A stretch of DNA of 64,000 nucleotides. Source: Eubacteriales bacterium. Lineage in GTDB: Bacteria > Bacillota > Clostridia > Lachnospirales > Lachnospiraceae. Location of the stretch: contig JAUNPS010000005.1 of NCBI GenBank assembly GCA_030536575.1, positions 88,726 to 152,725 on the forward strand, in the 5' to 3' direction. A program made the translations under genes and the position numbers. Positions 1 through 64,000 of the stretch are shown piece by piece; position 1 is the first letter of the stretch, and every line of letters begins with the position of its first letter. The notes under the pieces are model-generated. The model had not been told where the DNA came from and did not search any database. It saw nothing but the letters and a program-made list of their open reading frames with translations.

Positions 1-181
1 CGGGAATGTTAATGTTTACCGGACAGCCGGTTACGCATTTCGCGTTTTTACAGTTAATGCAGCGGGCTGCTTCCTCGACTGCTTCTTCTTTGTTATATCC
101 AAGGCAAACCTCTTCAAAGTTTGCTGCTCTTACCTTTGGCGCCTGCTCTCTGACCGGCACTCTCTTTAATACGTCTGCCAT
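1..181 (-). CDS. nfnB: NADH-dependent ferredoxin:NADP+ oxidoreductase large subunit, 5' end only
   Basis: Only the first 60 codons lie in the window; the gene runs off the left edge. The N-terminus begins MADVLKRVPVREQ and contains a cysteine cluster (CINCKNAKC...C), which is the N-terminal iron-sulfur binding region of the GltD/SudA/NfnB family. The start codon overlaps the stop codon of the upstream gene by one base (TAATG), so the two are translationally coupled. The pair is the usual NfnA-NfnB arrangement of anaerobes, in which the complex couples NADPH, NADH and reduced ferredoxin in the cytoplasm. Annotation as 'glutamate synthase small subunit-like' would be an alternative name for the same family. 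Confidence 0.85.
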   Translation of the reverse strand, partial: MADVLKRVPVREQAPKVRAANFEEVCLGYNKEEAVEEAARCINCKNAKCVTGCPVNINIP

Positions 182-1068
182 TATTTGTCACCTCCGCAAT
201 TTCCGCATCCGCCGTGATGGGTATCTCCTTCACGCAGCTTCAAAAGGGCGCGGCCCTCTTCGGTCTTATAAAGCTGCTGTCTCTTCATACATGCGTCAAA
301 ATCAATCTTATGGCCGTCGAACTCCGGTCCGTCCACGCAGGCGAACTTCACTTCGTCGCCTACCATCAGACGACAGGCGCCGCACATGCCGGTGCCGTCT
401 ACCATGATCGGGTTCATGCTGACAATGGTCGGCAGGTCATATTTCTTCGTGGTCAGGCAGCAGAATTTCATCATGATCATCGGGCCGATGGCAACGACTA
501 AGTCGTAGTGCTTCCCTTCCGCCATCAGGTCGTCGATGACCTTTGTTACCATGCCGTGTCTTCCGTAAGAGCCGTCGTCGGTCGTTACGTACAGATTATC
601 GCAGACTGCTTCCATTTCTTTTTCCAGGATCACCAGATCCTTGGTCTTCGCGCCTACAATCGCATCGGCTTTGATGCCGTGTTCATGCAGCCATTTTACC
701 TGCGGGTAAACCGGAGCTGTTCCTACGCCGCCGGCCACGAATAACACGTGTTTTTTCTTTACTTCTTCCAGATCCTCGGTGCAAAGCTCCGACGGGCGTC
801 CCAGCGGGCCTACGAAATCCTGGAAGGAATCGCCTGCTTTCAGCTTCGTGAACTTCTCGGTGGAAGCGCCCACGGGCTGGAAGACGATGGTGATGGTGCC
901 GGCTTCCCGGTCATAGTCGCAGATGGTTAAGGGGATCCGCTCGCCCACTTCATCTGCCTTGACGATGACGAATTGTCCCGGCAGGCAATGTTTTGCTACT
1001 CTCGGCGCTTCCACTACCATCAGGTAGATATTGCTTGTCAGCGCTTCTGCTTTTAAGATACTGTACAT
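181..1068 (-). CDS. nfnA: NADH-dependent ferredoxin:NADP+ oxidoreductase small subunit (FAD/NAD-binding, PyrK-like)
   Basis: 295 residues, the normal family length. An N-terminal FAD-binding barrel (residues about 1-100, with the RIPLTICDYD motif) is followed by an NAD(P)-binding domain (VAGGVGTAPVYPQ, about 110-125) and a C-terminal [2Fe-2S] cysteine cluster (CGACR ... C, about 225-245). The extra His/Gly/Cys-rich end (HHGGCGNCGG) is unusual and may bind metal. The upstream GGAGG and a consensus promoter just upstream fix the start. It is paired with nfnB directly downstream. The family makes an electron-bifurcating transhydrogenase; sulfide dehydrogenase subunit or dihydroorotate dehydrogenase electron-transfer subunit are older names. 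Confidence 0.85.
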   Translation of the reverse strand: MYSILKAEALTSNIYLMVVEAPRVAKHCLPGQFVIVKADEVGERIPLTICDYDREAGTITIVFQPVGASTEKFTKLKAGDSFQDFVGPLGRPSELCTEDLEEVKKKHVLFVAGGVGTAPVYPQVKWLHEHGIKADAIVGAKTKDLVILEKEMEAVCDNLYVTTDDGSYGRHGMVTKVIDDLMAEGKHYDLVVAIGPMIMMKFCCLTTKKYDLPTIVSMNPIMVDGTGMCGACRLMVGDEVKFACVDGPEFDGHKIDFDACMKRQQLYKTEEGRALLKLREGDTHHGGCGNCGGDK

Positions 1069-1151
1069 AGCTTTCTTTTCCTCCTATTCTTTAACAGCGG
1101 TTCCCGTCAAAAAGGCGGAACCAACCGCAGTTCCCAAAAACAATTCAATTA

Positions 1152-1180
1152 AGTATAATTCAATGACAGAAAAATATCAA
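1152..1180 (-). promoter_or_regulatory. Sigma-A-type promoter of nfnAB
   Basis: On the minus strand TTGATA (1175-1180) and TATACT (1152-1157) are separated by exactly 17 bp. It lies between the ftsK stop codon and nfnA, about 85 bp upstream of the nfnA start, and shows that nfnAB is transcribed on its own. Between it and nfnA there is an imperfect GGTTCC/GGAACC hairpin (about 1094-1124). Confidence 0.65.
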
Positions 1181-1183
1181 TCC

Positions 1184-4100
1184 CTAAATGTACTCATCCA
1201 CATAATTTTCAAATTGTTCCATGCTCATCAGCACCTTTCGGGGCTTGGTTCCTTCCTCTTCGCCCACCACGCCCGCGTCCGCGAGCTGGTCCATGATCCG
1301 GGCGGCCCGGTTAAAACCGATCTTAAACATCCGCTGGAGCATGCCGATGGAGGCTTTGTCCTTCTCGATGATGAATTTCCCAGCTTCCTGGAACAGGGCG
1401 TCCCGTTCGGCCCCGCCGGAACCATCCGGCCCGGCCAGGGATGCCTTGCTGATCTTTTCCGCCACATCCTTGCTGTAGACGGCTGTCTGATTCTGGCCTG
1501 CCAGGAACTCCACGACCCTTCCCACTTCCTCGTCGGAGACGAAGGCTCCCTGCACCCTGGCCGGTTTCTGGTAGCCCTGGGGGTAAAAGAGCATGTCGCC
1601 CTTTCCCAGCAGCTTTTCTGCGCCGTTCATGTCGATGATCGTCCGGGAATCCACACCGGAGGACACCGCGAAGGCGATCCGGGAAGGCATGTTCGCCTTG
1701 ATGAGTCCGGTGATGACGTTGACAGACGGACGCTGGGTGGCAATGATCAGATGGATGCCTGCCGCCCGCGCAAGCTGGGCCAGACGGCAGATGGCGTCCT
1801 CCACCTCCCCCGGAGCGACCATCATCAGGTCGGCCAGCTCGTCCACGATGATGACGATCTGGGGCAGTTTTTTCGGTTTTTCTTCTTCGTCAATGCCTTC
1901 GACGCCTTCCAGGGCTTCGATTTTGGCATTGTAGCCTTTCAGGTCGCGCACGTTGACTTCGGCGAATTTATTATAGCGATCCGTCATCTCGGCCACCGCC
2001 CAGTTTAAAGCGCCTGCCGCCTTCTTCGGGTCGGTCACAACCGGGATGAACAGGTGCGGGATGCCGTTATAGACGCTTAATTCCACCACTTTCGGGTCGA
2101 TCATGATCAATTTCACGTCTTCCGGGCTTGCTTTATATAAAATGCTCATGATAATCGTGTTAATGCAGACGGATTTACCGGAACCCGTCGCGCCCGCGAT
2201 CAGCAGATGTGGCATTTTTGCAATGTCCGTCACCACCGCCTTGCCGCCGATATCTTTTCCGGCCGCAAAAGCCAGGTTTGAGGGATGGTTCTGGAACTCT
2301 TTTGTTTCCAGAAGCTCCCGCAGGGGCACGGTGCTGTTTTCTTTGTTCGGGACTTCGATGCCCACCGCCATTTTTCCGGGAATGGGCGCTTCAATCCGGA
2401 TATCGGCGGCGGCCAGGTTCAGTTTAATGTCGTCCGCCAGGTTCACGATTTTGCTGACGCGCACGCCCTGTTCCGGGGTCAGCTCGTAGCGGGTGACGGA
2501 GGGACCGCAGCTCACATTGCTTACCGTGACTTCCACGCCGAAATTATGGAGGGTCTGCTGAAGCTTCCTGGCGGTGCTGCGCAGGGTTTCGTCCGAATCC
2601 CCTGTCCGGCCGCCTTTGGGGGCTTTTAACAGGTTTAAAGGCGGGAAGACATACTCCGGCTTTGGCTCCTGTTCCTGCTCCTGAATTTCCGCGGCGACTT
2701 CCGCGATTCCCTGCTCCTGCTCTTTTTTCGAGGATTTGGGGTTTTTGGACGGTGCGCGTTCCGGTTCCGGAACCTGGGCGGAAGGCGGAATGTCCTCATA
2801 GGGGTCCTCCTCTGGCTTTGGCCCTTCGTTTTCGGTGTTTCCGCCCGAAACGGCTTCCGTTTCCGGGAAAATCTCCATCTCCGGGACGCCGGTTTCACTC
2901 TGGCCGGTTTCCTCCTGTTTCGCGCGCTCTTTTCCCATGCGCACCAGCTCGCTTCCAAATCCGCTCTCGAAGGCCGCATGCGTCTCCCCGCGCTGGATCT
3001 GGAAATCCTCCGAAAATACGGGCGTTTCCGGTGTTTTCGATGCTTTCGGTGTTTCCGGCTCCTGGTGTTCCTCATGATCCAGGGCCAGGGGTTCGGCCTC
3101 TACCGGTTCCAGGTTCAGCGGTTCCGGCTGGAAGGCCGGGCGTTTTTTCGGTTTCTCTCCAAATACATACTTCTCCGTTTTTTCCGGTTCTTCTTTTTTC
3201 TCCGCTTTCACGCCTGTCAGCGGGGGCGGGATCACTTCGCGGACTTCTTCCAGGTTGATCACCTGGGGCGCTTTCGGATCGTTTAGCAGGAAGTCATTTA
3301 CGATCTTCGCTGAGGACGCATTTTCCTTCTGAACCTGGGCCAGGCGCTGTTTCTCTTCTTCCAGATAGCGTTTTTCCATCTCCCGCTCCTGCTCCCGGCG
3401 GACGCGCTGGCGCTCTTTTCGGATTTCGGCCCGCTCCCGGCGGATCGTGGCGTCGTCCATGGCGGTCTGCACCACTTTTTTACTGCCTTTTTTCACGCCG
3501 TTTAACAGGGAACGCTCCGTGATCATGATCAGGCAGATGATGATCAGGATGATCAGCACCACATAGGCCCCGGCCACGCCTAGGGCCGGGCAGAACATGG
3601 AGGCTAAAAGCCCTCCGGCCAGGCCGCCGCCGCTCTGATAGCGGGCGCTGTCGGTGTAATAGTCCAGGAATGTCCTGCTTGGCAGGTATTTATTCGTGAT
3701 CAGCTCCACGATCGCGCAGAGCGCAAAGTACAGCAGCATGGCGCTGCACGCCTTAATCCAGGCGAGGATGCTCCCGTGGTTCGAGACCAGGAAGGCGATC
3801 AGGAAGAATAATAAAACCGGCACCAGGTAGGCCAGGAAGCCGAAGACGCCGAATAAGAATTCCTGAAGGATTCCGCCCACGGTTCCGCCAAAGCCAAAGA
3901 CGCTGATCATCAGGATCACGCAGAGGGCCAGGGAGAGCCAGATCACGACTTCGTCCAGGATTGGAAAGTCCAGAAGATCGCTCTCCTCCTCCGGGCGCTT
4001 CGTCTCGGCTTTTTTCGTATTCGTTTTTCCACCTGTTTTCTTCTCGACCTTCGAAGACCCTGCCGGTTTCCTGGCGGGGCCTGTCTGGGTCTGTTTTTTT

Positions 4101-4195
4101 GCGGTTGTGGTTTTGGTCGTCGTCGTTTTTCTGGTACGGACTGGCTTTTCTTCCTTTGCTGTTTGCGTCTGTTTCTTTTTTGTGTCTGAAGCCAT
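1184..4195 (-). CDS. ftsK: DNA translocase FtsK/SpoIIIE
   Basis: 1003 residues. About 90 Lys/Thr-rich residues precede four membrane segments (about 85-230), a long charged linker rich in Glu/Pro/Lys (about 250-540), a RecA-like motor with Walker [11 protein letters not shown] and Walker [12 protein letters not shown], and a C-terminal winged-helix gamma domain (about 940-1000) that reads polar KOPS-like sequences. It pumps chromosomal DNA through the closing septum or into the forespore. AAGGAG lies 6 bases before the ATG. tepA and uppP are just upstream on the same strand; tepA-spoIIIE adjacency is also seen in Bacillus. The linker contains short degenerate repeats ([13 protein letters not shown]). 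Vegetative FtsK versus sporulation SpoIIIE cannot be separated from sequence alone. Confidence 0.93.
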
Positions 4196-4218
4196 GTAGT
4201 TCTCCTTTTATGATTCGA

Positions 4219-5094
4219 TTATAGCACGAAATGCATCACGATCGCCACGATTCCCACGGCGATACAGTACGTGGCAAAGCCTTTGAAGCTCTTCTTGCGC
4301 ACAACGACGAGCATGGTTTTCATGCAGACGAAGCCCACGGCTCCGGCGACGATGGCGCCCACGATGCAGTTTCCGACCATCCCGGCGCTGATGGTCTCAT
4401 TTCCGATATCTTTTAATTCCAGGACTGCCGCTCCTAAGATCGCCGGAATGGACATAATGAAAGAATATTTCAGGGCAAATTTCCGTTCAAAGCCGCTTAA
4501 CAGGCAGGCTGTGATCGTGGTGCCGGAGCGGGAAAGGCCCGGCAGGGTGGACAGCCCCTGGGCAATGCCGATAAAAAAGGCGTTTACGTAACTCACATCC
4601 CGCGGGATCTTATGACCGTCCTCGGACAGCTGGGCGACGATCAGCAGGATGCCGGTCAGAAGCAGGCAGACGCCCGGAACCAGCAGGGTTTTCCCGGCAA
4701 TCTCCACCAGATCCCGCCCCACATAGCCGATGATCCCGGTGGGGATCGTGGAGACAATAATCAGCAGGACGAATTTCCGGTAGTTATTATGTATGATCCG
4801 GCGGTAGCGGAGGGCTTCCTGGTCGCGCCGGTTTTTGAAAAAGATTTTCACATTGGCGGCAATGTCCGCGCAGATCAGGATGGCTTCCCGGATCATCTTC
4901 CAGAGATCCTTCCGGTAGACGGCGCAGACCGCCACAAGCGTCCCCACATGGAGCATCACGTCAAAGAGCATGCCCCCGTCCGTCTCCATCCCGAAAATAT
5001 TCTGGAGAATCACCAGATGCCCGGAACTGCTCACCGGGAGAAATTCCGTCACTCCCTGGACGATCCCAAGGAAAATTGCCTGCAAAATGGACAT
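4219..5094 (-). CDS. uppP: Undecaprenyl-diphosphatase (bacitracin resistance protein BacA family)
   Basis: 291 residues with about seven or eight membrane segments. Both family motifs are present: EFLPVSSSGHL near the N-terminus and PGLSRSGTTI in the second half, which carry the catalytic Glu, Ser, His and Arg. The enzyme dephosphorylates undecaprenyl diphosphate on the outer face of the membrane to recycle the cell-wall lipid carrier. I start at MSILQAIFLG because GGAGGA sits 6 bases upstream; a longer frame begins 20 codons earlier with no family similarity. It ends 23 bases before ftsK and is probably co-transcribed with it. Confidence 0.93.
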   Translation of the reverse strand: MSILQAIFLGIVQGVTEFLPVSSSGHLVILQNIFGMETDGGMLFDVMLHVGTLVAVCAVYRKDLWKMIREAILICADIAANVKIFFKNRRDQEALRYRRIIHNNYRKFVLLIIVSTIPTGIIGYVGRDLVEIAGKTLLVPGVCLLLTGILLIVAQLSEDGHKIPRDVSYVNAFFIGIAQGLSTLPGLSRSGTTITACLLSGFERKFALKYSFIMSIPAILGAAVLELKDIGNETISAGMVGNCIVGAIVAGAVGFVCMKTMLVVVRKKSFKGFATYCIAVGIVAIVMHFVL

Positions 5095-5121
5095 AACCCA
5101 TCCTCCTTCGCCGCCGCGTGC

Positions 5122-5162
5122 AAAAACAGGGCTTCGCAGATCGGTAAGCGGCAAAGCCCTGT
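5122..5162 (-). terminator. Intrinsic terminator after tepA
   Basis: On the minus strand a perfect 9-bp stem (ACAGGGCTT at 5154-5162 pairing with AAGCCCTGT at 5126-5134) is followed by TTTTTG. It separates tepA from uppP. Confidence 0.75.
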
Positions 5163-5202
5163 GTGTTCGCAGCCTATAATATCGTTTTTATTCTAGCACA
5201 AT

Positions 5203-5889
5203 TCAGGCGGATTTGCAAATCAATTCATGCAGTTTGGCAATGGCGTCGCAGATTCCGCCCACCTCGTCGATGATCCCCTCTTCCACCGCCTGGCCGCCCA
5301 CCAGGATCGTTCCCAGATCCTTCGTGAGGATGCCGGTATCCAGCATCAGTTCTTCCAGCCGCTCCCGCCTGGCCTCGCAGTGTTCGGAGATAAAGCCCAG
5401 GATCCGATCCTGCATCTGTTTAAAATAGTCGTAGGTCTGGGGCGCGCCGATCACCGTCCCGTTCATCCGCACCGGATGGATCACCATCGTGCCGGTCTTT
5501 ACGATGTAGGAATAATCCGTGGATACGGCAATGGGTACGCCGATGGAATGGCTCCCGCCAAGAACCAGGGAGACCGTGGGTTTGCTTAGCGACGCGATCA
5601 TTTCCGCAATGGCAAGCCCGGCCTCTACGTCGCCGCCTACGGTATTTAAGAGCACCAGCAGGCCCTTCGTCTCATGGCTGTCTTCGATGGCCGCGAGCTG
5701 AGGCAGCACGTGCTCGTATTTCGTGGTTTTCGTGTTGGAAGAAAGGCATTCGTGGCCTTCGATCTCGCCGATTACGGAGAGAAGATGGATCTTATGATCC
5801 AGGATCAGCTGGCCGTAATCCTTGACCGCTTCCCCTTCTTTTACGATTTTTTCGGTATCGGCCGCTTCTTCCTTCTTTTTTTCAGACAT
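5203..5889 (-). CDS. tepA: ClpP-like serine peptidase, TepA/YmfB family
   Basis: 228 residues. A charged N-terminal segment precedes a ClpP/crotonase fold with [19 protein letters not shown], the nucleophile motif [11 protein letters not shown] and the catalytic His region [10 protein letters not shown]. The family is a ClpP relative linked in Bacillus to protein secretion and spore formation and is often encoded beside spoIIIE, as here. The start has AGGAGG upstream. It has its own terminator, so it is a separate unit from uppP-ftsK. True proteolytic activity is inferred from the conserved Ser/His, not known. Confidence 0.85.
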
Positions 5890-5925
5890 CTCGTTACCTC
5901 CTGCTTTTTCCGTTTAGTATGCCCG

Positions 5926-5961
5926 AAAAAAAGAACCGCATACCCTTTTCGATATGCGGCT
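5926..5961 (-). terminator. Intrinsic terminator after the CFI-box gene
   Basis: On the minus strand CCGCATA (5953-5959) pairs with TATGCGG (5936-5942) and is followed by TTCTTTTTTT. It lies just after the stop codon of the CFI-box gene and before tepA. Confidence 0.7.
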
Positions 5962-5967
5962 TGATCT

Positions 5968-6738
5968 TCAATTTAGGAAAAAATATTCTTTTTCCAGATC
6001 CCGTACCATGCGGATGTAGAGTTCCCGGCATTCTTCGTTCCGGTTTTCTTCGATCATCCGTTTGCAGGGCTCCAGGTAGGTGTCCCAGATCCCCTGATAA
6101 ATCTCCTGCTTGTCCGGCTGCCGGTTAATGTGCTTTACAATCGTGGGGGCCACGTTGTAATATTCATCGATCACTTCTTCGCCGTCCTCGCTGGAAGCCA
6201 GATAGGTATCCCGGAAATCCCGGAACAGGTTCAGCTCGTAGCAGTTATCCGGCTTTCCGAAGGTTTCGCAGACCGCGGTGGTGATGTAGCAGAACTTCCG
6301 CTTAAAGCCTTCGTTAATGCTGGCATAGTCGGAGGCCTGGACATTCGTCTTGGGGAAGGTTTCTTTCCAGGCGGCCAGGATTTTGTCCTTTAAAGGCTCA
6401 GAGGATTCTTTCCCGAATTCCAGGATGCTTGGAATCATATAAACGGCCAGACAGAAATTAAAGTCCATCAGGGCCTTTTCTTTCTGGTTCTTTTTCGGGA
6501 TCTCATCCAGGTGCGCCTTGGCAGCGTCCGCCACGGCCTGGGCCATGTTCGTCAGGTACTGATCCTTGTCGATCACGGACTGATAGCCGTTCTCCAGCGC
6601 CTCCAGCGTCGCCAGATGACGCTCGCAGTAAGCCTGGAACTGGCCTGCATAACGGTCCCGTTTAAAATTTTCCAGAGGGGCTTCCAGTCCAAAAAGCATC
6701 TGGGGTAATCCCTCGATCGCCACTGTATAGAAATTCAT
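5968..6738 (-). CDS. CFI-box family protein of unknown function
   Basis: 256 residues, predicted cytoplasmic and mostly helical, rich in Glu, Asp and aromatic residues. The clearest landmark is CYITTAVCETFGKPDNCYEL near residue 150, followed by LFRDFRDTYLA; this Cys-[FY]-Ile-Thr-Thr-Ala-[VT]-Cys block recurs in many otherwise unrelated clostridial proteins and is called the CFI-box. The pair of cysteines plus the nearby third Cys could bind metal, which is inference. It lies 24 bases after yebC and has a terminator directly after it, so it is the last gene of that unit. I cannot assign a function. Confidence 0.7.
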   Translation of the reverse strand: MNFYTVAIEGLPQMLFGLEAPLENFKRDRYAGQFQAYCERHLATLEALENGYQSVIDKDQYLTNMAQAVADAAKAHLDEIPKKNQKEKALMDFNFCLAVYMIPSILEFGKESSEPLKDKILAAWKETFPKTNVQASDYASINEGFKRKFCYITTAVCETFGKPDNCYELNLFRDFRDTYLASSEDGEEVIDEYYNVAPTIVKHINRQPDKQEIYQGIWDTYLEPCKRMIEENRNEECRELYIRMVRDLEKEYFFLN

Positions 6739-6762
6739 ATGCCGCCCTCCCCCGGTACGTTT

Positions 6763-7494
6763 TTATTCTTCGTCCCAGTTATGGTAGACGGCCTGCACGT
6801 CGTCATCCTCGTCCAGAAGATCCAGGGTTCTCTGCAGGCTGTTTACCGCCGCTTCATCGGTCAGGCTCACATAGTTCTGGGGGATCATGGTCACTTCGGC
6901 CTGGGCCATCGGGATCCCTTCTTTTTCCAGGGCTTCCCGGACAGCGGAGAAGTCATCCGGCGCGGTGATCACTTCGAAGCTGTCTTCTTCCTCGCTGAAA
7001 TCTTCCGCCCCTGCGTCCAGGGCGATCATCATCAGGTCGTCGGCGTTCATCTCGCAGTCTTCCTTCGAGATAATGATCTGGCCTTTCTGGTCGAAGCTGT
7101 AGGAGACGCAGCCTTTTGTGCCGATGCTGCCGTTTCCTTTGGTGAAGGCGCTGCGGACATTGGCCGCGGTGCGGTTTTTGTTATCGGTCAGCGCTTCGAC
7201 GATGATGGCAATGCCGTTCGGGCCGTAGCCTTCATAGGTGACGTATTCGTAGTTTACGGCGTTGGCGTCTCCGGCGGCTTTCTTGATGCCACGGTCGATG
7301 GTGTCGTTCGGCATGTTGTTGGCCTTGGCTTTGGCGATGACGTCGCGCAGTTTGCTGTTATTGGCCGGGTCGGGGCCGCCCTCTTTTACGGCTACGGCGA
7401 TCTCACGGCCGATGATGGTGAAAATTTTTCCTTTTGCTGCGTCGTTTTTCTCTTTCTTGTGCTTGATATTCGCAAATTTGGAATGTCCTGACAT
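6763..7494 (-). CDS. yebC: YebC/PmpR/TACO1 family protein
   Basis: 243 residues, typical length. The conserved N-terminus [20 protein letters not shown] and the RGIKKAAG and [14 protein letters not shown] motifs identify the family. Members act as DNA-binding regulators or, by more recent work, as ribosome-associated factors that help translation of proline-rich stretches. AAAGGAG precedes the start. The neighbour upstream is the CBS-domain membrane protein. Confidence 0.95.
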
Positions 7495-7563
7495 AACACA
7501 TAACTCCTTTGTTTTTCTTTTAAAATATCTTTCCGCGTGGCGGGAACTGCGTCCGGTACAGGC

Positions 7564-8889
7564 TTATTCGTCTTCCTGGCCTGTTTCCGGGGACTTCTCG
7601 GCAAGCTTTGTCACCCGGACTTTTTCGATGGTTTTATTCGCAACGCTTAAAATCTGGAAGCAGTAACCGTCTTCTTCAATGGCTGAATGCTCGTCCTCAT
7701 CCGGGATCTTGTCCAGCTTGGAGATCAGATAGCCGTTCAGCGTTTCAATGTCTGCATCGACATGCAGGGTGGTCTGTAAAGTCTCCTCCACGTCTTCCAG
7801 AGCAGCCATACCATTCATAATATAACAGGAATCGGAAATTTTTTCAATCATGTTTTCTTCATTATCGTACTCATCCTGGATATTTCCGACGATTTCTTCC
7901 AGAATGTCCTCCAAAGCCACCAGTCCCGCGGTCTGCCCGTACTCGTCCGCCACCATGACCATCTGCAGCTTCTGAGCCTGCATGCTCCGGAAAAGCTGGC
8001 TGATGTTCCGGGTTTCGGGGATGAAGACCGCGTTTCGGATCAGGCCGGGAATGTCCTTGATCAGCCAGTTGTCATAGATGCCCTGGGTGTGGCAGCGCAT
8101 GGCGTCTTTCAGGTGGAGGATGCCGGTCACATTGTCAATGTTCTCTTCGTACACCGGGAACCGGGAATGGGAGGCGTCCAGCATGAAGGCCAGGGCCTGA
8201 TCCAGGTTCAGGCAGCCGTCCACCGCCACCAGGTTTTTCCGGTGGGTCATGATATCCTGGGCGTCTTTGTCGTCGAATTCGAAAATATTGTTGATCATTT
8301 CCGCCTCGCTGGCTTCCAGCACGCCCTGCTCGTGGCCTTCATTTACCATGGAGAGGATCTCTTCCTCGGTCACGTCGTCTTCGATCTTGGCCGGATCCAT
8401 CCCCAGAAGCTTTAAGGGCAGGTTCACGATGCCGGTCAGCACCAGACAGACCGGATGACAGACCCGCTCCAGGATCCACGCGATCTTACAGAGACGTCTG
8501 GCGAAAAGCTCCGGCTTCTGCGCGCCCAGCACCTTTGGCAGATAGACGCCCAGGGCAAACAGCAGGCTCAAAACGATCAAAAATGCCAGCACCCACGACA
8601 CAATATGTAACAGGTTCCCGGTCAGGAAATGCTGTCCCATGGCCCGGCTCAGGCTCCCGGCCAGGTATTTCACCGGGATCAGCCCGCAGACCATGGACAG
8701 GAACAGGCTCATAAACTGCAGCTCCGCCGAGCACAGCGCCTGATTCTCCTGGAAAAATAAAATCCGTTGATTCGTCTCCTCTTCGTCGGTAAAACGCAGG
8801 GCCGATAAGAAGCCGTTTACTACTGCTTCCAGGGCCAGGATTACCAGAAAAATGCAAAGTCCCGTTAGGGGGCTTTCACTGCTTTCCAT
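7564..8889 (-). CDS. CNNM/HlyC-CorC family membrane protein with CBS domains
   Basis: 441 residues. The N-terminal half (about 1-190) has four hydrophobic segments of the DUF21/CNNM type, the middle (about 210-330) a CBS pair including THRKNLVAVD and VPETRNISQLF, and the end (about 345-430) the CorC/HlyC transporter-associated domain. Such proteins are linked to magnesium and cobalt efflux; the old name hemolysin is misleading. The first membrane segment lacks the classic SGSET motif, which is replaced by ALEAVVNGFLSALRF, so ion specificity is uncertain. Confidence 0.8.
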   Translation of the reverse strand: MESSESPLTGLCIFLVILALEAVVNGFLSALRFTDEEETNQRILFFQENQALCSAELQFMSLFLSMVCGLIPVKYLAGSLSRAMGQHFLTGNLLHIVSWVLAFLIVLSLLFALGVYLPKVLGAQKPELFARRLCKIAWILERVCHPVCLVLTGIVNLPLKLLGMDPAKIEDDVTEEEILSMVNEGHEQGVLEASEAEMINNIFEFDDKDAQDIMTHRKNLVAVDGCLNLDQALAFMLDASHSRFPVYEENIDNVTGILHLKDAMRCHTQGIYDNWLIKDIPGLIRNAVFIPETRNISQLFRSMQAQKLQMVMVADEYGQTAGLVALEDILEEIVGNIQDEYDNEENMIEKISDSCYIMNGMAALEDVEETLQTTLHVDADIETLNGYLISKLDKIPDEDEHSAIEEDGYCFQILSVANKTIEKVRVTKLAEKSPETGQEDE

Positions 8890-8957
8890 TTGTATTCGAA
8901 ACTCCTTCCGTATTTTGCCGTCACTGAACGGTTACTCTGTTACAGACTATAACATAA

Positions 8958-9305
8958 CTATGTAACAAGTTCAAGACTGACCTTCAGCGCCCGGTCCACC
9001 TGTTCCAAAATTTCCCCGTCCAGATGGCACACCCGGTCTTTCAGGCGCTTTTTATCAATGGTGCGAAGCTGCTCCAGAAGGATCACGGAATCCTTTACGA
9101 GCTCGAACCGTCCCGCATCCAGTTCCACGTGGGTGGGCAGCTTTGCCTTATTCATCTTCGAAGTAATCGCCGCACAGATCACGGTGGGGCTGTGCCGGTT
9201 CCCCACGTCGTTCTGGATGATCAGGACCGGGCGCACGCCGCCCTGTTCGGAACCGATGACCGGCCGCAGATCCGCATAAAAAATATCGCCTCGTTTAATA
9301 ATCAC
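8958..9305 (-). CDS. mazF: MazF/NdoA-type endoribonuclease (PemK family)
   Basis: 115 residues from a GTG start giving [20 protein letters not shown]; the match to the family's usual first residues decides the start, although the frame stays open 42 codons further upstream and a second GTG lies three codons before. The core motifs [17 protein letters not shown] and TVICAAIT are intact. The family cleaves mRNA at short sequence motifs. It follows alr, the usual context in Bacillota, but I see no RHH-type MazE antitoxin gene in the 183 bases between alr and mazF; that gap holds a CCGGGG/CCCCGG hairpin (9464-9479). Confidence 0.8.
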
Positions 9306-9488
9306 GCATTCCACACTCCGATTTCTTCTGCAATGATTCCGTACCTTTCGAATCACGCCTTGTCGGCAAAATAATCCGTCCTGCACGGAACCATTCCATT
9401 CTTTTACTGTATCTGCTACCAGTATTTCCATCTTTTTATCGGATATGCGTATTGAAACGGATTCCGGGGCTTTCCCCGGCCCATTTTT

Positions 9489-10664
9489 TTATTCTGCGCT
9501 TTGCCGCAGATAATTTTCGACCTTATAGACCTTTCCGTGTTCGTCAAACACGCGCGGAACCCGCTTGCCGATGTCGCAGACAAATTCGTAGGGGAATCTG
9601 CCTGACAGGGCTCCCAAGGTTTCCACGGACAGCGTCGCCCCGCGGTCATTCCCCATCAGCGTTACCTCATCGAGTTCCTGCGCTTCCGGGATCTCCGTCA
9701 CGTCCACCATCATCTGATCCATGCAGACTCTGCCGAGAATCCGGGCTTTTTTGCCATGGATCAAAACCCAGCCTTTGTTCGAAAGGCTGCGGGGGTAGCC
9801 GTCCCCGTATCCCACCGGAATGGTCGCGACCCGCATAGGCCCATCGGCCACGAAGGTGCCGCCGTAGCTGACCGCCGCCCCTGCTTCCAGGTCTTTTATG
9901 TACACGATATGGCTTTTCAGCTCCATCACCGGAGACAGGCCCATTTCCCGGCTCACCTCGTCCGAAGGATAGATGCCGTAAAGGGTGATGCCTGCCCGGA
10001 CGAGATCCATATTCGCCTGGGGAAGCTCTAAAATCCCCGCGCTGTTCGAACAGTGGTGCAGGGGGATCTTTACGCCCGCCTCCTCAAGCCGCCGGATATA
10101 GTCCGTAAACCGGGCGATCTGCCGGTTCGCCTCCGTCTTATCCGCCTCATCCGCCCTGGCGAAATGGGTAAAAATTCCTTCGATGGACAGGTTTGGAAGC
10201 TGGCTGATCCGGACAACCTCCGCCACACTGGACGCATCGTCCTTCACGCCGATGCGGGACATGCCCGTATCTACGGCCAGATGCACCAGCGCCGTTTTCC
10301 CAAGCTTTTTTGCGGCCTCGGACAGCTTCCGGGCGCTTTCATACTGAAACACCACCGGGCGGATTTCATGGGACACCAGCTCCTCATAATGTTCCTGGAA
10401 AGTGTATCCCAGAATCAGGATCGGCTTTTTCAGCCCGGCGCTCCGAAGAGCCAGCGCTTCGTCGGCCGTGGCCACCGCATAGCCCCAGAGATAAGGAAGG
10501 GGTTCTGCGTGCCGTGCGATCTCGGCTGCGCCGTGGCCGTATCCATCCGTCTTGATGACGGCAATCATCTGTGTCTCTTCCCGGATATTCGCCCGCATTT
10601 TTCCCAGGTTTTCCAGGATCGCGTCCATGTGGATGGCCGCGTACACCCTGCTGTAACATTCCAT
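9489..10664 (-). CDS. alr: Alanine racemase
   Basis: 391 residues. PLP-binding lysine in AVIKTDGYGHG near residue 38, the VSYGGTF tyrosine region and GRVCMDQMMVDVT are present. It makes D-alanine for peptidoglycan. I start at MECYSRVYAAIH because GGAGG lies 10 bases upstream of that ATG but only one base before the alternative ATG at 10673, which overlaps the nnr stop (ATGA). This is the housekeeping racemase; the window holds a second one as part of the van cluster. Order nnr-alr-mazF is common in Bacillota. Confidence 0.93.
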   Translation of the reverse strand: MECYSRVYAAIHMDAILENLGKMRANIREETQMIAVIKTDGYGHGAAEIARHAEPLPYLWGYAVATADEALALRSAGLKKPILILGYTFQEHYEELVSHEIRPVVFQYESARKLSEAAKKLGKTALVHLAVDTGMSRIGVKDDASSVAEVVRISQLPNLSIEGIFTHFARADEADKTEANRQIARFTDYIRRLEEAGVKIPLHHCSNSAGILELPQANMDLVRAGITLYGIYPSDEVSREMGLSPVMELKSHIVYIKDLEAGAAVSYGGTFVADGPMRVATIPVGYGDGYPRSLSNKGWVLIHGKKARILGRVCMDQMMVDVTEIPEAQELDEVTLMGNDRGATLSVETLGALSGRFPYEFVCDIGKRVPRVFDEHGKVYKVENYLRQSAE

Positions 10665-10669
10665 GTTTC

Positions 10670-12208
10670 TCATTCCTCCGTTTTTTCAGCCGGCGTCTGG
10701 GCCGGTTCGTAAAAAATGTACTGCAATGCTTCGATGATCTCGCCTGCGAGCATCCCTCTGGCGCTGCTCTTCTCCTTCGCGAGATCGCCGCCCATTCCAT
10801 GGACGAACACGCCTAAAATCGCCGCCTGAAGAGGCGCACATCCCTGGGCCAGAAGGCCTGTGATGATGCCTGCCAGCACATCCCCGGAGCCGCCGGTGGC
10901 CATGCCGTCGTTCCCGGTCTCATTGATCCAGGCTTCCTCTCCGTCGGAAATGACCGTCCGCGCGCCTTTTAAGACGCAGATGACCTTGTGGGCTTTTGCA
11001 AAATCCCGGCAAACGGAAATCGGGTCGCCCGTAACGTCCCCCACAGCACAGTGCAGCAGCCGCGCCATCTCTCCCGGATGGGGCGTAAGGATCACCGGAA
11101 CCGGAATCGTCTCCAGGATCTCCGATTCGTCCGCAAGCAGGTTCAGCCCGTCTGCGTCCAGAACCAGCGGGCCGCGCAGGTGGTGCAGCATCTGGATCAG
11201 AAGCTCCTTTTTCCAGGGCAGGGTTCCATAGCCCGGCCCGATGCAGGCCGCCTTAGCCCAGTGTACCGCTTCCAATGCGGTAAAGGAGTCCGCTTCCTGG
11301 GGCTGCATGGCTTCCGGCGAAGTCGTCAGGGTGTCCATGATCGCCTCCGGCAGCAGCGTCTGTAAGCAGACCCGGTTACTTTCCTCGGTCAGGATGCGGA
11401 CGAGCCCTGCGCCGGTGCGGTAAGCCGCTTTGGCAGCCATGAAAGCCGCGCCGCTCATGTTCTTCGTACCTGCGACGATCAGGGCTTTCCCGTAGGTGCC
11501 TTTGTTGCTGTCTTTGTGCCGCGGCGGAAGCCAGGAAAAAGCTTCCCTGGTGACCGCGTGGATCAGCGGCTGTTCACAGAGGCTTTCCGGGGTAATCCCG
11601 ATCTGGCACAGTTTTACGGTTCCGCAGTATTCGGCTCCCGGATACAGCACATGGCCGATTTTCCGGAAAGCGAAGGTCACTGTCATCTTCGCCCGGACGG
11701 CAGCCCCTATCACCTTGCCCGTATCGGCGCTGATACCGGAGGGAATATCCACCGCCAGCACGGGGGTCTGGCTTTCGTTGATCTGCTCGATCCATTCCCG
11801 GTAAGCGCCTGTAACCTCTCTGGAGAGGCCGACGCCAAAAAGAGCGTCTACGATACAAGTATATTCCGAAAACTGCGGATTTTTGCAAAAAGAAAGGCCG
11901 TAAGCCTCACAAATCGTTTTCTGTATTCTGGCATCCTTCGTCAGTTTCTCCGGGTTTCCGGCAAAAAAGAGCTCCGCTTCGACGCCCCGCTCGTGCAGGA
12001 TGCGCGCAAGACAGAAGCCGTCCCCGCCGTTATTCCCGCTGCCGCACGCCACCAAAACCTTCGCCGTGTCAAAAACGCCCTCCCGGCAGAGGGCGTCCGC
12101 GCAGGCTAAGGCCGCCCGCTCCATTAAAACCAGGGACGGGATCCCGAAATGTTCGATCGTGCGCGCGTCGCAGGCGCGCATCTGGGCGCTGTTTAAAAGG
12201 TGTTCCAT
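10670..12208 (-). CDS. nnr: Bifunctional NAD(P)H-hydrate repair enzyme (epimerase + ADP-dependent dehydratase)
   Basis: 512 residues. The N-terminal half is a YjeF_N epimerase (GSGNNGGDGF motif near residue 60) and the C-terminal half a YjeF_C/carbohydrate-kinase dehydratase (KGTYGKALIVAGTKNMSGA, LTPHPGEM, GNDGMATGGSGDVLAGI). It repairs damaged NAD(P)H hydrates. The start MEHLLNSAQM is chosen because GGAGGT is 4 bases upstream; an earlier in-frame ATG has no such site. It is coupled to alr. Confidence 0.93.
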   Translation of the reverse strand: MEHLLNSAQMRACDARTIEHFGIPSLVLMERAALACADALCREGVFDTAKVLVACGSGNNGGDGFCLARILHERGVEAELFFAGNPEKLTKDARIQKTICEAYGLSFCKNPQFSEYTCIVDALFGVGLSREVTGAYREWIEQINESQTPVLAVDIPSGISADTGKVIGAAVRAKMTVTFAFRKIGHVLYPGAEYCGTVKLCQIGITPESLCEQPLIHAVTREAFSWLPPRHKDSNKGTYGKALIVAGTKNMSGAAFMAAKAAYRTGAGLVRILTEESNRVCLQTLLPEAIMDTLTTSPEAMQPQEADSFTALEAVHWAKAACIGPGYGTLPWKKELLIQMLHHLRGPLVLDADGLNLLADESEILETIPVPVILTPHPGEMARLLHCAVGDVTGDPISVCRDFAKAHKVICVLKGARTVISDGEEAWINETGNDGMATGGSGDVLAGIITGLLAQGCAPLQAAILGVFVHGMGGDLAKEKSSARGMLAGEIIEALQYIFYEPAQTPAEKTEE

Positions 12209-12234
12209 AGAGACCTCCAAATTCTGGATCATGC

Positions 12235-12281
12235 AAAAAACAACGTGAAAACAGCCGCATGGTCTGCTACACGTTGTTTTT
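12235..12281 (-). terminator. Intrinsic terminator of rex
   Basis: Read on the minus strand just after the rex stop codon: AACAACGTG pairs with CACGTTGTT across a 22-base loop and is followed by TTTTTTG. The flanking A/T runs are symmetric so it could also work on the plus strand. Confidence 0.75.
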
Positions 12282-12290
12282 CGGGAAACT

Positions 12291-12938
12291 TCACTGTTTC
12301 TTATGCTGCTGATTATAGCGGTTTAAATTATAGGAAAGCTGCATCAGGCTTTCCGACAGGTGGACATTTTCTACAATCACATGCTCCGGCAGGTGCAGAT
12401 CCGTGTGGGCGAAATTCCACAGGGCACGCACGCCGTTTTCCACCAGGACATCCGCCATTTCTCTGGCGTTGGCCTTTGGCAGGGTCAAAGCCGCGATATC
12501 CACCTGATTTTCCTTTAAAAAGGTGGGGAGCTCTTCGGACATCCGGATGGGAATCCCCCGGACGGCGATCCCCTGCAGCACCGGGTTTACGTCAAACAGC
12601 CCGGTAACGAGAAAGCCTTTCTTTTCAAACTGAACATAATTCGCCAGGGCCTGGCCTAAATTCCCGGCGCCGACGATGATCACGTTATAACTGCGATCCA
12701 GTCCTAATATTTTTCCTATTTCTGAATGCAGGTATTTGACATTATACCCATATCCCTGCTGCCCGAATCCGCCGAAATTGTTTAAATCCTGACGAATCTG
12801 GGAGGCGGTCACCTGCATCTGATCACTTAATTCATTGGATGAAATCCGCTCTACGCCGCTCTCCAGAAGCTCTCCCAGATACCGGTAATACCTGGGAAGC
12901 CGCTTTACGACGGCCCGCGATATCTCCTTTCCCTCCAC
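12291..12938 (-). CDS. rex: Redox-sensing transcriptional repressor Rex
   Basis: 215 residues from a GTG start (VVEGKEISRAVVKRLPRYYRYL...), which is the usual Rex length; the longer open frame upstream has no similarity to the family. N-terminal winged helix with SSNELSDQMQVTASQIRQDL, then a Rossmann domain with VGAGNLGQAL that senses the NADH/NAD+ ratio. It represses fermentation and electron-transfer genes. No textbook Rex box (TTGTTAANNNNTTAACAA) was seen in its own promoter. Confidence 0.93.
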   Translation of the reverse strand: MEGKEISRAVVKRLPRYYRYLGELLESGVERISSNELSDQMQVTASQIRQDLNNFGGFGQQGYGYNVKYLHSEIGKILGLDRSYNVIIVGAGNLGQALANYVQFEKKGFLVTGLFDVNPVLQGIAVRGIPIRMSEELPTFLKENQVDIAALTLPKANAREMADVLVENGVRALWNFAHTDLHLPEHVIVENVHLSESLMQLSYNLNRYNQQHKKQ

Positions 12939-12972
12939 GACTCTATCATTCCTTCCGCAATAAGTTATTCCT

Positions 12973-13001
12973 ATTATAAAGGATGATCCGCAGAATGTCA
13001 A
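12973..13001 (-). promoter_or_regulatory. Consensus sigma-A promoter of rex
   Basis: Perfect TTGACA (12996-13001) and perfect TATAAT (12973-12978) on the minus strand, spaced by 17 bp, 35 bp upstream of the GTG start of rex. Confidence 0.8.
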
Positions 13002-13054
13002 ATAAATATCAAGAAATCCGTCATAAAACAAACAAAACGTGCACAATCCAATGA

Positions 13055-14374
13055 TTAAAGCCGGGCGGTTACAAAAATATCGTAGATGGCCTTGATGGCG
13101 TTTTCGAAGTCTTCGTTCCGCACGCCGATGATGATGTTCAGCTCGCTGGAGCCCTGGTCGATCATCTTGATGTTAATGTTCGCGTGGGCCAGGGCGGAGA
13201 AAATCCTTCCAGCCACGCCGCGGTTCGAACGCATCCCGCGTCCCACGACGGCAATCAGCGCCAGGTCGGCTTCCAGCTCCAGGGAGTCCGGCTCCACAGC
13301 CCGGTGGATCCCGGCCATAATCTTCTGCTCATGTTCTTCAAACTCGGTCTGATGGACAAAGATAGTCATCGTATCGATGCCGGAGGGCATGTGTTCGAAG
13401 GAAACCCCATTCTCCTCGAAGACTTCCAGGACTTTCCGGCCAAAACCGATTTCCGCGTTCATCATGTCTTTTTCAATGTTCAGCGCGGCGAAGCCTTTCT
13501 TCCCTGCAATGCCGGTGATGGTGAATTTCGGGCGGCGGCAGGTGCTTTCCACGATCAGGGTGCCCCGGTCGTCAGGACGGTTCGTGTTTCGGATATTGAT
13601 CGGGATCCCTTCTTTTCGCACCGGGAAAATGGCGTCTTCGTGGAGCACCGTCGCGCCCATGTAGGAGAGCTCCCGCAGTTCCCGGTAGGTAATGGTCTCG
13701 ATGACTTCCGGATTCTCGATGATCCGCGGATCGGTCACCAGGAAGCCGGACACGTCCGTCCAGTTCTCGTACATGTCCGCAAAAATGGCTTTCGCCACAA
13801 TGGAGCCGGTCACATCGGAGCCGCCTCTTGAGAAGGTGCAGATGCGCCCGTCGTCGTAAGCGCCGTAAAATCCGGGGATTACGGCGGTTTGGGTGTCTTT
13901 TAACCGGACGGAAAGGGCTTTGTTCGTCTTCTCCGCATTGAAGGTGCCGTCGTCGAAGAAGAAAACGGCTTCCGCCGGGTCGATAAATTCGTAGCCCAGA
14001 TAATTGGCCATCAGGCGGCCGTTTAAATATTCTCCTCTGGATGCGGCGTAGTCTTTTCCTGCCCCTGCTTCGAACTGGCGGGCGATCTCCTCAAACTCCT
14101 CTTTCAGGCTGATGGAAAGGCCCAGGCCGTCGATGATCTCCTGATAACGGGCTTCGATGGCGGCAAGTTCTTCGGAAAAGTCCTCTTTCGCTTCCGCTTT
14201 CGCATAGCAGGCATACAGCATATCTGTCACTTTCGTGTCTTTCTCAAACCGTTTTCCGGGTGCGGATGGGATCACATAGCGCCTTCCCTCGTCCGCCCGG
14301 ATGATCTCTCCGACTTTCTGAAACTGTTCCGCGCTCGCCAGAGAGCTGCCTCCAAATTTTACTACTTTTTTCAT
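13055..14374 (-). CDS. lysC: Aspartate kinase
   Basis: 439 residues. N-terminal kinase motif KKVVKFGGSSLA, FSRGGSDVTGS substrate site, and two C-terminal ACT regions (about 310-435, ending NIIIGVRNEDFENAIKAIYD). It phosphorylates aspartate to start lysine, threonine and methionine synthesis. The first residues KFGGSSLASAEQFQKV place it in the monofunctional class III-like group common in Clostridia. There is only 175 bp between its start and the divergent ABC-F gene, too short for and without the folds of a lysine riboswitch. Confidence 0.92.
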   Translation of the reverse strand: MKKVVKFGGSSLASAEQFQKVGEIIRADEGRRYVIPSAPGKRFEKDTKVTDMLYACYAKAEAKEDFSEELAAIEARYQEIIDGLGLSISLKEEFEEIARQFEAGAGKDYAASRGEYLNGRLMANYLGYEFIDPAEAVFFFDDGTFNAEKTNKALSVRLKDTQTAVIPGFYGAYDDGRICTFSRGGSDVTGSIVAKAIFADMYENWTDVSGFLVTDPRIIENPEVIETITYRELRELSYMGATVLHEDAIFPVRKEGIPINIRNTNRPDDRGTLIVESTCRRPKFTITGIAGKKGFAALNIEKDMMNAEIGFGRKVLEVFEENGVSFEHMPSGIDTMTIFVHQTEFEEHEQKIMAGIHRAVEPDSLELEADLALIAVVGRGMRSNRGVAGRIFSALAHANINIKMIDQGSSELNIIIGVRNEDFENAIKAIYDIFVTARL

Positions 14375-14495
14375 AATCTTCTGTGTTCCTCCTCAGTTGC
14401 TTCGCGTCAAATTCATTTTATCTTAGCGCAAAAATGCCGCCGCGTCCAGTATTTTTCGAATTTTTGTAAAAAAACTGGTATCCGCAGGGAACCTG

Positions 14496-14504
14496 TGCTA
14501 AAAT
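14496..14504 (+). promoter_or_regulatory. Extended -10 promoter of the ABC-F gene
   Basis: TGCTAAAAT on the plus strand is an extended -10 element (TGn plus TAAAAT). The -35 position holds only TGGTAT. It is 46 bp upstream of the ATG. Confidence 0.45.
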
Positions 14505-14549
14505 AAGAGGTGATTGTCACAAAGATTTACGAAAAAGGAAGGAACGAAC

Positions 14550-16469
14550 ATGATACTGGCCTGTCAAAACATCCAAAAAAGCTTCGGAACGGACGTCATT
14601 TTAAAAGACGCGTCCTTTCACATCGAAGACCGGGAAAAGGCGGCGGTCGTCGGCATCAACGGGGCCGGGAAATCCACCCTCTTAAAGATCATCATGCACG
14701 AACTGGACCCGGACGGCGGGGAGGTCATCCTCTCCAAAGGCAAAACCATCGGCTATCTGGCCCAGCATGACGCGGTTTCCTCTGAAAACACGATTTATGA
14801 AGAGCTGCTCTCCGTCAAGCAGGATATTCTGGACATGGAGAAGCGCATCCGCACTCTGGAACAGCAGATGAAGACCCTGGAGGGCGCCGCCCTGACCGCT
14901 GTCCTGGAGACTTATAACCGGCTGAACACCGAATTCGAACACCAGAACGGCTACGCCTGCCAGAGCGAAGTGACCGGCGTATTAAAGGGCCTTGGCTTTG
15001 CCGAAGACGAGTTTTCGAAAAAAGTCAGCACCCTCTCCGGCGGCCAGAAGACCCGCGTCGCCCTTGGCAAGCTTCTGCTCACCGCCCCGGATATCATCCT
15101 GCTGGACGAGCCCACGAACCATCTGGACATGCAGTCCATTGCCTGGCTGGAGACGTATCTGCTGAATTATGCGGGCGCGGTTCTGATCGTCGCCCATGAC
15201 CGCTATTTCCTGAACCGGGTGGTGACGAAGATCATTGAGATCGATAATGGAAATGTGTCCACTTATCTGGGAAATTATTCGGACTACGCCGCCAAGCGCG
15301 CCCAAATCCGGGAAGCCCAGCTAAAGGCGTACTTAAACCAGCAGCAGGAAATCAAGCACCAGCAGGAAGTCATCACGAAATTAAAGTCCTTTAACCGGGA
15401 GAAATCTATCCGCCGGGCGGAAAGCCGGGAGAAAATGCTGGACAAGATGGAGCGCCTGGAAAAGCCCTCGGAAGTAAGCGCCGATATGCACATTACCCTC
15501 TCCCCCCGGACCGTCAGCGGAAATGACGTGCTCACCGTGGAGGGCCTGGCGAAGTCTTTTGACGGCAATACGCTGTTTTCCGACCTGAACTTCCAGATCA
15601 AACGGGGCGAGCGCGTAGCCATCATCGGGAACAACGGCACCGGGAAAACCACGATCCTGAAGATCTTAAACGGCCTTCTGGAGCCGGATGCCGGCTATTT
15701 CACCCTTGGAAGCAAGGTGCAGATCGGCTACTACGATCAGGAGCACCACGTCCTCCATATGGAAAAGACGCTGTTCCAGGAGATTTCCGATACCTACCCC
15801 ACGCTCAGTAATACGGAAATCCGGAATGTCCTGGCGGCTTTCCTCTTTACCGGGGACGATGTGTTTAAGCGGATTTCGGATTTAAGCGGCGGCGAGCGGG
15901 GCCGGGTCTCCCTTGCCAAGCTGATGCTCTCGGAAGCGAATTTCATCATCCTGGACGAGCCGACGAACCATCTGGACATTACCTCTAAGGAAATTCTGGA
16001 ACAGGCATTAAACAGCTATACCGGAACCCTGCTCTACGTTTCCCACGACCGTTATTTTATCAATCAGACGGCCAGCCGGATTCTGGAGCTGACGGGGAAT
16101 ACGCTGGTGAATTATATTGGGAATTACGACTATTATCTGGAGAAAAAAGAGGAGCTGACTGCGATTTATGCGGCCGGGCAGGCCGGGAAAGAGGAAGCGC
16201 CCCTGACCCAGGAATCGGCCACGAAAACCGACTGGAAACAGCAGAAGGAGGAGCAGGCCAGACTGCGCAAGCGGCAGAATGACCTGAAAAAGACGGAGGA
16301 GCGGATTGCCGCGCTGGAGGCCAGGGATAAGGAAATCGATGCGGAGCTGGAAAAAGAAGAGGTCTTTACGCAGGTTTCCGAATGTGTGAAGCTAAATACG
16401 GAAAAGGCGGCGATTCTGGAGGAACTGGAAGTGCTGTATGAGAAATGGGAAGAATTGGCTGAGGAGTGA
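14550..16469 (+). CDS. ABC-F family ATPase (Uup/YdiF-like)
   Basis: 639 residues, soluble, with two ABC domains: Walker A GINGAGKSTLLK and GNNGTGKTTILK, signatures LSGGQ and LSGGE, and LLDEPTNHLDM / ILDEPTNHLDI Walker B blocks. The interdomain linker (about 235-300) is rich in Arg/Lys/Gln as expected for the P-site tRNA interaction motif, and residues about 560-639 form a C-terminal coiled coil. ABC-F proteins act on the ribosome; some protect against antibiotics, but this shape fits the general translation factors YdiF/Uup better. Start chosen at ATG with AAGGAAGG upstream rather than an earlier TTG. Confidence 0.88.
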   Translation: MILACQNIQKSFGTDVILKDASFHIEDREKAAVVGINGAGKSTLLKIIMHELDPDGGEVILSKGKTIGYLAQHDAVSSENTIYEELLSVKQDILDMEKRIRTLEQQMKTLEGAALTAVLETYNRLNTEFEHQNGYACQSEVTGVLKGLGFAEDEFSKKVSTLSGGQKTRVALGKLLLTAPDIILLDEPTNHLDMQSIAWLETYLLNYAGAVLIVAHDRYFLNRVVTKIIEIDNGNVSTYLGNYSDYAAKRAQIREAQLKAYLNQQQEIKHQQEVITKLKSFNREKSIRRAESREKMLDKMERLEKPSEVSADMHITLSPRTVSGNDVLTVEGLAKSFDGNTLFSDLNFQIKRGERVAIIGNNGTGKTTILKILNGLLEPDAGYFTLGSKVQIGYYDQEHHVLHMEKTLFQEISDTYPTLSNTEIRNVLAAFLFTGDDVFKRISDLSGGERGRVSLAKLMLSEANFIILDEPTNHLDITSKEILEQALNSYTGTLLYVSHDRYFINQTASRILELTGNTLVNYIGNYDYYLEKKEELTAIYAAGQAGKEEAPLTQESATKTDWKQQKEEQARLRKRQNDLKKTEERIAALEARDKEIDAELEKEEVFTQVSECVKLNTEKAAILEELEVLYEKWEELAEE

Positions 16470-16490
16470 TCCTCAGCCAAATATTTTTTT
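16455..16490 (+). terminator. Shared bidirectional terminator overlapping two convergent stop codons
   Basis: TTGGCTGAGGA (16455-16465) pairs perfectly with TCCTCAGCCAA (16470-16480) around a GTGA loop and is followed by ATATTTTTTT. The ABC-F stop codon TGA sits in the loop. On the other strand the stem encodes the last residues of the convergent cysteine-cluster gene. Confidence 0.8.
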
Positions 16491-17138
16491 CGCTTCTTCC
16501 AGGCGGGCATAGAACTGGGGGTAGAAATCCTGCTCCGGGTCGTAGGGCTTCTGGTAAAAAGCTTTTAACAGATAGAGATTTGTGTTTTTCGCGAGGGCGT
16601 CTTCCGCCGGGGCGTCGGCGAGCATGGTTTCCAGGTGTTCTAAAAAATAGTGCCAGTCGGTGATGTACTGCTCGTAGGTTTTGAGGTTTGGGGTGTCGAT
16701 CCATTTCTGGACTTTGACCTTGGAGCGGTTTTCTTTTTTGCACTCGTGAACCTGAAGGAAGTAGCGAAAGCTTCCGTTTTCGTAGTAGCGGCCCAGGGGG
16801 AAGAGGCGGCAGATGCCGGGGCGGAAGGGGTGGATGGTGCAGCGGCCTTCGGCGTTCAGGAAGGGGCAGGCTTCGGTGGTTTCGTCCATTTTCAGGTTGG
16901 GGAGGATGAGGCCGTCGACGACGTTGAGTTCCAGGTGGGTGGTTAGGAGGGCGTCGAAGGTGGCGGGGAGGTTTTGGGTGAGGCGGTGGATGTCCAGGGG
17001 GTCCAGGATGATGGAGGCGCCCATGGAGCGGCAGCAGGCGCTGCAGCCCTGGCAGTCGCCGCAGCCGGCCTTTACCAAATCATTTCGAGTATAAAGTTTT
17101 CCATCCGAAATTTCTTCCAAACTCACGTTTCTCTTCAT
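16473..17138 (-). CDS. YkgJ-family cysteine cluster protein
   Basis: 221 residues. Near the N-terminus the pattern CGDCQGCSACCRSMG defines the family, which is thought to hold zinc or an iron-sulfur cluster; later cysteines (ACPFLNAEGRCTIHPFRPGICRLFPLG, two Cys plus one) complete the putative metal site. Start at MKRNVSLEEI, because AAAGGA lies upstream. The biochemical role of the family is unknown. The structured repeat at 17161-17374 ends 22 bases before its start codon. Confidence 0.8.
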   Translation of the reverse strand: MKRNVSLEEISDGKLYTRNDLVKAGCGDCQGCSACCRSMGASIILDPLDIHRLTQNLPATFDALLTTHLELNVVDGLILPNLKMDETTEACPFLNAEGRCTIHPFRPGICRLFPLGRYYENGSFRYFLQVHECKKENRSKVKVQKWIDTPNLKTYEQYITDWHYFLEHLETMLADAPAEDALAKNTNLYLLKAFYQKPYDPEQDFYPQFYARLEEAKKIFG

Positions 17139-17160
17139 ATTGTTTCCTTTATCCTTTACA

Positions 17161-17374
17161 CGGAATCTCGGCAAAGGCCTCGATTCCGATATTGATTGCC
17201 CTCAGGTTTTCGGGAAATGCACCCGAAAACACTTCGCGGGACTGTGACTACTGGGGCTTTTGAGGCCTGCCCTCCGACTAAGGGCCTCGATTCCGAGATG
17301 ATTGCCCTCGCGGGACTGCGGCTACTGGGGCTTTTGAGGCCTGCCTTCCGACTAAGGGCCTCGATTCCGCGCTG
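17161..17374 (-). repeat. Structured intergenic repeat element, copy A (tandem, about 2.3 units)
   Basis: It fills the space between the icd stop codon and the ykgJ-like ribosome binding site. Direct repeats: 17248-17295 and 17322-17369 match over 48 bp with one difference; 'TGATTGCCCTC' occurs at 17193 and 17299. Hairpin 17161-17188 reads, on the minus strand, CGGAATC-GA-GGC-CTTT-GCC-GA-GATTCCG: a 7-bp stem, a tandem GA/GA internal loop and a 3-bp stem. A second hairpin (17206-17230) has a perfect 9-bp stem GTTTTCGGG/CCCGAAAAC. In the other unit this hairpin is missing and CCC-GCGA-GGG, a GNRA-type tetraloop hairpin, stands in its place. The same design is found at 49286-49435. Confidence 0.8.
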
Positions 17375-17381
17375 ACTGCAC

Positions 17382-18590
17382 TTACAGCAGGGCTTCCAGC
17401 TCCTGGCGCACGGCCTTGATGAACGCTTCGCTGTTTAATACCGTGGGGTTCTCGATCGTGGTGATCAGCGCAAGGTCTTTGGTCATTTTCCCGCTCTCGA
17501 TGGTTGCGATCGTGGCTTTTTCCAGCTTGTCCGCGAAATCCATTAGATCCGTCAGGCCATCCAGCTCCCCGCGCTTGCGCAGCGCGCCGCTCCACGCGAA
17601 AATCGTCGCCACCGAATTCGTAGACGTCTCCTCTCCCGCCAGATGCTTATAGTAATGGCGCTGTACCGTCCCATGCGCCGCCTCATACTCAAAGTTTCCA
17701 TCCGGGGAAACCAGGACCGACGTCATCATCGCCAGCGAACCAAACGCCGACGAAACCATATCGCTCATCACATCGCCGTCATAATTCTTGCAGGCCCAGA
17801 TAAATCCGCCCTCCGCCTTCATGATCCGCGCCACGGCGTCGTCAATCAGCGTATAGAAATAGGTGATGCCAGCCTTTTCAAACAGCTCTTTGTACTGCGC
17901 ATCATAAATTTCCTGGAAAATATCCTTAAACGTATGGTCATATTTTTTCGAAATCGTATCCTTGGTGGCAAACCACAGATCCTGCTTCGTATCCAGCGCA
18001 TATTTGAAGCAGCTGTGCGCAAAGCTCTCAATCGAACTCTGTAAGTTATGCATGCCCTGAAGCACGCCAGGCCCCTTAAATTCGTGGATCAGCTCTCTGG
18101 TCTCCGTCCCGTCTTCCGCCGTAAAGACCAGCTCGGCCTTTCCCGCGCAGGGCACCTTCATTTCGCTCGCCTTGTAAACGTCGCCGTAGGCATGTCTCGC
18201 CAGCGTAATCGGCTTTTTCCAGTTCTTCACACAGGGCTCGATGCCTTTCACCACAATGGGCGCGCGGAAAACCGTCCCGTCCATGATCGCACGGATCGTC
18301 CCGTTCGGGCTCTTCCACATTTCTTTCAGATTATATTCCTTTACACGGGCGGCGTTCGGGGTGATCGTGGCGCATTTTACCGCAACCCCGTACTTTTTCG
18401 CCGCATAGGCGCTGTCATAGGTCACCTGGTCGTCCGTCTCGTTCCGGTGCTCCAGCCCTAAGTCATAATATTCGGTCTTCAGGTCAACGAATGGAAGAAG
18501 AAGCTCCTCTTTAATCATTTTCCAGAGGATGCGGGTCATCTCGTCTCCGTCCATCTCAACCAGCGGTGTCTTCATGTTCAGTTTTTCCAT
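17382..18590 (-). CDS. icd: NADP-dependent isocitrate dehydrogenase
   Basis: 402 residues, the length of the dimeric eukaryote-like IDH class. Motifs [28 protein letters not shown] and [19 protein letters not shown] (isocitrate/Mg and cofactor binding) are intact. It converts isocitrate to 2-oxoglutarate, mainly for glutamate synthesis in anaerobes. Start at [18 protein letters not shown] lies 9 bases upstream; the longer frame reads through the repeat-rich leader. It is the third gene after Re-citrate synthase and the GntR regulator. Confidence 0.94.
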
Positions 18591-18610
18591 GTTGGGGTTC
18601 CTCCTCATTC

Positions 18611-18778
18611 TGTGATTGTTACTGTTTACTCGTACCTCGTTCCAGTAACGATTCACAGGCTCATTTTAAGTTTTGCTTCGCAAAAGAGCCTGCTCACTCT
18701 TGAATCATGTTCTTACGTACCTGAGCAGCTGAGTGCTCAGGTACTGGCTGAATAGTAACCTGTGATTCTAAAAGATCG
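18611..18778 (-). repeat. Hairpin-rich repeat between the GntR gene and icd, running into the GntR coding end
   Basis: Three hairpins in 135 bp. 18611-18657: TGTGATTGTTACTG against CAGTAACGATTCACA. 18656-18692: CAGGCTC/GAGCCTG enclosing TTTTGC-TTC-GCAAAA. 18717-18744: a perfect 11-bp stem GTACCTGAGCA/TGCTCAGGTAC. A further CCTGTGA at 18769 can pair with TCACAGG at 18653. Boxes of the form AGTAAC(C/G)(G/A)TTCA recur here and, inverted, at about 8928-8940. The last hairpin is inside the GntR reading frame and encodes its C-terminal tail. Confidence 0.6.
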
Positions 18779-19422
18779 CTCTGTTCAATCTTTTGAAGAT
18801 TTTGAATCGTATTCAGGATATGTCTCGTGGCCAGTTCGTCCGCCATATCCCCGTCCCCGTCCCGGATGGCCAGCATAATGCTTTCGTGCTCCCGTGTGGA
18901 GCGCCCGGCCCTGGAACCGCTGGAAAGGGAATTCTTCCGGACTTTCTGGACGTACTGGTGCAGGTTTTTCAGCAGGTGCTCCAGCATTTTGCTCTGCCCG
19001 GCTTCGAACAGGATTTCGTGGAAACGGCTGTCCAGGAGCACGAGCTGTTCAAAATTCTGCTTCTTTTCGTGAAATTGGGACAGAAGGATCACTTCTTCCA
19101 TCTCTTCTAACTGCTCCTTCGTGATCCGTTCACAGGCCATCCGCGCGCAGAGGCCCTCCAGCCTGGCGCGGATCTGGTAGATATCCTTTACATCTTCCGG
19201 TGTGATCCCATTCACATAGGCGCCTTTATTCGGAATGATCGTCACCAGCCCTTCCAGTTCGAGCTGGCGCAGCGCTTCCCGGACGGGCGTCCGGCTGACC
19301 CCCAGTTCTTTTCCCAGGGTGATCTCCCGCAGTTCTTCCTCATGGCCATAGCGGCCGTTTAAAATATCGTCCCGGATCGTGTGAAACACGCGGCTTTGTA
19401 AAGAATGCTGCTCTTCTCCCAC
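18694..19422 (-). CDS. GntR-family (FCD domain) transcriptional regulator
   Basis: 242 residues. Winged-helix N-terminus with VSRTPVREALRQLELEGLVTIIPNKGAYV, then a helical FCD ligand-binding domain (about 90-220, with the metal-site residues in RFHEILFEAG and HESIMLAIRDGD). It sits between Re-citrate synthase and icd and most likely controls them through the large palindrome upstream of the citrate synthase gene; the ligand may be citrate or a related acid, which is inference. The last 20-25 residues (QPVPEHSAAQVRKNMIQE) are encoded by a hairpin repeat and look like an addition to the family fold. Confidence 0.88.
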   Translation of the reverse strand: MGEEQHSLQSRVFHTIRDDILNGRYGHEEELREITLGKELGVSRTPVREALRQLELEGLVTIIPNKGAYVNGITPEDVKDIYQIRARLEGLCARMACERITKEQLEEMEEVILLSQFHEKKQNFEQLVLLDSRFHEILFEAGQSKMLEHLLKNLHQYVQKVRKNSLSSGSRAGRSTREHESIMLAIRDGDGDMADELATRHILNTIQNLQKIEQSDLLESQVTIQPVPEHSAAQVRKNMIQE

Positions 19423-19439
19423 GTTTTTGCCTCCTGTCG

Positions 19440-20831
19440 TTATGCGAGATCGTAATGCAGCTCTTCACAGCACCGGGCAATCACGCCGGTCAGCTCCTCG
19501 TCGGTGATTACGGTCACGCGTCCTTCTTCGTACTGCTGATCAACCCACGCTTTTACCATCGCAACCAGCGGCGTGTCCTTGGAGAGCTTCTTCTCATCCG
19601 TCAGATGGTAATAGCTGTTGATCCAGTGTGCAATCCCGGCAAGGCCCGATGTATTGGATACGGATACCAGCGCCGGCCTGTTCAAAAACTTATCCGTATC
19701 AAATATATTATAAATCTCTTCATTTTTCAAGAGGCCGTCTGCATGAATCCCGGCGCGGGTCACATTAAAGTTCCGTCCCACGAAGGGCGTCCGGGAAGGA
19801 ATCCGGTAGCCGATCTCCTTTTCGTAGTATTCGGCGAGTTCGGTGATGACTGTGGTATCCATGCCGTCCAGGCTTCCGCGAAGCTGGGCGTACTCGAAAA
19901 CCATGGCTTCTAACGGGGTGTTTCCAGTGCGTTCGCCGATGCCAAACAAAGAGCAGTTTACGCCGCTGGCGCCGTAGAGCCAGGCGGTGGTGGAATTGCT
20001 GACGGCTTTGTAGAAATCGTTATGGCCGTGCCACTCGATCAGCTCCGAGGGGACGCCCGCATGGGTCATGATGCCGTAGATGATGCCCGGAACAGAACGG
20101 GGGATCACCGCGCCCGGATAATTGACGCCGTAGCCCATGGTGTCGCAGCAGCGCACCTTGATCGGAATCTGGTAGCGTTCCATCAGATTCATCAGTTCCA
20201 GGCAGAAGGGGATCACATAGCCGTAAATATCGGCGCGGGTGATATCTTCTAAGTGGCAGCGGGGGCTGATACCGGTTTCCAGGCATTCCTTTACAATGCT
20301 TAGATAGTGCTCCATGGCCTGTTTCCGGGTCATTTTCATCTTATAGAAAATATGGTAGTCGGAGCAGCTCACCAGGATTCCCGTTTCTTTTAAGCCGATT
20401 TCCTTTACCAGTTCGAAGTCTTTTTTGCTGGCCCGAATCCAGCTCGTGACTTCCGGGAAGGCGTAGCCGCGCTCCAAACATTTGTACACGGCATCCCGGT
20501 CTTTCTTGCTGTATAGGAAGAATTCACACTGGCGGATTTTCCCGTTCGGGCCGCCCAGGCGGTGGAGGTAGTCGTAGATGCGCACGATCTGTTCGGTGGT
20601 GTAAGGTGCGCGGGACTGCTGGCCATCCCGGAAGGTGGTGTCGGTGATCCAGATTTCGTCGGGCATGTGATGAGGGACAATGCGGTCGTTGAAGGCTATT
20701 TTCGGGACTTCGTCGTAGGGAAACAGGTTCCGGAATACATTGGGTGTTTTGACGTCCACCAACGGGTACATGTGTTCTTCGAGCTGGAGCAGGTTGGTGT
20801 GTTCGTTCATTTTTACGCGGCGGTTCTCCAT
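19440..20831 (-). CDS. Re-type citrate synthase (2-isopropylmalate synthase/HMGL-like fold)
   Basis: 463 residues. The TIM-barrel start ITDTTFRDGQQSR carries the catalytic Arg-Asp, and EWHGHNDFYKAVSNS the metal-binding HxH. Long similarity to the homocitrate/isopropylmalate synthase family, without the C-terminal leucine-regulatory domain, and residence in an operon with icd point to the Re-face citrate synthase first described in Clostridium kluyveri. It condenses acetyl-CoA with oxaloacetate. Start at MENRRVKMNEHT with AGGAGT upstream. Alternative: another acyl-CoA:oxoacid condensing enzyme such as homocitrate synthase. Confidence 0.82.
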   Translation of the reverse strand: MENRRVKMNEHTNLLQLEEHMYPLVDVKTPNVFRNLFPYDEVPKIAFNDRIVPHHMPDEIWITDTTFRDGQQSRAPYTTEQIVRIYDYLHRLGGPNGKIRQCEFFLYSKKDRDAVYKCLERGYAFPEVTSWIRASKKDFELVKEIGLKETGILVSCSDYHIFYKMKMTRKQAMEHYLSIVKECLETGISPRCHLEDITRADIYGYVIPFCLELMNLMERYQIPIKVRCCDTMGYGVNYPGAVIPRSVPGIIYGIMTHAGVPSELIEWHGHNDFYKAVSNSTTAWLYGASGVNCSLFGIGERTGNTPLEAMVFEYAQLRGSLDGMDTTVITELAEYYEKEIGYRIPSRTPFVGRNFNVTRAGIHADGLLKNEEIYNIFDTDKFLNRPALVSVSNTSGLAGIAHWINSYYHLTDEKKLSKDTPLVAMVKAWVDQQYEEGRVTVITDEELTGVIARCCEELHYDLA

Positions 20832-20864
20832 GGTTTTTCTCACTCCTGAATGTATAATCGTATT

Positions 20865-20901
20865 TTTGTATAATTGTATACAATTATACAAAGGTTGTCA
20901 A
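20865..20901 (-). promoter_or_regulatory. Promoter of the citrate synthase operon embedded in a 28-bp perfect palindrome
   Basis: Minus-strand TTGACA (20896-20901), 17-bp spacer, TACAAT (20873-20878). A perfect palindrome spans 20865-20892, centred between 20878 and 20879, with core ATTGTATACAAT; it covers the spacer and the -10 box. A further half-site TGTATAAT lies at 20851. Such TTGTATACAA-centred sites are typical of FCD-type GntR repressors, so the regulator encoded as the second gene of the operon is the likely ligand-responsive repressor. Confidence 0.8.
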
Positions 20902-20990
20902 TCCCCTTTTTCAAAAAAATCAATTTCTCCAAAGCCCTGCGCCTGATCATTTAACAGAATGCGGCTTATGGAATCAATCCGCGTGACAGA

Positions 20991-21026
20991 AAAGCAAAGA
21001 GCCTCCTTTTTTGAAAAGGCTGCTCT
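20991..21026 (-). terminator. Probable terminator after the PIN toxin gene
   Basis: On the minus strand a 13-position stem (AGAGCAGCCTTTT against AAAAGGAGGCTCT, two internal mismatches) with a CAA loop is followed by TTTGCTTTT. It lies 25 bases after the toxin stop codon. Confidence 0.55.
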
Positions 21027-21050
21027 CTCTGCTTCCTTGTACGCATTTCT

Positions 21051-21461
21051 TTACTTTTCTAAAATCTCCATCATCTCTGCCGGGGTAACGATAAAATCCC
21101 TGACCGGATAATGCTTCTGATTTCCGGTCACCAAATACGCGCCATCCTCCCGTTTTTCCATAGCCACTTCATAAAAGATCAGATCATCCAGATCAATCAG
21201 GATTTCCCCGGTCGGCTGCGGAAACACCTCAATCCCATATCGCTTTACCGCTGAAAGGACGGTACGGATCAAATCCTCCGATAAGTGAAATTTGGGACGG
21301 TGCAGAACTTCTTCGTACTCTTCCAGAATTTCTGCATGGTATAAAGGCGTAAAGCGCCCGCTCAACATTGCCCGCAGTACCCGGACGGTAGCCGCATCGT
21401 CCTTTTTTGACAGAAGGGCAGAAACAAGCACATTCGTATCGACAACTGCACAGCATCTCAT
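21051..21461 (-). CDS. PIN-domain toxin of a toxin-antitoxin pair
   Basis: 136 residues. MRCCAVVDTNVLVSALL carries the first acidic residue of the PIN active site, LYHAEILEEYEEVL the second, and DLDDLIFYEVAMEK / YLVTGNQKHY the rest; this is the 'putative toxin component, PIN family' (COG1569-like) rather than a classic VapC. The family cleaves RNA. Its ATG overlaps the stop of the upstream antitoxin by four bases (ATGA), so the two are translationally coupled. Confidence 0.8.
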   Translation of the reverse strand: MRCCAVVDTNVLVSALLSKKDDAATVRVLRAMLSGRFTPLYHAEILEEYEEVLHRPKFHLSEDLIRTVLSAVKRYGIEVFPQPTGEILIDLDDLIFYEVAMEKREDGAYLVTGNQKHYPVRDFIVTPAEMMEILEK

Positions 21462-21772
21462 CCTTTCGTCGCCTTTCTGCCTTTTCGTTCCGCTCTGGCA
21501 GCACGAATTTCTTCGTTAATTTCCTCCAGGCTCATTTCCGGAACATCGGCCGCCTGCCTGCGCATTTCATCGAAGGCTTCCACTGCCTCCGCCCTTGTCA
21601 CAACATTTTCAGGAAGCCTTGTAGAAAAAGGAATTCCTCTCGCGATCTTGATCTGCTTCATACACATCCGGAAAACGGTCGGGATATCTGTCCCAAGTGC
21701 CTCGCAAATTTCTGCTACATCCTGTTTCAATTCTTTGTCAACGCGAAATTGTATCAATACCTGTTCGGCCAT
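21458..21772 (-). CDS. RelB/DinJ-family antitoxin
   Basis: 104 residues. The N-terminus (VLIQFRVDKELKQDVAEICEALGTD) is a ribbon-helix-helix DNA-binding domain of the RelB/DinJ type, followed by IPTVFRMCMKQIKIARGIPF, the usual family hallmark. The C-terminal half (about 60-104) is charged and would wrap the toxin. The partner here is a PIN nuclease, not the usual RelE/YafQ toxin. AGGAGG precedes the start and a consensus promoter lies 64 bp upstream. Confidence 0.85.
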   Translation of the reverse strand: MAEQVLIQFRVDKELKQDVAEICEALGTDIPTVFRMCMKQIKIARGIPFSTRLPENVVTRAEAVEAFDEMRRQAADVPEMSLEEINEEIRAARAERKGRKATKG

Positions 21773-21835
21773 TTTCGTTCCTCCTATTCTTTTTCTATAT
21801 ATTTCATATATTTTTGTATGATATTTGTATGTTTT

Positions 21836-21864
21836 ATTATATCTCTTTTCTTGAAAAAAGTCAA
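21836..21864 (-). promoter_or_regulatory. Promoter of the RelB-PIN operon with AT-rich repeats
   Basis: TTGACT (21859-21864), 17-bp spacer, TATAAT (21836-21841) on the minus strand. Between promoter and antitoxin start lie an ATATAT-TTC-ATATAT inverted repeat (about 21796-21811) and two copies of CATACAAA, likely sites for RelB autoregulation. Confidence 0.7.
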
Positions 21865-21886
21865 TTCCGCCAAAGCCCCGCGCCCC

Positions 21887-22786
21887 TTACGCAAGCAGCC
21901 TCCCCACATGAATCTGCCCCCATCCCTGCTGATTCCTCGGCATCCCCAAATCCTCCGCCGTCTCCCTCAGCCGCATCTTCACCTCCACATTCGTCAAATT
22001 CGGATACCTGGACAGCAAAAGCGCAATCGCCCCGGACACCACCGGCGTCGCCATCGACGTCCCGCTCTTCACCTGGTAAAAGAATCCCTTCCCGACCAGC
22101 TTCGGCGCACACGCCATGATCCCGGAGCCCGGCGCGCAGATATCCGGCTTGCAGATACACTCGTGGGTCGGCCCTCGCCCGGAATAGCAGGGCCGGACAT
22201 CCCGTCTCCCCGCGGGCAGGCGGCAGTCATCCGACGCCCCCACCGTGATCACCTTCCGGCTGTTCCCCGGAACCGTGATGCTCATCGGCTCCGGCCCCAT
22301 ATTCCCGCCTGCTACCACCACCACGATCCCGCTGTCCCACGCCCGCTCCACCGCATCCAGAATCGTCCGGTCCAGCTCCTGATCCTCCTTCACCGTCCCC
22401 ACCGAAATATTCATGATCCGGATTCCGTACTCTTCTTTTTTCTGAATCACCCACGCAATCCCCTTTTCCACATCCGAACGCATCCCATTCCCTTTCCGGT
22501 CTAACACCTTCACCGGAAGAATCCGGCAGGCCGGGGCGATCCCCGCATATTTCCCGGCGGACATGCGCCCGTCACCGGCCAGAATGCCGCCCACATGGGT
22601 GCCGTGGGAGCTGTCGTCATAGCACATGCCCCGTTTGCGGAGGATATCCTGAAAGCCCGCGACCCGCCCGGTAAAATCCGGATGTAGGAAAAGGCCGGTA
22701 TCCAGCACGGCCACGGTCACGCCCTGTCCAAAGAAACCCTTTTGGTAGGCCTCCTGGGCGTGTACGGCTTTTCTTACCCGATCCAT
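21887..22786 (-). CDS. Intracellular subtilisin-like serine protease (S8)
   Basis: 299 residues from the ATG with AAAGGAGT upstream. The triad is complete: Asp in VAVLDTGL, His in SHGTHVGGILAG, Ser in SGTSMATP; the oxyanion Asn region is VVVAGGNMG. There is no signal peptide or long pro-region, only about 20 residues before the catalytic domain, which fits intracellular serine proteases. It stands alone between the toxin-antitoxin pair and the secreted-protein pseudogene. Role unknown; protein turnover at starvation or sporulation is the usual guess. Confidence 0.85.
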   Translation of the reverse strand: MDRVRKAVHAQEAYQKGFFGQGVTVAVLDTGLFLHPDFTGRVAGFQDILRKRGMCYDDSSHGTHVGGILAGDGRMSAGKYAGIAPACRILPVKVLDRKGNGMRSDVEKGIAWVIQKKEEYGIRIMNISVGTVKEDQELDRTILDAVERAWDSGIVVVVAGGNMGPEPMSITVPGNSRKVITVGASDDCRLPAGRRDVRPCYSGRGPTHECICKPDICAPGSGIMACAPKLVGKGFFYQVKSGTSMATPVVSGAIALLLSRYPNLTNVEVKMRLRETAEDLGMPRNQQGWGQIHVGRLLA

Positions 22787-22929
22787 CCCCAAAACTCCTT
22801 TTTTCTTTAACTTATGCGCAAGGAAAGATTTTCGTTTCCCCGTTGCCGCGGCATCTGTGCTTCGCTTCAGTTCGCACAAAACGCGTGCCGCCGTGACACC
22901 GCGCCACCAGATAGGACTCGTCCTCCACG

Positions 22930-22958
22930 AAAAAAGCCCCAGGCATTTCGCCCAGGGC
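22930..22958 (-). terminator. Intrinsic terminator at the end of the importer/hydrolase operon
   Basis: On the minus strand GCCCTGGGC pairs with GCCTGGGGC (two G-U pairs) around GAAAT, followed by TTTTTT. It lies 9 bases after the end of the pseudogene. Confidence 0.7.
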
Positions 22959-22966
22959 CTCTCTCA

Positions 22967-24337
22967 TTATTCGCTTTCGTCAATCCATCCTAATCCGTTG
23001 ATAAACAGCCACGCCCAACGCTGATGGTCATCCCAGTTAGAAGTCTCCGTCAGGATATACCCCGGCGCAGCCGTCAGCTCTTCGCTCGGCACGATCATAT
23101 TTCCGCCGGGGCTTCCGCCATAATTATATATCTTCGTAAACGCATAGGTGGTTCCCTCATAGCCTAATTCGATAGTTTCCGGATTTCCGGTCGTAAAAAC
23201 CACATTCTCATGCAGGACAATATTCGAATCCTCTTCCCCGCTCGCCTCAAACCACGTGGCTTCTTCCTCATTCGGCGTCACATACTGTTCCCCGTTTTCA
23301 TCTGCCGCGACAAAATATTCATAAGGATCATTCCGGTCGGCACCATATGCGTATAAACGCTGGCAATGTCATAGGACTGAACAGCTGCTTCTGAAACGCC
23401 TTCCACCTTTTCCGGATTCACGGTAAGCTCCATCGTCGTATAAACCGGGGCAAAGGGCCAGTAAACCATATTGACGGAAATCTGGGTTTCCTCCGCAGAC
23501 GCGTACACCGTATATTCTTCATCCGGCGTCATCACATATTCATCGCCGTACTGGCTGTACATCACAACCTGCACATCCCCGCTCTCCAGCGCTGACGCGT
23601 CGGTTCCTTCCGGCCAGGTCACATAAAAATTATCCGTTAAATAGTCGCAGACAATCGGTTTCTCCCCGTCTCCAACCCAGGTCCAGACCGCCGTATCCGC
23701 CGCTTCCGGCTTTTCTTCCAGTTCAGCCTGCGCCGCTTCCGGGAGCACCAGGTCGTCATAACCGGCCGCTCCATTGCCCTGCTCTTCCAGAGGTTTCTCT
23801 TCGCCGCTGGGGGATTTTCTGGAAGAAAACTCCCGGCCGTAAATGTATACTTCCGCACGGAACTGGGCCGGTTCCACTTCCACGCCGTCATACTGGATTC
23901 CGCTTACGGACAGGTTAAATACATAGTGCCCGTTTCCGTCGCCGCCGATGCAGCTCCATTCCATTCCGCCGTTCTCTACCGGATAATCGAAATTATTCCA
24001 GGTAAAGTCCCCATCCTGCAGATGATACGTAAACTGTCCGTTTTCCCAGCTTCCTTCCAGGGACGTACCGTTAAAAATCAGGTCGTTGACGTAATACGCG
24101 TCGCCTTCTTCCAGCGTCACGCAGGCATTGCTGCTGTCAATCTTCGAATCGTCGATCTCCGTCCCTTCTGCAAAACTCAGCGTCAGGACTGCCGCCGATT
24201 CCGCATCATACGCGACATCTTCGCCTTCTTCCGCTTTCAGGGTAGAATAGCCGTGCGTATTCGCTTCCCCGTACAGGTTGCTTTCCACAGTCAGAACCGG
24301 CGCTTCTTCTGCGGATGCAGAAACGGAAACCGCCGCG
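22967..24337 (-). pseudogene. Broken paralogue of the secreted protein encoded at 43089-44837
   Basis: Two frames make up one former gene. The first (23278-24288 from its first ATG) can be read upstream as AAVSVSASAEEAPVLTV, the end of a signal peptide, but then hits the MATE stop region; the start codon and signal-peptide front are missing. The second frame (GADRNDPYEYFVAADENG ... DDHQRWAWLFINGLGWIDESE) is shifted; the break lies near 23345-23360. Shared landmarks with the intact protein: LIDSS/KIDSS, GGDGNGxY, VHVYAYGR/AEVYIYGR, YGDEYVM/YGDELVL, YEIASVY. It is the last item of the importer operon. Confidence 0.75.
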
Positions 24338-24339
24338 TT

Positions 24340-25731
24340 TCACGATTTTAAAGTTTGAAATATATTTCGAATCAACACCAACGCAATCAAAAACGTCAGC
24401 AAATCCGACACCGGCATCGAATACAGCACCCCGTCCAGCCCAAAGAACACCGGCAGCAGCAGCGCAAATCCAACGCCAAAAACCACTTCCCGGATCAGCG
24501 ACAGTACCGAAGACTGAAACGCCTTTCCGAGCGACTGCAAATAGATGAATGTCCCTTTATTAAAGGTCGCCATCGGCATCAGGCACAGATACGTCCGGAA
24601 TGCCTTCACCGCAAACTCCGTATAATACGCGCTCTCATTGGCCGCGCCGAAAATCCCGATGAGCTGTTTCGGGAAACATTCCACGATCAGAAGCGCGATG
24701 AATCCTACCGCAAGTTCCGCGATCAGAAGCTTTTTGAACAGCTCCAGCGCCCGGTCCATCCGCTTCGCGCCCACATTGTAGCCGACCACCGGAATACATC
24801 CTGCCGCCAGCCCGACGGAGATTGAGATCACAATCTGGAAGAACTTCATCACAATCCCCACGACTGCCATCGGGATCTGCGCATACTGGGCCTGGCTGAA
24901 AACCGCATCCTGCGCCCCGTATTTGACGATCATATTGTTGACCGCCGCCATCGAAGCCACCAGCGAAATCTGGGAGAGAAAGCTGGTAAAGCCCAGCGGG
25001 ATAAATTTCTTCATCAGGCCGCCGAAAATCCCAAAGCTCTCCCGCTTCAAACGGATGGCCTTCATATGGCACAGATACCACACCGCCAGCACCGCCGTAA
25101 ACACCTGGCCCGCCACGGTCGCCACCGCCGCGCCCATCATGCCCCATCGGAACACAAAGATAAACAGCGGGTCCAGAATCAGGTTGATCACCGCACCGCC
25201 CACCGTGGAAGCCATGGCGAACTTGGGGCTTCCGTCGGAACGGATAATCGGATTTAACGCCTGCCCGAACATATAGAACGGGATTCCGATGGAAATAAAG
25301 GTAAAGTATTCTTTTGCCTGTGCGAACGTCTCGTCATTGACCCGGCCGCCGAACACGGTCAGGATCGGCTCCTGAAAAATCAGATACACCGCCGTCAGGA
25401 CTGCGCTGACCAGCACGCATAAGACCACCGCGCACCCAATGCTTTTGTGCGCATCCTCTTTTTTGTCCGCCCCCAGGCAGATGCTGACAAACGCGCAGCA
25501 TCCGTCGCCGATCATCACCGCCAGGGACAGGGCCACCACCGTAAGCGGGAACACCACATTGTTCGCGGCATTTCCGTAAGAACCCAGATAAGAGGCATTG
25601 GCGATAAAAATCTGGTCTACGATGTTATACAATGCCGCCACCAGCAGGGAAATAATGCAGGGCACCGCATATTTCCGCATCAATGTCCCGACTTTTTCCG
25701 TCTCCAGAAAGGAATTGGATTTCTGCTCCAT
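24340..25731 (-). CDS. MATE family efflux transporter
   Basis: 463 residues, twelve membrane segments, with the family opening LMRKYAVPCIISLLVAALYNIVDQIFI. MATE proteins export drugs or metabolites using Na+ or H+. It begins inside the end of the MBL-fold gene region (3-base gap) and is the last intact gene of the importer operon. The stop codon directly abuts the truncated secreted-protein gene, suggesting that a deletion joined them. Confidence 0.88.
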   Translation of the reverse strand: MEQKSNSFLETEKVGTLMRKYAVPCIISLLVAALYNIVDQIFIANASYLGSYGNAANNVVFPLTVVALSLAVMIGDGCCAFVSICLGADKKEDAHKSIGCAVVLCVLVSAVLTAVYLIFQEPILTVFGGRVNDETFAQAKEYFTFISIGIPFYMFGQALNPIIRSDGSPKFAMASTVGGAVINLILDPLFIFVFRWGMMGAAVATVAGQVFTAVLAVWYLCHMKAIRLKRESFGIFGGLMKKFIPLGFTSFLSQISLVASMAAVNNMIVKYGAQDAVFSQAQYAQIPMAVVGIVMKFFQIVISISVGLAAGCIPVVGYNVGAKRMDRALELFKKLLIAELAVGFIALLIVECFPKQLIGIFGAANESAYYTEFAVKAFRTYLCLMPMATFNKGTFIYLQSLGKAFQSSVLSLIREVVFGVGFALLLPVFFGLDGVLYSMPVSDLLTFLIALVLIRNIFQTLKS

Positions 25732-25734
25732 CGG

Positions 25735-26634
25735 CTACTTTGCCCCTTTCTCATATACATTTCTGGAATCATACGTCACCTTGCACCCGGCATACTCCAT
25801 TGTGAGCTGATACGGCTTCACATCATGTTTCCCCACAATATCCGGATAATGCGGCATACTGCGCAGGTACACCAGCTCGCCGTTCTCTCCGTACATCTGC
25901 CGGAGCGCCGGGCCTCCCTGGGGCTTTTTCCCCACATTTCCGGCCAGGATGTATTCCATATTTTCCATATACTTTCCGATCCAGTCCGCCTCGATCACGC
26001 CAAGCCCGGCACACAGGCGGTCGTATTCGTCCCTGCGCGCCCACAATTTTTTCAGATAACCGCAGAACCGCTCTACGCTGCCGTTTAACGGTTTTCCCAT
26101 CGGCATAATCTCATCCCCGGTAAACAGCAGGCGCTCCCGGCTGTCCAGCAGCGCGATGCTCCCCACCGCGTGATCCGGTATTTCAAAAACTTCCAGCTCC
26201 CGTCCACCCAGCCGGATTACGTCCCCTTCGGAAATCACCTGAACCGGATAATCCCTTGGAAAGACAATCCCTTCAAAACTTGGAAACGGAATCGTCGCCA
26301 GCGGTTTCGTGGCCGCGGACATAAACGCGCAGTCAAAATAGCAGTTATTCGCCGTATGGTCAAAATGGTCATGGGTGTTGACCACATTGCGAAGGGGCTT
26401 TTCCGTCAGGCTCTGGGCGTATTCCCGGATATTGCCCGCGCCGTAGCCGGTGTCGATCATCAGGGCTTCCTCATCCCCTTCCACCAGATAGCAGAAATCC
26501 CCGTCCGTGCGGATTTTCCAGGTTTCGGGCGCAATCTGCTCCGATTCGAAATAAGGCTCATCCATCGGAAGCCGGTTCCCTTTGTCATCCTGCAAAAGCA
26601 CATCATGCTTGCATGAAAAATCAATTGCCTTCAT
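25735..26634 (-). CDS. Metallo-beta-lactamase-fold hydrolase
   Basis: 299 residues from the ATG with AGGAAG upstream. The zinc motif THDHFDHT (family HxHxDH), a later GDEIMP metal Asp and DHAVGSIALLDSRERLLFTGDE identify the fold. Likely a cytoplasmic hydrolase. It lies 10 bases after the amidohydrolase gene, so it probably works on the same imported compound. Substrate unknown. Confidence 0.8.
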   Translation of the reverse strand: MKAIDFSCKHDVLLQDDKGNRLPMDEPYFESEQIAPETWKIRTDGDFCYLVEGDEEALMIDTGYGAGNIREYAQSLTEKPLRNVVNTHDHFDHTANNCYFDCAFMSAATKPLATIPFPSFEGIVFPRDYPVQVISEGDVIRLGGRELEVFEIPDHAVGSIALLDSRERLLFTGDEIMPMGKPLNGSVERFCGYLKKLWARRDEYDRLCAGLGVIEADWIGKYMENMEYILAGNVGKKPQGGPALRQMYGENGELVYLRSMPHYPDIVGKHDVKPYQLTMEYAGCKVTYDSRNVYEKGAK

Positions 26635-26644
26635 CTTTTCTTCC

Positions 26645-27691
26645 TCATCCTGAAATTTTATAGATTTCTTCCGCATTCCGGTGCAGAATCCGCTCTTTAT
26701 CCTCCTCGGAAATCGCAAGCTGGCGCACAAACGCCGGCCCTTCGGTCAGCCACTCCTTCCGCACCGGGTAGGAGGTTCCAAAAAGGATATGATCCGCGCC
26801 CAGGACATTCACCGCGCATTCCAGGGGCTCCTTGCCCCAGGGCTGCGCATGGGACATTTCAAAATACAGATGTTCCCGGAAACGCGCCTCGACCTGCCCG
26901 TTATCCGCCTGGAAACGTCCCACCGCTTCCTTGCCCTTGGGCTGGTGGGGAAGCATCATATTCGCAATGGCGAAAAAGCCGCCGCCCAGCATGGAATGCA
27001 CCAGTTTAATCTTCGGATATTTCACAAAAAAGTCGCTGAACATCTCCCGGCCTACAGCCAGCCCCTGATCCACGCAGCGCCCGTAGGACCGCCGGACGTT
27101 ATTATAGTCGCAGAACGACTGATATTCCGCCGGGATCGGCGTGTGGTGCACATAAACGTTCATTTCCAGCTCATTGACCTTTTCAAAAAATTTCGCGAAC
27201 TTCTCGTCATCCAGGTAGGTCTTCCCGTAATGGGCGCTCACCTGAACCGCCGTCATGCCAAGTTTCTCTTTACAACGCGTAAGCTCCGTAAGGCTCTCCG
27301 GCGTCCCGTAGGGCGGAACCACCGCCAGCGGAATCAGCCGCCCGCCGCTTGCCTTGGCGTGCTCGTACATGCCGTCGTTAAACAGCCGGCACATGGAAAG
27401 GCTTAACCACTCATGGCAGCCAGGCACCTTTAACAGGGCCCGCTCCACCCCGGCCGCGTCCATATCCGCTAACTGTTTCTCCAGGATGTAATCCCCCTGG
27501 ACATAATTCAGGTTCGGGCTTCCCTTTGGCTTTTCCAGCACAATCTGTTTTCTGCCGCCTGTCCCTTCGATCTTTTCCAGGCGGCCAAACCATCCGAATT
27601 CTTCCGGCACTTCCTTCAAAAACGCTTCCATCAGCGCATCATCCGTAAAAATACGCTCCGGAATCCAGTACATATTTGCATCAATAACCAT
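26645..27691 (-). CDS. Amidohydrolase family protein (amidohydrolase_2-like)
   Basis: 348 residues. Opens MVIDANMYWIPERIF, where the usual metal-binding HxH of the family is replaced by Asp-Ala-Asn, and shows VYVHHTPIPAEYQSF, LVHSMLGGGFFAI and HILFGTSYPVR, the His and final Asp-region strands of the PF04909 fold (the last Asp is Thr-Ser here). The loss of classic ligands makes metal use uncertain. The family includes decarboxylases and hydrolases of ring or lactone substrates. It is between the ceramidase-like gene and the MBL hydrolase in a tight operon. Confidence 0.72.
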   Translation of the reverse strand: MVIDANMYWIPERIFTDDALMEAFLKEVPEEFGWFGRLEKIEGTGGRKQIVLEKPKGSPNLNYVQGDYILEKQLADMDAAGVERALLKVPGCHEWLSLSMCRLFNDGMYEHAKASGGRLIPLAVVPPYGTPESLTELTRCKEKLGMTAVQVSAHYGKTYLDDEKFAKFFEKVNELEMNVYVHHTPIPAEYQSFCDYNNVRRSYGRCVDQGLAVGREMFSDFFVKYPKIKLVHSMLGGGFFAIANMMLPHQPKGKEAVGRFQADNGQVEARFREHLYFEMSHAQPWGKEPLECAVNVLGADHILFGTSYPVRKEWLTEGPAFVRQLAISEEDKERILHRNAEEIYKISG

Positions 27692-27695
27692 ATAG

Positions 27696-28973
27696 TTAAA
27701 CTCCTGTCTCCCTTTCTTTCTTTAATTTTTGCAGCAATGCAATGCCTTTTTCGCTGACAATCTCCGCGGCTCCCCGTCCGAAGGGCGAATTCATGGCCTC
27801 ATAGCAGAAACGGTCGTAGGATTCCAGATCCGCCATATACTTTGCGGAGCCGTTCACCATCGTGCAGACCAGGGTCATCCGGAAATCGGACATTGCCATA
27901 ATTGAAACCGCGCTCCGGCAGTTCAGTTCCGGCCGCACGCCAAGCAGGGCGATCTCTCCCAGCCGAAGGCCGTCGATCGTGGTTTCCGTCTCTCCGTCTT
28001 CCACATAGGTAAAGCTGCGCGTAGGCGTCAGGCTGTGCAGATCCCGCTCCATCTGTTTTGCAGGCACGCGGACGGTTTCCGAGCAAAGCCGGATGGGGGC
28101 CGCATCCGCATTGCAGGAAATCTGATCGGCAATCTCACAGATTTTGCCGCCCAGCTCTTTGGCCAGCCGTTCGCAGACTGCAAAGCCTTCTTCGTGGAGG
28201 TCGGTGCGAATCCGCCCGCCCTCCCGGAACGTTTCCGTAACCGCTTTCTCCACCGGGGCCTGATCCCCCGCCGCGCCGATGAGATACAGGGCCACCGCGC
28301 CGTTTCCGTAGGCCTCCTCCACTTTCCGGCAGGCATTTCCCGCCACATCCGAGGAAACCGGCTTTCCGCCTCCGGTCAGCTCCGCCTGATCCAGTACCGA
28401 AGACTGCATTGCAAAATGGCTCACCAGAGCAATCGGCTTTCCCAGCAGATCATCAAACCGAAGGACGGAAACCGTCCGGTCGGTCAGCCCCGGCCCCTTC
28501 GTCCCGATCCACCAGCCTTCGGGCAGCTCCACATCCCGGTTCGCCACGATTTCGCAGGTTCCGGTCTTCATCCCCATTTTCGCGGGACGCCGGTTCCGGT
28601 ACGCTTCCGCGGCCGCCTCACAGGCCGCCCTCTGTAATTCCTGCCGATAGTCCTCCTTTAACTGAATCCGCTCTTCCGTTTTCAGCATGAAATCCGGCAG
28701 CAGATGCGGAGAAGAAAACGAATGCGTCACGCATACCCAGACATTGCCCGCCTTCATTCCCGTTTTTTCGGCAATCAGCCGCCGGATCGCGTCCGTTTCC
28801 GCCTCCGGCATGGACGTAATCTCCAGGGAGACAAGCGCTATCGTCTCCTCCTGCTCGATCACCACCGCCCTGGCATGGATCGGGTCATGGACGGTCCGGA
28901 AATTTTCCACGGCCAGATATGCCTCCGGGATTTCGATCTTTTGTTTCCCGGCTCCGACTTTCAATTCTGTCAT
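27696..28973 (-). CDS. Ceramidase-like hydrolase (neutral/alkaline ceramidase N-terminal fold)
   Basis: 425 residues, no signal peptide. Opens MTELKVGAGKQKIEIPEAYLA, the usual beginning of this fold, with DPIHARAVVIEQEETIALVSLE, WVCVTHSFSSPHL (metal His region) and the GAAGDQAP segment that in the family carries a metal-site Asp. Bacterial cytoplasmic members often sit in sugar or amide catabolic operons and their true substrates are mostly unknown. Start chosen with GGAGGT 6 bases upstream. It probably hydrolyses the compound brought in by the adjacent ABC importer. Confidence 0.72.
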   Translation of the reverse strand: MTELKVGAGKQKIEIPEAYLAVENFRTVHDPIHARAVVIEQEETIALVSLEITSMPEAETDAIRRLIAEKTGMKAGNVWVCVTHSFSSPHLLPDFMLKTEERIQLKEDYRQELQRAACEAAAEAYRNRRPAKMGMKTGTCEIVANRDVELPEGWWIGTKGPGLTDRTVSVLRFDDLLGKPIALVSHFAMQSSVLDQAELTGGGKPVSSDVAGNACRKVEEAYGNGAVALYLIGAAGDQAPVEKAVTETFREGGRIRTDLHEEGFAVCERLAKELGGKICEIADQISCNADAAPIRLCSETVRVPAKQMERDLHSLTPTRSFTYVEDGETETTIDGLRLGEIALLGVRPELNCRSAVSIMAMSDFRMTLVCTMVNGSAKYMADLESYDRFCYEAMNSPFGRGAAEIVSEKGIALLQKLKKERETGV

Positions 28974-28974
28974 C

Positions 28975-29571
28975 TCAATACCTCCATTCCATCCGTTCCC
29001 GATACCAGGTAATCTCTTTGTCATTGGAAAGCCGCTCATAGGGCAGGGCGCGTTCGATCAGGCCAAGCCCCAGGATAAGCAGCCCTCCCAGAAGATAACT
29101 GCCCAGGCAGAGAAGCTCCTCTTTTTCCGACGCGCCCCCGAACAGGAGCAGGTCGGCGGCCACCCCGGCCGCATCCAGCAAAAATGCGGCCGTCAGCCAT
29201 TTGCAGACCTTCAGCATCTGCAATGCGGTGCTTTTATACTTATAGATCGTCATTTCCTTCGGTGCGCAGACGTAGTAGGCCAGTACCCAAGCAAACCAGA
29301 GAAAGGCCAGCAAGGTCAGCGCCTGGGCCACTACCATCCAGGGCGTCTGGTTACAGTGCGCGTAAGAAGTGGCGGCATACAGCAGGCACCCAAAGGCTGC
29401 CAGGCTCATGGCAAGATACAGGATGCGCAGGGCGATCCGCACCCATTCGTTCACCCCCTGCCGGAAATAGTAGCTCACATACGTGTGCGCAATCCGTGTT
29501 CCCTTCCCGTTTTTTGCGGGAACCTTCTCTTCCTCATAGCCCTCAAAATATTTGTGATAATAGCGCTTCAT
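28975..29571 (-). CDS. Small multi-pass membrane protein, unknown
   Basis: 198 residues. Four hydrophobic segments (roughly 50-75, 85-105, 125-150 and 155-175) between a charged N-terminus (MKRYYHKYFEGYEEEKVP) and a charged C-terminus (LPYERLSNDKEITWYRE). AGGTG precedes the chosen ATG. Located between the ATPase genes and the ceramidase-like gene with near-zero gaps, so it belongs to the operon. I do not recognise the family. Confidence 0.6.
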   Translation of the reverse strand: MKRYYHKYFEGYEEEKVPAKNGKGTRIAHTYVSYYFRQGVNEWVRIALRILYLAMSLAAFGCLLYAATSYAHCNQTPWMVVAQALTLLAFLWFAWVLAYYVCAPKEMTIYKYKSTALQMLKVCKWLTAAFLLDAAGVAADLLLFGGASEKEELLCLGSYLLGGLLILGLGLIERALPYERLSNDKEITWYRERMEWRY

Positions 29572-29598
29572 CTTTTCGCACCTCGCTTTTTTCATCCG

Positions 29599-30555
29599 TC
29601 AGGAATTGATGGCTTCGACCCGGCAGCAGGAAACGAAATGGCCGGGGGCTACTTCCCGAAGCTGCTGGGGTTCCTGGCATTTTTCCGTTGCATAGGGGCA
29701 GCGCGCCGCGAACCGGCAGCCCGGTTTGGGTTCTACCGGGGACACGATCTCCCCCTGCAAAATGATCCGCTTTTTCCGGTTATGGATATCAATGGACGGG
29801 ATTGCGGACAGCAACGCTTTCGTGTAGGGGTGCAGCGGATGCGCAAACAGCTCCTTCGAAGTCGTCGTTTCCACAAGCTGGCCCAGATACATGACACAGA
29901 TATTGTCCGAAATATGCTTTACGACCGACAGGTCATGGGTCACGAACATATACGTCACCCCGGACTGGGCCTGCAGATCCTGCAAAAGGTTCAAAACCTG
30001 GGCCTGGATCGAAACGTCCAGCGCCGAAACCGGCTCGTCGCAGACTACAAAGGCCGGATTTAAGGCCAGGGCACGGCCGATTCCCACCCTCTGGCGGCGG
30101 CCTCCGTCCAGCTCATGGGGATAAGAATGACGCAGGCGCTCGTCGATGCCGACCATATCCATGATCCGCTGAGTCTCGTCCATCAGGTCGTTTTTCTTAT
30201 ATTTCCCGGAAAGTTCCAGAGGCTCCCGAATCGTCTCCTCCACCGTCATTCTGGGGTTCAGCGAAGCGAAGGGGTCCTGGAAAATGATCTGCATCTGCTC
30301 CCGCAGCTCATGGAGTTTGCGCTTCCCGACATGGGTTACATCCTCTCCGTTGAAGAAGATCTGGCCGTCCGTGCTCTCATACAGATGGATGATCGTGCGG
30401 CCCAGCGTGGATTTCCCGCAGCCGGACTCTCCCACCACGCCCATGGTTTTCCCTTTGCCGATGGAGAAGGTCACGTCATCCACCGCGTGCAGGGTGCCCT
30501 TTGGCGTATCGAAAAATTTCTTTAAATGTTTTACCTCAATCAATGGCTTTTCCAT
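29599..30555 (-). CDS. Oligopeptide/dipeptide-type ABC importer ATPase 2 (OppF/DppF)
   Basis: 318 residues. Walker A GESGCGKSTLGR, signature LDGGRRQRVGIGRA (the usual LSGGQ is LDGGR), Walker B VVCDEPVSALDV and the C-terminal oligopeptide-transporter cysteine region GCRFAARCPYATEKCQEPQQ. In this family the second ATPase binds an iron-sulfur cluster of unknown purpose through these cysteines. Pairs with the next gene upstream. Confidence 0.93.
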   Translation of the reverse strand: MEKPLIEVKHLKKFFDTPKGTLHAVDDVTFSIGKGKTMGVVGESGCGKSTLGRTIIHLYESTDGQIFFNGEDVTHVGKRKLHELREQMQIIFQDPFASLNPRMTVEETIREPLELSGKYKKNDLMDETQRIMDMVGIDERLRHSYPHELDGGRRQRVGIGRALALNPAFVVCDEPVSALDVSIQAQVLNLLQDLQAQSGVTYMFVTHDLSVVKHISDNICVMYLGQLVETTTSKELFAHPLHPYTKALLSAIPSIDIHNRKKRIILQGEIVSPVEPKPGCRFAARCPYATEKCQEPQQLREVAPGHFVSCCRVEAINS

Positions 30556-30568
30556 GTGGCATCTCCTT

Positions 30569-31540
30569 TCACTTCCGGCTGCAGCGGCAGGTATGGGTTC
30601 CGCCGATATTTTTCAGCGCGGCCTTCTTCTTCCGGCAGGCATCCGTGGCGTAGGGGCAGCGCGGTGAGAAGGCGCAGCCCTCCGGCAGATTGCTGGGGTC
30701 CGGCGGCATTCCGGCGATGGGGGACAGCCGTTCCACTTCGGAATTGATATCCGGGAGGGAACCAAACAGCCCAAGGGTATAGGGATGGGTCGGATGGTCA
30801 AAAATCTCTTCCAGGCTTCCGAATTCGACGATCTCGCCCGCATAAACCACCGCCACGGTGTCGCAGACCTCCGCGACGATCCCCAGGTCATGGGTGATCA
30901 TGACCATGGCCGTATTCAGCTTTTCCTGCAAATCCTTGATAATGTCCAGAACCTGCGCCTGGATCGTCACGTCCAGCGCCGTGGTGGGCTCGTCTGCCAG
31001 CAGCAGATCCGGGCTGCACGCCAGGGCCATTGCGATAACGACGCGCTGTTTCATTCCGCCGGAAAACTGATGGGGGTAATCCCGGTAACGGGAACCGGGG
31101 ATTCCAACCATTTCCAGCATGTGTTTCGCTTTCTCTTCCGCTTCTTTTTTGGAGGCCTTCTCATGCAGGGCGATGCCTTCTGCAATCTGCTCCCCGACCC
31201 GCATCACCGGATTTAACGCGGTCATCGGGTCCTGGAAGATCATGGAGATGCGTTTCCCGCGGATTTTCTGCATTTCCGTGTTCGGCAGCTCCAGCAGGTT
31301 CTGCCCCTCTAATAAAATTTGTCCCTGATCCACATGGGCCGGCGGCTCCGGCAGGATGCGCAGGATTGCTTTCGCAATCGTCGTTTTTCCTGCCCCGGTC
31401 TCGCCTACCAGTCCCAAGGTCTTTCCCTTTTCGATGGTGAGGGAGACGTCGTTTACCGCATGGATTTCTTTTCCCTCGGAGGTGTAGTGAACAACCAGGT
31501 CTTTTACCTCCAGAAACGGAACTTTTTGTTTCTCAGCCAT
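30569..31540 (-). CDS. Oligopeptide/dipeptide-type ABC importer ATPase 1 (OppD/DppD)
   Basis: 323 residues. Walker [13 protein letters not shown], signature FSGGMKQRV, Walker [13 protein letters not shown] and the Cys-rich end [17 protein letters not shown]. Energises the importer with OppF. GAGGAGG upstream of the start. Confidence 0.94.
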
Positions 31541-31557
31541 TCTCTTTTCCTCCTCGT

Positions 31558-32454
31558 TTACTGTTTCAGCTTCGGATCCAGTGCGTCGCGCAGGCCGTCG
31601 CCGAGCATATTCAGGGAAAGCACCACGAGCGCGATCGCGATACCCGGAAACAGCACCATGTGCGGATAATCACGCATATAGGTACGGGCTGCGGAAAGCA
31701 TTGCTCCCCATTCCGGCGTCGGCGGCTGTACGCCAAGGCCGATGTAACTTAAAGACGCTGCCATCAGGATCGTATTTCCGATACCCATTGTGACGGATAC
31801 GATAATCGGGGAGATACTGTTCGGCAGGATGTGCTTGATGATAATCCGCACCGACGAACAGTTGATCGTCTGGGCCGCTTCCAGATACTCCATTTTCCGC
31901 ACACCCATGATGGAACCGCGCAGCAGACGCACCGTCATCGGAATACCGCCGATGGAAAGGGCGATTACCGTATTGGTAAATCCATTTCCAAGACAGGCGG
32001 AAATCGCGATCGCCAGCAGGATGCCGGGGATTGCCTGTAAAATATCGACCAGACGCATAACCACCGTATCCACAATTCCGCCGAAGTAGCCGACAATCGA
32101 ACCGATAATCATTCCCAGGATTGTCGAAATAATCGTTGCCAGAAATCCAAGAGACAGGGACGCTCTGGCCCCGTAGAGCAGACGGCTGAAAATATCGCGC
32201 CCCATCTCATCCGTCCCGCACAGGTGTTTTAAGGAAGGGGAGGCGAACCGTTCCGCCATATTCATCTCATCGTAAGCGTAAGGCATGATCCAGGGCGACA
32301 GGATTGCCACGAGGAACAACAGCAGAATGATGACCAGGCCTGCCATTGCAACCTTATTCTTGCTCAGACGCTTCATCACCAGGGAAAACTGGCCTTCTTT
32401 TTTCTTACGCACCTTTTCTTTCGAAACGGCGCCCGCAGTCGCTGTTTTAGCCAT
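31558..32454 (-). CDS. ABC importer permease (OppC/DppC)
   Basis: 298 residues with six membrane segments; the EAA-type loop reads [20 protein letters not shown]. The N-terminus before the first segment is Lys-rich, as in OppC proteins. Start at [12 protein letters not shown] (GGAGG upstream), which overlaps the end of the oppB-like gene by 8 bases. Confidence 0.92.
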
Positions 32455-33418
32455 TTGCTTTTTTCCTCCTTCTGAAACTCTTCTGCTGTCCTTCATACTG
32501 CGCCTTGATCCGCGGGTCTACATAAGCGTAAATCACGTCAACCAAGAGCATAATCAGGCTGAATACCGCGCCCAGGAACAGGACGCCGCCCATAACGATG
32601 GGGTAATCCCGGTTATTGATCGCATTGGTCGTATAGGAACCGATTCCCGGAATGGAGAATACGGATTCGATGACCACCGTACCGCCAAGCATCATGCCCA
32701 TGCCGTTTCCGACGACAGTGATGATCGGGATCAATGCGTTCGGCAGCGCGTGTTTGTAGAGCACATCCCGTTCGGAAAGACCTTTCGCCCGCGCGGTCAC
32801 GATGTAATCCGAACGGATAACCTCCAGCATGCTCGAACGGGTCTGCCTTGCCTGGGAAGCGATTCCCGCGAAGGCATTCGCGATGCAGGGCAGGATGTAA
32901 TACTGGATTCCTCCCACGCCGTAAGGCGGCAGCCAGCCAAGCTGTACGGAAAATAAGAGAACCAGCATCATGGCCAGCCAGAATCCCGGAATGGAGACGC
33001 CAAGCAATGCGACAATCATACAGAAACGGTCAGCGAAGCCGTTCTGATGGGTTGCGGCCGTAATACCAAGAGGTGTGCCGATCACGATCTGAAGCAGCAT
33101 GCACAGAACCGCAATCGTCAGGGTGTAGGGCATCCGGTAAAGGATTCCGGACATAACCGGCTGATTCTGGAAATAAGAAGTTCCCAGGTCAAAATGCAGG
33201 AATACCTGATTTAAATATTCCAGCAGACGGACCATGTAAGGCCGGTCCAGGCCCATTTCAATCCGTTTTGCCTCGATGGCGGCCGGTGTGGCGCTGTTTC
33301 CCAAAATAGCCGTCGCCGGATCGCCGGGGCAGAAGTACATAATCGTAAAGATTACCACTGCGATTCCCAAAAGTACCGGAATCATCCAGAGCAGACGTTT
33401 CACGATATATTTCCACAT
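32447..33418 (-). CDS. ABC importer permease (OppB/DppB)
   Basis: 323 residues, six membrane segments. N-terminus MWKYIVKRLLWMIPVLLGIAV and the loop YIVTARAKGLSERDVLYKHA are standard for the family. First permease gene after the binding protein. Confidence 0.93.
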   Translation of the reverse strand: MWKYIVKRLLWMIPVLLGIAVVIFTIMYFCPGDPATAILGNSATPAAIEAKRIEMGLDRPYMVRLLEYLNQVFLHFDLGTSYFQNQPVMSGILYRMPYTLTIAVLCMLLQIVIGTPLGITAATHQNGFADRFCMIVALLGVSIPGFWLAMMLVLLFSVQLGWLPPYGVGGIQYYILPCIANAFAGIASQARQTRSSMLEVIRSDYIVTARAKGLSERDVLYKHALPNALIPIITVVGNGMGMMLGGTVVIESVFSIPGIGSYTTNAINNRDYPIVMGGVLFLGAVFSLIMLLVDVIYAYVDPRIKAQYEGQQKSFRRRKKANG

Positions 33419-33449
33419 ATTCTACGAATCCTTCCTTTCTCTGAGTGTC

Positions 33450-33479
33450 AAAACGGCACCAAGCTTCCGCTTGATGCCG
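33450..33479 (-). terminator. Leaky terminator or mRNA-stabilising hairpin after the binding-protein gene
   Basis: On the minus strand an 11-bp stem CGGCATCAAGC / GCTTGGTGCCG (one G-U pair) capped by GGAA is followed by only TTTT. Such hairpins after the binding-protein gene commonly keep its level above that of the permeases. Confidence 0.5.
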
Positions 33480-33490
33480 CCTTTCTCTGC

Positions 33491-35074
33491 TTATTCGGCG
33501 TACTCGCAGGCGCCCGGAAGAATCTGGTTACGAATATCCAGAGCCACGTCTGTGATGTAGCTGGAATGTACAATGTTGATCGTTCCTTCTACCAGGCCGT
33601 ATCCATAGCACTGTTCTGCCAGATAATCATGGAATGCCTCAACGCTTTCTTCGCCGTAGGTATCAACGCTTAAGCAGGCCTGCATCAGCTCGTCCAGGGT
33701 GTCATCCTGTACAAAGTTTGCCGTACCGCCGGTCAGCTCTTCATAGTCTCTTCTGTCCCAGCAGAGTTTCCACTGATTGACAATGTAGTCGGTGGAACCG
33801 TTCTGTTTCAGAAGGATGTCGTAGCTGGTGGAATCGAACTGCATGGACTGTCCCATCATCTGGTCGTATCCGGTCAGTTCCACATTAATGCCAAGCTGGC
33901 TTAAATAAGCCTGTACCATCTGTGCAATGAGATCCATCGAAGACGCGGCAATATACTGGATCTGGAGGGTCTGTCCGTCATAATTGGAAGCGGCCAGATA
34001 TTCTTTGGCGGTCTCTAAATTGTAGTCGAAGTAGTCTTCCTCGTCCCATTCTGCGTTGTAATCCGGATATGTTGCATTGGCGAAATCTTTCACAGCGGAG
34101 CCGTTTCCGTTATAAGTACCAAGGTTAATGCCTTCCCGGTCGATGGCGTATGCGATGGCAAGACGTAAGTTCTGGTCATCTTTGAAGATGGAGTCGTCGG
34201 ACATATTGTAGAGCAGGTCGATGGTCAGGTTATCCATTACCATACCCACTTCATTGCCCTCGGAATACTCGCCGCCTTCGCCGAATTTGTCGATATCGGT
34301 ATCCGGAACGCCGTTGGAGATATCAACCGCATGGGTCTGAAGGGCAACCGTATGCTGGGAAGACTCGGTGATCACGGAGAAGGTGATCTTCGGTACGTTG
34401 TGAAGGCTGGTGCCGTGTACCAGGGATTCGTCAGTCTGCCAGTAATCGCCGGTGTCAACCAGTACCAGAGAGGAACCCGGTACATAGCTCTCTACTTTGT
34501 AAGCGGTGGTCCCTACCGGAGTGGTAGCCATCTGGTCTTCGCTGGCTTCATAAGCGGCCTGGGTGACAATTGCGCATTCCAGCATAACGTTTTCGAATTC
34601 GCCGATTTCCAGTTCTTTATTGAACTTGAACTGTACATGGTAATCATCTACGGCCGTTACGCTTTCGATTACTTCCAGTTTACTGTAGTTCTTGGTCGCA
34701 ATGGCGGACTCGAAGCTGAACACGATATCGGAAGCGGTCAGCGGATTTCCGGCGGTGTCGTGGATATAATCATAGATTTCCACATCATAGGTCGTGCCGT
34801 CCGTCTGCTCCCAGCTCTTGGCCAGAACGCCGTATGCCACGCCGTCCTCACGGGTGATCATGTACTCATACGTAGAAAACAGAACGGCGATACGTCCCTG
34901 GGACATGCCGGACCAGGGGCCCATGTTCTCCGGGTCTGCCAGGACGCCTACCACGACGCCTTCGGAATCGGCTCTCGTGTAGGAGCCTTCTGCGAATGCG
35001 CTCATGCTTCCGCCGATGAGCAGGGATGCGGTCATGGCCGCGGCCAGGAATGTTGCGATAATTTTGTTCTTCAT
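33491..35074 (-). CDS. Secreted extracellular solute-binding protein, family 5
   Basis: 527 residues. Signal peptide (MKNKIIATFLAAAMTASLL, cleavage likely after SAFA) then the family 5 fold (YDVEIYDYIHDTAGNPLTASDIVFSF-type block, LRLAIAYAIDREGI). No Cys lipobox is present, so the mature protein would not be lipid-anchored, which is unusual for a Gram-positive importer. The C-terminus has an acidic end (GACEYAE). It should deliver peptides or another substrate to the adjacent permeases. AGGAGG and a promoter about 90 bp upstream; its leader resembles that of the gene at 43089-44837. Confidence 0.88.
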   Translation of the reverse strand: MKNKIIATFLAAAMTASLLIGGSMSAFAEGSYTRADSEGVVVGVLADPENMGPWSGMSQGRIAVLFSTYEYMITREDGVAYGVLAKSWEQTDGTTYDVEIYDYIHDTAGNPLTASDIVFSFESAIATKNYSKLEVIESVTAVDDYHVQFKFNKELEIGEFENVMLECAIVTQAAYEASEDQMATTPVGTTAYKVESYVPGSSLVLVDTGDYWQTDESLVHGTSLHNVPKITFSVITESSQHTVALQTHAVDISNGVPDTDIDKFGEGGEYSEGNEVGMVMDNLTIDLLYNMSDDSIFKDDQNLRLAIAYAIDREGINLGTYNGNGSAVKDFANATYPDYNAEWDEEDYFDYNLETAKEYLAASNYDGQTLQIQYIAASSMDLIAQMVQAYLSQLGINVELTGYDQMMGQSMQFDSTSYDILLKQNGSTDYIVNQWKLCWDRRDYEELTGGTANFVQDDTLDELMQACLSVDTYGEESVEAFHDYLAEQCYGYGLVEGTINIVHSSYITDVALDIRNQILPGACEYAE

Positions 35075-35163
35075 GGTGTTTCCTCCTTTTACTATTTGCG
35101 CAATTTCTTTTCTGTTTTTCAACTTCTTTTGTGCGTTTTCGTTCAGTTCCTTGAAGTGTCTTA

Positions 35164-35193
35164 AGCATACCATTAATCACTTCGCGCAAGCAA
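35164..35193 (-). promoter_or_regulatory. Promoter of the importer operon
   Basis: TTGCTT (35188-35193), 18-bp spacer, TATGCT (35164-35169) preceded by TGG, an extended -10. Upstream (35197-35233) lies a TTTATGCAAA...GAAAAAA...CGGA...GGA pattern that also precedes the promoter at 44915-44944, suggesting one regulator for both. Confidence 0.6.
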
Positions 35194-35332
35194 TCCGCTT
35201 TTCCGTCCGTTTTTTTCATAATTTGCATAAATCTTTTTTTCGCGGAATGTCTTGCTTCGTCTGTGCTTTCAGCTTATCACACCGCGCGTCCCGAATTGTG
35301 TCGCAAATTAGGAATTTTGCACCATTTCCCCT

Positions 35333-35361
35333 TTGCGTTTTGGGACAAAACATGGTAAACT
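35333..35361 (+). promoter_or_regulatory. Promoter of the two-component/LysR genes
   Basis: TTGCGT (35333-35338), 17-bp spacer, TAAACT (35356-35361) with TGG before it, an extended -10. It lies about 35 bp before the response-regulator ATG. Confidence 0.55.
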
Positions 35362-35394
35362 GATGGAAACACCTGAGAAAAAGGCGGTGTAATC

Positions 35395-36093
35395 ATGTAT
35401 GAAATGACGGTGCTTCTGTGCGACGACAGCCTGGCCGTCCACGAAAGCCTTTCCAGTTACTTAACAGCCTCCGGAATCCGCGTCATCTCCCTCTATGACG
35501 GCAGCCATCTGCTCGATCTTCTGCGTCATCAGAAAATCGATCTGGTGATCCTGGATGTGATGCTTCCGGGAAAATTCGGCACAGAGCTTTGCCGGGAGAT
35601 CCGCGAAACCAGCGATGTGCCGATCCTGATGCTCAGTGCCAGAAGCGAGGAAGACGACCGTGTCCTTGGCCTGGAGCTGGGCGCGGACGATTACGTCACA
35701 AAGCCTTTTTCCCCCAGGGAGATTACCGCCCGCATTCACACGATCCTGAAGCGGACACAGCCGCGCAGGCCTGATTCCACTCTGTTTTTTTCAAATCTGG
35801 TTCTCTACCCTTCTTCCTACCAGGCTCTCGTCTCCGGACAGGCTCTGGATTTGACCCCGAAAGAATTTTCTGTCCTCAAATGCCTGGCCGAGAACCCCGG
35901 CCGGGTACTGAGCCGGGACGCGATTTTGGATCGGGTCTGGGGAAGCGACTATTTTGGGGATACCCGCGCCGTGGATACGATTGTCAAGCGTCTCCGCGGG
36001 AAACTTGCCAAAGCCCGCGCATGCTTTGTCATCCAGTCCATTTACGGCGTAGGCTACCGCCTGGAAAAAGAGGAGGTGGCCGATCAGACATGA
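35395..36093 (+). CDS. OmpR-family response regulator
   Basis: 232 residues. Receiver with Asp54 as phosphoacceptor (IDLVILDVMLPG), Lys in DDYVTKPFS, and a C-terminal OmpR/PhoB winged helix ending FVIQSIYGVGYRLEKEE. It overlaps the kinase gene by four bases. Divergent from the importer operon, which is the obvious target. Confidence 0.93.
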   Translation: MYEMTVLLCDDSLAVHESLSSYLTASGIRVISLYDGSHLLDLLRHQKIDLVILDVMLPGKFGTELCREIRETSDVPILMLSARSEEDDRVLGLELGADDYVTKPFSPREITARIHTILKRTQPRRPDSTLFFSNLVLYPSSYQALVSGQALDLTPKEFSVLKCLAENPGRVLSRDAILDRVWGSDYFGDTRAVDTIVKRLRGKLAKARACFVIQSIYGVGYRLEKEEVADQT

Positions 36094-37328
36094 GAAAAAA
36101 GAAAGAACGCACCCAGCGGATTGTCCTGCTGCTCCTTTATCTGGCCGGGTTGGCGGCCGGCCTGCTGGTTTTTCTGGCTGTCCCCTATTTCAGTCATAAA
36201 CGGGAATTGATCGCTATGGCGGTAAGCGCGGCAAAGTCCTATTCTTCCGAAGGAAATTTCGGCACATCCGGCACATTTGGCCTGGAGTACCTTGTCTTTG
36301 ACCGGGAAGGCCATCTGCTGGATCAGGCGCTGTTTGGCTTTCCGGATATGGCTGTTTCCATCGATGTGGAGAAATACGAAACCCGCCTGAATGCGGATGG
36401 GCCCGGCCTGTATTATGACCGTTTGGAAATTTCCATGGAATCGAAGACTACCCGCCGCATAGCCCTGGTGGCCGCGGCCCCGATCCAGGAGGCGGATACC
36501 TGGAACGGCACTCTGTTTCTGATCCGGGAACTGGAGTCTCTCCCAAATAACCTGACCGCTTTTGTCGCCACCTGGACAGTCCTGTTCCTGATGCTGTTCC
36601 TGTTTTTATGGATTCTGGATAAGAAAGAACAAGAATTGGAAAATCTGCAGCGGACCTATATCGCCGGCATGAATCACGAATTAAAATCTCCGATCACCTC
36701 CATCAAAGCCTTAAGCGAAACCCTGCTGGACGGCTATGTGACGGACCCGGAGAAACAATTGTTTTATTACGGCACGATTTTAAAAGAAGCCGATCATTTG
36801 GAAGACACGGTGCTGAAAATCCTGGAACTCTCCAAACTGCAAAGCACCAAAGCCCTCTATAAAAAAGAATGGGTTCTGGCAGAAAAAGTCTTTGGGCCAA
36901 TTTTAGACCGCTATGCAAACCTTTGTGAGGATGTGGAAATCCAATTCGAAGCCCCAAACTTTCACGCAGCTCCGATGCCAAAGCTTTACACGGCCCCGGC
37001 CCTGGCCTCCCGGATGCTGGATCTTCTTTTACATAACGCCTTCAAATTCACCGACCCGGAAAACGGGCTGGTCCGGGTGGCCCTTACCCCTGGCAGGGGC
37101 GTCCTCACCGTCAGCGTCCGGGACAACGGCTGCGGCGTCCCTCCCGACGCCCTTCCCTTTCTCTTTGACCGCTTCTACCAGGCGGAAAACGCCCACGATC
37201 AAACCGGAAGCGGCCTGGGCCTGTCCCTGGTCAAAGAAATGGCGGACGGCCTTCACGAAACCCTGCGGGTGGAAAGCGAACCCGGAAAAGGCTCTGTGTT
37301 CTCTTTCACGATCAGTACCAAAGCATGA
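36090..37328 (+). CDS. Membrane sensor histidine kinase
   Basis: 412 residues. Two membrane segments (about 12-32 and 155-175) enclose an extracytoplasmic sensor of about 120 residues. H-box with His196 (AGMNHELKSPITS), N-box LLHNAFKFTD, G-boxes VRDNGCGVPPD and GSGLGLSLVKEM. No HAMP domain is obvious. The start is the ATG that overlaps the response-regulator stop (ATGA); a longer frame upstream is out-of-frame noise. Partner of the upstream response regulator. Confidence 0.92.
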   Translation: MRKKKERTQRIVLLLLYLAGLAAGLLVFLAVPYFSHKRELIAMAVSAAKSYSSEGNFGTSGTFGLEYLVFDREGHLLDQALFGFPDMAVSIDVEKYETRLNADGPGLYYDRLEISMESKTTRRIALVAAAPIQEADTWNGTLFLIRELESLPNNLTAFVATWTVLFLMLFLFLWILDKKEQELENLQRTYIAGMNHELKSPITSIKALSETLLDGYVTDPEKQLFYYGTILKEADHLEDTVLKILELSKLQSTKALYKKEWVLAEKVFGPILDRYANLCEDVEIQFEAPNFHAAPMPKLYTAPALASRMLDLLLHNAFKFTDPENGLVRVALTPGRGVLTVSVRDNGCGVPPDALPFLFDRFYQAENAHDQTGSGLGLSLVKEMADGLHETLRVESEPGKGSVFSFTISTKA

Positions 37329-37339
37329 GGAGTGTTCTT

Positions 37340-38224
37340 ATGGAAATTCATTACATCGACGAGTTTATTACCCTGGCGGAAATCGGGAACTATCTGGAAG
37401 CTGCGGACGCCCTCTATCTGTCCCAGTCCACGCTCTCCCGCCACATCCAGAGCATTGAAAACGACCTGGGCGTCCAGCTCTTTAACCGCACCACCCGGAA
37501 GGTGGAATTAAATGCCTTTGGCAAGGTCTTCCTGCCCTATGCCAGACAGATCCAGGCATTGAAAGCCGATTACCAGAAAGCCCTTTCCGAACAGATCAAA
37601 GACCAGAACAGCAACATCACCATCGGGACGATCCCAACCATGGCCCAGTACCACATCACCGACATCCTGTCCCGGTTCCAGAACGAACATCCGGACTATA
37701 ACCTAAACATCGTGGATGCGGACAGCTCGGAGCTGGAAAAAATGCTCCGGGAAGGGAGCGTGGACTTTGCCTTTGTGCGCACCCGCGACCGTTCCGGCAC
37801 GGAATTTCAGACGCTGCCCTATTTTACCGACCACATTGTGGCTATTTTCCCCCGAAGCCATCCGCTGGCCGACTCGGAATCCGTCTCTTTAGACCAGCTA
37901 AAGGCCGAATCCTTCCTCTTTTTGTCCAAGGGTTCGATGATGCATACCCTTGCCATCTCGGCCTGTAAGGCGGCCGGGTTTTATCCCCATGTGGCCTTTA
38001 CCGGGCACCGGGCGGAAAATATCGTGGATCTGGTGGGCCGGGGGATGGGCATCGGCCTGCTGACCAGGCAGCCGCTGACCTACATTGATACGTCGAATGT
38101 GGCCATTGTGGACGTGATTCCGCAGTTTACCACCAGCATTTCGCTGACTTACCCGTCGGAGCAGTCGTTAAGCCCTACCGCAAGGCAGTTTTTGAAGTTT
38201 TACAAGTCGCTAGGAATCATTTAA
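37340..38224 (+). CDS. LysR-family transcriptional regulator
   Basis: 294 residues. Winged helix FITLAEIGNYLEAADALYLS-QSTLSRHI, then the periplasmic-binding-like sensor domain (about 90-290). AGGAG precedes MEIHYIDEF; a slightly longer start at 37325 overlaps the kinase stop. It follows the two-component genes directly and may control the same importer. Its last bases overlap the convergent HxlR gene by four. Confidence 0.9.
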   Translation: MEIHYIDEFITLAEIGNYLEAADALYLSQSTLSRHIQSIENDLGVQLFNRTTRKVELNAFGKVFLPYARQIQALKADYQKALSEQIKDQNSNITIGTIPTMAQYHITDILSRFQNEHPDYNLNIVDADSSELEKMLREGSVDFAFVRTRDRSGTEFQTLPYFTDHIVAIFPRSHPLADSESVSLDQLKAESFLFLSKGSMMHTLAISACKAAGFYPHVAFTGHRAENIVDLVGRGMGIGLLTRQPLTYIDTSNVAIVDVIPQFTTSISLTYPSEQSLSPTARQFLKFYKSLGII

Positions 38225-38550
38225 TGCGGCTGTATATCCAGATAATTTTTCCCCCATTCGCACATCGCGTCCAGAACCGGGACAACACTCTGCCCGAAGG
38301 AAGTAAGGGAGTAGATGGTTTTCGGAGGTTTTTCGGGAATGACCTCCCGATGGACCAGGCCGTTTCCTTCCAGATCGTGAAGCTGCTGGGAAAGCATTTT
38401 CGGCGTCGCGTTGGGAATGAGCCGCTGCAGCTCCATGTAGTGCAGCGGCTGGCCAATCAGATGCCAGAGAATCAGCGGTTTATATTTACCGCCGATTAAA
38501 GCCAGTGTTGCCTCCACGGGACAGTTAAATTGTTTCTTTTCGCATTTCAT
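38221..38550 (-). CDS. HxlR-family transcriptional regulator
   Basis: 109 residues, typical. MKCEKKQFNCPVEATLALIGGKYKPLILWHL is the family opening; the conserved cysteine before PVEATL could sense redox or electrophiles. AAGGAG precedes the start. Divergent from the nitroreductase gene with an inverted repeat in between, the usual HxlR-controls-neighbour arrangement. Confidence 0.92.
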   Translation of the reverse strand: MKCEKKQFNCPVEATLALIGGKYKPLILWHLIGQPLHYMELQRLIPNATPKMLSQQLHDLEGNGLVHREVIPEKPPKTIYSLTSFGQSVVPVLDAMCEWGKNYLDIQPH

Positions 38551-38578
38551 AGAGCGTTCTCCTTTCTTGCAAAGGTGC

Positions 38579-38643
38579 GCACTTTTTGGAAAGTATCTTC
38601 CGAAAAAGTGCATTCTTGCGGTTTGATTTTCAGATGCTACAAT
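38579..38643 (+). promoter_or_regulatory. HxlR operator candidate and nitroreductase promoter
   Basis: Inverted repeat 38579-38611: GCACTTTTTGGAA against TTCCGAAAAAGTGC (one extra base). Promoter on the plus strand: TTGCGG (38616-38621), 16-bp spacer, extended TGC-TACAAT (38638-38643). The inverted repeat sits just upstream of the -35 box and 29 bp before the HxlR start codon. Confidence 0.6.
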
Positions 38644-38654
38644 AAGGCTGCCGG

Positions 38655-38731
38655 TTGATTCCCGCGGACAGCAGGCCAAGCAGCCGCATTTTTGCGGATA
38701 TTTGGCAGTGCGCAAATGCCGCGAGGGTCAA
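38655..38731 (+). other. Nested hairpin leader of the nitroreductase mRNA
   Basis: Downstream of the promoter the 110-base leader folds as nested stems: TTGA (38655) with TCAA (38728), CGCGG (38663) with CCGCG (38719), GCCAA (38675) with TTGGC (38702) and CCGCA-TTTT-TGCGG (38684-38697). Whether it regulates translation is unknown. Confidence 0.4.
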
Positions 38732-38759
38732 ATAGAAAAGGCAGAAAGGAATTTATAGT

Positions 38760-39278
38760 ATGGATTTTATCACAATTGCAAAACAGCGCATGTCTGTACG
38801 CGGCTATGAGGAAACAAAGGTGGAGCCGGAGAAGCTGGAAAAGATTCTGGAAGCGGCCCATGTGGCCCCGACGGCGGCGAACCGCCAGCCGATTCATCTG
38901 ATTGTCGTTCAGAGTGAGGAGGGCCTTGCGAAGATTGACAAAGCGGCCAACATCTACGGCGCGCCTCTGGCCATCCTGGTGTGCGCCGACCATGAAAAGG
39001 CATGGACGCGGCCCTTTGACAAGAAGCAGACCTGCGACATCGACGCCTCCATTCTGACCGACCACATGATGCTGGCGGCCACGGAGCTGGGCCTGGGAAC
39101 CGTATGGGTCTGCTACTTCAAGCCTGACGTTCTGCGGAAGGAATTTAACCTCCCCGCCAACTTGGAGCCGGTCAATATTCTGGTTATCGGTTACTCAAAG
39201 GAAGGAACCGGCGATCCTGACCGCTTCGATGCACAGCGCATCCCGCTGAACCAGTTGGTTTCCTACGAAACTCTGTAA
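38760..39278 (+). CDS. Nitroreductase family protein
   Basis: 172 residues. FMN-binding opening ITIAKQRMSVRGYEE, AAHVAPTAANRQPIHLIVV and the TELGLGTVWVCYF helix mark the family; short form, typical of Clostridia. It reduces nitro, quinone or related compounds with FMN. AAAGGAA precedes the start. Probably repressed by the divergent HxlR protein. Confidence 0.9.
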   Translation: MDFITIAKQRMSVRGYEETKVEPEKLEKILEAAHVAPTAANRQPIHLIVVQSEEGLAKIDKAANIYGAPLAILVCADHEKAWTRPFDKKQTCDIDASILTDHMMLAATELGLGTVWVCYFKPDVLRKEFNLPANLEPVNILVIGYSKEGTGDPDRFDAQRIPLNQLVSYETL

Positions 39279-39445
39279 GGAACGATCCGGCCGGAGGGAC
39301 GGCTGCATCCAGCCCGGTTTTATAGTTCATGCCGCAAGTATATTCACGAAAAGTCTTAAAGTCAACGGTTTGGAGTCGTTTCTGCTTTTTGGAGCGCAAA
39401 TCGTCCCGATCGGATTTCCTAGAAAAATTCATTTCTCTTTGGATT

Positions 39446-39466
39446 AAAAAAGCTCCTTTATGGAGC
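39446..39466 (-). terminator. Orphan terminator-like hairpin on the minus strand
   Basis: Minus strand: GCTCC-ATAAA-GGAGC followed directly by TTTTTT. No minus-strand gene lies upstream of it between 39466 and 41875, so it would end antisense transcripts of the MATE/AraC genes, or is a leftover. Confidence 0.4.
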
Positions 39467-39488
39467 GTACAAAGAAGCGCGAATTTTC

Positions 39489-39529
39489 TATACTATGTTT
39501 GGCTGGTTAGACATGGCTAATACATAGTA
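39489..39529 (+). promoter_or_regulatory. -10 box and inverted repeats before the second MATE gene
   Basis: TATACT (39489-39494) overlaps the left arm of TACTATGT (39491-39498) / ACATAGTA (39522-39529); TTAG-ACATGG-CTAA lies in the middle (39507-39520). The -35 is weak. This looks like an activator- or repressor-controlled promoter. Confidence 0.4.
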
Positions 39530-39543
39530 GGAGGAATAAAGTG

Positions 39544-40917
39544 ATGAAACAGGCACTTGACACAAGAACAAAGCTCTTAACGAAAAGCCCCTGGCCGCTC
39601 ATGCTGGAACTCAGTATCCCTGCGGTTCTCGGCATGGCGGTGGTCGGGCTTTACAACCTAATGGATTCCATCTTTGTCGGCCAGATGGTCGGCAGCGTCC
39701 AGATGGGGGCCGTATCCGTCTCTTATCCCTTTACCCTAATCAACGCGGGCTCCGCCGCCATGCTGGGCGTAGGCTCGGCTTCGGTGCTGTCCCGCGCCAT
39801 CGGCAAAAAGGACGAGGACACCATCAAAAAGATCATGGGCAATCTGGTTGCCATGGTTCTTTTGCTTTCCGCGATTTATACCATGATCGGTATGACGTTC
39901 ACGCGCCAGCTTTTAACTCTGGCCGGAGCCAGCGAGAACATTTTAAATTACGCGGAGAAATATCTGCGGATCGTGTTCGCCGGTTCCTTATTCGTGAATT
40001 TCTTCCAGAGTGCCAACATGGTAATCCGCGGCGAGGGGCAGCTTAAAAAAGCGATGACGATCATTGCCAGCGGCGCGATCCTGAACATTATTCTTGACCC
40101 TATTTTTATTACCGTCTTGAGTCCTTACGGCATGGGAATCGAGGCCGCCGCCTATGCAACGGTCTTTTCCCAATTTGTTCAGGCCGCGGTTACATTCTGG
40201 TATTTCAAAAAGAAAAGCCCCCATGTGAAAATCGGACGTATTCGCATAGATCGGGTTCTTCTGCCGCAGGTGCTTTCTGTCGGCGTGTCCGCGCTGCTCA
40301 TGCAGGTCTTAACGCTGGTTCAGCAGACTGTCATCTATCGCGTGGCGGCGAATTATGGCGGGGAAACGCAGCAGATTCTCCTTGGCGCGGCACTTCGTTT
40401 CTGGAACTTCTCCTTTGTTCCGCTTTGGGGGATCAGCCAGGGCTTCCAGCCTGCCGCTGGCACGAATTACGGCGCACAGGATTATGACCGTGTGAAAACG
40501 CTGACCCGCGTATTCCTTATTTCGGCAACGCTGCTGTCCCTGGTGTTCTACATTCCGGCAGAACTATTCCCGGAAAAGGTATTGTCCATGTTTATCACAA
40601 CGCCGGGTGTCGCTGCTTCGGGCGCGGCCAACTTCCGCATCCTATTCAGCACTTACGTTTTGCAGGGCAGCTTCCTGATTGCTGTGACGCTGTTTCAGTC
40701 CATCGGCAAGGCAGGCAAAGCGACCTGGCTGGTGCTGTTCCGCCAGATCATCCTGTTTGTGCCGCTTTGTGTGGTTCTGCCGATGATCGGCGGCATGGGG
40801 ATTCGCGGCGTCTGGCTGGCGATTGCCCTGACGGATGCGGTTCTGGTCGTGATTACCGTTTCCATGATGCTCTCCGAGTTTCGCAAAATGCCTGCGACTT
40901 CCAATGAAAACCGATAG
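39544..40917 (+). CDS. MATE family efflux transporter
   Basis: 457 residues, twelve membrane segments; LMLELSIPAVLGMAVVGLYN and MDSIFVGQMVG are family openings. AGGAGG is 9 bases upstream of the ATG (a GTG one codon earlier is also possible). The AraC-type regulator follows 44 bases later, so drug or metabolite export under AraC control is likely. Confidence 0.9.
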   Translation: MKQALDTRTKLLTKSPWPLMLELSIPAVLGMAVVGLYNLMDSIFVGQMVGSVQMGAVSVSYPFTLINAGSAAMLGVGSASVLSRAIGKKDEDTIKKIMGNLVAMVLLLSAIYTMIGMTFTRQLLTLAGASENILNYAEKYLRIVFAGSLFVNFFQSANMVIRGEGQLKKAMTIIASGAILNIILDPIFITVLSPYGMGIEAAAYATVFSQFVQAAVTFWYFKKKSPHVKIGRIRIDRVLLPQVLSVGVSALLMQVLTLVQQTVIYRVAANYGGETQQILLGAALRFWNFSFVPLWGISQGFQPAAGTNYGAQDYDRVKTLTRVFLISATLLSLVFYIPAELFPEKVLSMFITTPGVAASGAANFRILFSTYVLQGSFLIAVTLFQSIGKAGKATWLVLFRQIILFVPLCVVLPMIGGMGIRGVWLAIALTDAVLVVITVSMMLSEFRKMPATSNENR

Positions 40918-40961
40918 GATACGCATTTAAGACCGATGCTTTTCTGAACGGGAGGAATCTT

Positions 40962-42041
40962 ATGAACGAAAACCTGCTCGCCGACGCTGCGGGATTGGCG
41001 GTTATTTCAAGAGAACAGGACGGATACTGTACCGTCTGCAAAATGGATTGTGCAGATGGCCTGGGGCTTCTGACGGTTTTTCAGGTCTATCCCGGTATCC
41101 AGCTCATTTACAATGATTTTGAGGCAACGGGCTGCTGTTGGGACAGGAACCTCGGCAAAGACATTTTAGAGATCAACCATTGCCGGGAGGGACGGGAAGG
41201 GAGCAGGCTGCCGAGCGGTTCCTGCTTATATCTTGGGGAAGGCGACCTTTCCATTCACACAATGGATAACTGCGCTGCTGGAATGTCGTTCCCGCTGAAG
41301 CATTATCGTGGGATTTCTGTCGTGATCGACTTAGAGAGTGTTTCGCAAAATCCACCCGGAATACTTGGGGAATGCGGAATCGCTGTCGCTGATTTCAAGG
41401 AAAAGTTCTGCAAGGACGGCACTTGTTTTGTCATGCGGGCAAAGGACGAAATTGAGCATATTTTTTCAGAGCTTTATTCTGTTCCGGACTGCATACAAAA
41501 GCCATACTTCATGCTGAAAGTACAGGAGCTTTTATTGTTCCTGCACATGGTAGATGTGAAAAAGGAAAAGCAGCGGGAATTCTATACCTCTCCCCAGGTG
41601 GAGACTGTCCGTAAGATTCATAAGCGGTTGATTTCCAACTTGCAGGAGCGGCCGACGATTGAGGAGCTTTCCAAAGAATATCTCATCAATACCGCGGCCT
41701 TAAAAGACACCTTCAAGGGCGTGTACGGACAGCCCATCGGAGCATACATGAAAACATACCGCATCAAACAGGCCGCTTTGCTGCTTCGGCAGACCCAGGC
41801 TACTATAGCGGAGATTGCAGGCCAGGTTGGGTATGAGAATCAGAGTAAGTTTGCCGCGGCATTTCGGGATGAGTTTAAGATTGCTCCGACAGAGTACCGG
41901 AAACAAAACAGCGGGGACAGGAAAACAGCCATTCCTGCACCGCTTCCAGCGTATAGGCATGCACCCAGGTATTCACATGGAACGCCCCCGGAAAGCTTTC
42001 CGCACCTTCCGGCAGGACGCTGTCCTTCTCATACCAGGTAA
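40962..42041 (+). CDS. AraC-family transcriptional regulator with abnormal C-terminal tail
   Basis: 359 residues. An N-terminal sensor domain of about 200 residues and a C-terminal two-helix-turn-helix region (RPTIEELSKEYLINTAALKD ... AEIAGQVGYENQSKFAAAFRDEFKIAPTEYRK, given here in parts of the family pattern). The normal fold ends near residue 310; the last 45 residues (Pro/Arg/His-rich, ending PAGRCPSHTR) are the antisense of the convergent esterase gene and are probably an artefact of a lost stop codon. AAACGGGAGGAAT precedes the start. Confidence 0.85.
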   Translation: MNENLLADAAGLAVISREQDGYCTVCKMDCADGLGLLTVFQVYPGIQLIYNDFEATGCCWDRNLGKDILEINHCREGREGSRLPSGSCLYLGEGDLSIHTMDNCAAGMSFPLKHYRGISVVIDLESVSQNPPGILGECGIAVADFKEKFCKDGTCFVMRAKDEIEHIFSELYSVPDCIQKPYFMLKVQELLLFLHMVDVKKEKQREFYTSPQVETVRKIHKRLISNLQERPTIEELSKEYLINTAALKDTFKGVYGQPIGAYMKTYRIKQAALLLRQTQATIAEIAGQVGYENQSKFAAAFRDEFKIAPTEYRKQNSGDRKTAIPAPLPAYRHAPRYSHGTPPESFPHLPAGRCPSHTR

Positions 42042-43062
42042 AGAAAATGTGGCTTTTCTCCTGCGAAAGTTTCCGGAACGAAGCGTTCTGCTCTTCCAGC
42101 GGCGCTTTTGCGTCAACGTGTCCGGTTACGACGGTTCCGCCGTTCTCCTTCACCCGTTCCATGCACGCGCCCATAATCGGAAAGGCCTTTTCATCCATTT
42201 CCGAAACCAGAATCCAGAGGTTCTGGTCTTTGACCGCTCCCATCCGCGCCGGGTCCCATTGCCCCGCCACCAGAAAGCTCCCCGCAAACAGCTCCGGCTC
42301 GCGCAGATTCATCTCGCACAGCATCATACAGCCCATAGACTGCCCGGTGCCGTAAATCCGCGCCGGATCGATGGGGTACTCCGCACAGAGCTGTTTCACC
42401 AGCGAAACCGTAGCTTCGACCTCCCAGGTCACCTGGTATTCATCGTTGGCCGTCTGCCGTGGATAACACGGGGCGAGCACAAAACAGGGGCGTTTCGCCT
42501 GATGCGCTTTTTCCGCCCAGGTCACCGCCCCCAGGCCCTGAACCAGGGGAGCCGCCTTTTCATCCGAACATGCGCCCAAATCGTGCATGAACAGCACCAG
42601 GGGGCAGCGCTGTCCTGCTTCCATCTTCGGCACATAGAGCTGATAATCCAGAAACTCCCCGGTTTCCGGGACCACATAGCGGAACACTTGGAACGAATCT
42701 GCCAGCTCGTCGATGACCTCCGTGCTTTGCATCACCTCGCCGGTCGGGAGATAGCAGATTTCCAGGGCCGGACGGCGCACACCCATCCGGGCGCCCCGTC
42801 CCTTTCCGATCCGATACCGGGTCTTCGCCTCCGCATCCTGGGGATTCAGGTGCAGCACCACACAATGGCCAAAATTCGCCTGCTCATCCTCCTTTCCGGT
42901 CGCATTGACCGCAGTCCGAAGGATCGTTCTGCCTTTTACCGCAAACGCCTCTGCGGCCTCTTCTTCCCGGAGCGGTCTTCGCATCCGGATAACGGCCGCC
43001 GTCACTTTCTGGCCGTCCCCAAAGCTCCTGCATACCGCTGCCGCCTGTTCCATCTGTCCCAT
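41875..43062 (-). CDS. Alpha/beta-hydrolase esterase (PHB-depolymerase/prolyl-oligopeptidase-like)
   Basis: 395 residues, no signal peptide. An N-terminal beta-rich domain (about 1-140) precedes an alpha/beta hydrolase with nucleophile GTGQSMGCMM and CPLVLFMHDLGACSD oxyanion strand. Start at MGQMEQAAAVCR with AAAGGAAACAG upstream. It lies 26 bases after the secreted-protein gene and is likely in its operon. Its end overlaps the AraC reading frame by 167 bases. Substrate unknown; ester or peptide. Confidence 0.78.
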   Translation of the reverse strand: MGQMEQAAAVCRSFGDGQKVTAAVIRMRRPLREEEAAEAFAVKGRTILRTAVNATGKEDEQANFGHCVVLHLNPQDAEAKTRYRIGKGRGARMGVRRPALEICYLPTGEVMQSTEVIDELADSFQVFRYVVPETGEFLDYQLYVPKMEAGQRCPLVLFMHDLGACSDEKAAPLVQGLGAVTWAEKAHQAKRPCFVLAPCYPRQTANDEYQVTWEVEATVSLVKQLCAEYPIDPARIYGTGQSMGCMMLCEMNLREPELFAGSFLVAGQWDPARMGAVKDQNLWILVSEMDEKAFPIMGACMERVKENGGTVVTGHVDAKAPLEEQNASFRKLSQEKSHIFFTWYEKDSVLPEGAESFPGAFHVNTWVHAYTLEAVQEWLFSCPRCFVSGTLSEQS

Positions 43063-43088
43063 TGTCTGTTTCCTTTCCAGGTTCTTAA

Positions 43089-44837
43089 TTATTTCGATCC
43101 GCCCTGATAGCCGGTTCCGACAAAGGTCTGCCACGGCCATCTTCCGTGCATTTCCCAATTGTCTCCGAGCACGTAGCCGCTCTGTGCGGTCAGGCCTGTG
43201 CAGTCTGTCGGGTCCAGAGGCATATTGTCCGCATTTCCATAAACCTTGTCACAGGTATAGGTAACACCGTCCACGGTCACGTCTGCCGTCTGGTCATATA
43301 CGCGTTCGAAGGAACCCGTATTGTCCACGATCTGACAGTTGTTGTCTTCCATGGAGTTAAACGCCATTGCCTCGTCCGCGGCGTCCGTAAAGATGCCGTT
43401 TCCGTTCTCGTCTTCGGTGTAGTAGCTTACCGTGCCGTTTTCATCCGTATAAGCCAGGGTGTAGGTCGGAACCTTAAAGGCCTGTTCCCACTCGGTCAGG
43501 TTATCGACGCCGTAATACGTCCAGTGCTGCGTTCCCGTCATGCCGCCGGTCATGATATAGTATGCGTAAACGCTGGCAATTTCGTAGTCATGGGAAATGC
43601 TGGTCACGGTATATTTCTGCTCATCCCAGGTCAGGTTTTCCGTATTCACATCCACATGCAGGGTCTTGTAAACCGGAATATTCGCCCAGTAAATGTAGTT
43701 GACAACCAGCGTCGTCTGGTCTTTCTCCGTCTTCACCGTGAAATCTGTTCCCGGCTCCAGAACCAGTTCATCGCCGTAATCGCCCTGCATCGTAAGGGTA
43801 AAGTCTTCTGCGGTCAGAGCTGATGCGTCAAAATCGATGGGCCAGGTGATATTCAGGTAATCCGGATAGGCGTCGCACAGAACCGGAATCTCATTTTCGG
43901 CCGTAGTCGTCCATAAAGGCTGGGTATCGTTGATCAGACTGCCATTGCTCTCAATGGTAAACGTCCGTCCATACGCATATACATGAACCCGGAACGTGGC
44001 CTGCGCCAGCGGCAGTCCCTGATAGGTCAGCCCGCTCACCCCGATATTCGCATAATAGTTTCCGTTCCCGTCGCCGCCAAGCTCTGAAAAGGTTCCGGAA
44101 AACTTCTCGATGTCCATCGTATAATTCATCTCGCCGTTCGACCATTCCCCGGTCAGCGTATCATCCTCAAACCCGTAGTCTGTCAGGTAATAGCCGTCCC
44201 CTTCCAGCAGCTTCACAACCGAAGCGCTGCTGTCGATCAGGCTGTCGTCGATCCCGTCCAGCTTCAGGGCTACTTTCACCGTATCCTCGGTAAACTCCCA
44301 GACGCCTTCTCCCATGGAGCTTCTTCCTTCAATGGTTCCTTCCACAACAACTTCCGGAATCGTATAAACGCCAGCCAATTCAGAAACGATCGTGTACTGG
44401 CCATGATTCTCCCCTTCTACCACAAGGGGGATATCGCCGTTTGGCATCACATACAGGCTGCCGGAGCCATTCGTGGTGAATCCTTCGATTTTTGAAGCGT
44501 CAATGGTGATATCCAGAGCGAAATCTTCCCCGTTTACCGCAAAGGCTACGCCGCTCTCGTTCGTGAAAACCGGCTCTCCCGCCTCGTTTACAATCCAATG
44601 CGTCACGTCCGTATTATCCGCCACATCGAACTGCCAGCCTTCTTTGGCTTTCAGATGGATGGTGTAAACGCCGGTATCCTGAATGTTTACTTCTTCGGCA
44701 TTCAGGGATTCAAAATATTGATTTCCGGATTCTTCCTGGCTCTCTTCCGCCAAAACAGCCACCGGGCTGCTCACCGGTACGGCACAAACGGCCAGGGAGC
44801 AGGCTGCCAGAAACGCTAACACGGTTTTCTTTTTCAT
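43089..44837 (-). CDS. Large secreted protein of unknown function
   Basis: 582 residues. Signal peptide MKKKTVLAFLAACSLAVCAV with likely cleavage after AVLA; no anchor motif is seen at the end (TFVGTGYQGGSK). The mature part is beta-strand-rich with repeated hydrophobic/acidic patterns; a Ca-binding-like loop DENGNGIFTDAADEA is near residue 475. A broken paralogue lies at 22967-24337. Start fixed by AGGAGG. Followed by an esterase gene. I do not recognise the family. Confidence 0.72.
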   Translation of the reverse strand: MKKKTVLAFLAACSLAVCAVPVSSPVAVLAEESQEESGNQYFESLNAEEVNIQDTGVYTIHLKAKEGWQFDVADNTDVTHWIVNEAGEPVFTNESGVAFAVNGEDFALDITIDASKIEGFTTNGSGSLYVMPNGDIPLVVEGENHGQYTIVSELAGVYTIPEVVVEGTIEGRSSMGEGVWEFTEDTVKVALKLDGIDDSLIDSSASVVKLLEGDGYYLTDYGFEDDTLTGEWSNGEMNYTMDIEKFSGTFSELGGDGNGNYYANIGVSGLTYQGLPLAQATFRVHVYAYGRTFTIESNGSLINDTQPLWTTTAENEIPVLCDAYPDYLNITWPIDFDASALTAEDFTLTMQGDYGDELVLEPGTDFTVKTEKDQTTLVVNYIYWANIPVYKTLHVDVNTENLTWDEQKYTVTSISHDYEIASVYAYYIMTGGMTGTQHWTYYGVDNLTEWEQAFKVPTYTLAYTDENGTVSYYTEDENGNGIFTDAADEAMAFNSMEDNNCQIVDNTGSFERVYDQTADVTVDGVTYTCDKVYGNADNMPLDPTDCTGLTAQSGYVLGDNWEMHGRWPWQTFVGTGYQGGSK

Positions 44838-44914
44838 GATAGAACCTCCTTTTATTTTTGCACAATTTGCCATCTTTTTTTATCGCTTTTTTGTGCAGTT
44901 TCTTTTGTGAACTC

Positions 44915-44944
44915 ATTCTAGCATTTTCTGTTTTGTAGAAGCAA
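44915..44944 (-). promoter_or_regulatory. Promoter of the secreted-protein/esterase genes, like that of the importer
   Basis: TTGCTT (44939-44944), 18-bp spacer, TAGAAT (44915-44920) with TGC before it. The upstream block (44945-44982) and the leader before AGGAGG (AATTGTGCAAAAAT) match the importer's promoter region in order and spacing. Confidence 0.6.
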
Positions 44945-44987
44945 TCCGGATTCCGGCGCATTTTTTCCGCATTTTGCATAAATGAGG

Positions 44988-45014
44988 CATATCTCTCTTT
45001 CCACTTCATATGCT
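44988..45014 (+). promoter_or_regulatory. Possible sporulation sigma-E-type promoter of the Csp-like gene
   Basis: CATATC (44988-44993), 13-bp gap, CATATGCT (45007-45014; fits CATANNNT). It lies 22 bp before the ATG. The match is loose. Confidence 0.3.
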
Positions 45015-45035
45015 GTTTAAAAAACGGGAGTTTTT

Positions 45036-46754
45036 ATGGACAACGTATCCCTTCGCGACCGCATCCTCTCCGAGGACTACGCCGATATCATCGCCATTTT
45101 AGACTTACAGCAGCCCAGCGTCCAACGAGAGTTCGCCCGCTTCGGCGCCCAGTCCCTCGGCAGCCAGTTCGCCATGTACCACGTTCCCCTGCGGGAACTC
45201 CCCGCAAACCTCTTAAACTATCTCGGTTACTACAACATTCCCAAGCTCTACACCACCCTGGACACCACCAGCCTGGAACGCTCCGGCATCCTCCAGCTCC
45301 AGACCCTGCCCTCCTTCCAGCTCACCGGAAAAAATGTCCTGGTGGGCTTTCTGGATACCGGGATCAATTACCAGTCCGCCGCTTTCCGCCATCCAAACGG
45401 CACAACCCGCATCCTGGAAATCTGGGATCAGACCATTCAAAGCGATCATCCCTCCTCCTTCCAGTACGGCACCGTCTACCGCCGGGAACAGATTGACGAA
45501 GCCCTTTCCTCGGAAGATCCGCTGTCCGTGGTTCCCACCGTGGATACGGACGGCCACGGCACTTTCCTGGCCTCCGTGGCCTGCGGCTCCCCCGACCCAG
45601 CCAACCAGTTTACCGGCGCGTCTCCGGACTGCCAGATCGCCGCAGTCAAACTCAAGCCCGCGAAAAAATACCTCCACAGCTTCTTTCAGGTTCCCCAGGA
45701 CGCCCTGGCCTTCCAGGAAACCGACATTATGGCCGGCATTACCTACCTGCAGCAGCTTGCCTCCGAAAACGGCCTGCCCCTGGTCATCTGCTTTGGCATC
45801 GGCACGAACCAGGGCGACCACGCGGGCGGCTCTCCCTTAGCCGGAATGATCAGCGAATATGCCCGGAAAACCGGCTTTTATCCCATCATTGCCGCCGGAA
45901 ACGAGGCCGGAAAAAGCCATCATTTTTATGGGAAGCTGGAAGAACAAGGCGGCAGCCTTCCCGTGGAAATCCTCTGTTCCCCGGATACGGAAGGCTTTTC
46001 CGTAGAACTCTGGGCACAGCCCCCGGAACTCTATTCGGTATCCATCACCTCGCCCCTGGGGGAAACCATCCCGAATATTCCTCCGCGGATGCGCCAGCAG
46101 TCCACCTTTACCTTCGCTTTAGAACGCACGGTCCTGTACGTCAACTACGAACTCGTGGAATCCCAGTCGGGCAGTCAGCTCATCATCCTGCGCTTCCAGA
46201 ACCCCACCAGCGGCGTCTGGCAGATCCGGGTTACGAACAACATTTTCATCAATGGCGCGTTCCACCTCTGGCTGCCCATCACCGGATTCATTCCGGAGGG
46301 CACCGTCTTTCTGGCCCCGAATCCGGACACGACCCTGACCAGCCCCTCAGACGCCTCCGGCGGGATTACCATCAGCACTTATAACGCCTATGACAACAGC
46401 CTGTACATCAACTCCAGCCGGGGCTATACCCGCAAAGGCGGCATCAAGCCGGACATTGCCGCGCCAGGCGTGGATGTCACAGGCGTTTCCCTGGCCTACG
46501 GCGATTCCTCCGCCTCAAACTTCCGCTATTCCACCGCCACCGGCTCCAGCGTCGCCGCCGCCATCACCGCCGGGGCCGCCGCGATTCTGGTAGACTGGGA
46601 GATGAACCGCCCGCTCCCCTTCGTCCCCACGGCCGCGGAAATCCAGAACCTTCTCATACGGGGCGCCAGGCGCAGCACTGACCAGCTCTACCCGAACCGT
46701 GCCTGGGGCTACGGCACCCTGGATCTCTACGGAATTTTTCAAAGCCTGATCTGA
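45036..46754 (+). CDS. Subtilisin-like protease of the Csp (spore germination) type
   Basis: 572 residues, no signal peptide. Asp in LVGFLDTGI, His in DTDGHGTFLASVACG and Ser in TATGSSVAAAITAG form an intact triad; a large jelly-roll-like insert (about 300-440) lies between the oxyanion Asn (AAGNEAG) and the Ser, as in clostridial CspB. Csp proteases activate spore cortex hydrolases at germination. A short pro-region (about 90 residues) precedes the catalytic domain. Upstream of a Cys-rich coat-like gene. Confidence 0.8.
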   Translation: MDNVSLRDRILSEDYADIIAILDLQQPSVQREFARFGAQSLGSQFAMYHVPLRELPANLLNYLGYYNIPKLYTTLDTTSLERSGILQLQTLPSFQLTGKNVLVGFLDTGINYQSAAFRHPNGTTRILEIWDQTIQSDHPSSFQYGTVYRREQIDEALSSEDPLSVVPTVDTDGHGTFLASVACGSPDPANQFTGASPDCQIAAVKLKPAKKYLHSFFQVPQDALAFQETDIMAGITYLQQLASENGLPLVICFGIGTNQGDHAGGSPLAGMISEYARKTGFYPIIAAGNEAGKSHHFYGKLEEQGGSLPVEILCSPDTEGFSVELWAQPPELYSVSITSPLGETIPNIPPRMRQQSTFTFALERTVLYVNYELVESQSGSQLIILRFQNPTSGVWQIRVTNNIFINGAFHLWLPITGFIPEGTVFLAPNPDTTLTSPSDASGGITISTYNAYDNSLYINSSRGYTRKGGIKPDIAAPGVDVTGVSLAYGDSSASNFRYSTATGSSVAAAITAGAAAILVDWEMNRPLPFVPTAAEIQNLLIRGARRSTDQLYPNRAWGYGTLDLYGIFQSLI

Positions 46755-46760
46755 GGTGTC

Positions 46761-46787
46761 ACCAATTTGGCAGGGGTGCATATGATA
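46761..46787 (+). promoter_or_regulatory. Possible sigma-K-type promoter of the Cys-rich gene
   Basis: AC at 46761, 16-bp gap, CATATGATA (46779-46787), resembling the sigma-K pattern AC-N16-17-CATANNNTA. A poor sigma-A alternative is TTGGCA (46767)-18-TGTAAT. Confidence 0.35.
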
Positions 46788-46818
46788 AACTGTAATCCAA
46801 AATTGGAGGAACAAAAAC

Positions 46819-47067
46819 ATGAGTGATTTAGCTGCTACGAACTGTGGATGCGGATGCGAAGGAAACAACAATAGCTGTGGGAACAACGGCTGCGGGAACA
46901 TCCTCTGGCTGATTATCCTCTTCTGCTTCTGCGGCAATGGAAACTGGGGCGGAAGCTGCGGGAATGGCTGCGGCTTTGGCGGCGACAACTGCTGCCTGAT
47001 CATCATCCTGCTCCTGCTGTGCGGCTGTGGCTGCGGCAACGGCAATGGCTGCGGTATCTGCGGCTGA
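46819..47067 (+). CDS. Short Cys/Gly/Asn-rich protein, likely spore-associated
   Basis: 82 residues, about one fifth cysteine, with repeats of CGNG/CGCG and two hydrophobic runs (ILWLIILFC, LIIILLLLC). The look is that of 'high-cysteine chorion-class' or YjcZ-like small proteins common in spore-forming Clostridia. AAAATTGGAGG precedes the ATG. Followed by a terminator. Role inferred only from composition and neighbours. Confidence 0.7.
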   Translation: MSDLAATNCGCGCEGNNNSCGNNGCGNILWLIILFCFCGNGNWGGSCGNGCGFGGDNCCLIIILLLLCGCGCGNGNGCGICG

Positions 47068-47080
47068 CCTTTTTAAAAAG

Positions 47081-47104
47081 AGCCCCCGAAAGGGGGCTTT
47101 TAAT
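47081..47104 (+). terminator. Bidirectional terminator
   Basis: AGCCCCC-GAAA-GGGGGCT followed by TTTAAT on the plus strand; AAAAAG upstream gives CTTTTT on the minus strand. It ends both the Cys-rich gene and the small minus-strand gene that converge here. Confidence 0.8.
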
Positions 47105-47216
47105 CGTCCGGTTCCTGCTTTTTCTCTTTCTCCTCTTTCTTCTCCTGCTCCTCCTTCTTCGCCAGGCATTCCTCATCGACCTCATAAAAAGCGTTTCCAT
47201 CCATCACAAGTCTCAT
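47100..47216 (-). CDS. 38-residue acidic/lysine-rich small protein
   Basis: MRLVMDGNAFYEVDEECLAK followed by an alternating Glu/Lys tail ending KKQEPDD. GGAGGTTGGAAAA lies right before the ATG, an excellent ribosome binding site. The first 17 residues look like a folded core, the rest is a charged coil. I do not know a function; the order MDGNAFYE-DEEC is familiar from short clostridial proteins. Confidence 0.6.
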   Translation of the reverse strand: MRLVMDGNAFYEVDEECLAKKEEQEKKEEKEKKQEPDD

Positions 47217-47320
47217 TTTTCCAACCTCCTTTACGGCGGCCTGCGCCATTCCATAATATATGCATAAGCGCCTGCCCCTGCGCATAAGATATCTCCAAAA
47301 GGCAAAGGCAGGAAACCCCC

Positions 47321-47710
47321 TTGAATGAAGAGAACACTCCTTCCTTAACTGCCCTTGACTACATAGCCAACGGCAGTCATCTTGCAATGCTCAAGGCTCT
47401 GGTGCCTTTCCTGGCTCCTTCTATACAGAGGGCCTTTGCAGTCACGATTAAATTTATGGAACTGGGGAATATTTTAAGCTTTTATGACAATCCGCCTCAA
47501 ATGGGAGCCTGCTCCTTACAGGCAGCAGGGAACAGCACCGCGGACATTCTTCAGACCATCCGGGAATACGTAAGCCCGGCGGAAAGAGAATCCGTGGATC
47601 AGTGCCTGAACCTGATGCAGACCCTGGAGATGTTCCAGGAGCTGCAAAAAGACGGCGGCGGCGAGGAACTCCTCCGTTCCATGTTTGAAACCGAAAAGCC
47701 AGGCGGCTGA
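47321..47710 (+). CDS. Small protein of unknown function, TTG start
   Basis: 129 residues, mostly helical: ALDYIANGSHLAMLKALVPF, LAPSIQRAFAVTIKFMEL and a C-terminal acidic segment. No ATG fits in frame before the conserved-looking helix, so TTG (AGGAAACCCCC upstream) is chosen. It is 18 bases before the next small gene and both are likely one unit. Function unknown. Confidence 0.6.
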   Translation: MNEENTPSLTALDYIANGSHLAMLKALVPFLAPSIQRAFAVTIKFMELGNILSFYDNPPQMGACSLQAAGNSTADILQTIREYVSPAERESVDQCLNLMQTLEMFQELQKDGGGEELLRSMFETEKPGG

Positions 47711-47728
47711 CGGGGAAAGGAAAGAGGT

Positions 47729-48004
47729 ATGTCTGACACAAGCTGGATGAACAATCCGAATCTCAAGAATATTGACCATGCAAAACTGGAAGCGCTCCTG
47801 TCCATGGCCAATCAGGGCCAGGGAAAATCACAAAAAGAGCTGCTGCCCTTTTTGCTGGCAGCAGCCAATCAATCCCGCAGTCAAGGAGTCCGGTTCACTC
47901 CCGAAGAGACGGATGCGATCATTGAAGTGTTAAAGGCCGGGAAATCGGCCGAGGAAATCCAGAAGATCGACCGGATCCGGGCCATGATGAAGCTCATGGG
48001 CTAA
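47729..48004 (+). CDS. Small helical protein of unknown function
   Basis: 91 residues, MSDTSWMNNPNLKNIDHAKL..., ending with the amphipathic helix EEIQKIDRIRAMMKLMG. AAAGGAAAGAGGT precedes the start. Together with the gene before it, it makes a pair of helical proteins next to spore genes. The stop is 2 bases from the convergent cinA stop, with no terminator between. Confidence 0.65.
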   Translation: MSDTSWMNNPNLKNIDHAKLEALLSMANQGQGKSQKELLPFLLAAANQSRSQGVRFTPEETDAIIEVLKAGKSAEEIQKIDRIRAMMKLMG

Positions 48005-48006
48005 AC

Positions 48007-49254
48007 TCAGTCTTTGTCTTCCAGGATCGTTTCCCGCAGAAGGGTCAGGGCGCGGACAACCGCGTTTTCGCGGATCTTGGCGCGTCCGCCCTTGAAGTGG
48101 TATTCGTTGACGGTAATCCGGTTATTGTAGCAGCAGGCAATGTAGACCAGGCCCACCGGCTTTTCCGGCGTGCCGCCGTCCGGCCCGGCGATCCCGGTGA
48201 TGGATACACAGACGTCCGTTCCGGTGATAAAGGCGCCGTTTTTCGCCATTTCTTTTGCGGTCTTGTCGCTGACTGCGCCGTAGTCTTTCAGGGTGTTCTT
48301 TTTCACGTCCAGAAGTTTCCGTTTGGCGCGGTTGGAATAGGTCACAAAGCCCTGTTTGTAGACTTCGGAGACGCCGGGGACGTTCGTCAGGCGGGCAGCC
48401 AGCATGCCGCCGGTGCAGGATTCGGCCGTCGTCAGGGTGAGCTGCTTCTCTTTCAGGAGATTGACAATGGTTTCTTCCAGGCTGACGGCTTCGTCGGTGG
48501 TGTAGATGTTGTTCCCGAAGCGGTTTTTCAGCTCTTTTACCATGGGCTTGATCAGCTTTTTGGCTTCTTTTTCGTCGCTGGCCTTTGCGGTCACGCGCAG
48601 GTGGACTTCTCCGGTCTTCGCGTAGGTGGCAATGGTGGGATTCGACTGTTTTTCGATCAGATCCGCGATCTGCGTCTCCACGTAGCTCTCGCCCAGCCCG
48701 CAGATTTTCACCATCGAGGAAGAGATGGTTTCCGGCTGCAATTTGTTCAGGTAGGGGAAGATGTCGTTTTCGAACATCGGAACCAGTTCGTTGGGCGGGC
48801 CAGGGAGGAGGATGACGGATTTCCCGTTCTTTTCCATGATGATTCCCGGCGCGGTGCCGTTCTGGTTATCGATGACGATGGAGCCTTCGGGCACCATGGC
48901 CTGTTTCCAGTTGTTGTCTGTGATGATCTTGAACTGGCTGTTTTTGAAGTATTCTTCGATGCGTTTGCGGGAGTGGGAATCCTCCACCAGGGGCATTTCC
49001 AGGACTTCGGCGGCGATCTCTTTGGTGAGGTCGTCTTTGGTGGGGCCCAGGCCGCCGGAAAGGATGACGACGTCGGAACGGTCCAGGGCGGTCCGAAGGG
49101 TGTCGCTTAGGCGTTCTTCGTTGTCGCCGACCACGGACTGGTGGTACATGGAAAGGCCCAGGATGGCGCATTTCCGGGAAAGATAAGCGGCGTTTGTGTT
49201 TACGATGTTTCCGAGCAGGAGCTCCGTACCTACCGATATTAATTCAACAACCAT
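48007..49254 (-). CDS. cinA: CinA family protein (NMN amidohydrolase / damage-inducible protein A)
   Basis: 415 residues. N-terminal molybdopterin-binding-like domain (VVELISVGTELLLGNIVNTN, VILSGGLGPTKDD) and C-terminal CinA domain (TTAESCTGGMLAARLT, SITGIAGPDGGTPEKPVGLVY, given in short). The C-terminal domain deamidates nicotinamide mononucleotide in NAD salvage. The repeat element B ends 31 bases before its start. Confidence 0.93.
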   Translation of the reverse strand: MVVELISVGTELLLGNIVNTNAAYLSRKCAILGLSMYHQSVVGDNEERLSDTLRTALDRSDVVILSGGLGPTKDDLTKEIAAEVLEMPLVEDSHSRKRIEEYFKNSQFKIITDNNWKQAMVPEGSIVIDNQNGTAPGIIMEKNGKSVILLPGPPNELVPMFENDIFPYLNKLQPETISSSMVKICGLGESYVETQIADLIEKQSNPTIATYAKTGEVHLRVTAKASDEKEAKKLIKPMVKELKNRFGNNIYTTDEAVSLEETIVNLLKEKQLTLTTAESCTGGMLAARLTNVPGVSEVYKQGFVTYSNRAKRKLLDVKKNTLKDYGAVSDKTAKEMAKNGAFITGTDVCVSITGIAGPDGGTPEKPVGLVYIACCYNNRITVNEYHFKGGRAKIRENAVVRALTLLRETILEDKD

Positions 49255-49285
49255 AGTTTAAATTTAACCTCCATTTTTATGCACA

Positions 49286-49435
49286 CAGAATGTCAGCAGT
49301 GGCTTCCATTCTGGCGCTGATTGCCCTCGCATTTTCACATATCCATGTGAAAATCCTTCGCGGGATAACGACTACAATGATCTCTGTATCCTGCTTCCTT
49401 ATACACACAGAATGTCAGCAATGGCTTCCATTCCG
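49286..49435 (-). repeat. Structured intergenic repeat element, copy B
   Basis: It fills the space between pgsA's stop and the cinA leader. Two hairpins of the same design as in copy A: 49286-49313 and 49408-49435, each CAGAATG-TC-AGC-N4-GCT-TC-CATTC(T/C)G on the plus strand; on the minus strand the internal loop is tandem GA/GA and the single difference is a G-U pair. Between them: TGATTGCCCTCGC, a perfect 10-bp hairpin (ATTTTCACAT/ATGTGAAAAT, 49331-49354), then CTTCGCGGGA as in copy A. Confidence 0.8.
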
Positions 49436-49441
49436 CATCCT

Positions 49442-49978
49442 CTAATTCTGCATACTTAAAACCTGTCTGTTCTTCCAAATATAATCGATCATGGAAACCA
49501 CGGTCAGGATCACGGCCGCATAGAAGAACACCGTCTCCAACACGTCAAACACGCCCCCGAAATCCGCAATCAGCAGGATAATCATCACCATCTGGGAAAT
49601 CGTCTTCAGCTTCCCCCACCAGCTCGCCGCGATCACAATCCCATTGTCCGCCGCAACCAGCCGAAAACCGCTGATAATAAACTCCCGGCTGATGATCACA
49701 ATCACCGCCCAGCTCGGCAGCTTCCCGATATCCATCAGGCAGACCAGCGCCGCGCAGACCAGCAGCTTATCCGCTAGCGGGTCCATAAACTTCCCGAAAT
49801 TTGTCACCTGATTATTCTTCCGGGCCAGGTAGCCGTCCAGCGTATCGGTCAGGCTCGCCGCAATAAAGATCCCCAGGGCAATGTACTTGTCCGCGCTTGT
49901 CAGATCACAAAGCATAAAAACTACAAAAAACGGAATTAAAAGGACTCTTAATATTGTAAGCATATTTGGAATATTCAT
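49442..49978 (-). CDS. pgsA: CDP-diacylglycerol-glycerol-3-phosphate 3-phosphatidyltransferase
   Basis: 178 residues with about five membrane segments. The CDP-alcohol phosphotransferase motif DTLDGYLARKNNQVTNFGKF (DG-AR-G-D pattern, given in part) continues into MDPLADK. It makes phosphatidylglycerol phosphate. Overlaps the rimO stop by four bases. Confidence 0.93.
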   Translation of the reverse strand: MNIPNMLTILRVLLIPFFVVFMLCDLTSADKYIALGIFIAASLTDTLDGYLARKNNQVTNFGKFMDPLADKLLVCAALVCLMDIGKLPSWAVIVIISREFIISGFRLVAADNGIVIAASWWGKLKTISQMVMIILLIADFGGVFDVLETVFFYAAVILTVVSMIDYIWKNRQVLSMQN

Positions 49979-51300
49979 ACCATAATCTCTCCCGTCAGGT
50001 CGTATTCGAATGCGCCTGTTACTTTTACTTTTACAAAATCACCGGAAACCAGAGTCTCGTCGGTATTCAGAAACAGATAGCCGTCAATCCCCGGCGCATC
50101 CCGGTAAGTTCTGGTCACGTAGGCATTCTCATCCGCAACCTTCCCTTCCACCAAAACCACCAGCTCCCGTCCCGTCATCTCCTCCGCAAGGTCAAAGGCA
50201 ACCTCCTGCTGAAGCTCCATCAGCTCGTCCCTCCGTTCAAGCTTCACTTCCTCCGGGATCTGATCCGGCATCGCGGCGGCCGGGGTATCCTCCTCGGCGG
50301 AATAGGGGAACACGCCAAGGCGGTCAAATTCCATGGCATCCACAAATTCCAGAAGCTCTTTATGCTCCTCTTCCGTCTCACCCGGAAATCCGGTGATCAG
50401 CGTGGTACGCAGGGCAATGTCCGGAATTTCCCGGCGCAGCGTCTCCACAATCCGGATCAGATCCGCTTTCGACGTCCGCCGCCCCATGCGCTTTAAAATG
50501 CGGTCGCTGCAGTGCTGGATCGGAAGATCCAGATAATGACAGATTTTCGGCTGGTTTTTCATCGTCTCGATCAGCTCGTCATAGATTTCCTCCGGATAGC
50601 AGTACAGAATCCGGAGCCAGCGAAGGCCTCGGATCTCGCAGAGACGGTTTAAAAGCTCGTGGAGACATTTCTTCCCATAAAGGTCAACGCCGTAAAGGGT
50701 CGTCTCCTGGGCCACTAAGATCAGCTCTTTCACGCCCTGGGCCGCCAGACGCTCGGCCTGACAGACCAGATCTTCCATCGGGTAACTGCGGTAAGGGCCC
50801 CGGATCTTCGGAATAATACAGTAGGTACAGTGCTTATCGCACCCCTCTGCAATCTTTAAATGGGCGTAATGACCGCCCGTAGTCAGAATGCGCTCCATTT
50901 TCCCGTCCGGTAAACCCTCCAGCGGGTCACAGGTCAGCAGGGAATTCCCCGCCAGGGCCTGATCCACGGCGTCCAGGATATGGTCATAGGAATTCGTTCC
51001 CAGAACCGCATCCACTTCCGGAATTTCTTCCTGGATCTCCTTCTGATAGCGCTGGGCCATGCAGCCGGTGACGATCAGCGCCTTTGCGCTGCCGCTCTTC
51101 TTATACTCGGCCATCTCCAGGATCGTCTGGACGCTCTCTTCCTTGGCGTCGTTGATGAAACAGCAGGTATTAATGATAATAATATCCGCTTCCGTCTCAT
51201 CGTCGGTCATCTGATACCCGCGCTGTTCCAGCAGGCCCAGCATCATTTCCGAGTCCACCAGGTTCTTGTCACAGCCCAGGGATATAAATAATAGTTTCAT
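49975..51300 (-). CDS. rimO: Ribosomal protein S12 methylthiotransferase
   Basis: 441 residues. N-terminal UPF0004 domain with SLGCDKNLVDSE, radical SAM motif CDKHCTYCIIP, and a C-terminal TRAM domain. It adds a methylthio group to Asp of ribosomal protein S12. Start at MKLLFISLGC with AAGGAG 5 bases upstream. Confidence 0.94.
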   Translation of the reverse strand: MKLLFISLGCDKNLVDSEMMLGLLEQRGYQMTDDETEADIIIINTCCFINDAKEESVQTILEMAEYKKSGSAKALIVTGCMAQRYQKEIQEEIPEVDAVLGTNSYDHILDAVDQALAGNSLLTCDPLEGLPDGKMERILTTGGHYAHLKIAEGCDKHCTYCIIPKIRGPYRSYPMEDLVCQAERLAAQGVKELILVAQETTLYGVDLYGKKCLHELLNRLCEIRGLRWLRILYCYPEEIYDELIETMKNQPKICHYLDLPIQHCSDRILKRMGRRTSKADLIRIVETLRREIPDIALRTTLITGFPGETEEEHKELLEFVDAMEFDRLGVFPYSAEEDTPAAAMPDQIPEEVKLERRDELMELQQEVAFDLAEEMTGRELVVLVEGKVADENAYVTRTYRDAPGIDGYLFLNTDETLVSGDFVKVKVTGAFEYDLTGEIMV

Positions 51301-51350
51301 ATTCACTCCTTGTAAAAGGAGGTGCCGCCGGAATCAGGCGACACCCCGTA

Positions 51351-52040
51351 TTATGCTTTTTCCCGGCTTTTTCTGCGCACAGACGGCAGAAAACTGGTCT
51401 TTGCGGTATTCGCGGGAGCGCTGGGTTCTTTGGTGATTTCCTCCGCCTCCTCCGCGTCTACCACATGGACGGCAACGTTCTTTTCCTTTGGCTTGTTCCT
51501 GGCCTTTTTATAAAGGCTGGTGATCAGGAACATGTCCGCCAGGTTCGTCGCCCCGTCAGCTAAAAGCCCCGCGCCGATCAGGATCACCACAACCCGCGCC
51601 GCGTCAAAGGGATTCGCGACCAGCAGCCCCCCAAGGGCGAACATGGCGATGGAAATGATCAGCACCACCCACCAGGCGCGAAATTCCAGGCGCTTCAGAT
51701 CCAGAGCTGCCTGAAGCTTTAAAATTGCCCCGATTAACAGGAAAACACCTGTAAAAAAGGGCAGGATCGAGAGCACAAACTCGGATTTTAACAGCACAAA
51801 AGCCCCAAAGGCCGTCGCGGTAATCCCCACAACCAGATCCGGCTGCATCAGGTTTTCCATCCGGTCTTTCGTGAAATACATCACAATTTTTACCAGGCCG
51901 AAAATAACTGCCACCGCCCCCAGCGTATAGCAGAAGGTCTGCATGGACGTCTCCGGCCATACCAGCATCGCCAGCCCCAGGATGATGCCCGCGACCGCGC
52001 TGATATAGTAGCTTTTGCTGTAACCTCTTACGTTTTCCAT
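51351..52040 (-). CDS. DUF308 (HdeD-like) membrane protein
   Basis: 229 residues, six membrane segments in paired short repeats (ISAVAGIILGLAMLVWPETS; LLIGAILKLQAALDLKRLE), followed by a charged cytosolic tail of about 50 residues. GGAGGA precedes MENVRGYSKSYY. HdeD-type proteins are membrane proteins of unclear function, acid-stress-linked in E. coli. Lies between rpoZ and rimO. Confidence 0.8.
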   Translation of the reverse strand: MENVRGYSKSYYISAVAGIILGLAMLVWPETSMQTFCYTLGAVAVIFGLVKIVMYFTKDRMENLMQPDLVVGITATAFGAFVLLKSEFVLSILPFFTGVFLLIGAILKLQAALDLKRLEFRAWWVVLIISIAMFALGGLLVANPFDAARVVVILIGAGLLADGATNLADMFLITSLYKKARNKPKEKNVAVHVVDAEEAEEITKEPSAPANTAKTSFLPSVRRKSREKA

Positions 52041-52073
52041 AAGCTCCTCCAAACCGGAAGAAAAATCCCTACC

Positions 52074-52346
52074 CTATTCTGTGATCTGGATTTCCTCCTC
52101 TTCGAGCTCCTCGTCTTCGTTTTCACCGAGGATTTTCATTTTTCCCTTGCTCAGTTCCTCCACGGCGATGGAAAGCGGCTTCTTTCCGGCGCTGTATACC
52201 AGCGGGTCCGCCCCGTCGATAATCTGTCTGGCGCGCTTCGCCGTAGCCATTACAATGGAGTAACGGCTGTTTACTACCGGGGTGTCCCCCTGTTCAACCT
52301 CACTGTTTACGATCTTCATCAGATCGGTGTAAGATGGATGCAGCAT
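52074..52346 (-). CDS. rpoZ: RNA polymerase omega subunit
   Basis: 90 residues: MLHPSYTDLMKIVNSEV, RYSIVMATAKRARQIIDG and an acidic tail (EDEELEEEE). Follows gmk by four bases, the classic gmk-rpoZ pair. Confidence 0.93.
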   Translation of the reverse strand: MLHPSYTDLMKIVNSEVEQGDTPVVNSRYSIVMATAKRARQIIDGADPLVYSAGKKPLSIAVEELSKGKMKILGENEDEELEEEEIQITE

Positions 52347-52350
52347 AACC

Positions 52351-52986
52351 TTATTCTCCTTTCGAAAACTGTTTTACGTCATTTTGAATGGTTTCTATCA
52401 GCTGTGTGTTTCGGTTTGTACGAAAACGCTCGCTGGAAATAATCCGGTGCATTTCCTCCACACAGGTATCCAGGTCGTCATTGACAACCAGATAGTCGTA
52501 TTCTTCCATGCCTTCGGCCTCCTTCGCAGCCCTGGCAAGCCGGGCCTCGATGACCTCCATGCTCTCCGTCTGCCGGCCAATCAGGCGTTCTTTTAAAGTA
52601 GCCGCGTCCGGCGGCGTCACAAATAACAAAAGGGTGTCCGGCCTTTTCGCCCGCACCTTCCTGGCGCCCTGAAGCTCGATCTCCAGAAGCACATTCTTCC
52701 CGGCCGCGAGCTGCTCTTCCACATAGGCTTTTGGCGTCCCGTAATAATTCTCCACATAGCATGCGTATTCGACAAATGCATCCTCCCGGATCATCTCCTC
52801 GAAAGCTTCCCGGCTCTTAAAGAAATACTCCCTTCCTTCCACTTCCCCTTTCCTTGGCTGGCGGGTGGTGGCGGAAATGGAAAGCGCATATTCCTCCGGA
52901 TAGAGCTCTAAGAGCCTTCTCATCAGCGTGCCTTTCCCGGCTCCGGAAAAGCCGGAAAGGACGATCAGAATCCCTTTATTCTTCAT
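52351..52986 (-). CDS. gmk: Guanylate kinase
   Basis: 211 residues. P-loop GFSGAGKGTLMRRL, SISATTRQPRKGEVEG GMP-binding segment and NYYGTPK. Phosphorylates GMP. ATG chosen with AAGGTG upstream; overlaps remA by 11 bases. Confidence 0.95.
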   Translation of the reverse strand: MKNKGILIVLSGFSGAGKGTLMRRLLELYPEEYALSISATTRQPRKGEVEGREYFFKSREAFEEMIREDAFVEYACYVENYYGTPKAYVEEQLAAGKNVLLEIELQGARKVRAKRPDTLLLFVTPPDAATLKERLIGRQTESMEVIEARLARAAKEAEGMEEYDYLVVNDDLDTCVEEMHRIISSERFRTNRNTQLIETIQNDVKQFSKGE

Positions 52987-53248
52987 CTTCCTCACCTTTT
53001 TGTACCGGTTCCCCTTTGATCTGGAACCGTTTCTGGATCGTGTCCGGCTGCAGGGCCGATAAGATCACGTGATCTTCCTGGGTAATGAGGACGGATTTCG
53101 TCCGCCTGCCCTGGGTGGCGTCGATCACGCTGCCCGCCTCCTTGGCGCTCTGGACGAGACGCTTGATGGGGGCGGCTTCGGGGTTTACCACAGCCACGAT
53201 CTTGTCTGAATTTACCATATTTCCAAATCCGATATTGACTAGGGCCAC
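52976..53248 (-). CDS. remA: RemA-like regulator (DUF370)
   Basis: 90 residues from a GTG start: MALVNIGFGNMVNSDKIVAV and TKSVLITQEDHVILSALQP match the family. RemA is a DNA-binding activator of matrix and osmoprotection genes in Bacillus. GGGAGGAAGC precedes the GTG. Order yicC-remA-gmk-rpoZ is conserved in Bacillota. Confidence 0.92.
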   Translation of the reverse strand: MALVNIGFGNMVNSDKIVAVVNPEAAPIKRLVQSAKEAGSVIDATQGRRTKSVLITQEDHVILSALQPDTIQKRFQIKGEPVQKGEEDEE

Positions 53249-53264
53249 GTCGCTTCCTCCCGGT

Positions 53265-54143
53265 TTATTCGATATTCTGAATCTGTTCCCGGACTTTTTC
53301 GATCTCGGTCTTCAGATTAATGGCCGTATCGGTGGTGGTCAGGTCGTTGGCCTTGGAGAGGATCGTATTCGCTTCCCGGTTCATCTCCTGGGCAATAAAA
53401 TCCAGCTTCCGCCCAACGGCGCCGCCGCCAAGCAGCTCCTTTTTCGCCGCACGGATGTGGCTCTTTAACCGGACGGTCTCTTCGTCCGTGCAGATCTTAT
53501 CTGCGTAGAGCACCACTTCGGAGGCGATCCGGCTCTCCTCGATCTGGGTGTCTTCCAGAAGCTCCGCCACTTTCCCTTCCAGTTTTTCCCGGTAGGCGGC
53601 CATGATCTGGGGATAGCGCTCCTCGATCACTTCCACTTCTTTTAACATGCCTTCTAATTTCCCGGTCAGGTCGCGGGCCAGGGCTTCGCCTTCCCGTTCT
53701 CTGGCTGCTACAAACTGGGTGCAGGCTTCCCGCAGGGCTTTCTCCAAGACTTCCCAGAGTTCCTGTTCGTCTGCGGGCCGCTCTTCCATCGTAAAGACTT
53801 CGGGGCAGCGTCCCAGTACGGAGACGGTCACGTCGTCGCGCAGGCCGAAATTCTGTGCCATCTCGCGGTAATAATGCAGATACTCGGCCGCAAGGCCGGC
53901 GTTATACTTCAGGGAGAGGTTCGTTTCCGTGAGGTCTTCGTAGGTGATGAAGACGTCCACTTTTCCCCTCTGGATGAATTCCTTCAGGACGCCGCGGATG
54001 GCGGCTTCGAAGAAATTCAGTTTCTTTGGCATCTTGATGGTCGCATCAAAATACCGATGGTTTACGGATTTCATTTCTACCGTGAACTTGTGAGAGCCCG
54101 AAAGGACTTCCGCCCTTCCAAAGCCTGTCATACTTTTTATCAT
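53265..54143 (-). CDS. yicC: YicC family endoribonuclease
   Basis: 292 residues. MIKSMTGFGRAEV, EMKSVNHRYFD and the C-terminal GRKLDFIAQEMNREANTILS are family signatures. Members are helical endoribonucleases. First gene of the yicC-remA-gmk-rpoZ unit with a consensus promoter. Confidence 0.94.
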   Translation of the reverse strand: MIKSMTGFGRAEVLSGSHKFTVEMKSVNHRYFDATIKMPKKLNFFEAAIRGVLKEFIQRGKVDVFITYEDLTETNLSLKYNAGLAAEYLHYYREMAQNFGLRDDVTVSVLGRCPEVFTMEERPADEQELWEVLEKALREACTQFVAAREREGEALARDLTGKLEGMLKEVEVIEERYPQIMAAYREKLEGKVAELLEDTQIEESRIASEVVLYADKICTDEETVRLKSHIRAAKKELLGGGAVGRKLDFIAQEMNREANTILSKANDLTTTDTAINLKTEIEKVREQIQNIE

Positions 54144-54195
54144 GATCCTTCGCTCACTTTTTTAAATTTGCCGCATGGTATGCCACATTAAAAAC

Positions 54196-54224
54196 ATTAT
54201 AGTGCAAACCGGAATTTCCGTCAA
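54196..54224 (-). promoter_or_regulatory. Promoter of the yicC-remA-gmk-rpoZ unit
   Basis: TTGACG (54219-54224), 17-bp spacer, TATAAT (54196-54201) with TGCAC before it. Confidence 0.75.
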
Positions 54225-54242
54225 TTCCTATTTCGCAAAAAA

Positions 54243-54271
54243 TTGCATTCACCCTCCGGACGTGCTATAAT
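54243..54271 (+). promoter_or_regulatory. Promoter of rqcH
   Basis: TTGCAT (54243-54248), 17-bp spacer, extended TGC-TATAAT (54266-54271). Back to back with the yicC promoter. Confidence 0.7.
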
Positions 54272-54304
54272 CGGAACAGCAAGTTCAAACAGGAGGAAAG
54301 AACC

Positions 54305-56041
54305 ATGGCACTTGACGGAATCGTAATCGCCGGGATGGTCAAAGAATTAAAAGAAACCATCGAAGGCGGCAAAATCAATAAAATCGCCCAGCCCGAAAAT
54401 GACGAGCTGCTGATCACCATAAAAAACCAGAAAACCCAGTACCGCCTGCTGCTCTCAGCCGGGGCCAGCCTGCCCCTCGTCTACCTGACCCAGGAGAATA
54501 AGCCAAGCCCTCTGACCGCCCCGAATTTCTGCATGCTCCTGCGCAAGCACATCGGCAGCGGAAAGATTCTGCGCATCTGGCAGCCCGGCCTAGAACGCAT
54601 CATCAACTTTGAAATCGAACACCTAAACGAACTAGGGGACTTATGTCGGAAGCTCCTGATCGTGGAGCTTATGGGAAAGCACAGTAACCTGATTTTCTGT
54701 ACCGAGGACGGCATGATTCTGGACGCCATCAAGCATGTTTCCTTACAGGTCAGCTCCGTCCGTGAAGTCCTTCCCGGCCGCACCTACTTCATCCCCAAGA
54801 CTCAGGAAAAAGAAGATCCCTTAACCGTCACCGAAGAGCGTTTCCGGGAGACCGTCTGCAAAAAACCGCTCCCGCTGGCGAAGGCTCTCTATATGACCCT
54901 GACCGGCATCAGCCCCTTAATCGCCGAGGAAATCTGCCACCGCTGCAGCCTGGAGTCCTCCCAGAGCGCCAATACCCTCTCGGAGCTTGAACAGATCCAT
55001 CTGTACCACACCTTTTCGCGCCTGATGGACGACGTCAAAGCCGGAGCCTTCACGCCGAACATCATCTATAAAGGAAAAGAACCCGTGGAATTTTCCAGCG
55101 TGGAACTGACCCAGTACCAAGATCTGGACGTCCGGCATTTTTCCAGCATTTCCCAAGTCCTGGAACAGTATTACGCCATGAAAAACACCATCACCCGCAT
55201 CCACCAGCGCTCTACCGACCTGCGCCGGATCGTCGGCACTGCCCTGGATCGGAACCGGAAAAAATACGACCTCCAGTTAAAGCAGCTAAAAGATACGGAG
55301 AAACGGGACAAATACCGCATTTACGGGGAACTGATCAACACCTACGGCTACGGCCTTCCCGAAGGCTCCAAAAAACTGGAAGCCCTGAACTACTATACGA
55401 ACGAAATGGTCACGATCCCCCTGGATCCCACCTTAACGCCCCAGGAAAACGCCCAGAAGCATTTCGACAAATACAACAAACTGAAGCGCACCTATGAGGC
55501 CTTATCCGAGCTGATCCAGGAAACGAAAAATGAAATCGAACACCTGGAATCCATCAGTACCGCCCTGGATATCGCCCTTTCGGAGGACGACCTGGTACAG
55601 ATCAAGGAGGAGCTGATCCAGTTCGGCTACATCAAACGGAAATCCGCCGGGAAACGGGTAAAAATTACCTCGAAGCCCTTCCATTACCTTTCCAGCGACG
55701 GCTTCCACATGTACGTCGGGAAAAACAACTACCAGAACGAAGAGCTGACCTTCAAGGTTGCCGTCGGAAACGACTGGTGGTTCCACGCCAAGGGCTGCCC
55801 CGGATCCCACGTAATCGTAAAAACGAACGGGCAGGAACTGCCGGATCGGACCTTTGAGGAAGCGGCCAGACTGGCGGCCTGGTATTCGAAAAAGCGCGGC
55901 GGGGATAAGGTCGAGATCGACTATGTGGAGAAAAAGCATGTGAAGAAGACGAACGGCGGCGCGCCTGGATTCGTGATCTATCACACAAATTACTCCATGG
56001 TCATCGATTCGGATATTTCGGGAATTCAGGAAGTGAAATGA
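54305..56041 (+). CDS. rqcH: Rqc2 homologue RqcH (NFACT family)
   Basis: 578 residues. NFACT-N domain with MALDGIVIAGMVKELK, a middle helix-hairpin-helix and coiled-coil part (about 280-430) and an NFACT-R domain (DGFHMYVGKNNYQNEELTF, WFHAKGCPGSHV). RqcH adds alanine tails to stalled nascent chains on the large ribosomal subunit. Older name: fibronectin-binding protein A. AGGAGG precedes the ATG. Confidence 0.94.
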   Translation: MALDGIVIAGMVKELKETIEGGKINKIAQPENDELLITIKNQKTQYRLLLSAGASLPLVYLTQENKPSPLTAPNFCMLLRKHIGSGKILRIWQPGLERIINFEIEHLNELGDLCRKLLIVELMGKHSNLIFCTEDGMILDAIKHVSLQVSSVREVLPGRTYFIPKTQEKEDPLTVTEERFRETVCKKPLPLAKALYMTLTGISPLIAEEICHRCSLESSQSANTLSELEQIHLYHTFSRLMDDVKAGAFTPNIIYKGKEPVEFSSVELTQYQDLDVRHFSSISQVLEQYYAMKNTITRIHQRSTDLRRIVGTALDRNRKKYDLQLKQLKDTEKRDKYRIYGELINTYGYGLPEGSKKLEALNYYTNEMVTIPLDPTLTPQENAQKHFDKYNKLKRTYEALSELIQETKNEIEHLESISTALDIALSEDDLVQIKEELIQFGYIKRKSAGKRVKITSKPFHYLSSDGFHMYVGKNNYQNEELTFKVAVGNDWWFHAKGCPGSHVIVKTNGQELPDRTFEEAARLAAWYSKKRGGDKVEIDYVEKKHVKKTNGGAPGFVIYHTNYSMVIDSDISGIQEVK

Positions 56042-56060
56042 TTTTATCGCAAGGAATTCT

Positions 56061-56113
56061 TAAGAAAATGTATAGAAAAGTATCCTTTGTCCTTCCGGAT
56101 TTTATGCTATAGT
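56061..56113 (+). promoter_or_regulatory. Promoter and likely VanR sites upstream of vanR
   Basis: Extended -10 TGC-TATAGT (56108-56113) with TTTGTC near -35 (56086-56091). Just upstream, two AGAAAA half-sites (56063 and 56074) are 11 bp apart within TAAGAAAA and ATAGAAAA, the helical-turn spacing used by OmpR-type regulators. The start overlaps the palindrome TTCTTAAGAA (56057-56066). Confidence 0.5.
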
Positions 56114-56148
56114 TTGAATTAATCACGAAAGAAAGGGAGTCTCACACC

Positions 56149-56847
56149 ATGCCGAACATTCTGGTCGTGGACGACGAGCAGGCCATCACGAACCTGATCG
56201 AAGTCTATTTAAAAAATGAAAATTTCACCGTCTACAAGTTTTATAATGGGGCTGACGCCCTCGCCTGTCTGGAAAATACCCCCATCGATCTCGCGATCCT
56301 GGACATCATGCTTCCGGACATCGACGGCCTCACGATCTGCCGGAAAATCCGGGAACGCTACACCTTCCCCATCCTGATGCTGACCGCCAAAGACAGTGAA
56401 ACCGACCAGATCATCGGCTTCACCATGGGGGCGGACGACTACATCACCAAGCCCTTCCGTCCTCTGGAGCTGGTGGCCAGAGTCAAGGCCAACCTGCGCC
56501 GGGCCAACAAATACAACCAGCCCGCCGTCAAAGAAGAGCCGGACCCCATCATTTCCATCCGCGGCCTGGTCATCAATACCGCCAGCCACGAATGCCTGTT
56601 AAACGAGCGAAAGCTCTCCTTGACCCCTACCGAATTTCAGATCCTGCTGATCCTCTGTCAGAATCTCGGAAAAGTGGTCAGCTCCGAAGATCTATTCCTC
56701 CAGGTCTGGAAGGAAAAATACTACGAAAACGCGGCCAATACCGTCATGGTACACATCCGGCACCTGCGCGCCAAGATGAAAGATTCCGCGGATCACCCGA
56801 AATACATCAAGACTGTCTGGGGAGTGGGGTATCGTATCGATGAGTAA
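56149..56847 (+). CDS. vanR: Glycopeptide-resistance response regulator VanR (VanG-type)
   Basis: 232 residues. Receiver with Asp52 (LAILDIMLPDIDG) and OmpR-type winged helix (NAANTVMVHIRHLRAKM, VWGVGYRID). Adjacent to VanS and the vanG genes, which decides the name. AAAGGGAG precedes the ATG. It overlaps vanS by 8 bases. Likely activates its own promoter and that of vanG. Confidence 0.85.
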   Translation: MPNILVVDDEQAITNLIEVYLKNENFTVYKFYNGADALACLENTPIDLAILDIMLPDIDGLTICRKIRERYTFPILMLTAKDSETDQIIGFTMGADDYITKPFRPLELVARVKANLRRANKYNQPAVKEEPDPIISIRGLVINTASHECLLNERKLSLTPTEFQILLILCQNLGKVVSSEDLFLQVWKEKYYENAANTVMVHIRHLRAKMKDSADHPKYIKTVWGVGYRIDE

Positions 56848-58042
56848 CAAGCAAAAGAAACCGAAGCGCTCCTCCTGGTTCTCCTCAATTTTGATCCTGA
56901 TTGCCGTCGTCTTTTGCTGCCTGCTATTTTTCTACGTGGTCGACGTCTTCTTCAATGGTCTGACCGCGGATGTCTTCGTAAATACTTTTACTGTGACGGA
57001 TACTTATCAAAATGACGACGGGAGCCTTCACTCTTACCAGCATATCGACTGGAACTACTTAAAATCATGGATCATGATCGCCTTTCTGTTCCTGGCGATC
57101 ATGTTCACGTTTTTGCTCCGCACGTTTTCCAGACGCGCTGCGTTAAAAGAACGGGAAGCCCTCCTCTCTTCGCTGTCCGAGCAGGTAAGCGCCTGCCTGG
57201 CCGACGAAAACGGGACGTTTACCGCCTTTTCTAAAGAATTTACGTCCGTGGGCTTCGATATCCTGAAGCTGCGCAGCCAGGCCCGTGAAAAGACCCGCCT
57301 GCTGGAACAGGAAATGCAGCAGAAAAACGACCTGATCACCTACCTGGCCCACGACCTGAAGACCCCGCTGGCCTCCGTGATCGGCTACCTCTGCCTGTTG
57401 GACGAAAGTCCCAGCCTTCCGGCCGACCTGCGGGAACAGTACATCGGCATCACCCTTGAGAAAGCCTACCGCTTAGAGCAGCTTATCAATGAATTTTTCG
57501 AAATCACCCGCTATAACCTGCACTCCATTGTCGTCAATCCTGGCCGTGTCCACTTAAAGGCCATGCTCCTGCAATTGGCGGACGAATTTTACCCTATCCT
57601 GGAAGCCGAGGGCAAATCCATCGAGGTAGACGCCCCAGCCGACCTGATCCTGATCGGGGACGCGGACAAGCTTGCCCGTGTCTTTAACAATATCCTGAAA
57701 AATGCCGCCGCCTACAGCTACCCAAATACCAAAATCTCCGTCCGTGTCCAGCAAAAAGACCCGGAAGTCTTCTTGTACTTTACGAACCAGGGCGACCCGA
57801 TTCCGGAACGCCAGCGGGAAACGATTTTCGAGAAATTTTACCGGCTGGACGGGTCACGTTCGACGAAAACCGGGGGTTCCGGGCTGGGGCTGGCGATTGC
57901 GAAGGAGATTGTGGATGCGCATCACGGGAAGATCTGGGTGGAAAGCAGCCTGGAGCAGACCACGTTTACGGTGCGGCTGCCCTTGAAACAGGACGCTGCC
58001 GCCCTTTCCCAAAATACTAATGAGACGCTAAGAAAGCCTTAA
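56840..58042 (+). CDS. vanS: Glycopeptide-resistance sensor kinase VanS (VanG-type)
   Basis: 400 residues. Two membrane segments (about 15-35 and 75-95) with a short outside loop of about 40 residues, H-box with His171 (YLAHDLKTPLASVIGYL), N-box NNILKNAAAYS and G-box GGSGLGLAIAKEI. The small extracytoplasmic loop suits direct glycopeptide sensing or cell-wall signals. The stop lies in the putative VanR sites of vanG. Confidence 0.85.
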   Translation: MSNKQKKPKRSSWFSSILILIAVVFCCLLFFYVVDVFFNGLTADVFVNTFTVTDTYQNDDGSLHSYQHIDWNYLKSWIMIAFLFLAIMFTFLLRTFSRRAALKEREALLSSLSEQVSACLADENGTFTAFSKEFTSVGFDILKLRSQAREKTRLLEQEMQQKNDLITYLAHDLKTPLASVIGYLCLLDESPSLPADLREQYIGITLEKAYRLEQLINEFFEITRYNLHSIVVNPGRVHLKAMLLQLADEFYPILEAEGKSIEVDAPADLILIGDADKLARVFNNILKNAAAYSYPNTKISVRVQQKDPEVFLYFTNQGDPIPERQRETIFEKFYRLDGSRSTKTGGSGLGLAIAKEIVDAHHGKIWVESSLEQTTFTVRLPLKQDAAALSQNTNETLRKP

Positions 58043-58109
58043 GGAAACCCAAACTCGGTGTAAAGAACCCTGCGCTTCCTTTCTGCTATACTTTTTTGCA
58101 GAAAGGAAG
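58029..58109 (+). promoter_or_regulatory. vanG promoter with 11-bp half-sites and a 12-bp inverted repeat over the ribosome binding site
   Basis: TAAGAAA (58029) and TAAGGAAA (58040) are 11 bp apart, and TAAAGAA (58061) lies two further turns on, like the vanR half-sites. The -10 TATACT (58087-58092) has only a weak -35. A perfect 12-bp inverted repeat flanks it: CTTCCTTTCTGC (58075-58086) and GCAGAAAGGAAG (58098-58109); the right arm contains the vanG Shine-Dalgarno sequence. Confidence 0.55.
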
Positions 58110-58118
58110 TGCATTTTT

Positions 58119-59162
58119 ATGATGAAAAAAACAATCGCAGTCTTATTCGGAGGACGCTCATCAGAATACGGCGTTTCCCTCCATTCCGCAGCGGCCGTCA
58201 TCCGCTGCCTTTCCCCTGAACGCTATGAAACGATCCTTCTTGGCATTACCCAAAAAGGCGCCTGGTTCCGCTTTTATGGAACCCCGGACGAAATCGAAGC
58301 CGACACCTGGGCACAGGGCGTCTGTGTTCCTGCGGTAATCTCCCCGGATACCAGCCATCACGGCATCCTGGAATTTACCCCGCAGGGAAACCGGGTGACT
58401 TCCCTGGACGCCGCCTTTCCCATCCTGCACGGGCAAAACGGGGAGGACGGAACCGTCCAGGGCCTCTTAAAGCTGGCCGGAATTCCCTGCATTGGCTGCG
58501 GACTCCTCTCTTCCGCCTTGTGCATGGACAAGAATCTCGCCCATAAGCTGGCGGCCCAGGCCGGGGTGCAGGTGCCAAAGTCCGTAGTGATTGACCAGAT
58601 TGGCGATCCGGCCCTGCTGGAACAGGCTGCGAAGGGCCTTCGCTATCCGCTTTTTGTGAAGCCTGTGGGCGCGGGTTCCTCCTTTGGCATCACGCGGATC
58701 ACCGAAAAGGAACAGCTCGCGGAGGCAGTGGCCTATGCGCTCATGCACGACACGAAAGTCATCATCGAGGAGGCCGTCGAAGGCTTTGAAGTCGGCTGCG
58801 CCGTCCTGGGCACGGAAAACCTTCTTGTGGGGGAAGTGGACGAGATCGAGCTTTCTTCCGGATTTTTCGATTATACCGAAAAATATACCCTGAAGACTTC
58901 GAAAATCCATATGCCTGCCCGGATCGAACGGCAGACGAAAGAGCGGATTCAGGAAACGGCGAAACTTCTGTATCGGACGCTTCGCTGCAGCGGTTTTGCG
59001 CGGGTAGATTGCTTCCTTACGCCCGACGGCGAGATTGTCTTCAATGAGATCAATACGATTCCAGGCTTTACCTCCCACAGCCGCTATCCGAATATGATGA
59101 AAGGCATCGGGCTGGATTTTTCGGATATCGTAGAACAGATCGTCGAAACGGGGGTGGCGTAG
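58119..59162 (+). CDS. vanG: D-alanine-D-serine ligase VanG
   Basis: 347 residues. ATP-grasp D-Ala:D-X ligase with GGRSSEYGVSLHSA, FPILHGQNGEDGTVQG and VNEINTIPGF-type end (FNEINTIPGFTSHSRYPNMM). The EKYTLKTSKI segment after FFDY is the D-Ser-type omega loop of VanC/E/G ligases (housekeeping Ddl has a different loop). Recalled enterococcal VanG is alike over long stretches here (SSGFFDYTEKYTLK, HSRYPNMMKGIGL). It makes D-Ala-D-Ser for peptidoglycan, lowering vancomycin affinity. Next ATG three bases on is possible. Confidence 0.9.
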   Translation: MMKKTIAVLFGGRSSEYGVSLHSAAAVIRCLSPERYETILLGITQKGAWFRFYGTPDEIEADTWAQGVCVPAVISPDTSHHGILEFTPQGNRVTSLDAAFPILHGQNGEDGTVQGLLKLAGIPCIGCGLLSSALCMDKNLAHKLAAQAGVQVPKSVVIDQIGDPALLEQAAKGLRYPLFVKPVGAGSSFGITRITEKEQLAEAVAYALMHDTKVIIEEAVEGFEVGCAVLGTENLLVGEVDEIELSSGFFDYTEKYTLKTSKIHMPARIERQTKERIQETAKLLYRTLRCSGFARVDCFLTPDGEIVFNEINTIPGFTSHSRYPNMMKGIGLDFSDIVEQIVETGVA

Positions 59163-59732
59163 ATGAACGGCAGTTTCTATCTTCAGCTTGTGAACCCCTC
59201 CCATCCGGCGGTTCTGGTTCCGGATGCGGCCGACCTGCTCCCAGCGCACCCGGCTTTCCCGGACATTCTGCTGGAGCGGTATGCGGCGCTGGCTCTTCGG
59301 GCGCTGCTCGCACGGCTGGACGCTTTTTCGGAGATTGTTCCGGTGAGCGGCTTTCGCACACTGGCGGAGCAGCAGAAAATCTGGGATGATACCCTGCGTG
59401 ACCAGGGGCCTGTTTACACCCGGAAATTCGTGGCGGTTCCCGGATGCAGCGAGCATCAGACCGGGCTTGCCATCGACCTGGCTGCGAACCGGCCGGACAT
59501 TGACTTTATCTGCCCGAACTTCCCTGCGACTGGCGTTTATCAGGAATTCCGCCGCCTTGCCCCGGAATACGGCTTTGTCCTGCGCTATCCGAAGGGGAAG
59601 GAGCATCTGACCCAGATCGCCTGCGAGCCCTGGCATTTCCGGTATGTGGGAACGCCTCATGCGGCAATTCTGACGGAACGAGGGCTGGTGCTGGAGGAAT
59701 ATCTGGAAGAAAGGCGGCAGGCGGTATCATGA
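59163..59732 (+). CDS. vanXY: D,D-dipeptidase/D,D-carboxypeptidase VanXY-type
   Basis: 189 residues, no signal peptide or membrane anchor. M15-type zinc site: His98 and Asp105 (SEHQTGLAIDLA), His158 with Glu155 (EPWHFRYVG). The cytoplasmic location and small size match VanXY rather than the membrane VanY. It removes D-Ala-D-Ala dipeptide and terminal D-Ala of precursors. The ATG follows the vanG stop with no gap, and its own stop overlaps the next start (ATGA). Confidence 0.87.
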   Translation: MNGSFYLQLVNPSHPAVLVPDAADLLPAHPAFPDILLERYAALALRALLARLDAFSEIVPVSGFRTLAEQQKIWDDTLRDQGPVYTRKFVAVPGCSEHQTGLAIDLAANRPDIDFICPNFPATGVYQEFRRLAPEYGFVLRYPKGKEHLTQIACEPWHFRYVGTPHAAILTERGLVLEEYLEERRQAVS

Positions 59733-60829
59733 AACGTTATCCTGGATTGGATGCTTTCCGGATGGCTGCTGCAATTTTGGTGGTGGCGATTCACACCTCG
59801 CCTCTGGCCTCTTTCTCCGAAGAGCTGGATTTCTGGCTGACGCGGGTACTGGCGCGGACGGCGGTTCCCTTTTTCTTTCTGGGGAGCGGGTATTTTCTGC
59901 TGCCCCGGATTTTACAAAATCCCCGGATGCTCTGGAAAGAGGTGAGAAAACTTGGAGTCCTTTATTTGGGGGCGATTCTGCTCTATCTGCCGCTGAACTG
60001 GTATTCCGGCCAGCTCGCCGCTCCCAGTATTGGCAAGGCTTTGAAGGCGTTTTTCTTTGATGGGACGTTTTACCATTTATGGTACTTCCCAGCGGCTGTG
60101 GAAGGGCTTCTGCTTTTGGCATTGCTCCAGTGGCTGTTTAGCAAGCCGCCGCGCCGCTCGCTCTCTGGCTCCAACAGACATAGCATGTATCCGGCGCAAT
60201 CTGCCACCCCTGCATCCAATTTGCCCGTCAAAAAAATATGCCTGGGGATTTGCTTGCTTCTTTATCTGATTGGGCTGGGTGGGGACAGCTACTATGGACT
60301 TTGGAAACATGCTCCGGCGGTAAAGGGATTTTACGACTGGATGTTTCAGTTTTTCGGTTACACCCGAAACGGGCTGTTTTTTGCCCCGCTCTTTCTGTGC
60401 CTGGGATGGCTGCTGCGGGACGTTCCCCGTCTGCGCCGGGAGTTCTGCGGAGCCGGATTTCTGCTCTGCCTTGGACTGATGAGTATGGAAGCTTTTTTGC
60501 TGAGGTACTTTGAACTACAGCGGCATGACAGTATGTATATCTGTCTGATTCCATGTATGGCTTTCCTGTTTTTGTGGCTTCTTGGCAGCCGTGTACGGGC
60601 CAGCGCGGCGTGCCGGAGCCTCTCGCTTACCATTTATCTGATTCATCCCTGGATGATTGTTCTGGTACGGGGCGCGGCAAAGGCGCTTCATCTGGAAAAG
60701 TTTTTGATCGAACAAAGTTTTCTTCATTTTCTGGCGGTGGCTCTTAGCTCCTGCCTGACGGCGGTGATTTTATGGAAAATACAAGAGAAATGGAACGCGT
60801 CTGGGCGTCGGTTGATCTGGCGGCGCTGA
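59729..60829 (+). CDS. vanT: VanT N-terminal half: membrane acyltransferase-3-like domain as a separate gene
   Basis: 366 residues with about ten membrane segments. LDAFRMAAAILVVAIHTSPLA and ARTAVPFFFLGSGYF match the membrane half of enterococcal VanT, which is thought to take up L-Ser. In known VanT the racemase follows in frame; here the frame ends with WKIQEKWNASGRRLIWRR while the racemase starts in another frame 58 bases earlier. A basic low-complexity stretch (about residues 139-169) interrupts the membrane part. Named by context and similarity. Confidence 0.8.
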   Translation: MKRYPGLDAFRMAAAILVVAIHTSPLASFSEELDFWLTRVLARTAVPFFFLGSGYFLLPRILQNPRMLWKEVRKLGVLYLGAILLYLPLNWYSGQLAAPSIGKALKAFFFDGTFYHLWYFPAAVEGLLLLALLQWLFSKPPRRSLSGSNRHSMYPAQSATPASNLPVKKICLGICLLLYLIGLGGDSYYGLWKHAPAVKGFYDWMFQFFGYTRNGLFFAPLFLCLGWLLRDVPRLRREFCGAGFLLCLGLMSMEAFLLRYFELQRHDSMYICLIPCMAFLFLWLLGSRVRASAACRSLSLTIYLIHPWMIVLVRGAAKALHLEKFLIEQSFLHFLAVALSSCLTAVILWKIQEKWNASGRRLIWRR

Positions 60830-62085
60830 CGGAGAATGTGACGGCGCTTAAAAGGCTTCTGCCTGACGGATGCGCCTTTCTGGCAGTAGTAAAAGCGAAT
60901 GCCTACGGGCATGGCGACCGGATTATTTCCCGGCATTTGCAGGACATTGGCGTGCGGAATTTTGCGGTGGCTACTCTTGAGGAGGGAATCCGGCTGCGGG
61001 AAGCGGGGATTACCGGGATGATTCTGATTCTGGGATATACAGCGCCTGCGCTGGCCGGGGAGATTGCGGGCTATGAGCTGACACAGACCGTGGTAGACTT
61101 TCGGCATGCGAAAGAATTGAATGAGAGGGGCATTCCTCTGAAAGTACATTTGAAAATTGATACGGGAATGCACAGGCTGGGGATAACGCCGGAGCATTTT
61201 TCGGAAATTCTGGAGATTTTTTCTATGGAGAATCTGACGGTCAGCGGGATGTTTACGCATCTTTGTGCGGCGGACAGCCTGGCGGATGGGGATGTGGCGT
61301 TTTCGCAGAGACAGATTGCGGCGTTTTTTGATTTGAAAAAGCATCTGGAGCGGGCGCTGGCACATCCGAAGCTGACGGTACATATTCAGAGCAGTTATGG
61401 GATTTTAAATTATCCGGGGCTTCCCTGTGATTTTGCAAGGGTTGGGATTCTGATGTATGGGTGTTTTAGTGACAGGCGGCGGGAAGTGCGGATGGTTCCG
61501 ACGCTGCGGCCCGTGCTTTCCTTGAAGGCGCGGATTGCGGCAATACATGAGTTGGCGGATGGGGAGAGCGTTGGGTATGGGAGGACGTGGACGGCGCGGG
61601 GGAGGCGGCGGATTGCGGTGGTTCCGGTGGGGTATGCGGATGGGTATCCAAGGGCGCTGTCGGTGGTGGACGCGCGAAACGGGAGCGACGAGGCCAGAGG
61701 AACCCTCGGCCCCTCCGGGCCGGAAATGCCTGGTCGTCCGGCTGGAGTCACCGGGTCGGAATTGCCAAGACGGCCAATCGGAGCCGCTGGCCTGGAAAAT
61801 TCTGGCCCTTCCCGTATTTCCGCCGGGCCAGACGTCCCCGCCCTTCCTTCCGTCCTGATCTGCGAGCAGTACGCCCCGATCGCCGGCCGCATCTGTATGG
61901 ATCAAATGATGGTAGACGTGACCGAAATCCCGCAGGCCGCACCCGGCCAAATCGTCACACTGATCGGGAAAGACGGCCAGCGTGAGATCCTGGCGGAGGA
62001 AGTAGCCGAATGGGCGGGCACAATCACGAATGAACTGTTAAGCCGCCTGGGACCCCGGATTCCCCGCGTGGAAATTCCTTCTTGA
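60772..62085 (+). CDS. vanT: VanT C-terminal half: serine/alanine racemase as a separate gene
   Basis: 437 residues. PLP lysine Lys41 (AVVKANAYGHGD), SVGYGRTWTA tyrosine region and RICMDQMMVDVT are intact. In the van context it should racemise L-Ser (and L-Ala) to D-Ser. It overlaps the membrane gene by 58 bases in the -1 frame; the ATG lies inside codons for LWK. About 56 residues (305-360), in 12-residue tandem units, are inserted between GYADGYPRALS and the strand LICEQYAPIAGRI, where other racemases have a short turn. Confidence 0.83.
   Translation: MENTREMERVWASVDLAALTENVTALKRLLPDGCAFLAVVKANAYGHGDRIISRHLQDIGVRNFAVATLEEGIRLREAGITGMILILGYTAPALAGEIAGYELTQTVVDFRHAKELNERGIPLKVHLKIDTGMHRLGITPEHFSEILEIFSMENLTVSGMFTHLCAADSLADGDVAFSQRQIAAFFDLKKHLERALAHPKLTVHIQSSYGILNYPGLPCDFARVGILMYGCFSDRRREVRMVPTLRPVLSLKARIAAIHELADGESVGYGRTWTARGRRRIAVVPVGYADGYPRALSVVDARNGSDEARGTLGPSGPEMPGRPAGVTGSELPRRPIGAAGLENSGPSRISAGPDVPALPSVLICEQYAPIAGRICMDQMMVDVTEIPQAAPGQIVTLIGKDGQREILAEEVAEWAGTITNELLSRLGPRIPRVEIPS
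61684..61851 (+). repeat. 36-nt in-frame tandem repeat within the racemase gene
   Basis: Four full and one partial degenerate units of 36 bases, at 61684, 61720, 61756, 61792 and 61828. They encode 12-residue units ending in Gly: SDEARGTLGPSG, PEMPGRPAGVTG, SELPRRPIGAAG, LENSGPSRISAG. Codon style changes here from G/T-ending to C-ending codons. Confidence 0.75.
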
Positions 62086-62130
62086 CATTTCCGTAAAAAG
62101 CCCCGCTCTTAAAAGCTGCGCCTAGCGAAA

Positions 62131-62170
62131 CAGAGACAGGCCTGACCCGCTTCTGTCACGTCTGTCTCTG
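62131..62170 (-). terminator. Terminator-like hairpin overlapping the end of the ABC exporter gene
   Basis: CAGAGACAG (62131-62139) and CTGTCTCTG (62162-62170) form a 9-bp stem across the exporter stop codon, followed on the minus strand by only TTTCG. It could end transcription of both convergent genes weakly. Confidence 0.45.
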
Positions 62171-63790
62171 AAAAAATTTCCCTTTTTTGCAAAATTCCTC
62201 ATAAGAACCCCTTTTAACGATTCTTCCATCCTCCATAAAAAGAATCTCATCATACCTCTTCACCAGCTCCTCAAAATAGTGATGCGAAACATGAATCATT
62301 CCCCACGGCTGTCCCAAAAGCCACTCTTCCATCTGGTATTGGCTATTTAAGTCAAGCGCCGACGTCGCCTCATCCAAAAACAAAAATTCCGGCTCCCGGA
62401 TGCAGGCCCTCGCAAGCGCAATCCGCTGCTTCTCTCCCCCGGACAATTGCCCCGCGGAAATCCCTTTCCCGTCCAACTCCTCCAGCCCAAAAATCTCGAT
62501 CATGGCCTGAATCCGCTCCTCGGAATACTCCTGAAAAAGCGTAAGATTGTCCCGTAAAGACCCAGCAAACACATAACTGTCCTGAAAAACAAACGAAAGC
62601 TTTTTGTACCAGGAACGCTTCTCACAATTTCTGAAATCAACTCCGTCTGCCGTAATGGTTCCTTCATCGTAATCCAGTACCTGGCCCGCCACCTTTAAAA
62701 GGCTGCTTTTCCCACTCCCATTTTCTCCAATCACCAGATATTTCTTCCCGGAAAGCAGTTCCAAATTAATATCCTCCAGAATCTTTCGATTCCCGATAGA
62801 AAGCGAAACATGCTGAAAACAGAGCTTCTTTATAGAAGTCAGCGGAACCTCCTCCTTCCGTTCCGAAGCCTCATCTGCACGCTTTGCGAATGCATCCAGT
62901 TTCTCCTTTAAAGGTTTCACCGCAAGTATGGAATTGATATAATAAGTAATCGTAGTAACCGGATTTGCCAGTAAATCCGTAATTTGTAAAATTGCCAGCA
63001 TCGCGCCGATGGTCAATCCTTTCCGAACAATGTAATACACTCCTAAGGCTATGATGAGAAAATTACAGAAATACCCCGCTGTCATACTGAACAAATTCGC
63101 GTACATCTGCAACTTGGCCGCACGATACTGCTTCGCATTAATTTCCTCATTCGCCGCCTTGACCTTATTCAGCATAACGTTCTCGAACAGATAGGTTTTG
63201 ATCAAATGCATCCCTTCCAGAAAGCCAGTAAGCTTCTCATTATAAGCGATTCTGGCATTCGATAACTTCACTTTCGAAGCCTGCATTGGTTTCTGAAAAA
63301 TCACTGGATTTATCGCCAACAAAAGAATCTGGAAACAGATAATCAGAAGAATTTTCCAATTCAAGGACGCCAACGCATAAACCGAAAAAACGATCGTCAT
63401 GACTGCCTGGAACACATTTAACAGATTCTCATAAAAATCATTGATGACCATTGGAACGTCATTATTGATAATGGAAATGTATTCCCCTTTTTTGGCGTCG
63501 AGCGCTGATAGCTTTTCCGTATTCAGAATCGATCTGGCAATCCCGTCCCGATAATCGGAAGTCAGTTGGTTCGTCCATTTTGTTTTAATTAGTTGAAAAA
63601 CACTCTCTGTGCCGATGATCAGCAAGATATTAAAAAGCAACAGCAAAAAATTTCGGCTAAGCCCTGTATTCTGTACTGCCGCATCAAGCAAACGACTGAT
63701 ATTCAGCGGCATCTCCACCTCAGCCCAACGGCTGATGCCAAGGCACGCCAAGCAGAAAAACAGACCGATTCTTGTCTTCTTCGTCTTCAT
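62156..63790 (-). CDS. ABC transporter, fused membrane and ATPase domains (exporter type)
   Basis: 544 residues. Six membrane segments (about 10-290), then an ATPase with Walker A GENGSGKSSLLK, signature LSGGEKQRIALARA and Walker B FLFLDEATSALDL. The shape is that of type IV exporters for lipids, peptides or drugs, working as a homodimer or with a partner half beyond the window. The gene converges on vanT with 70 bp between them. Substrate unknown. Confidence 0.87.
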   Translation of the reverse strand: MKTKKTRIGLFFCLACLGISRWAEVEMPLNISRLLDAAVQNTGLSRNFLLLLFNILLIIGTESVFQLIKTKWTNQLTSDYRDGIARSILNTEKLSALDAKKGEYISIINNDVPMVINDFYENLLNVFQAVMTIVFSVYALASLNWKILLIICFQILLLAINPVIFQKPMQASKVKLSNARIAYNEKLTGFLEGMHLIKTYLFENVMLNKVKAANEEINAKQYRAAKLQMYANLFSMTAGYFCNFLIIALGVYYIVRKGLTIGAMLAILQITDLLANPVTTITYYINSILAVKPLKEKLDAFAKRADEASERKEEVPLTSIKKLCFQHVSLSIGNRKILEDINLELLSGKKYLVIGENGSGKSSLLKVAGQVLDYDEGTITADGVDFRNCEKRSWYKKLSFVFQDSYVFAGSLRDNLTLFQEYSEERIQAMIEIFGLEELDGKGISAGQLSGGEKQRIALARACIREPEFLFLDEATSALDLNSQYQMEEWLLGQPWGMIHVSHHYFEELVKRYDEILFMEDGRIVKRGSYEEFCKKGKFFQRQT

Positions 63791-63852
63791 AAAAAACCGC
63801 CCGCTCCTTTTTATTTATTCAAATGCCATTGTCTTGTCTGTTGATTGTGACT

Positions 63853-63861
63853 ATTATAGCA
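63853..63861 (-). promoter_or_regulatory. Extended -10 promoter of the ABC exporter
   Basis: TGC-TATAAT on the minus strand, with no clear -35, 63 bp before the exporter start. Confidence 0.5.
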
Positions 63862-64000
63862 CTAATTTTGGACTTAGAATAGAATATAAATGGACGGCGC
63901 TCTAAAATGGACGCCAATCTACACAAAGCAGATTGATCTTTCCGGCCTGACTTTTACAGTTTACAGATTAAAAATCCCCGTAAAGCTTGAATTTAACGCC
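63862..64000. other. Right edge of the window, no clear gene
   Basis: An ATG at 63890 opens a plus-strand frame of 37 codons to the edge but has no ribosome binding site. On the minus strand the last 33 bases (63968-64000) could be the end of a gene finishing GVKFKLYGDF. Neither can be decided from this window. Confidence 0.3.

Follow-up and report, generated by a model that had tools for sequence, protein, structure and literature searches.

The icd-like and ykgJ-like genes of a Lachnospiraceae genome (Eubacteriales bacterium, contig JAUNPS010000005.1, of which a stretch of 64,000 nucleotides, here called the window, was analysed) are separated by a gap of 243 nt (17139-17381; icd ends at 17382 and the ykgJ ATG lies at 17138-17136) that is filled by a repetitive, hairpin-forming element, raising the question of what this element is and why its fold has been kept.

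Arrays of one structured unit

A sequence-only reading of this DNA had described the element as one of two copies of a repeat that stops 22 nt 5' of the ykgJ ATG and carries an end hairpin of 7 bp, tandem GA/GA, 3 bp and a 4-base loop, an inner hairpin that keeps its position while its sequence changes, and a CCC-GCGA-GGG motif in a unit without this inner hairpin. These features are indeed present (Table 1). On the minus strand, the terminal hairpin P3 of array A reads CGGAATC-GA-GGC-CTTT-GCC-GA-GATTCCG, and that of array B, which lies in the pgsA-cinA gap (49255-49441), has the same shape in other base pairs, as had been claimed (CAGAATG-GA-AGC-CACT-GCT-GA-CATTCTG, 31 nt 5' of the cinA ATG); the inner hairpin is GTTTTCGGG in array A and ATTTTCACAT in array B. 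Each unit follows the layout GTAG-N5-(G/A)TCCCGCGA, inner hairpin, a CGAGG-like stretch, AATCA and P3, and arrays A and B are repeats of this one structured unit. Within array A, the full end hairpin is confined to the unit adjoining ykgJ, and the two units upstream lack the GATTCCG arm (by eye). A 19-nt core occurs twice in the window at up to three mismatches, compared to 0.01 expected occurrences, and both times in array A, so the repeat is not a product of chance.

Table 1. Features of arrays A and B and of the genes around them (positions in the window). R1, covariance model built from copies of this genome; R2, covariance model built from 19 elements of other genomes.
Feature	Position	Strand	Remarks
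ykgJ-like gene (PF03692)	16473..17138	minus	3' of array A
Array A	17154..17381	minus	one complete unit adjoining ykgJ and degenerate upstream units; fills the icd-ykgJ gap
Array A, complete unit	17154..17251	minus	homologue of the MITE core; R2 E 3.4e-10; R1 match 17151-17271
Array A, terminal hairpin P3	17161..17188	minus	7 bp, GA/GA, 3 bp, 4-nt loop
Array A, P2 inner hairpin	17206..17230	minus	9 bp
Array A, shortened unit without inner hairpin	17272..17345	minus	R1 E 8.9e-4; no R2 match at E up to 1
CCC-GCGA-GGG	17305..17314	minus	inside the array A unit without inner hairpin
icd-like gene (PF00180)	17382..18656	minus	5' of array A
cinA (PF02464)	48007..49254	minus	3' of array B
Array B, complete unit	49279..49375	minus	R2 E 2.1e-11; R1 match 49276-49395
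Array B, terminal hairpin P3	49286..49313	minus	
Array B, weak upstream match	49398..49476	minus	overlaps the pgsA end; R1 E 0.036; no R2 match
pgsA-like gene (PF01066)	49442..49978	minus	5' of array B

The expectation of further copies in the host was borne out by four more arrays elsewhere in the genome: C11 and C12 with two units each, C16 with two units plus, by eye, a third hairpin resembling P3, and finally C95 with two units of which the second is shortened; a weak match, C14 (E 0.87), was left out of this count. R2, trained on foreign elements, recovers both window copies and the four other arrays.

A family of short mobile elements in Lachnospiraceae

The covariance-model search that the earlier reading had proposed extends the family well beyond this host. 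R2 finds matches in 36 of 397 genomes of the family and in 33 of 334 genera (own genome included, up to ten candidates scored per genome), and for R1 the count is 11 of 250 genomes, again including its own. BLASTN with a 91-base query found no match in 40 relatives. Because the two models recover each other's elements, the window copies are homologous to the foreign ones. Named hosts among the matches listed include Anaerobium acetethylicum, Blautia parvula, B. wexlerae, B. luti, Oliverpabstia intestinalis, Hominisplanchenecus faecis and a Fusicatenibacter assembly, besides a Murimonas intestini-titled record flagged UNVERIFIED_CONTAM.

Family members with ends are mostly 142 to 144 bp long (62 of 86 fall in the 140-149 bin and 9 in the 230-239 bin) and consist of a left end, the P2-P3 core and a right end that is an inverted copy of the left one and often forms its own hairpin (by eye). 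The inverted ends of about 11 to 12 bp are of the type GTAACTRTTCAG or GTTACTGTTCAC, and a left as well as a right end is present within 800 bp (up to one mismatch) in 17 of 23 foreign loci. Target duplications of 8 bp flank them and are seen at the true offset in 85 of 255 end pairs compared to 0-3 at ten other offsets, allowing up to one mismatch in loci picked by the core pattern and not by the ends. The elements are multi-copy, with 93 left-end matches in one genome (G128), and GTAACTRTTCAG occurs 221 times in G128 and 109 times in another genome (G120), against 2 and 0 for the reversed pattern. Clustering of 80 elements at 80% identity yields 10 groups. Judged by these sequence features (short, multi-copy, inverted ends, 8-bp duplication), the family is one of miniature inverted-repeat transposable elements (MITEs). 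Since its end-bearing members combine inverted ends with 8-bp duplications, they would owe their mobility to a transposase provided in trans, most likely a DDE enzyme. Of the earlier suggestion of a mobile REP-like element, mobility is thus upheld for the family, and the REP label gives way to that of a MITE.

Some loci deserve separate mention. In Anaerobium acetethylicum (L099:38-1059), an antitoxin/toxin-like gene pair (by eye) lies between two family elements, and ATCTACTT precedes the left element and flanks the right one on either side. At L101:3295-3587, two end-bearing elements stand in tandem around an 8-base duplication with one mismatch among its copies, and tandem insertion therefore also happens with ends kept. 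A 233-bp form with an insert in P3 occurs at L082:3405-3637 and similar loci of Oliverpabstia intestinalis and a Blautia assembly. A pattern search of viral contigs gave no hit and a one-element query of plasmids no match, and another element used as query of phage records gave five matches. Two of these five, titled "Bacteriophage sp." (MT839183.1 and MT839053.1), carry a family element along with reading frames that by eye resemble division and housekeeping genes of bacteria, and are probably mislabelled chromosome.

The copies of the window genome carry no definable end pair or duplication. None of the six arrays has a left and right end within 400 bp at up to one mismatch, and at two mismatches both end types appear only at C12 (over 3.1 kb) and C16 (as arms of P3 itself), which looks like chance; a search at fixed spacing is uninformative for these copies, as it also missed the elements of G120, G076, G105 and G154. 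No autonomous partner was found among searches for IS66, UPF0236 and long end pairs. IS66 elements have GTAA ends and make 8-bp duplications, which had made them a candidate. The IS66 domain PF03050 has no match in G128, G076, G105 or G154, and its six matches in G120 and G000 have family ends nearby only at one two-mismatch site, in locus L067. UPF0236 gave no match in 11 genomes, with its controls silent as well, and this negative therefore carries no weight. Long end pairs in G120 and G128, considered as larger transposons, enclose ordinary-looking genes without duplications or a recognised transposase (by eye in 9 of 11 stretches, among the ends listed).

Rfam has no match at curated scores in the window or in 11 loci, and in six loci the elements themselves have none even at E up to 1, in line with the earlier reading, which had recognised no named family. 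The literature searched holds no description of this MITE family, and the occurrences listed for GTAACTGTTCAG in literature text are unrelated by title. Taken together, we consider it likely that the element of the icd-ykgJ gap is a MITE core of this Lachnospiraceae family that has been immobilised and repeated in tandem.

A conserved fold and the place of the arrays in operons

As RNA, the core forms the hairpins P2, which reads CCCGCGAGG...CCGAG and contains an inner stem, and P3, of the form GCGC-stem-U-GUGC; the stem sequences of both differ between subfamilies with pairing kept. Across seven units of the window genome (one each from A, B and C16, two each from C11 and C12; structure set by hand on these same copies), 93.8% of cells are paired compared to 84.1% in shuffles, and 12 pairs show double changes, a number that none of 500 shuffles reached; of the five measures taken, only further pair types were matched, by 1 of 500 shuffles. 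The foreign-built sets are the more independent test because the structure of the own units was set by hand on the copies tested. In 19 foreign cores, RNAalifold gives 24 pairs, 17 of them with double changes, and in an alignment of 107 own and foreign matches (104 distinct rows), which was fitted to the model structure and covers most of the loci that had supplied the 19 training elements, double compensated changes are seen at every one of the 24 modelled pairs, with 96.3% of cells paired. The covariation score of the 104 rows is 0.457 against 0.145 when shuffled, and sliding the partners by 1-3 columns leaves at most 62.3% paired and a covariation of at most 0.090. The claim that the fold has been kept by compensated changes is therefore well founded. 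A shape that stays constant while the letters change is a hint of possible selection on the folded RNA as such.

The pairing could also be kept for a reason at the DNA level, as a cruciform or single-stranded hairpin in transposition, which we regard as possible if on balance unlikely. Such a function would agree with the absence of a clear strand preference among 76 distinct end-bearing elements, which by simple ORF calls occur in both orientations (18 sense and 14 antisense in co-directional gaps, 19 in divergent and 13 in convergent gaps, 3 within an ORF and 9 at a locus edge), and with the variable stems, where G-U and A-C cells (16 vs 8) lean to the sense strand without significance (p = 0.15). 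It is at odds with the base of P3: of the 92 distinct rows that have letters at this position, 71 hold a G-U pair, which would be a mismatch in DNA, and the others mainly have C-G (8) or A-U (6), with 5 unpaired. Since this G-U pair is kept, selection on the sense RNA is favoured; the earlier argument from strand asymmetry to co-transcription accordingly receives partial support, with the P3 base in its favour, no clear preference in orientation and no significant one in the variable stems.

In the window genome, all six arrays are sense to the next gene, with P3 19-39 nt 5' of the chosen start codon (19, 22, 25, 28 and 31 nt in five arrays, 39 nt in C95). These start codons are our choice, as in three cases (ykgJ, the HD-domain gene, the mutase) the longest ORF starts within the array; the start of ykgJ is supported by its homologue in a congener (G001). 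Five arrays lie in co-directional gaps and C12 in a divergent gap. Set against the family, the share of co-directional, sense copies is 5/6 vs 18/64 (p = 0.013), and p becomes 0.001 when C12 is included, 0.075 when divergent gaps are treated as sense and 0.13 within co-directional gaps alone; this contrast is weak, rests on six arrays and varies with the definition. The copies have no recognisable pair of ends and lie in tandem and in sense direction, within intercistronic gaps or a 5' leader and a short distance from the next gene. They are therefore most likely transcribed with the operon and would give the downstream gene a leading series of stem-loops that might, if it acts at all, affect mRNA processing, stability or translation start.

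In our reading, the arrays are immobilised MITE cores that travel within leader or intercistronic RNA and have perhaps been co-opted. An encompassing scenario, in which the RNA core of the MITE is functional and has stayed under selection in the sense transcript across many subfamily changes, and the window lineage lost the ends, duplicated the core in tandem and came to use it as a leader module for six genes, is tentative and rather doubtful. Fairly unlikely, in our view, is a co-option of the arrays of this genome as cis-acting regulatory or processing RNA of which the unit next to the ribosome site is kept. It draws on the gene-adjoining unit being the fullest in A, B, C16 and C95 (R1 matches of 121, 120, 119 and 114 bases vs 74, 79, 105 and 78 upstream; R2 concurs), but the training set of R1 consisted of the full units from A, B, C11, C12 and C16, and C11 and C12 each have two complete units, of which R2 slightly favours the upstream one (33.1 vs 32.1 and 27.7 vs 26.3). 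It also draws on a GA/GA apex in five of six arrays (by eye) and on the position of C12 between a T-box leader (L005:1616-1835; E 9.1e-14, 64.7 bits, below the Rfam cut-off of 93) and a class I tRNA synthetase gene (ileS by eye), but the downstream genes (ykgJ-like, cinA, phosphoglycerate mutase, uxuA, tRNA synthetase, HD-domain) share no common theme.

The relatives also speak against such a co-option. In the congener G001, icd is followed after a 12-nt gap by the ykgJ homologue (65% identity) with no element between them, so the operon does not need it; a regulatory role of array A in the icd-ykgJ operon of the window is hypothetical. The absence in G001 fits a gain in the window lineage and a loss in G001 equally, and in the other four of five relatives with an icd locus a ykgJ homologue is absent from the examined stretch. 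The own-copy model has no match in G001 and only one at E 0.53 in G002. A mobile element that is hit in 33 of 334 sampled genera of one family and whose inner hairpins change in sequence but not in shape forms a natural covariation set for studying what makes a transposon retain its RNA fold, and the window genome adds the comparison of an end-less core inside an operon with a congener's operon that lacks it.

Comparison with known repeats

It is very improbable that the arrays are REP-type palindromes moved by a Y1 (RAYT) transposase, for which GTAG 5' of P2 could serve as the tag: GTAG is found there in nine own units (by a search pattern that itself contained it) but is missing in C95 and several foreign subfamilies, and the family has inverted ends and 8-bp duplications, whereas REPs are not known to make target duplications. 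The likeness to GTAG-tagged REPs (PMC3733652) lies in the intergenic palindromes and, for the window copies, in a GTAG close to a hairpin.

BOX elements of Streptococcus (boxA-boxB(n)-boxC) are, in the available text of PMC3049150, small mobile intergenic repeats with a tandem interior module that would form stem-loops if transcribed, and one of them forms a composite RNA with T-box riboswitches. The arrays resemble them in the tandem interior module, the stem-loops and the intergenic location, with C12 likewise behind a T-box, but reside in another host and are likened to BOX by description and not by BOX sequence; the terms "covar" and "compensatory" do not occur in that available text. ERIC, NEMIS/Correia and other bacterial MITEs are, in the accessible parts of PMC2229807 and PMC10969869, short and non-autonomous with inverted ends and target duplications, and their transcripts form stable stem-loops able to act on mRNA. 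The family described here shares the short element, the inverted ends and the target duplications, but its ends start with GT and finish with AC whereas most MITEs have 5'-TA-3' (PMC2229807, available part), and it differs from ERIC and NEMIS/Correia in a core fold that is kept by compensation while the stem sequences turn over.
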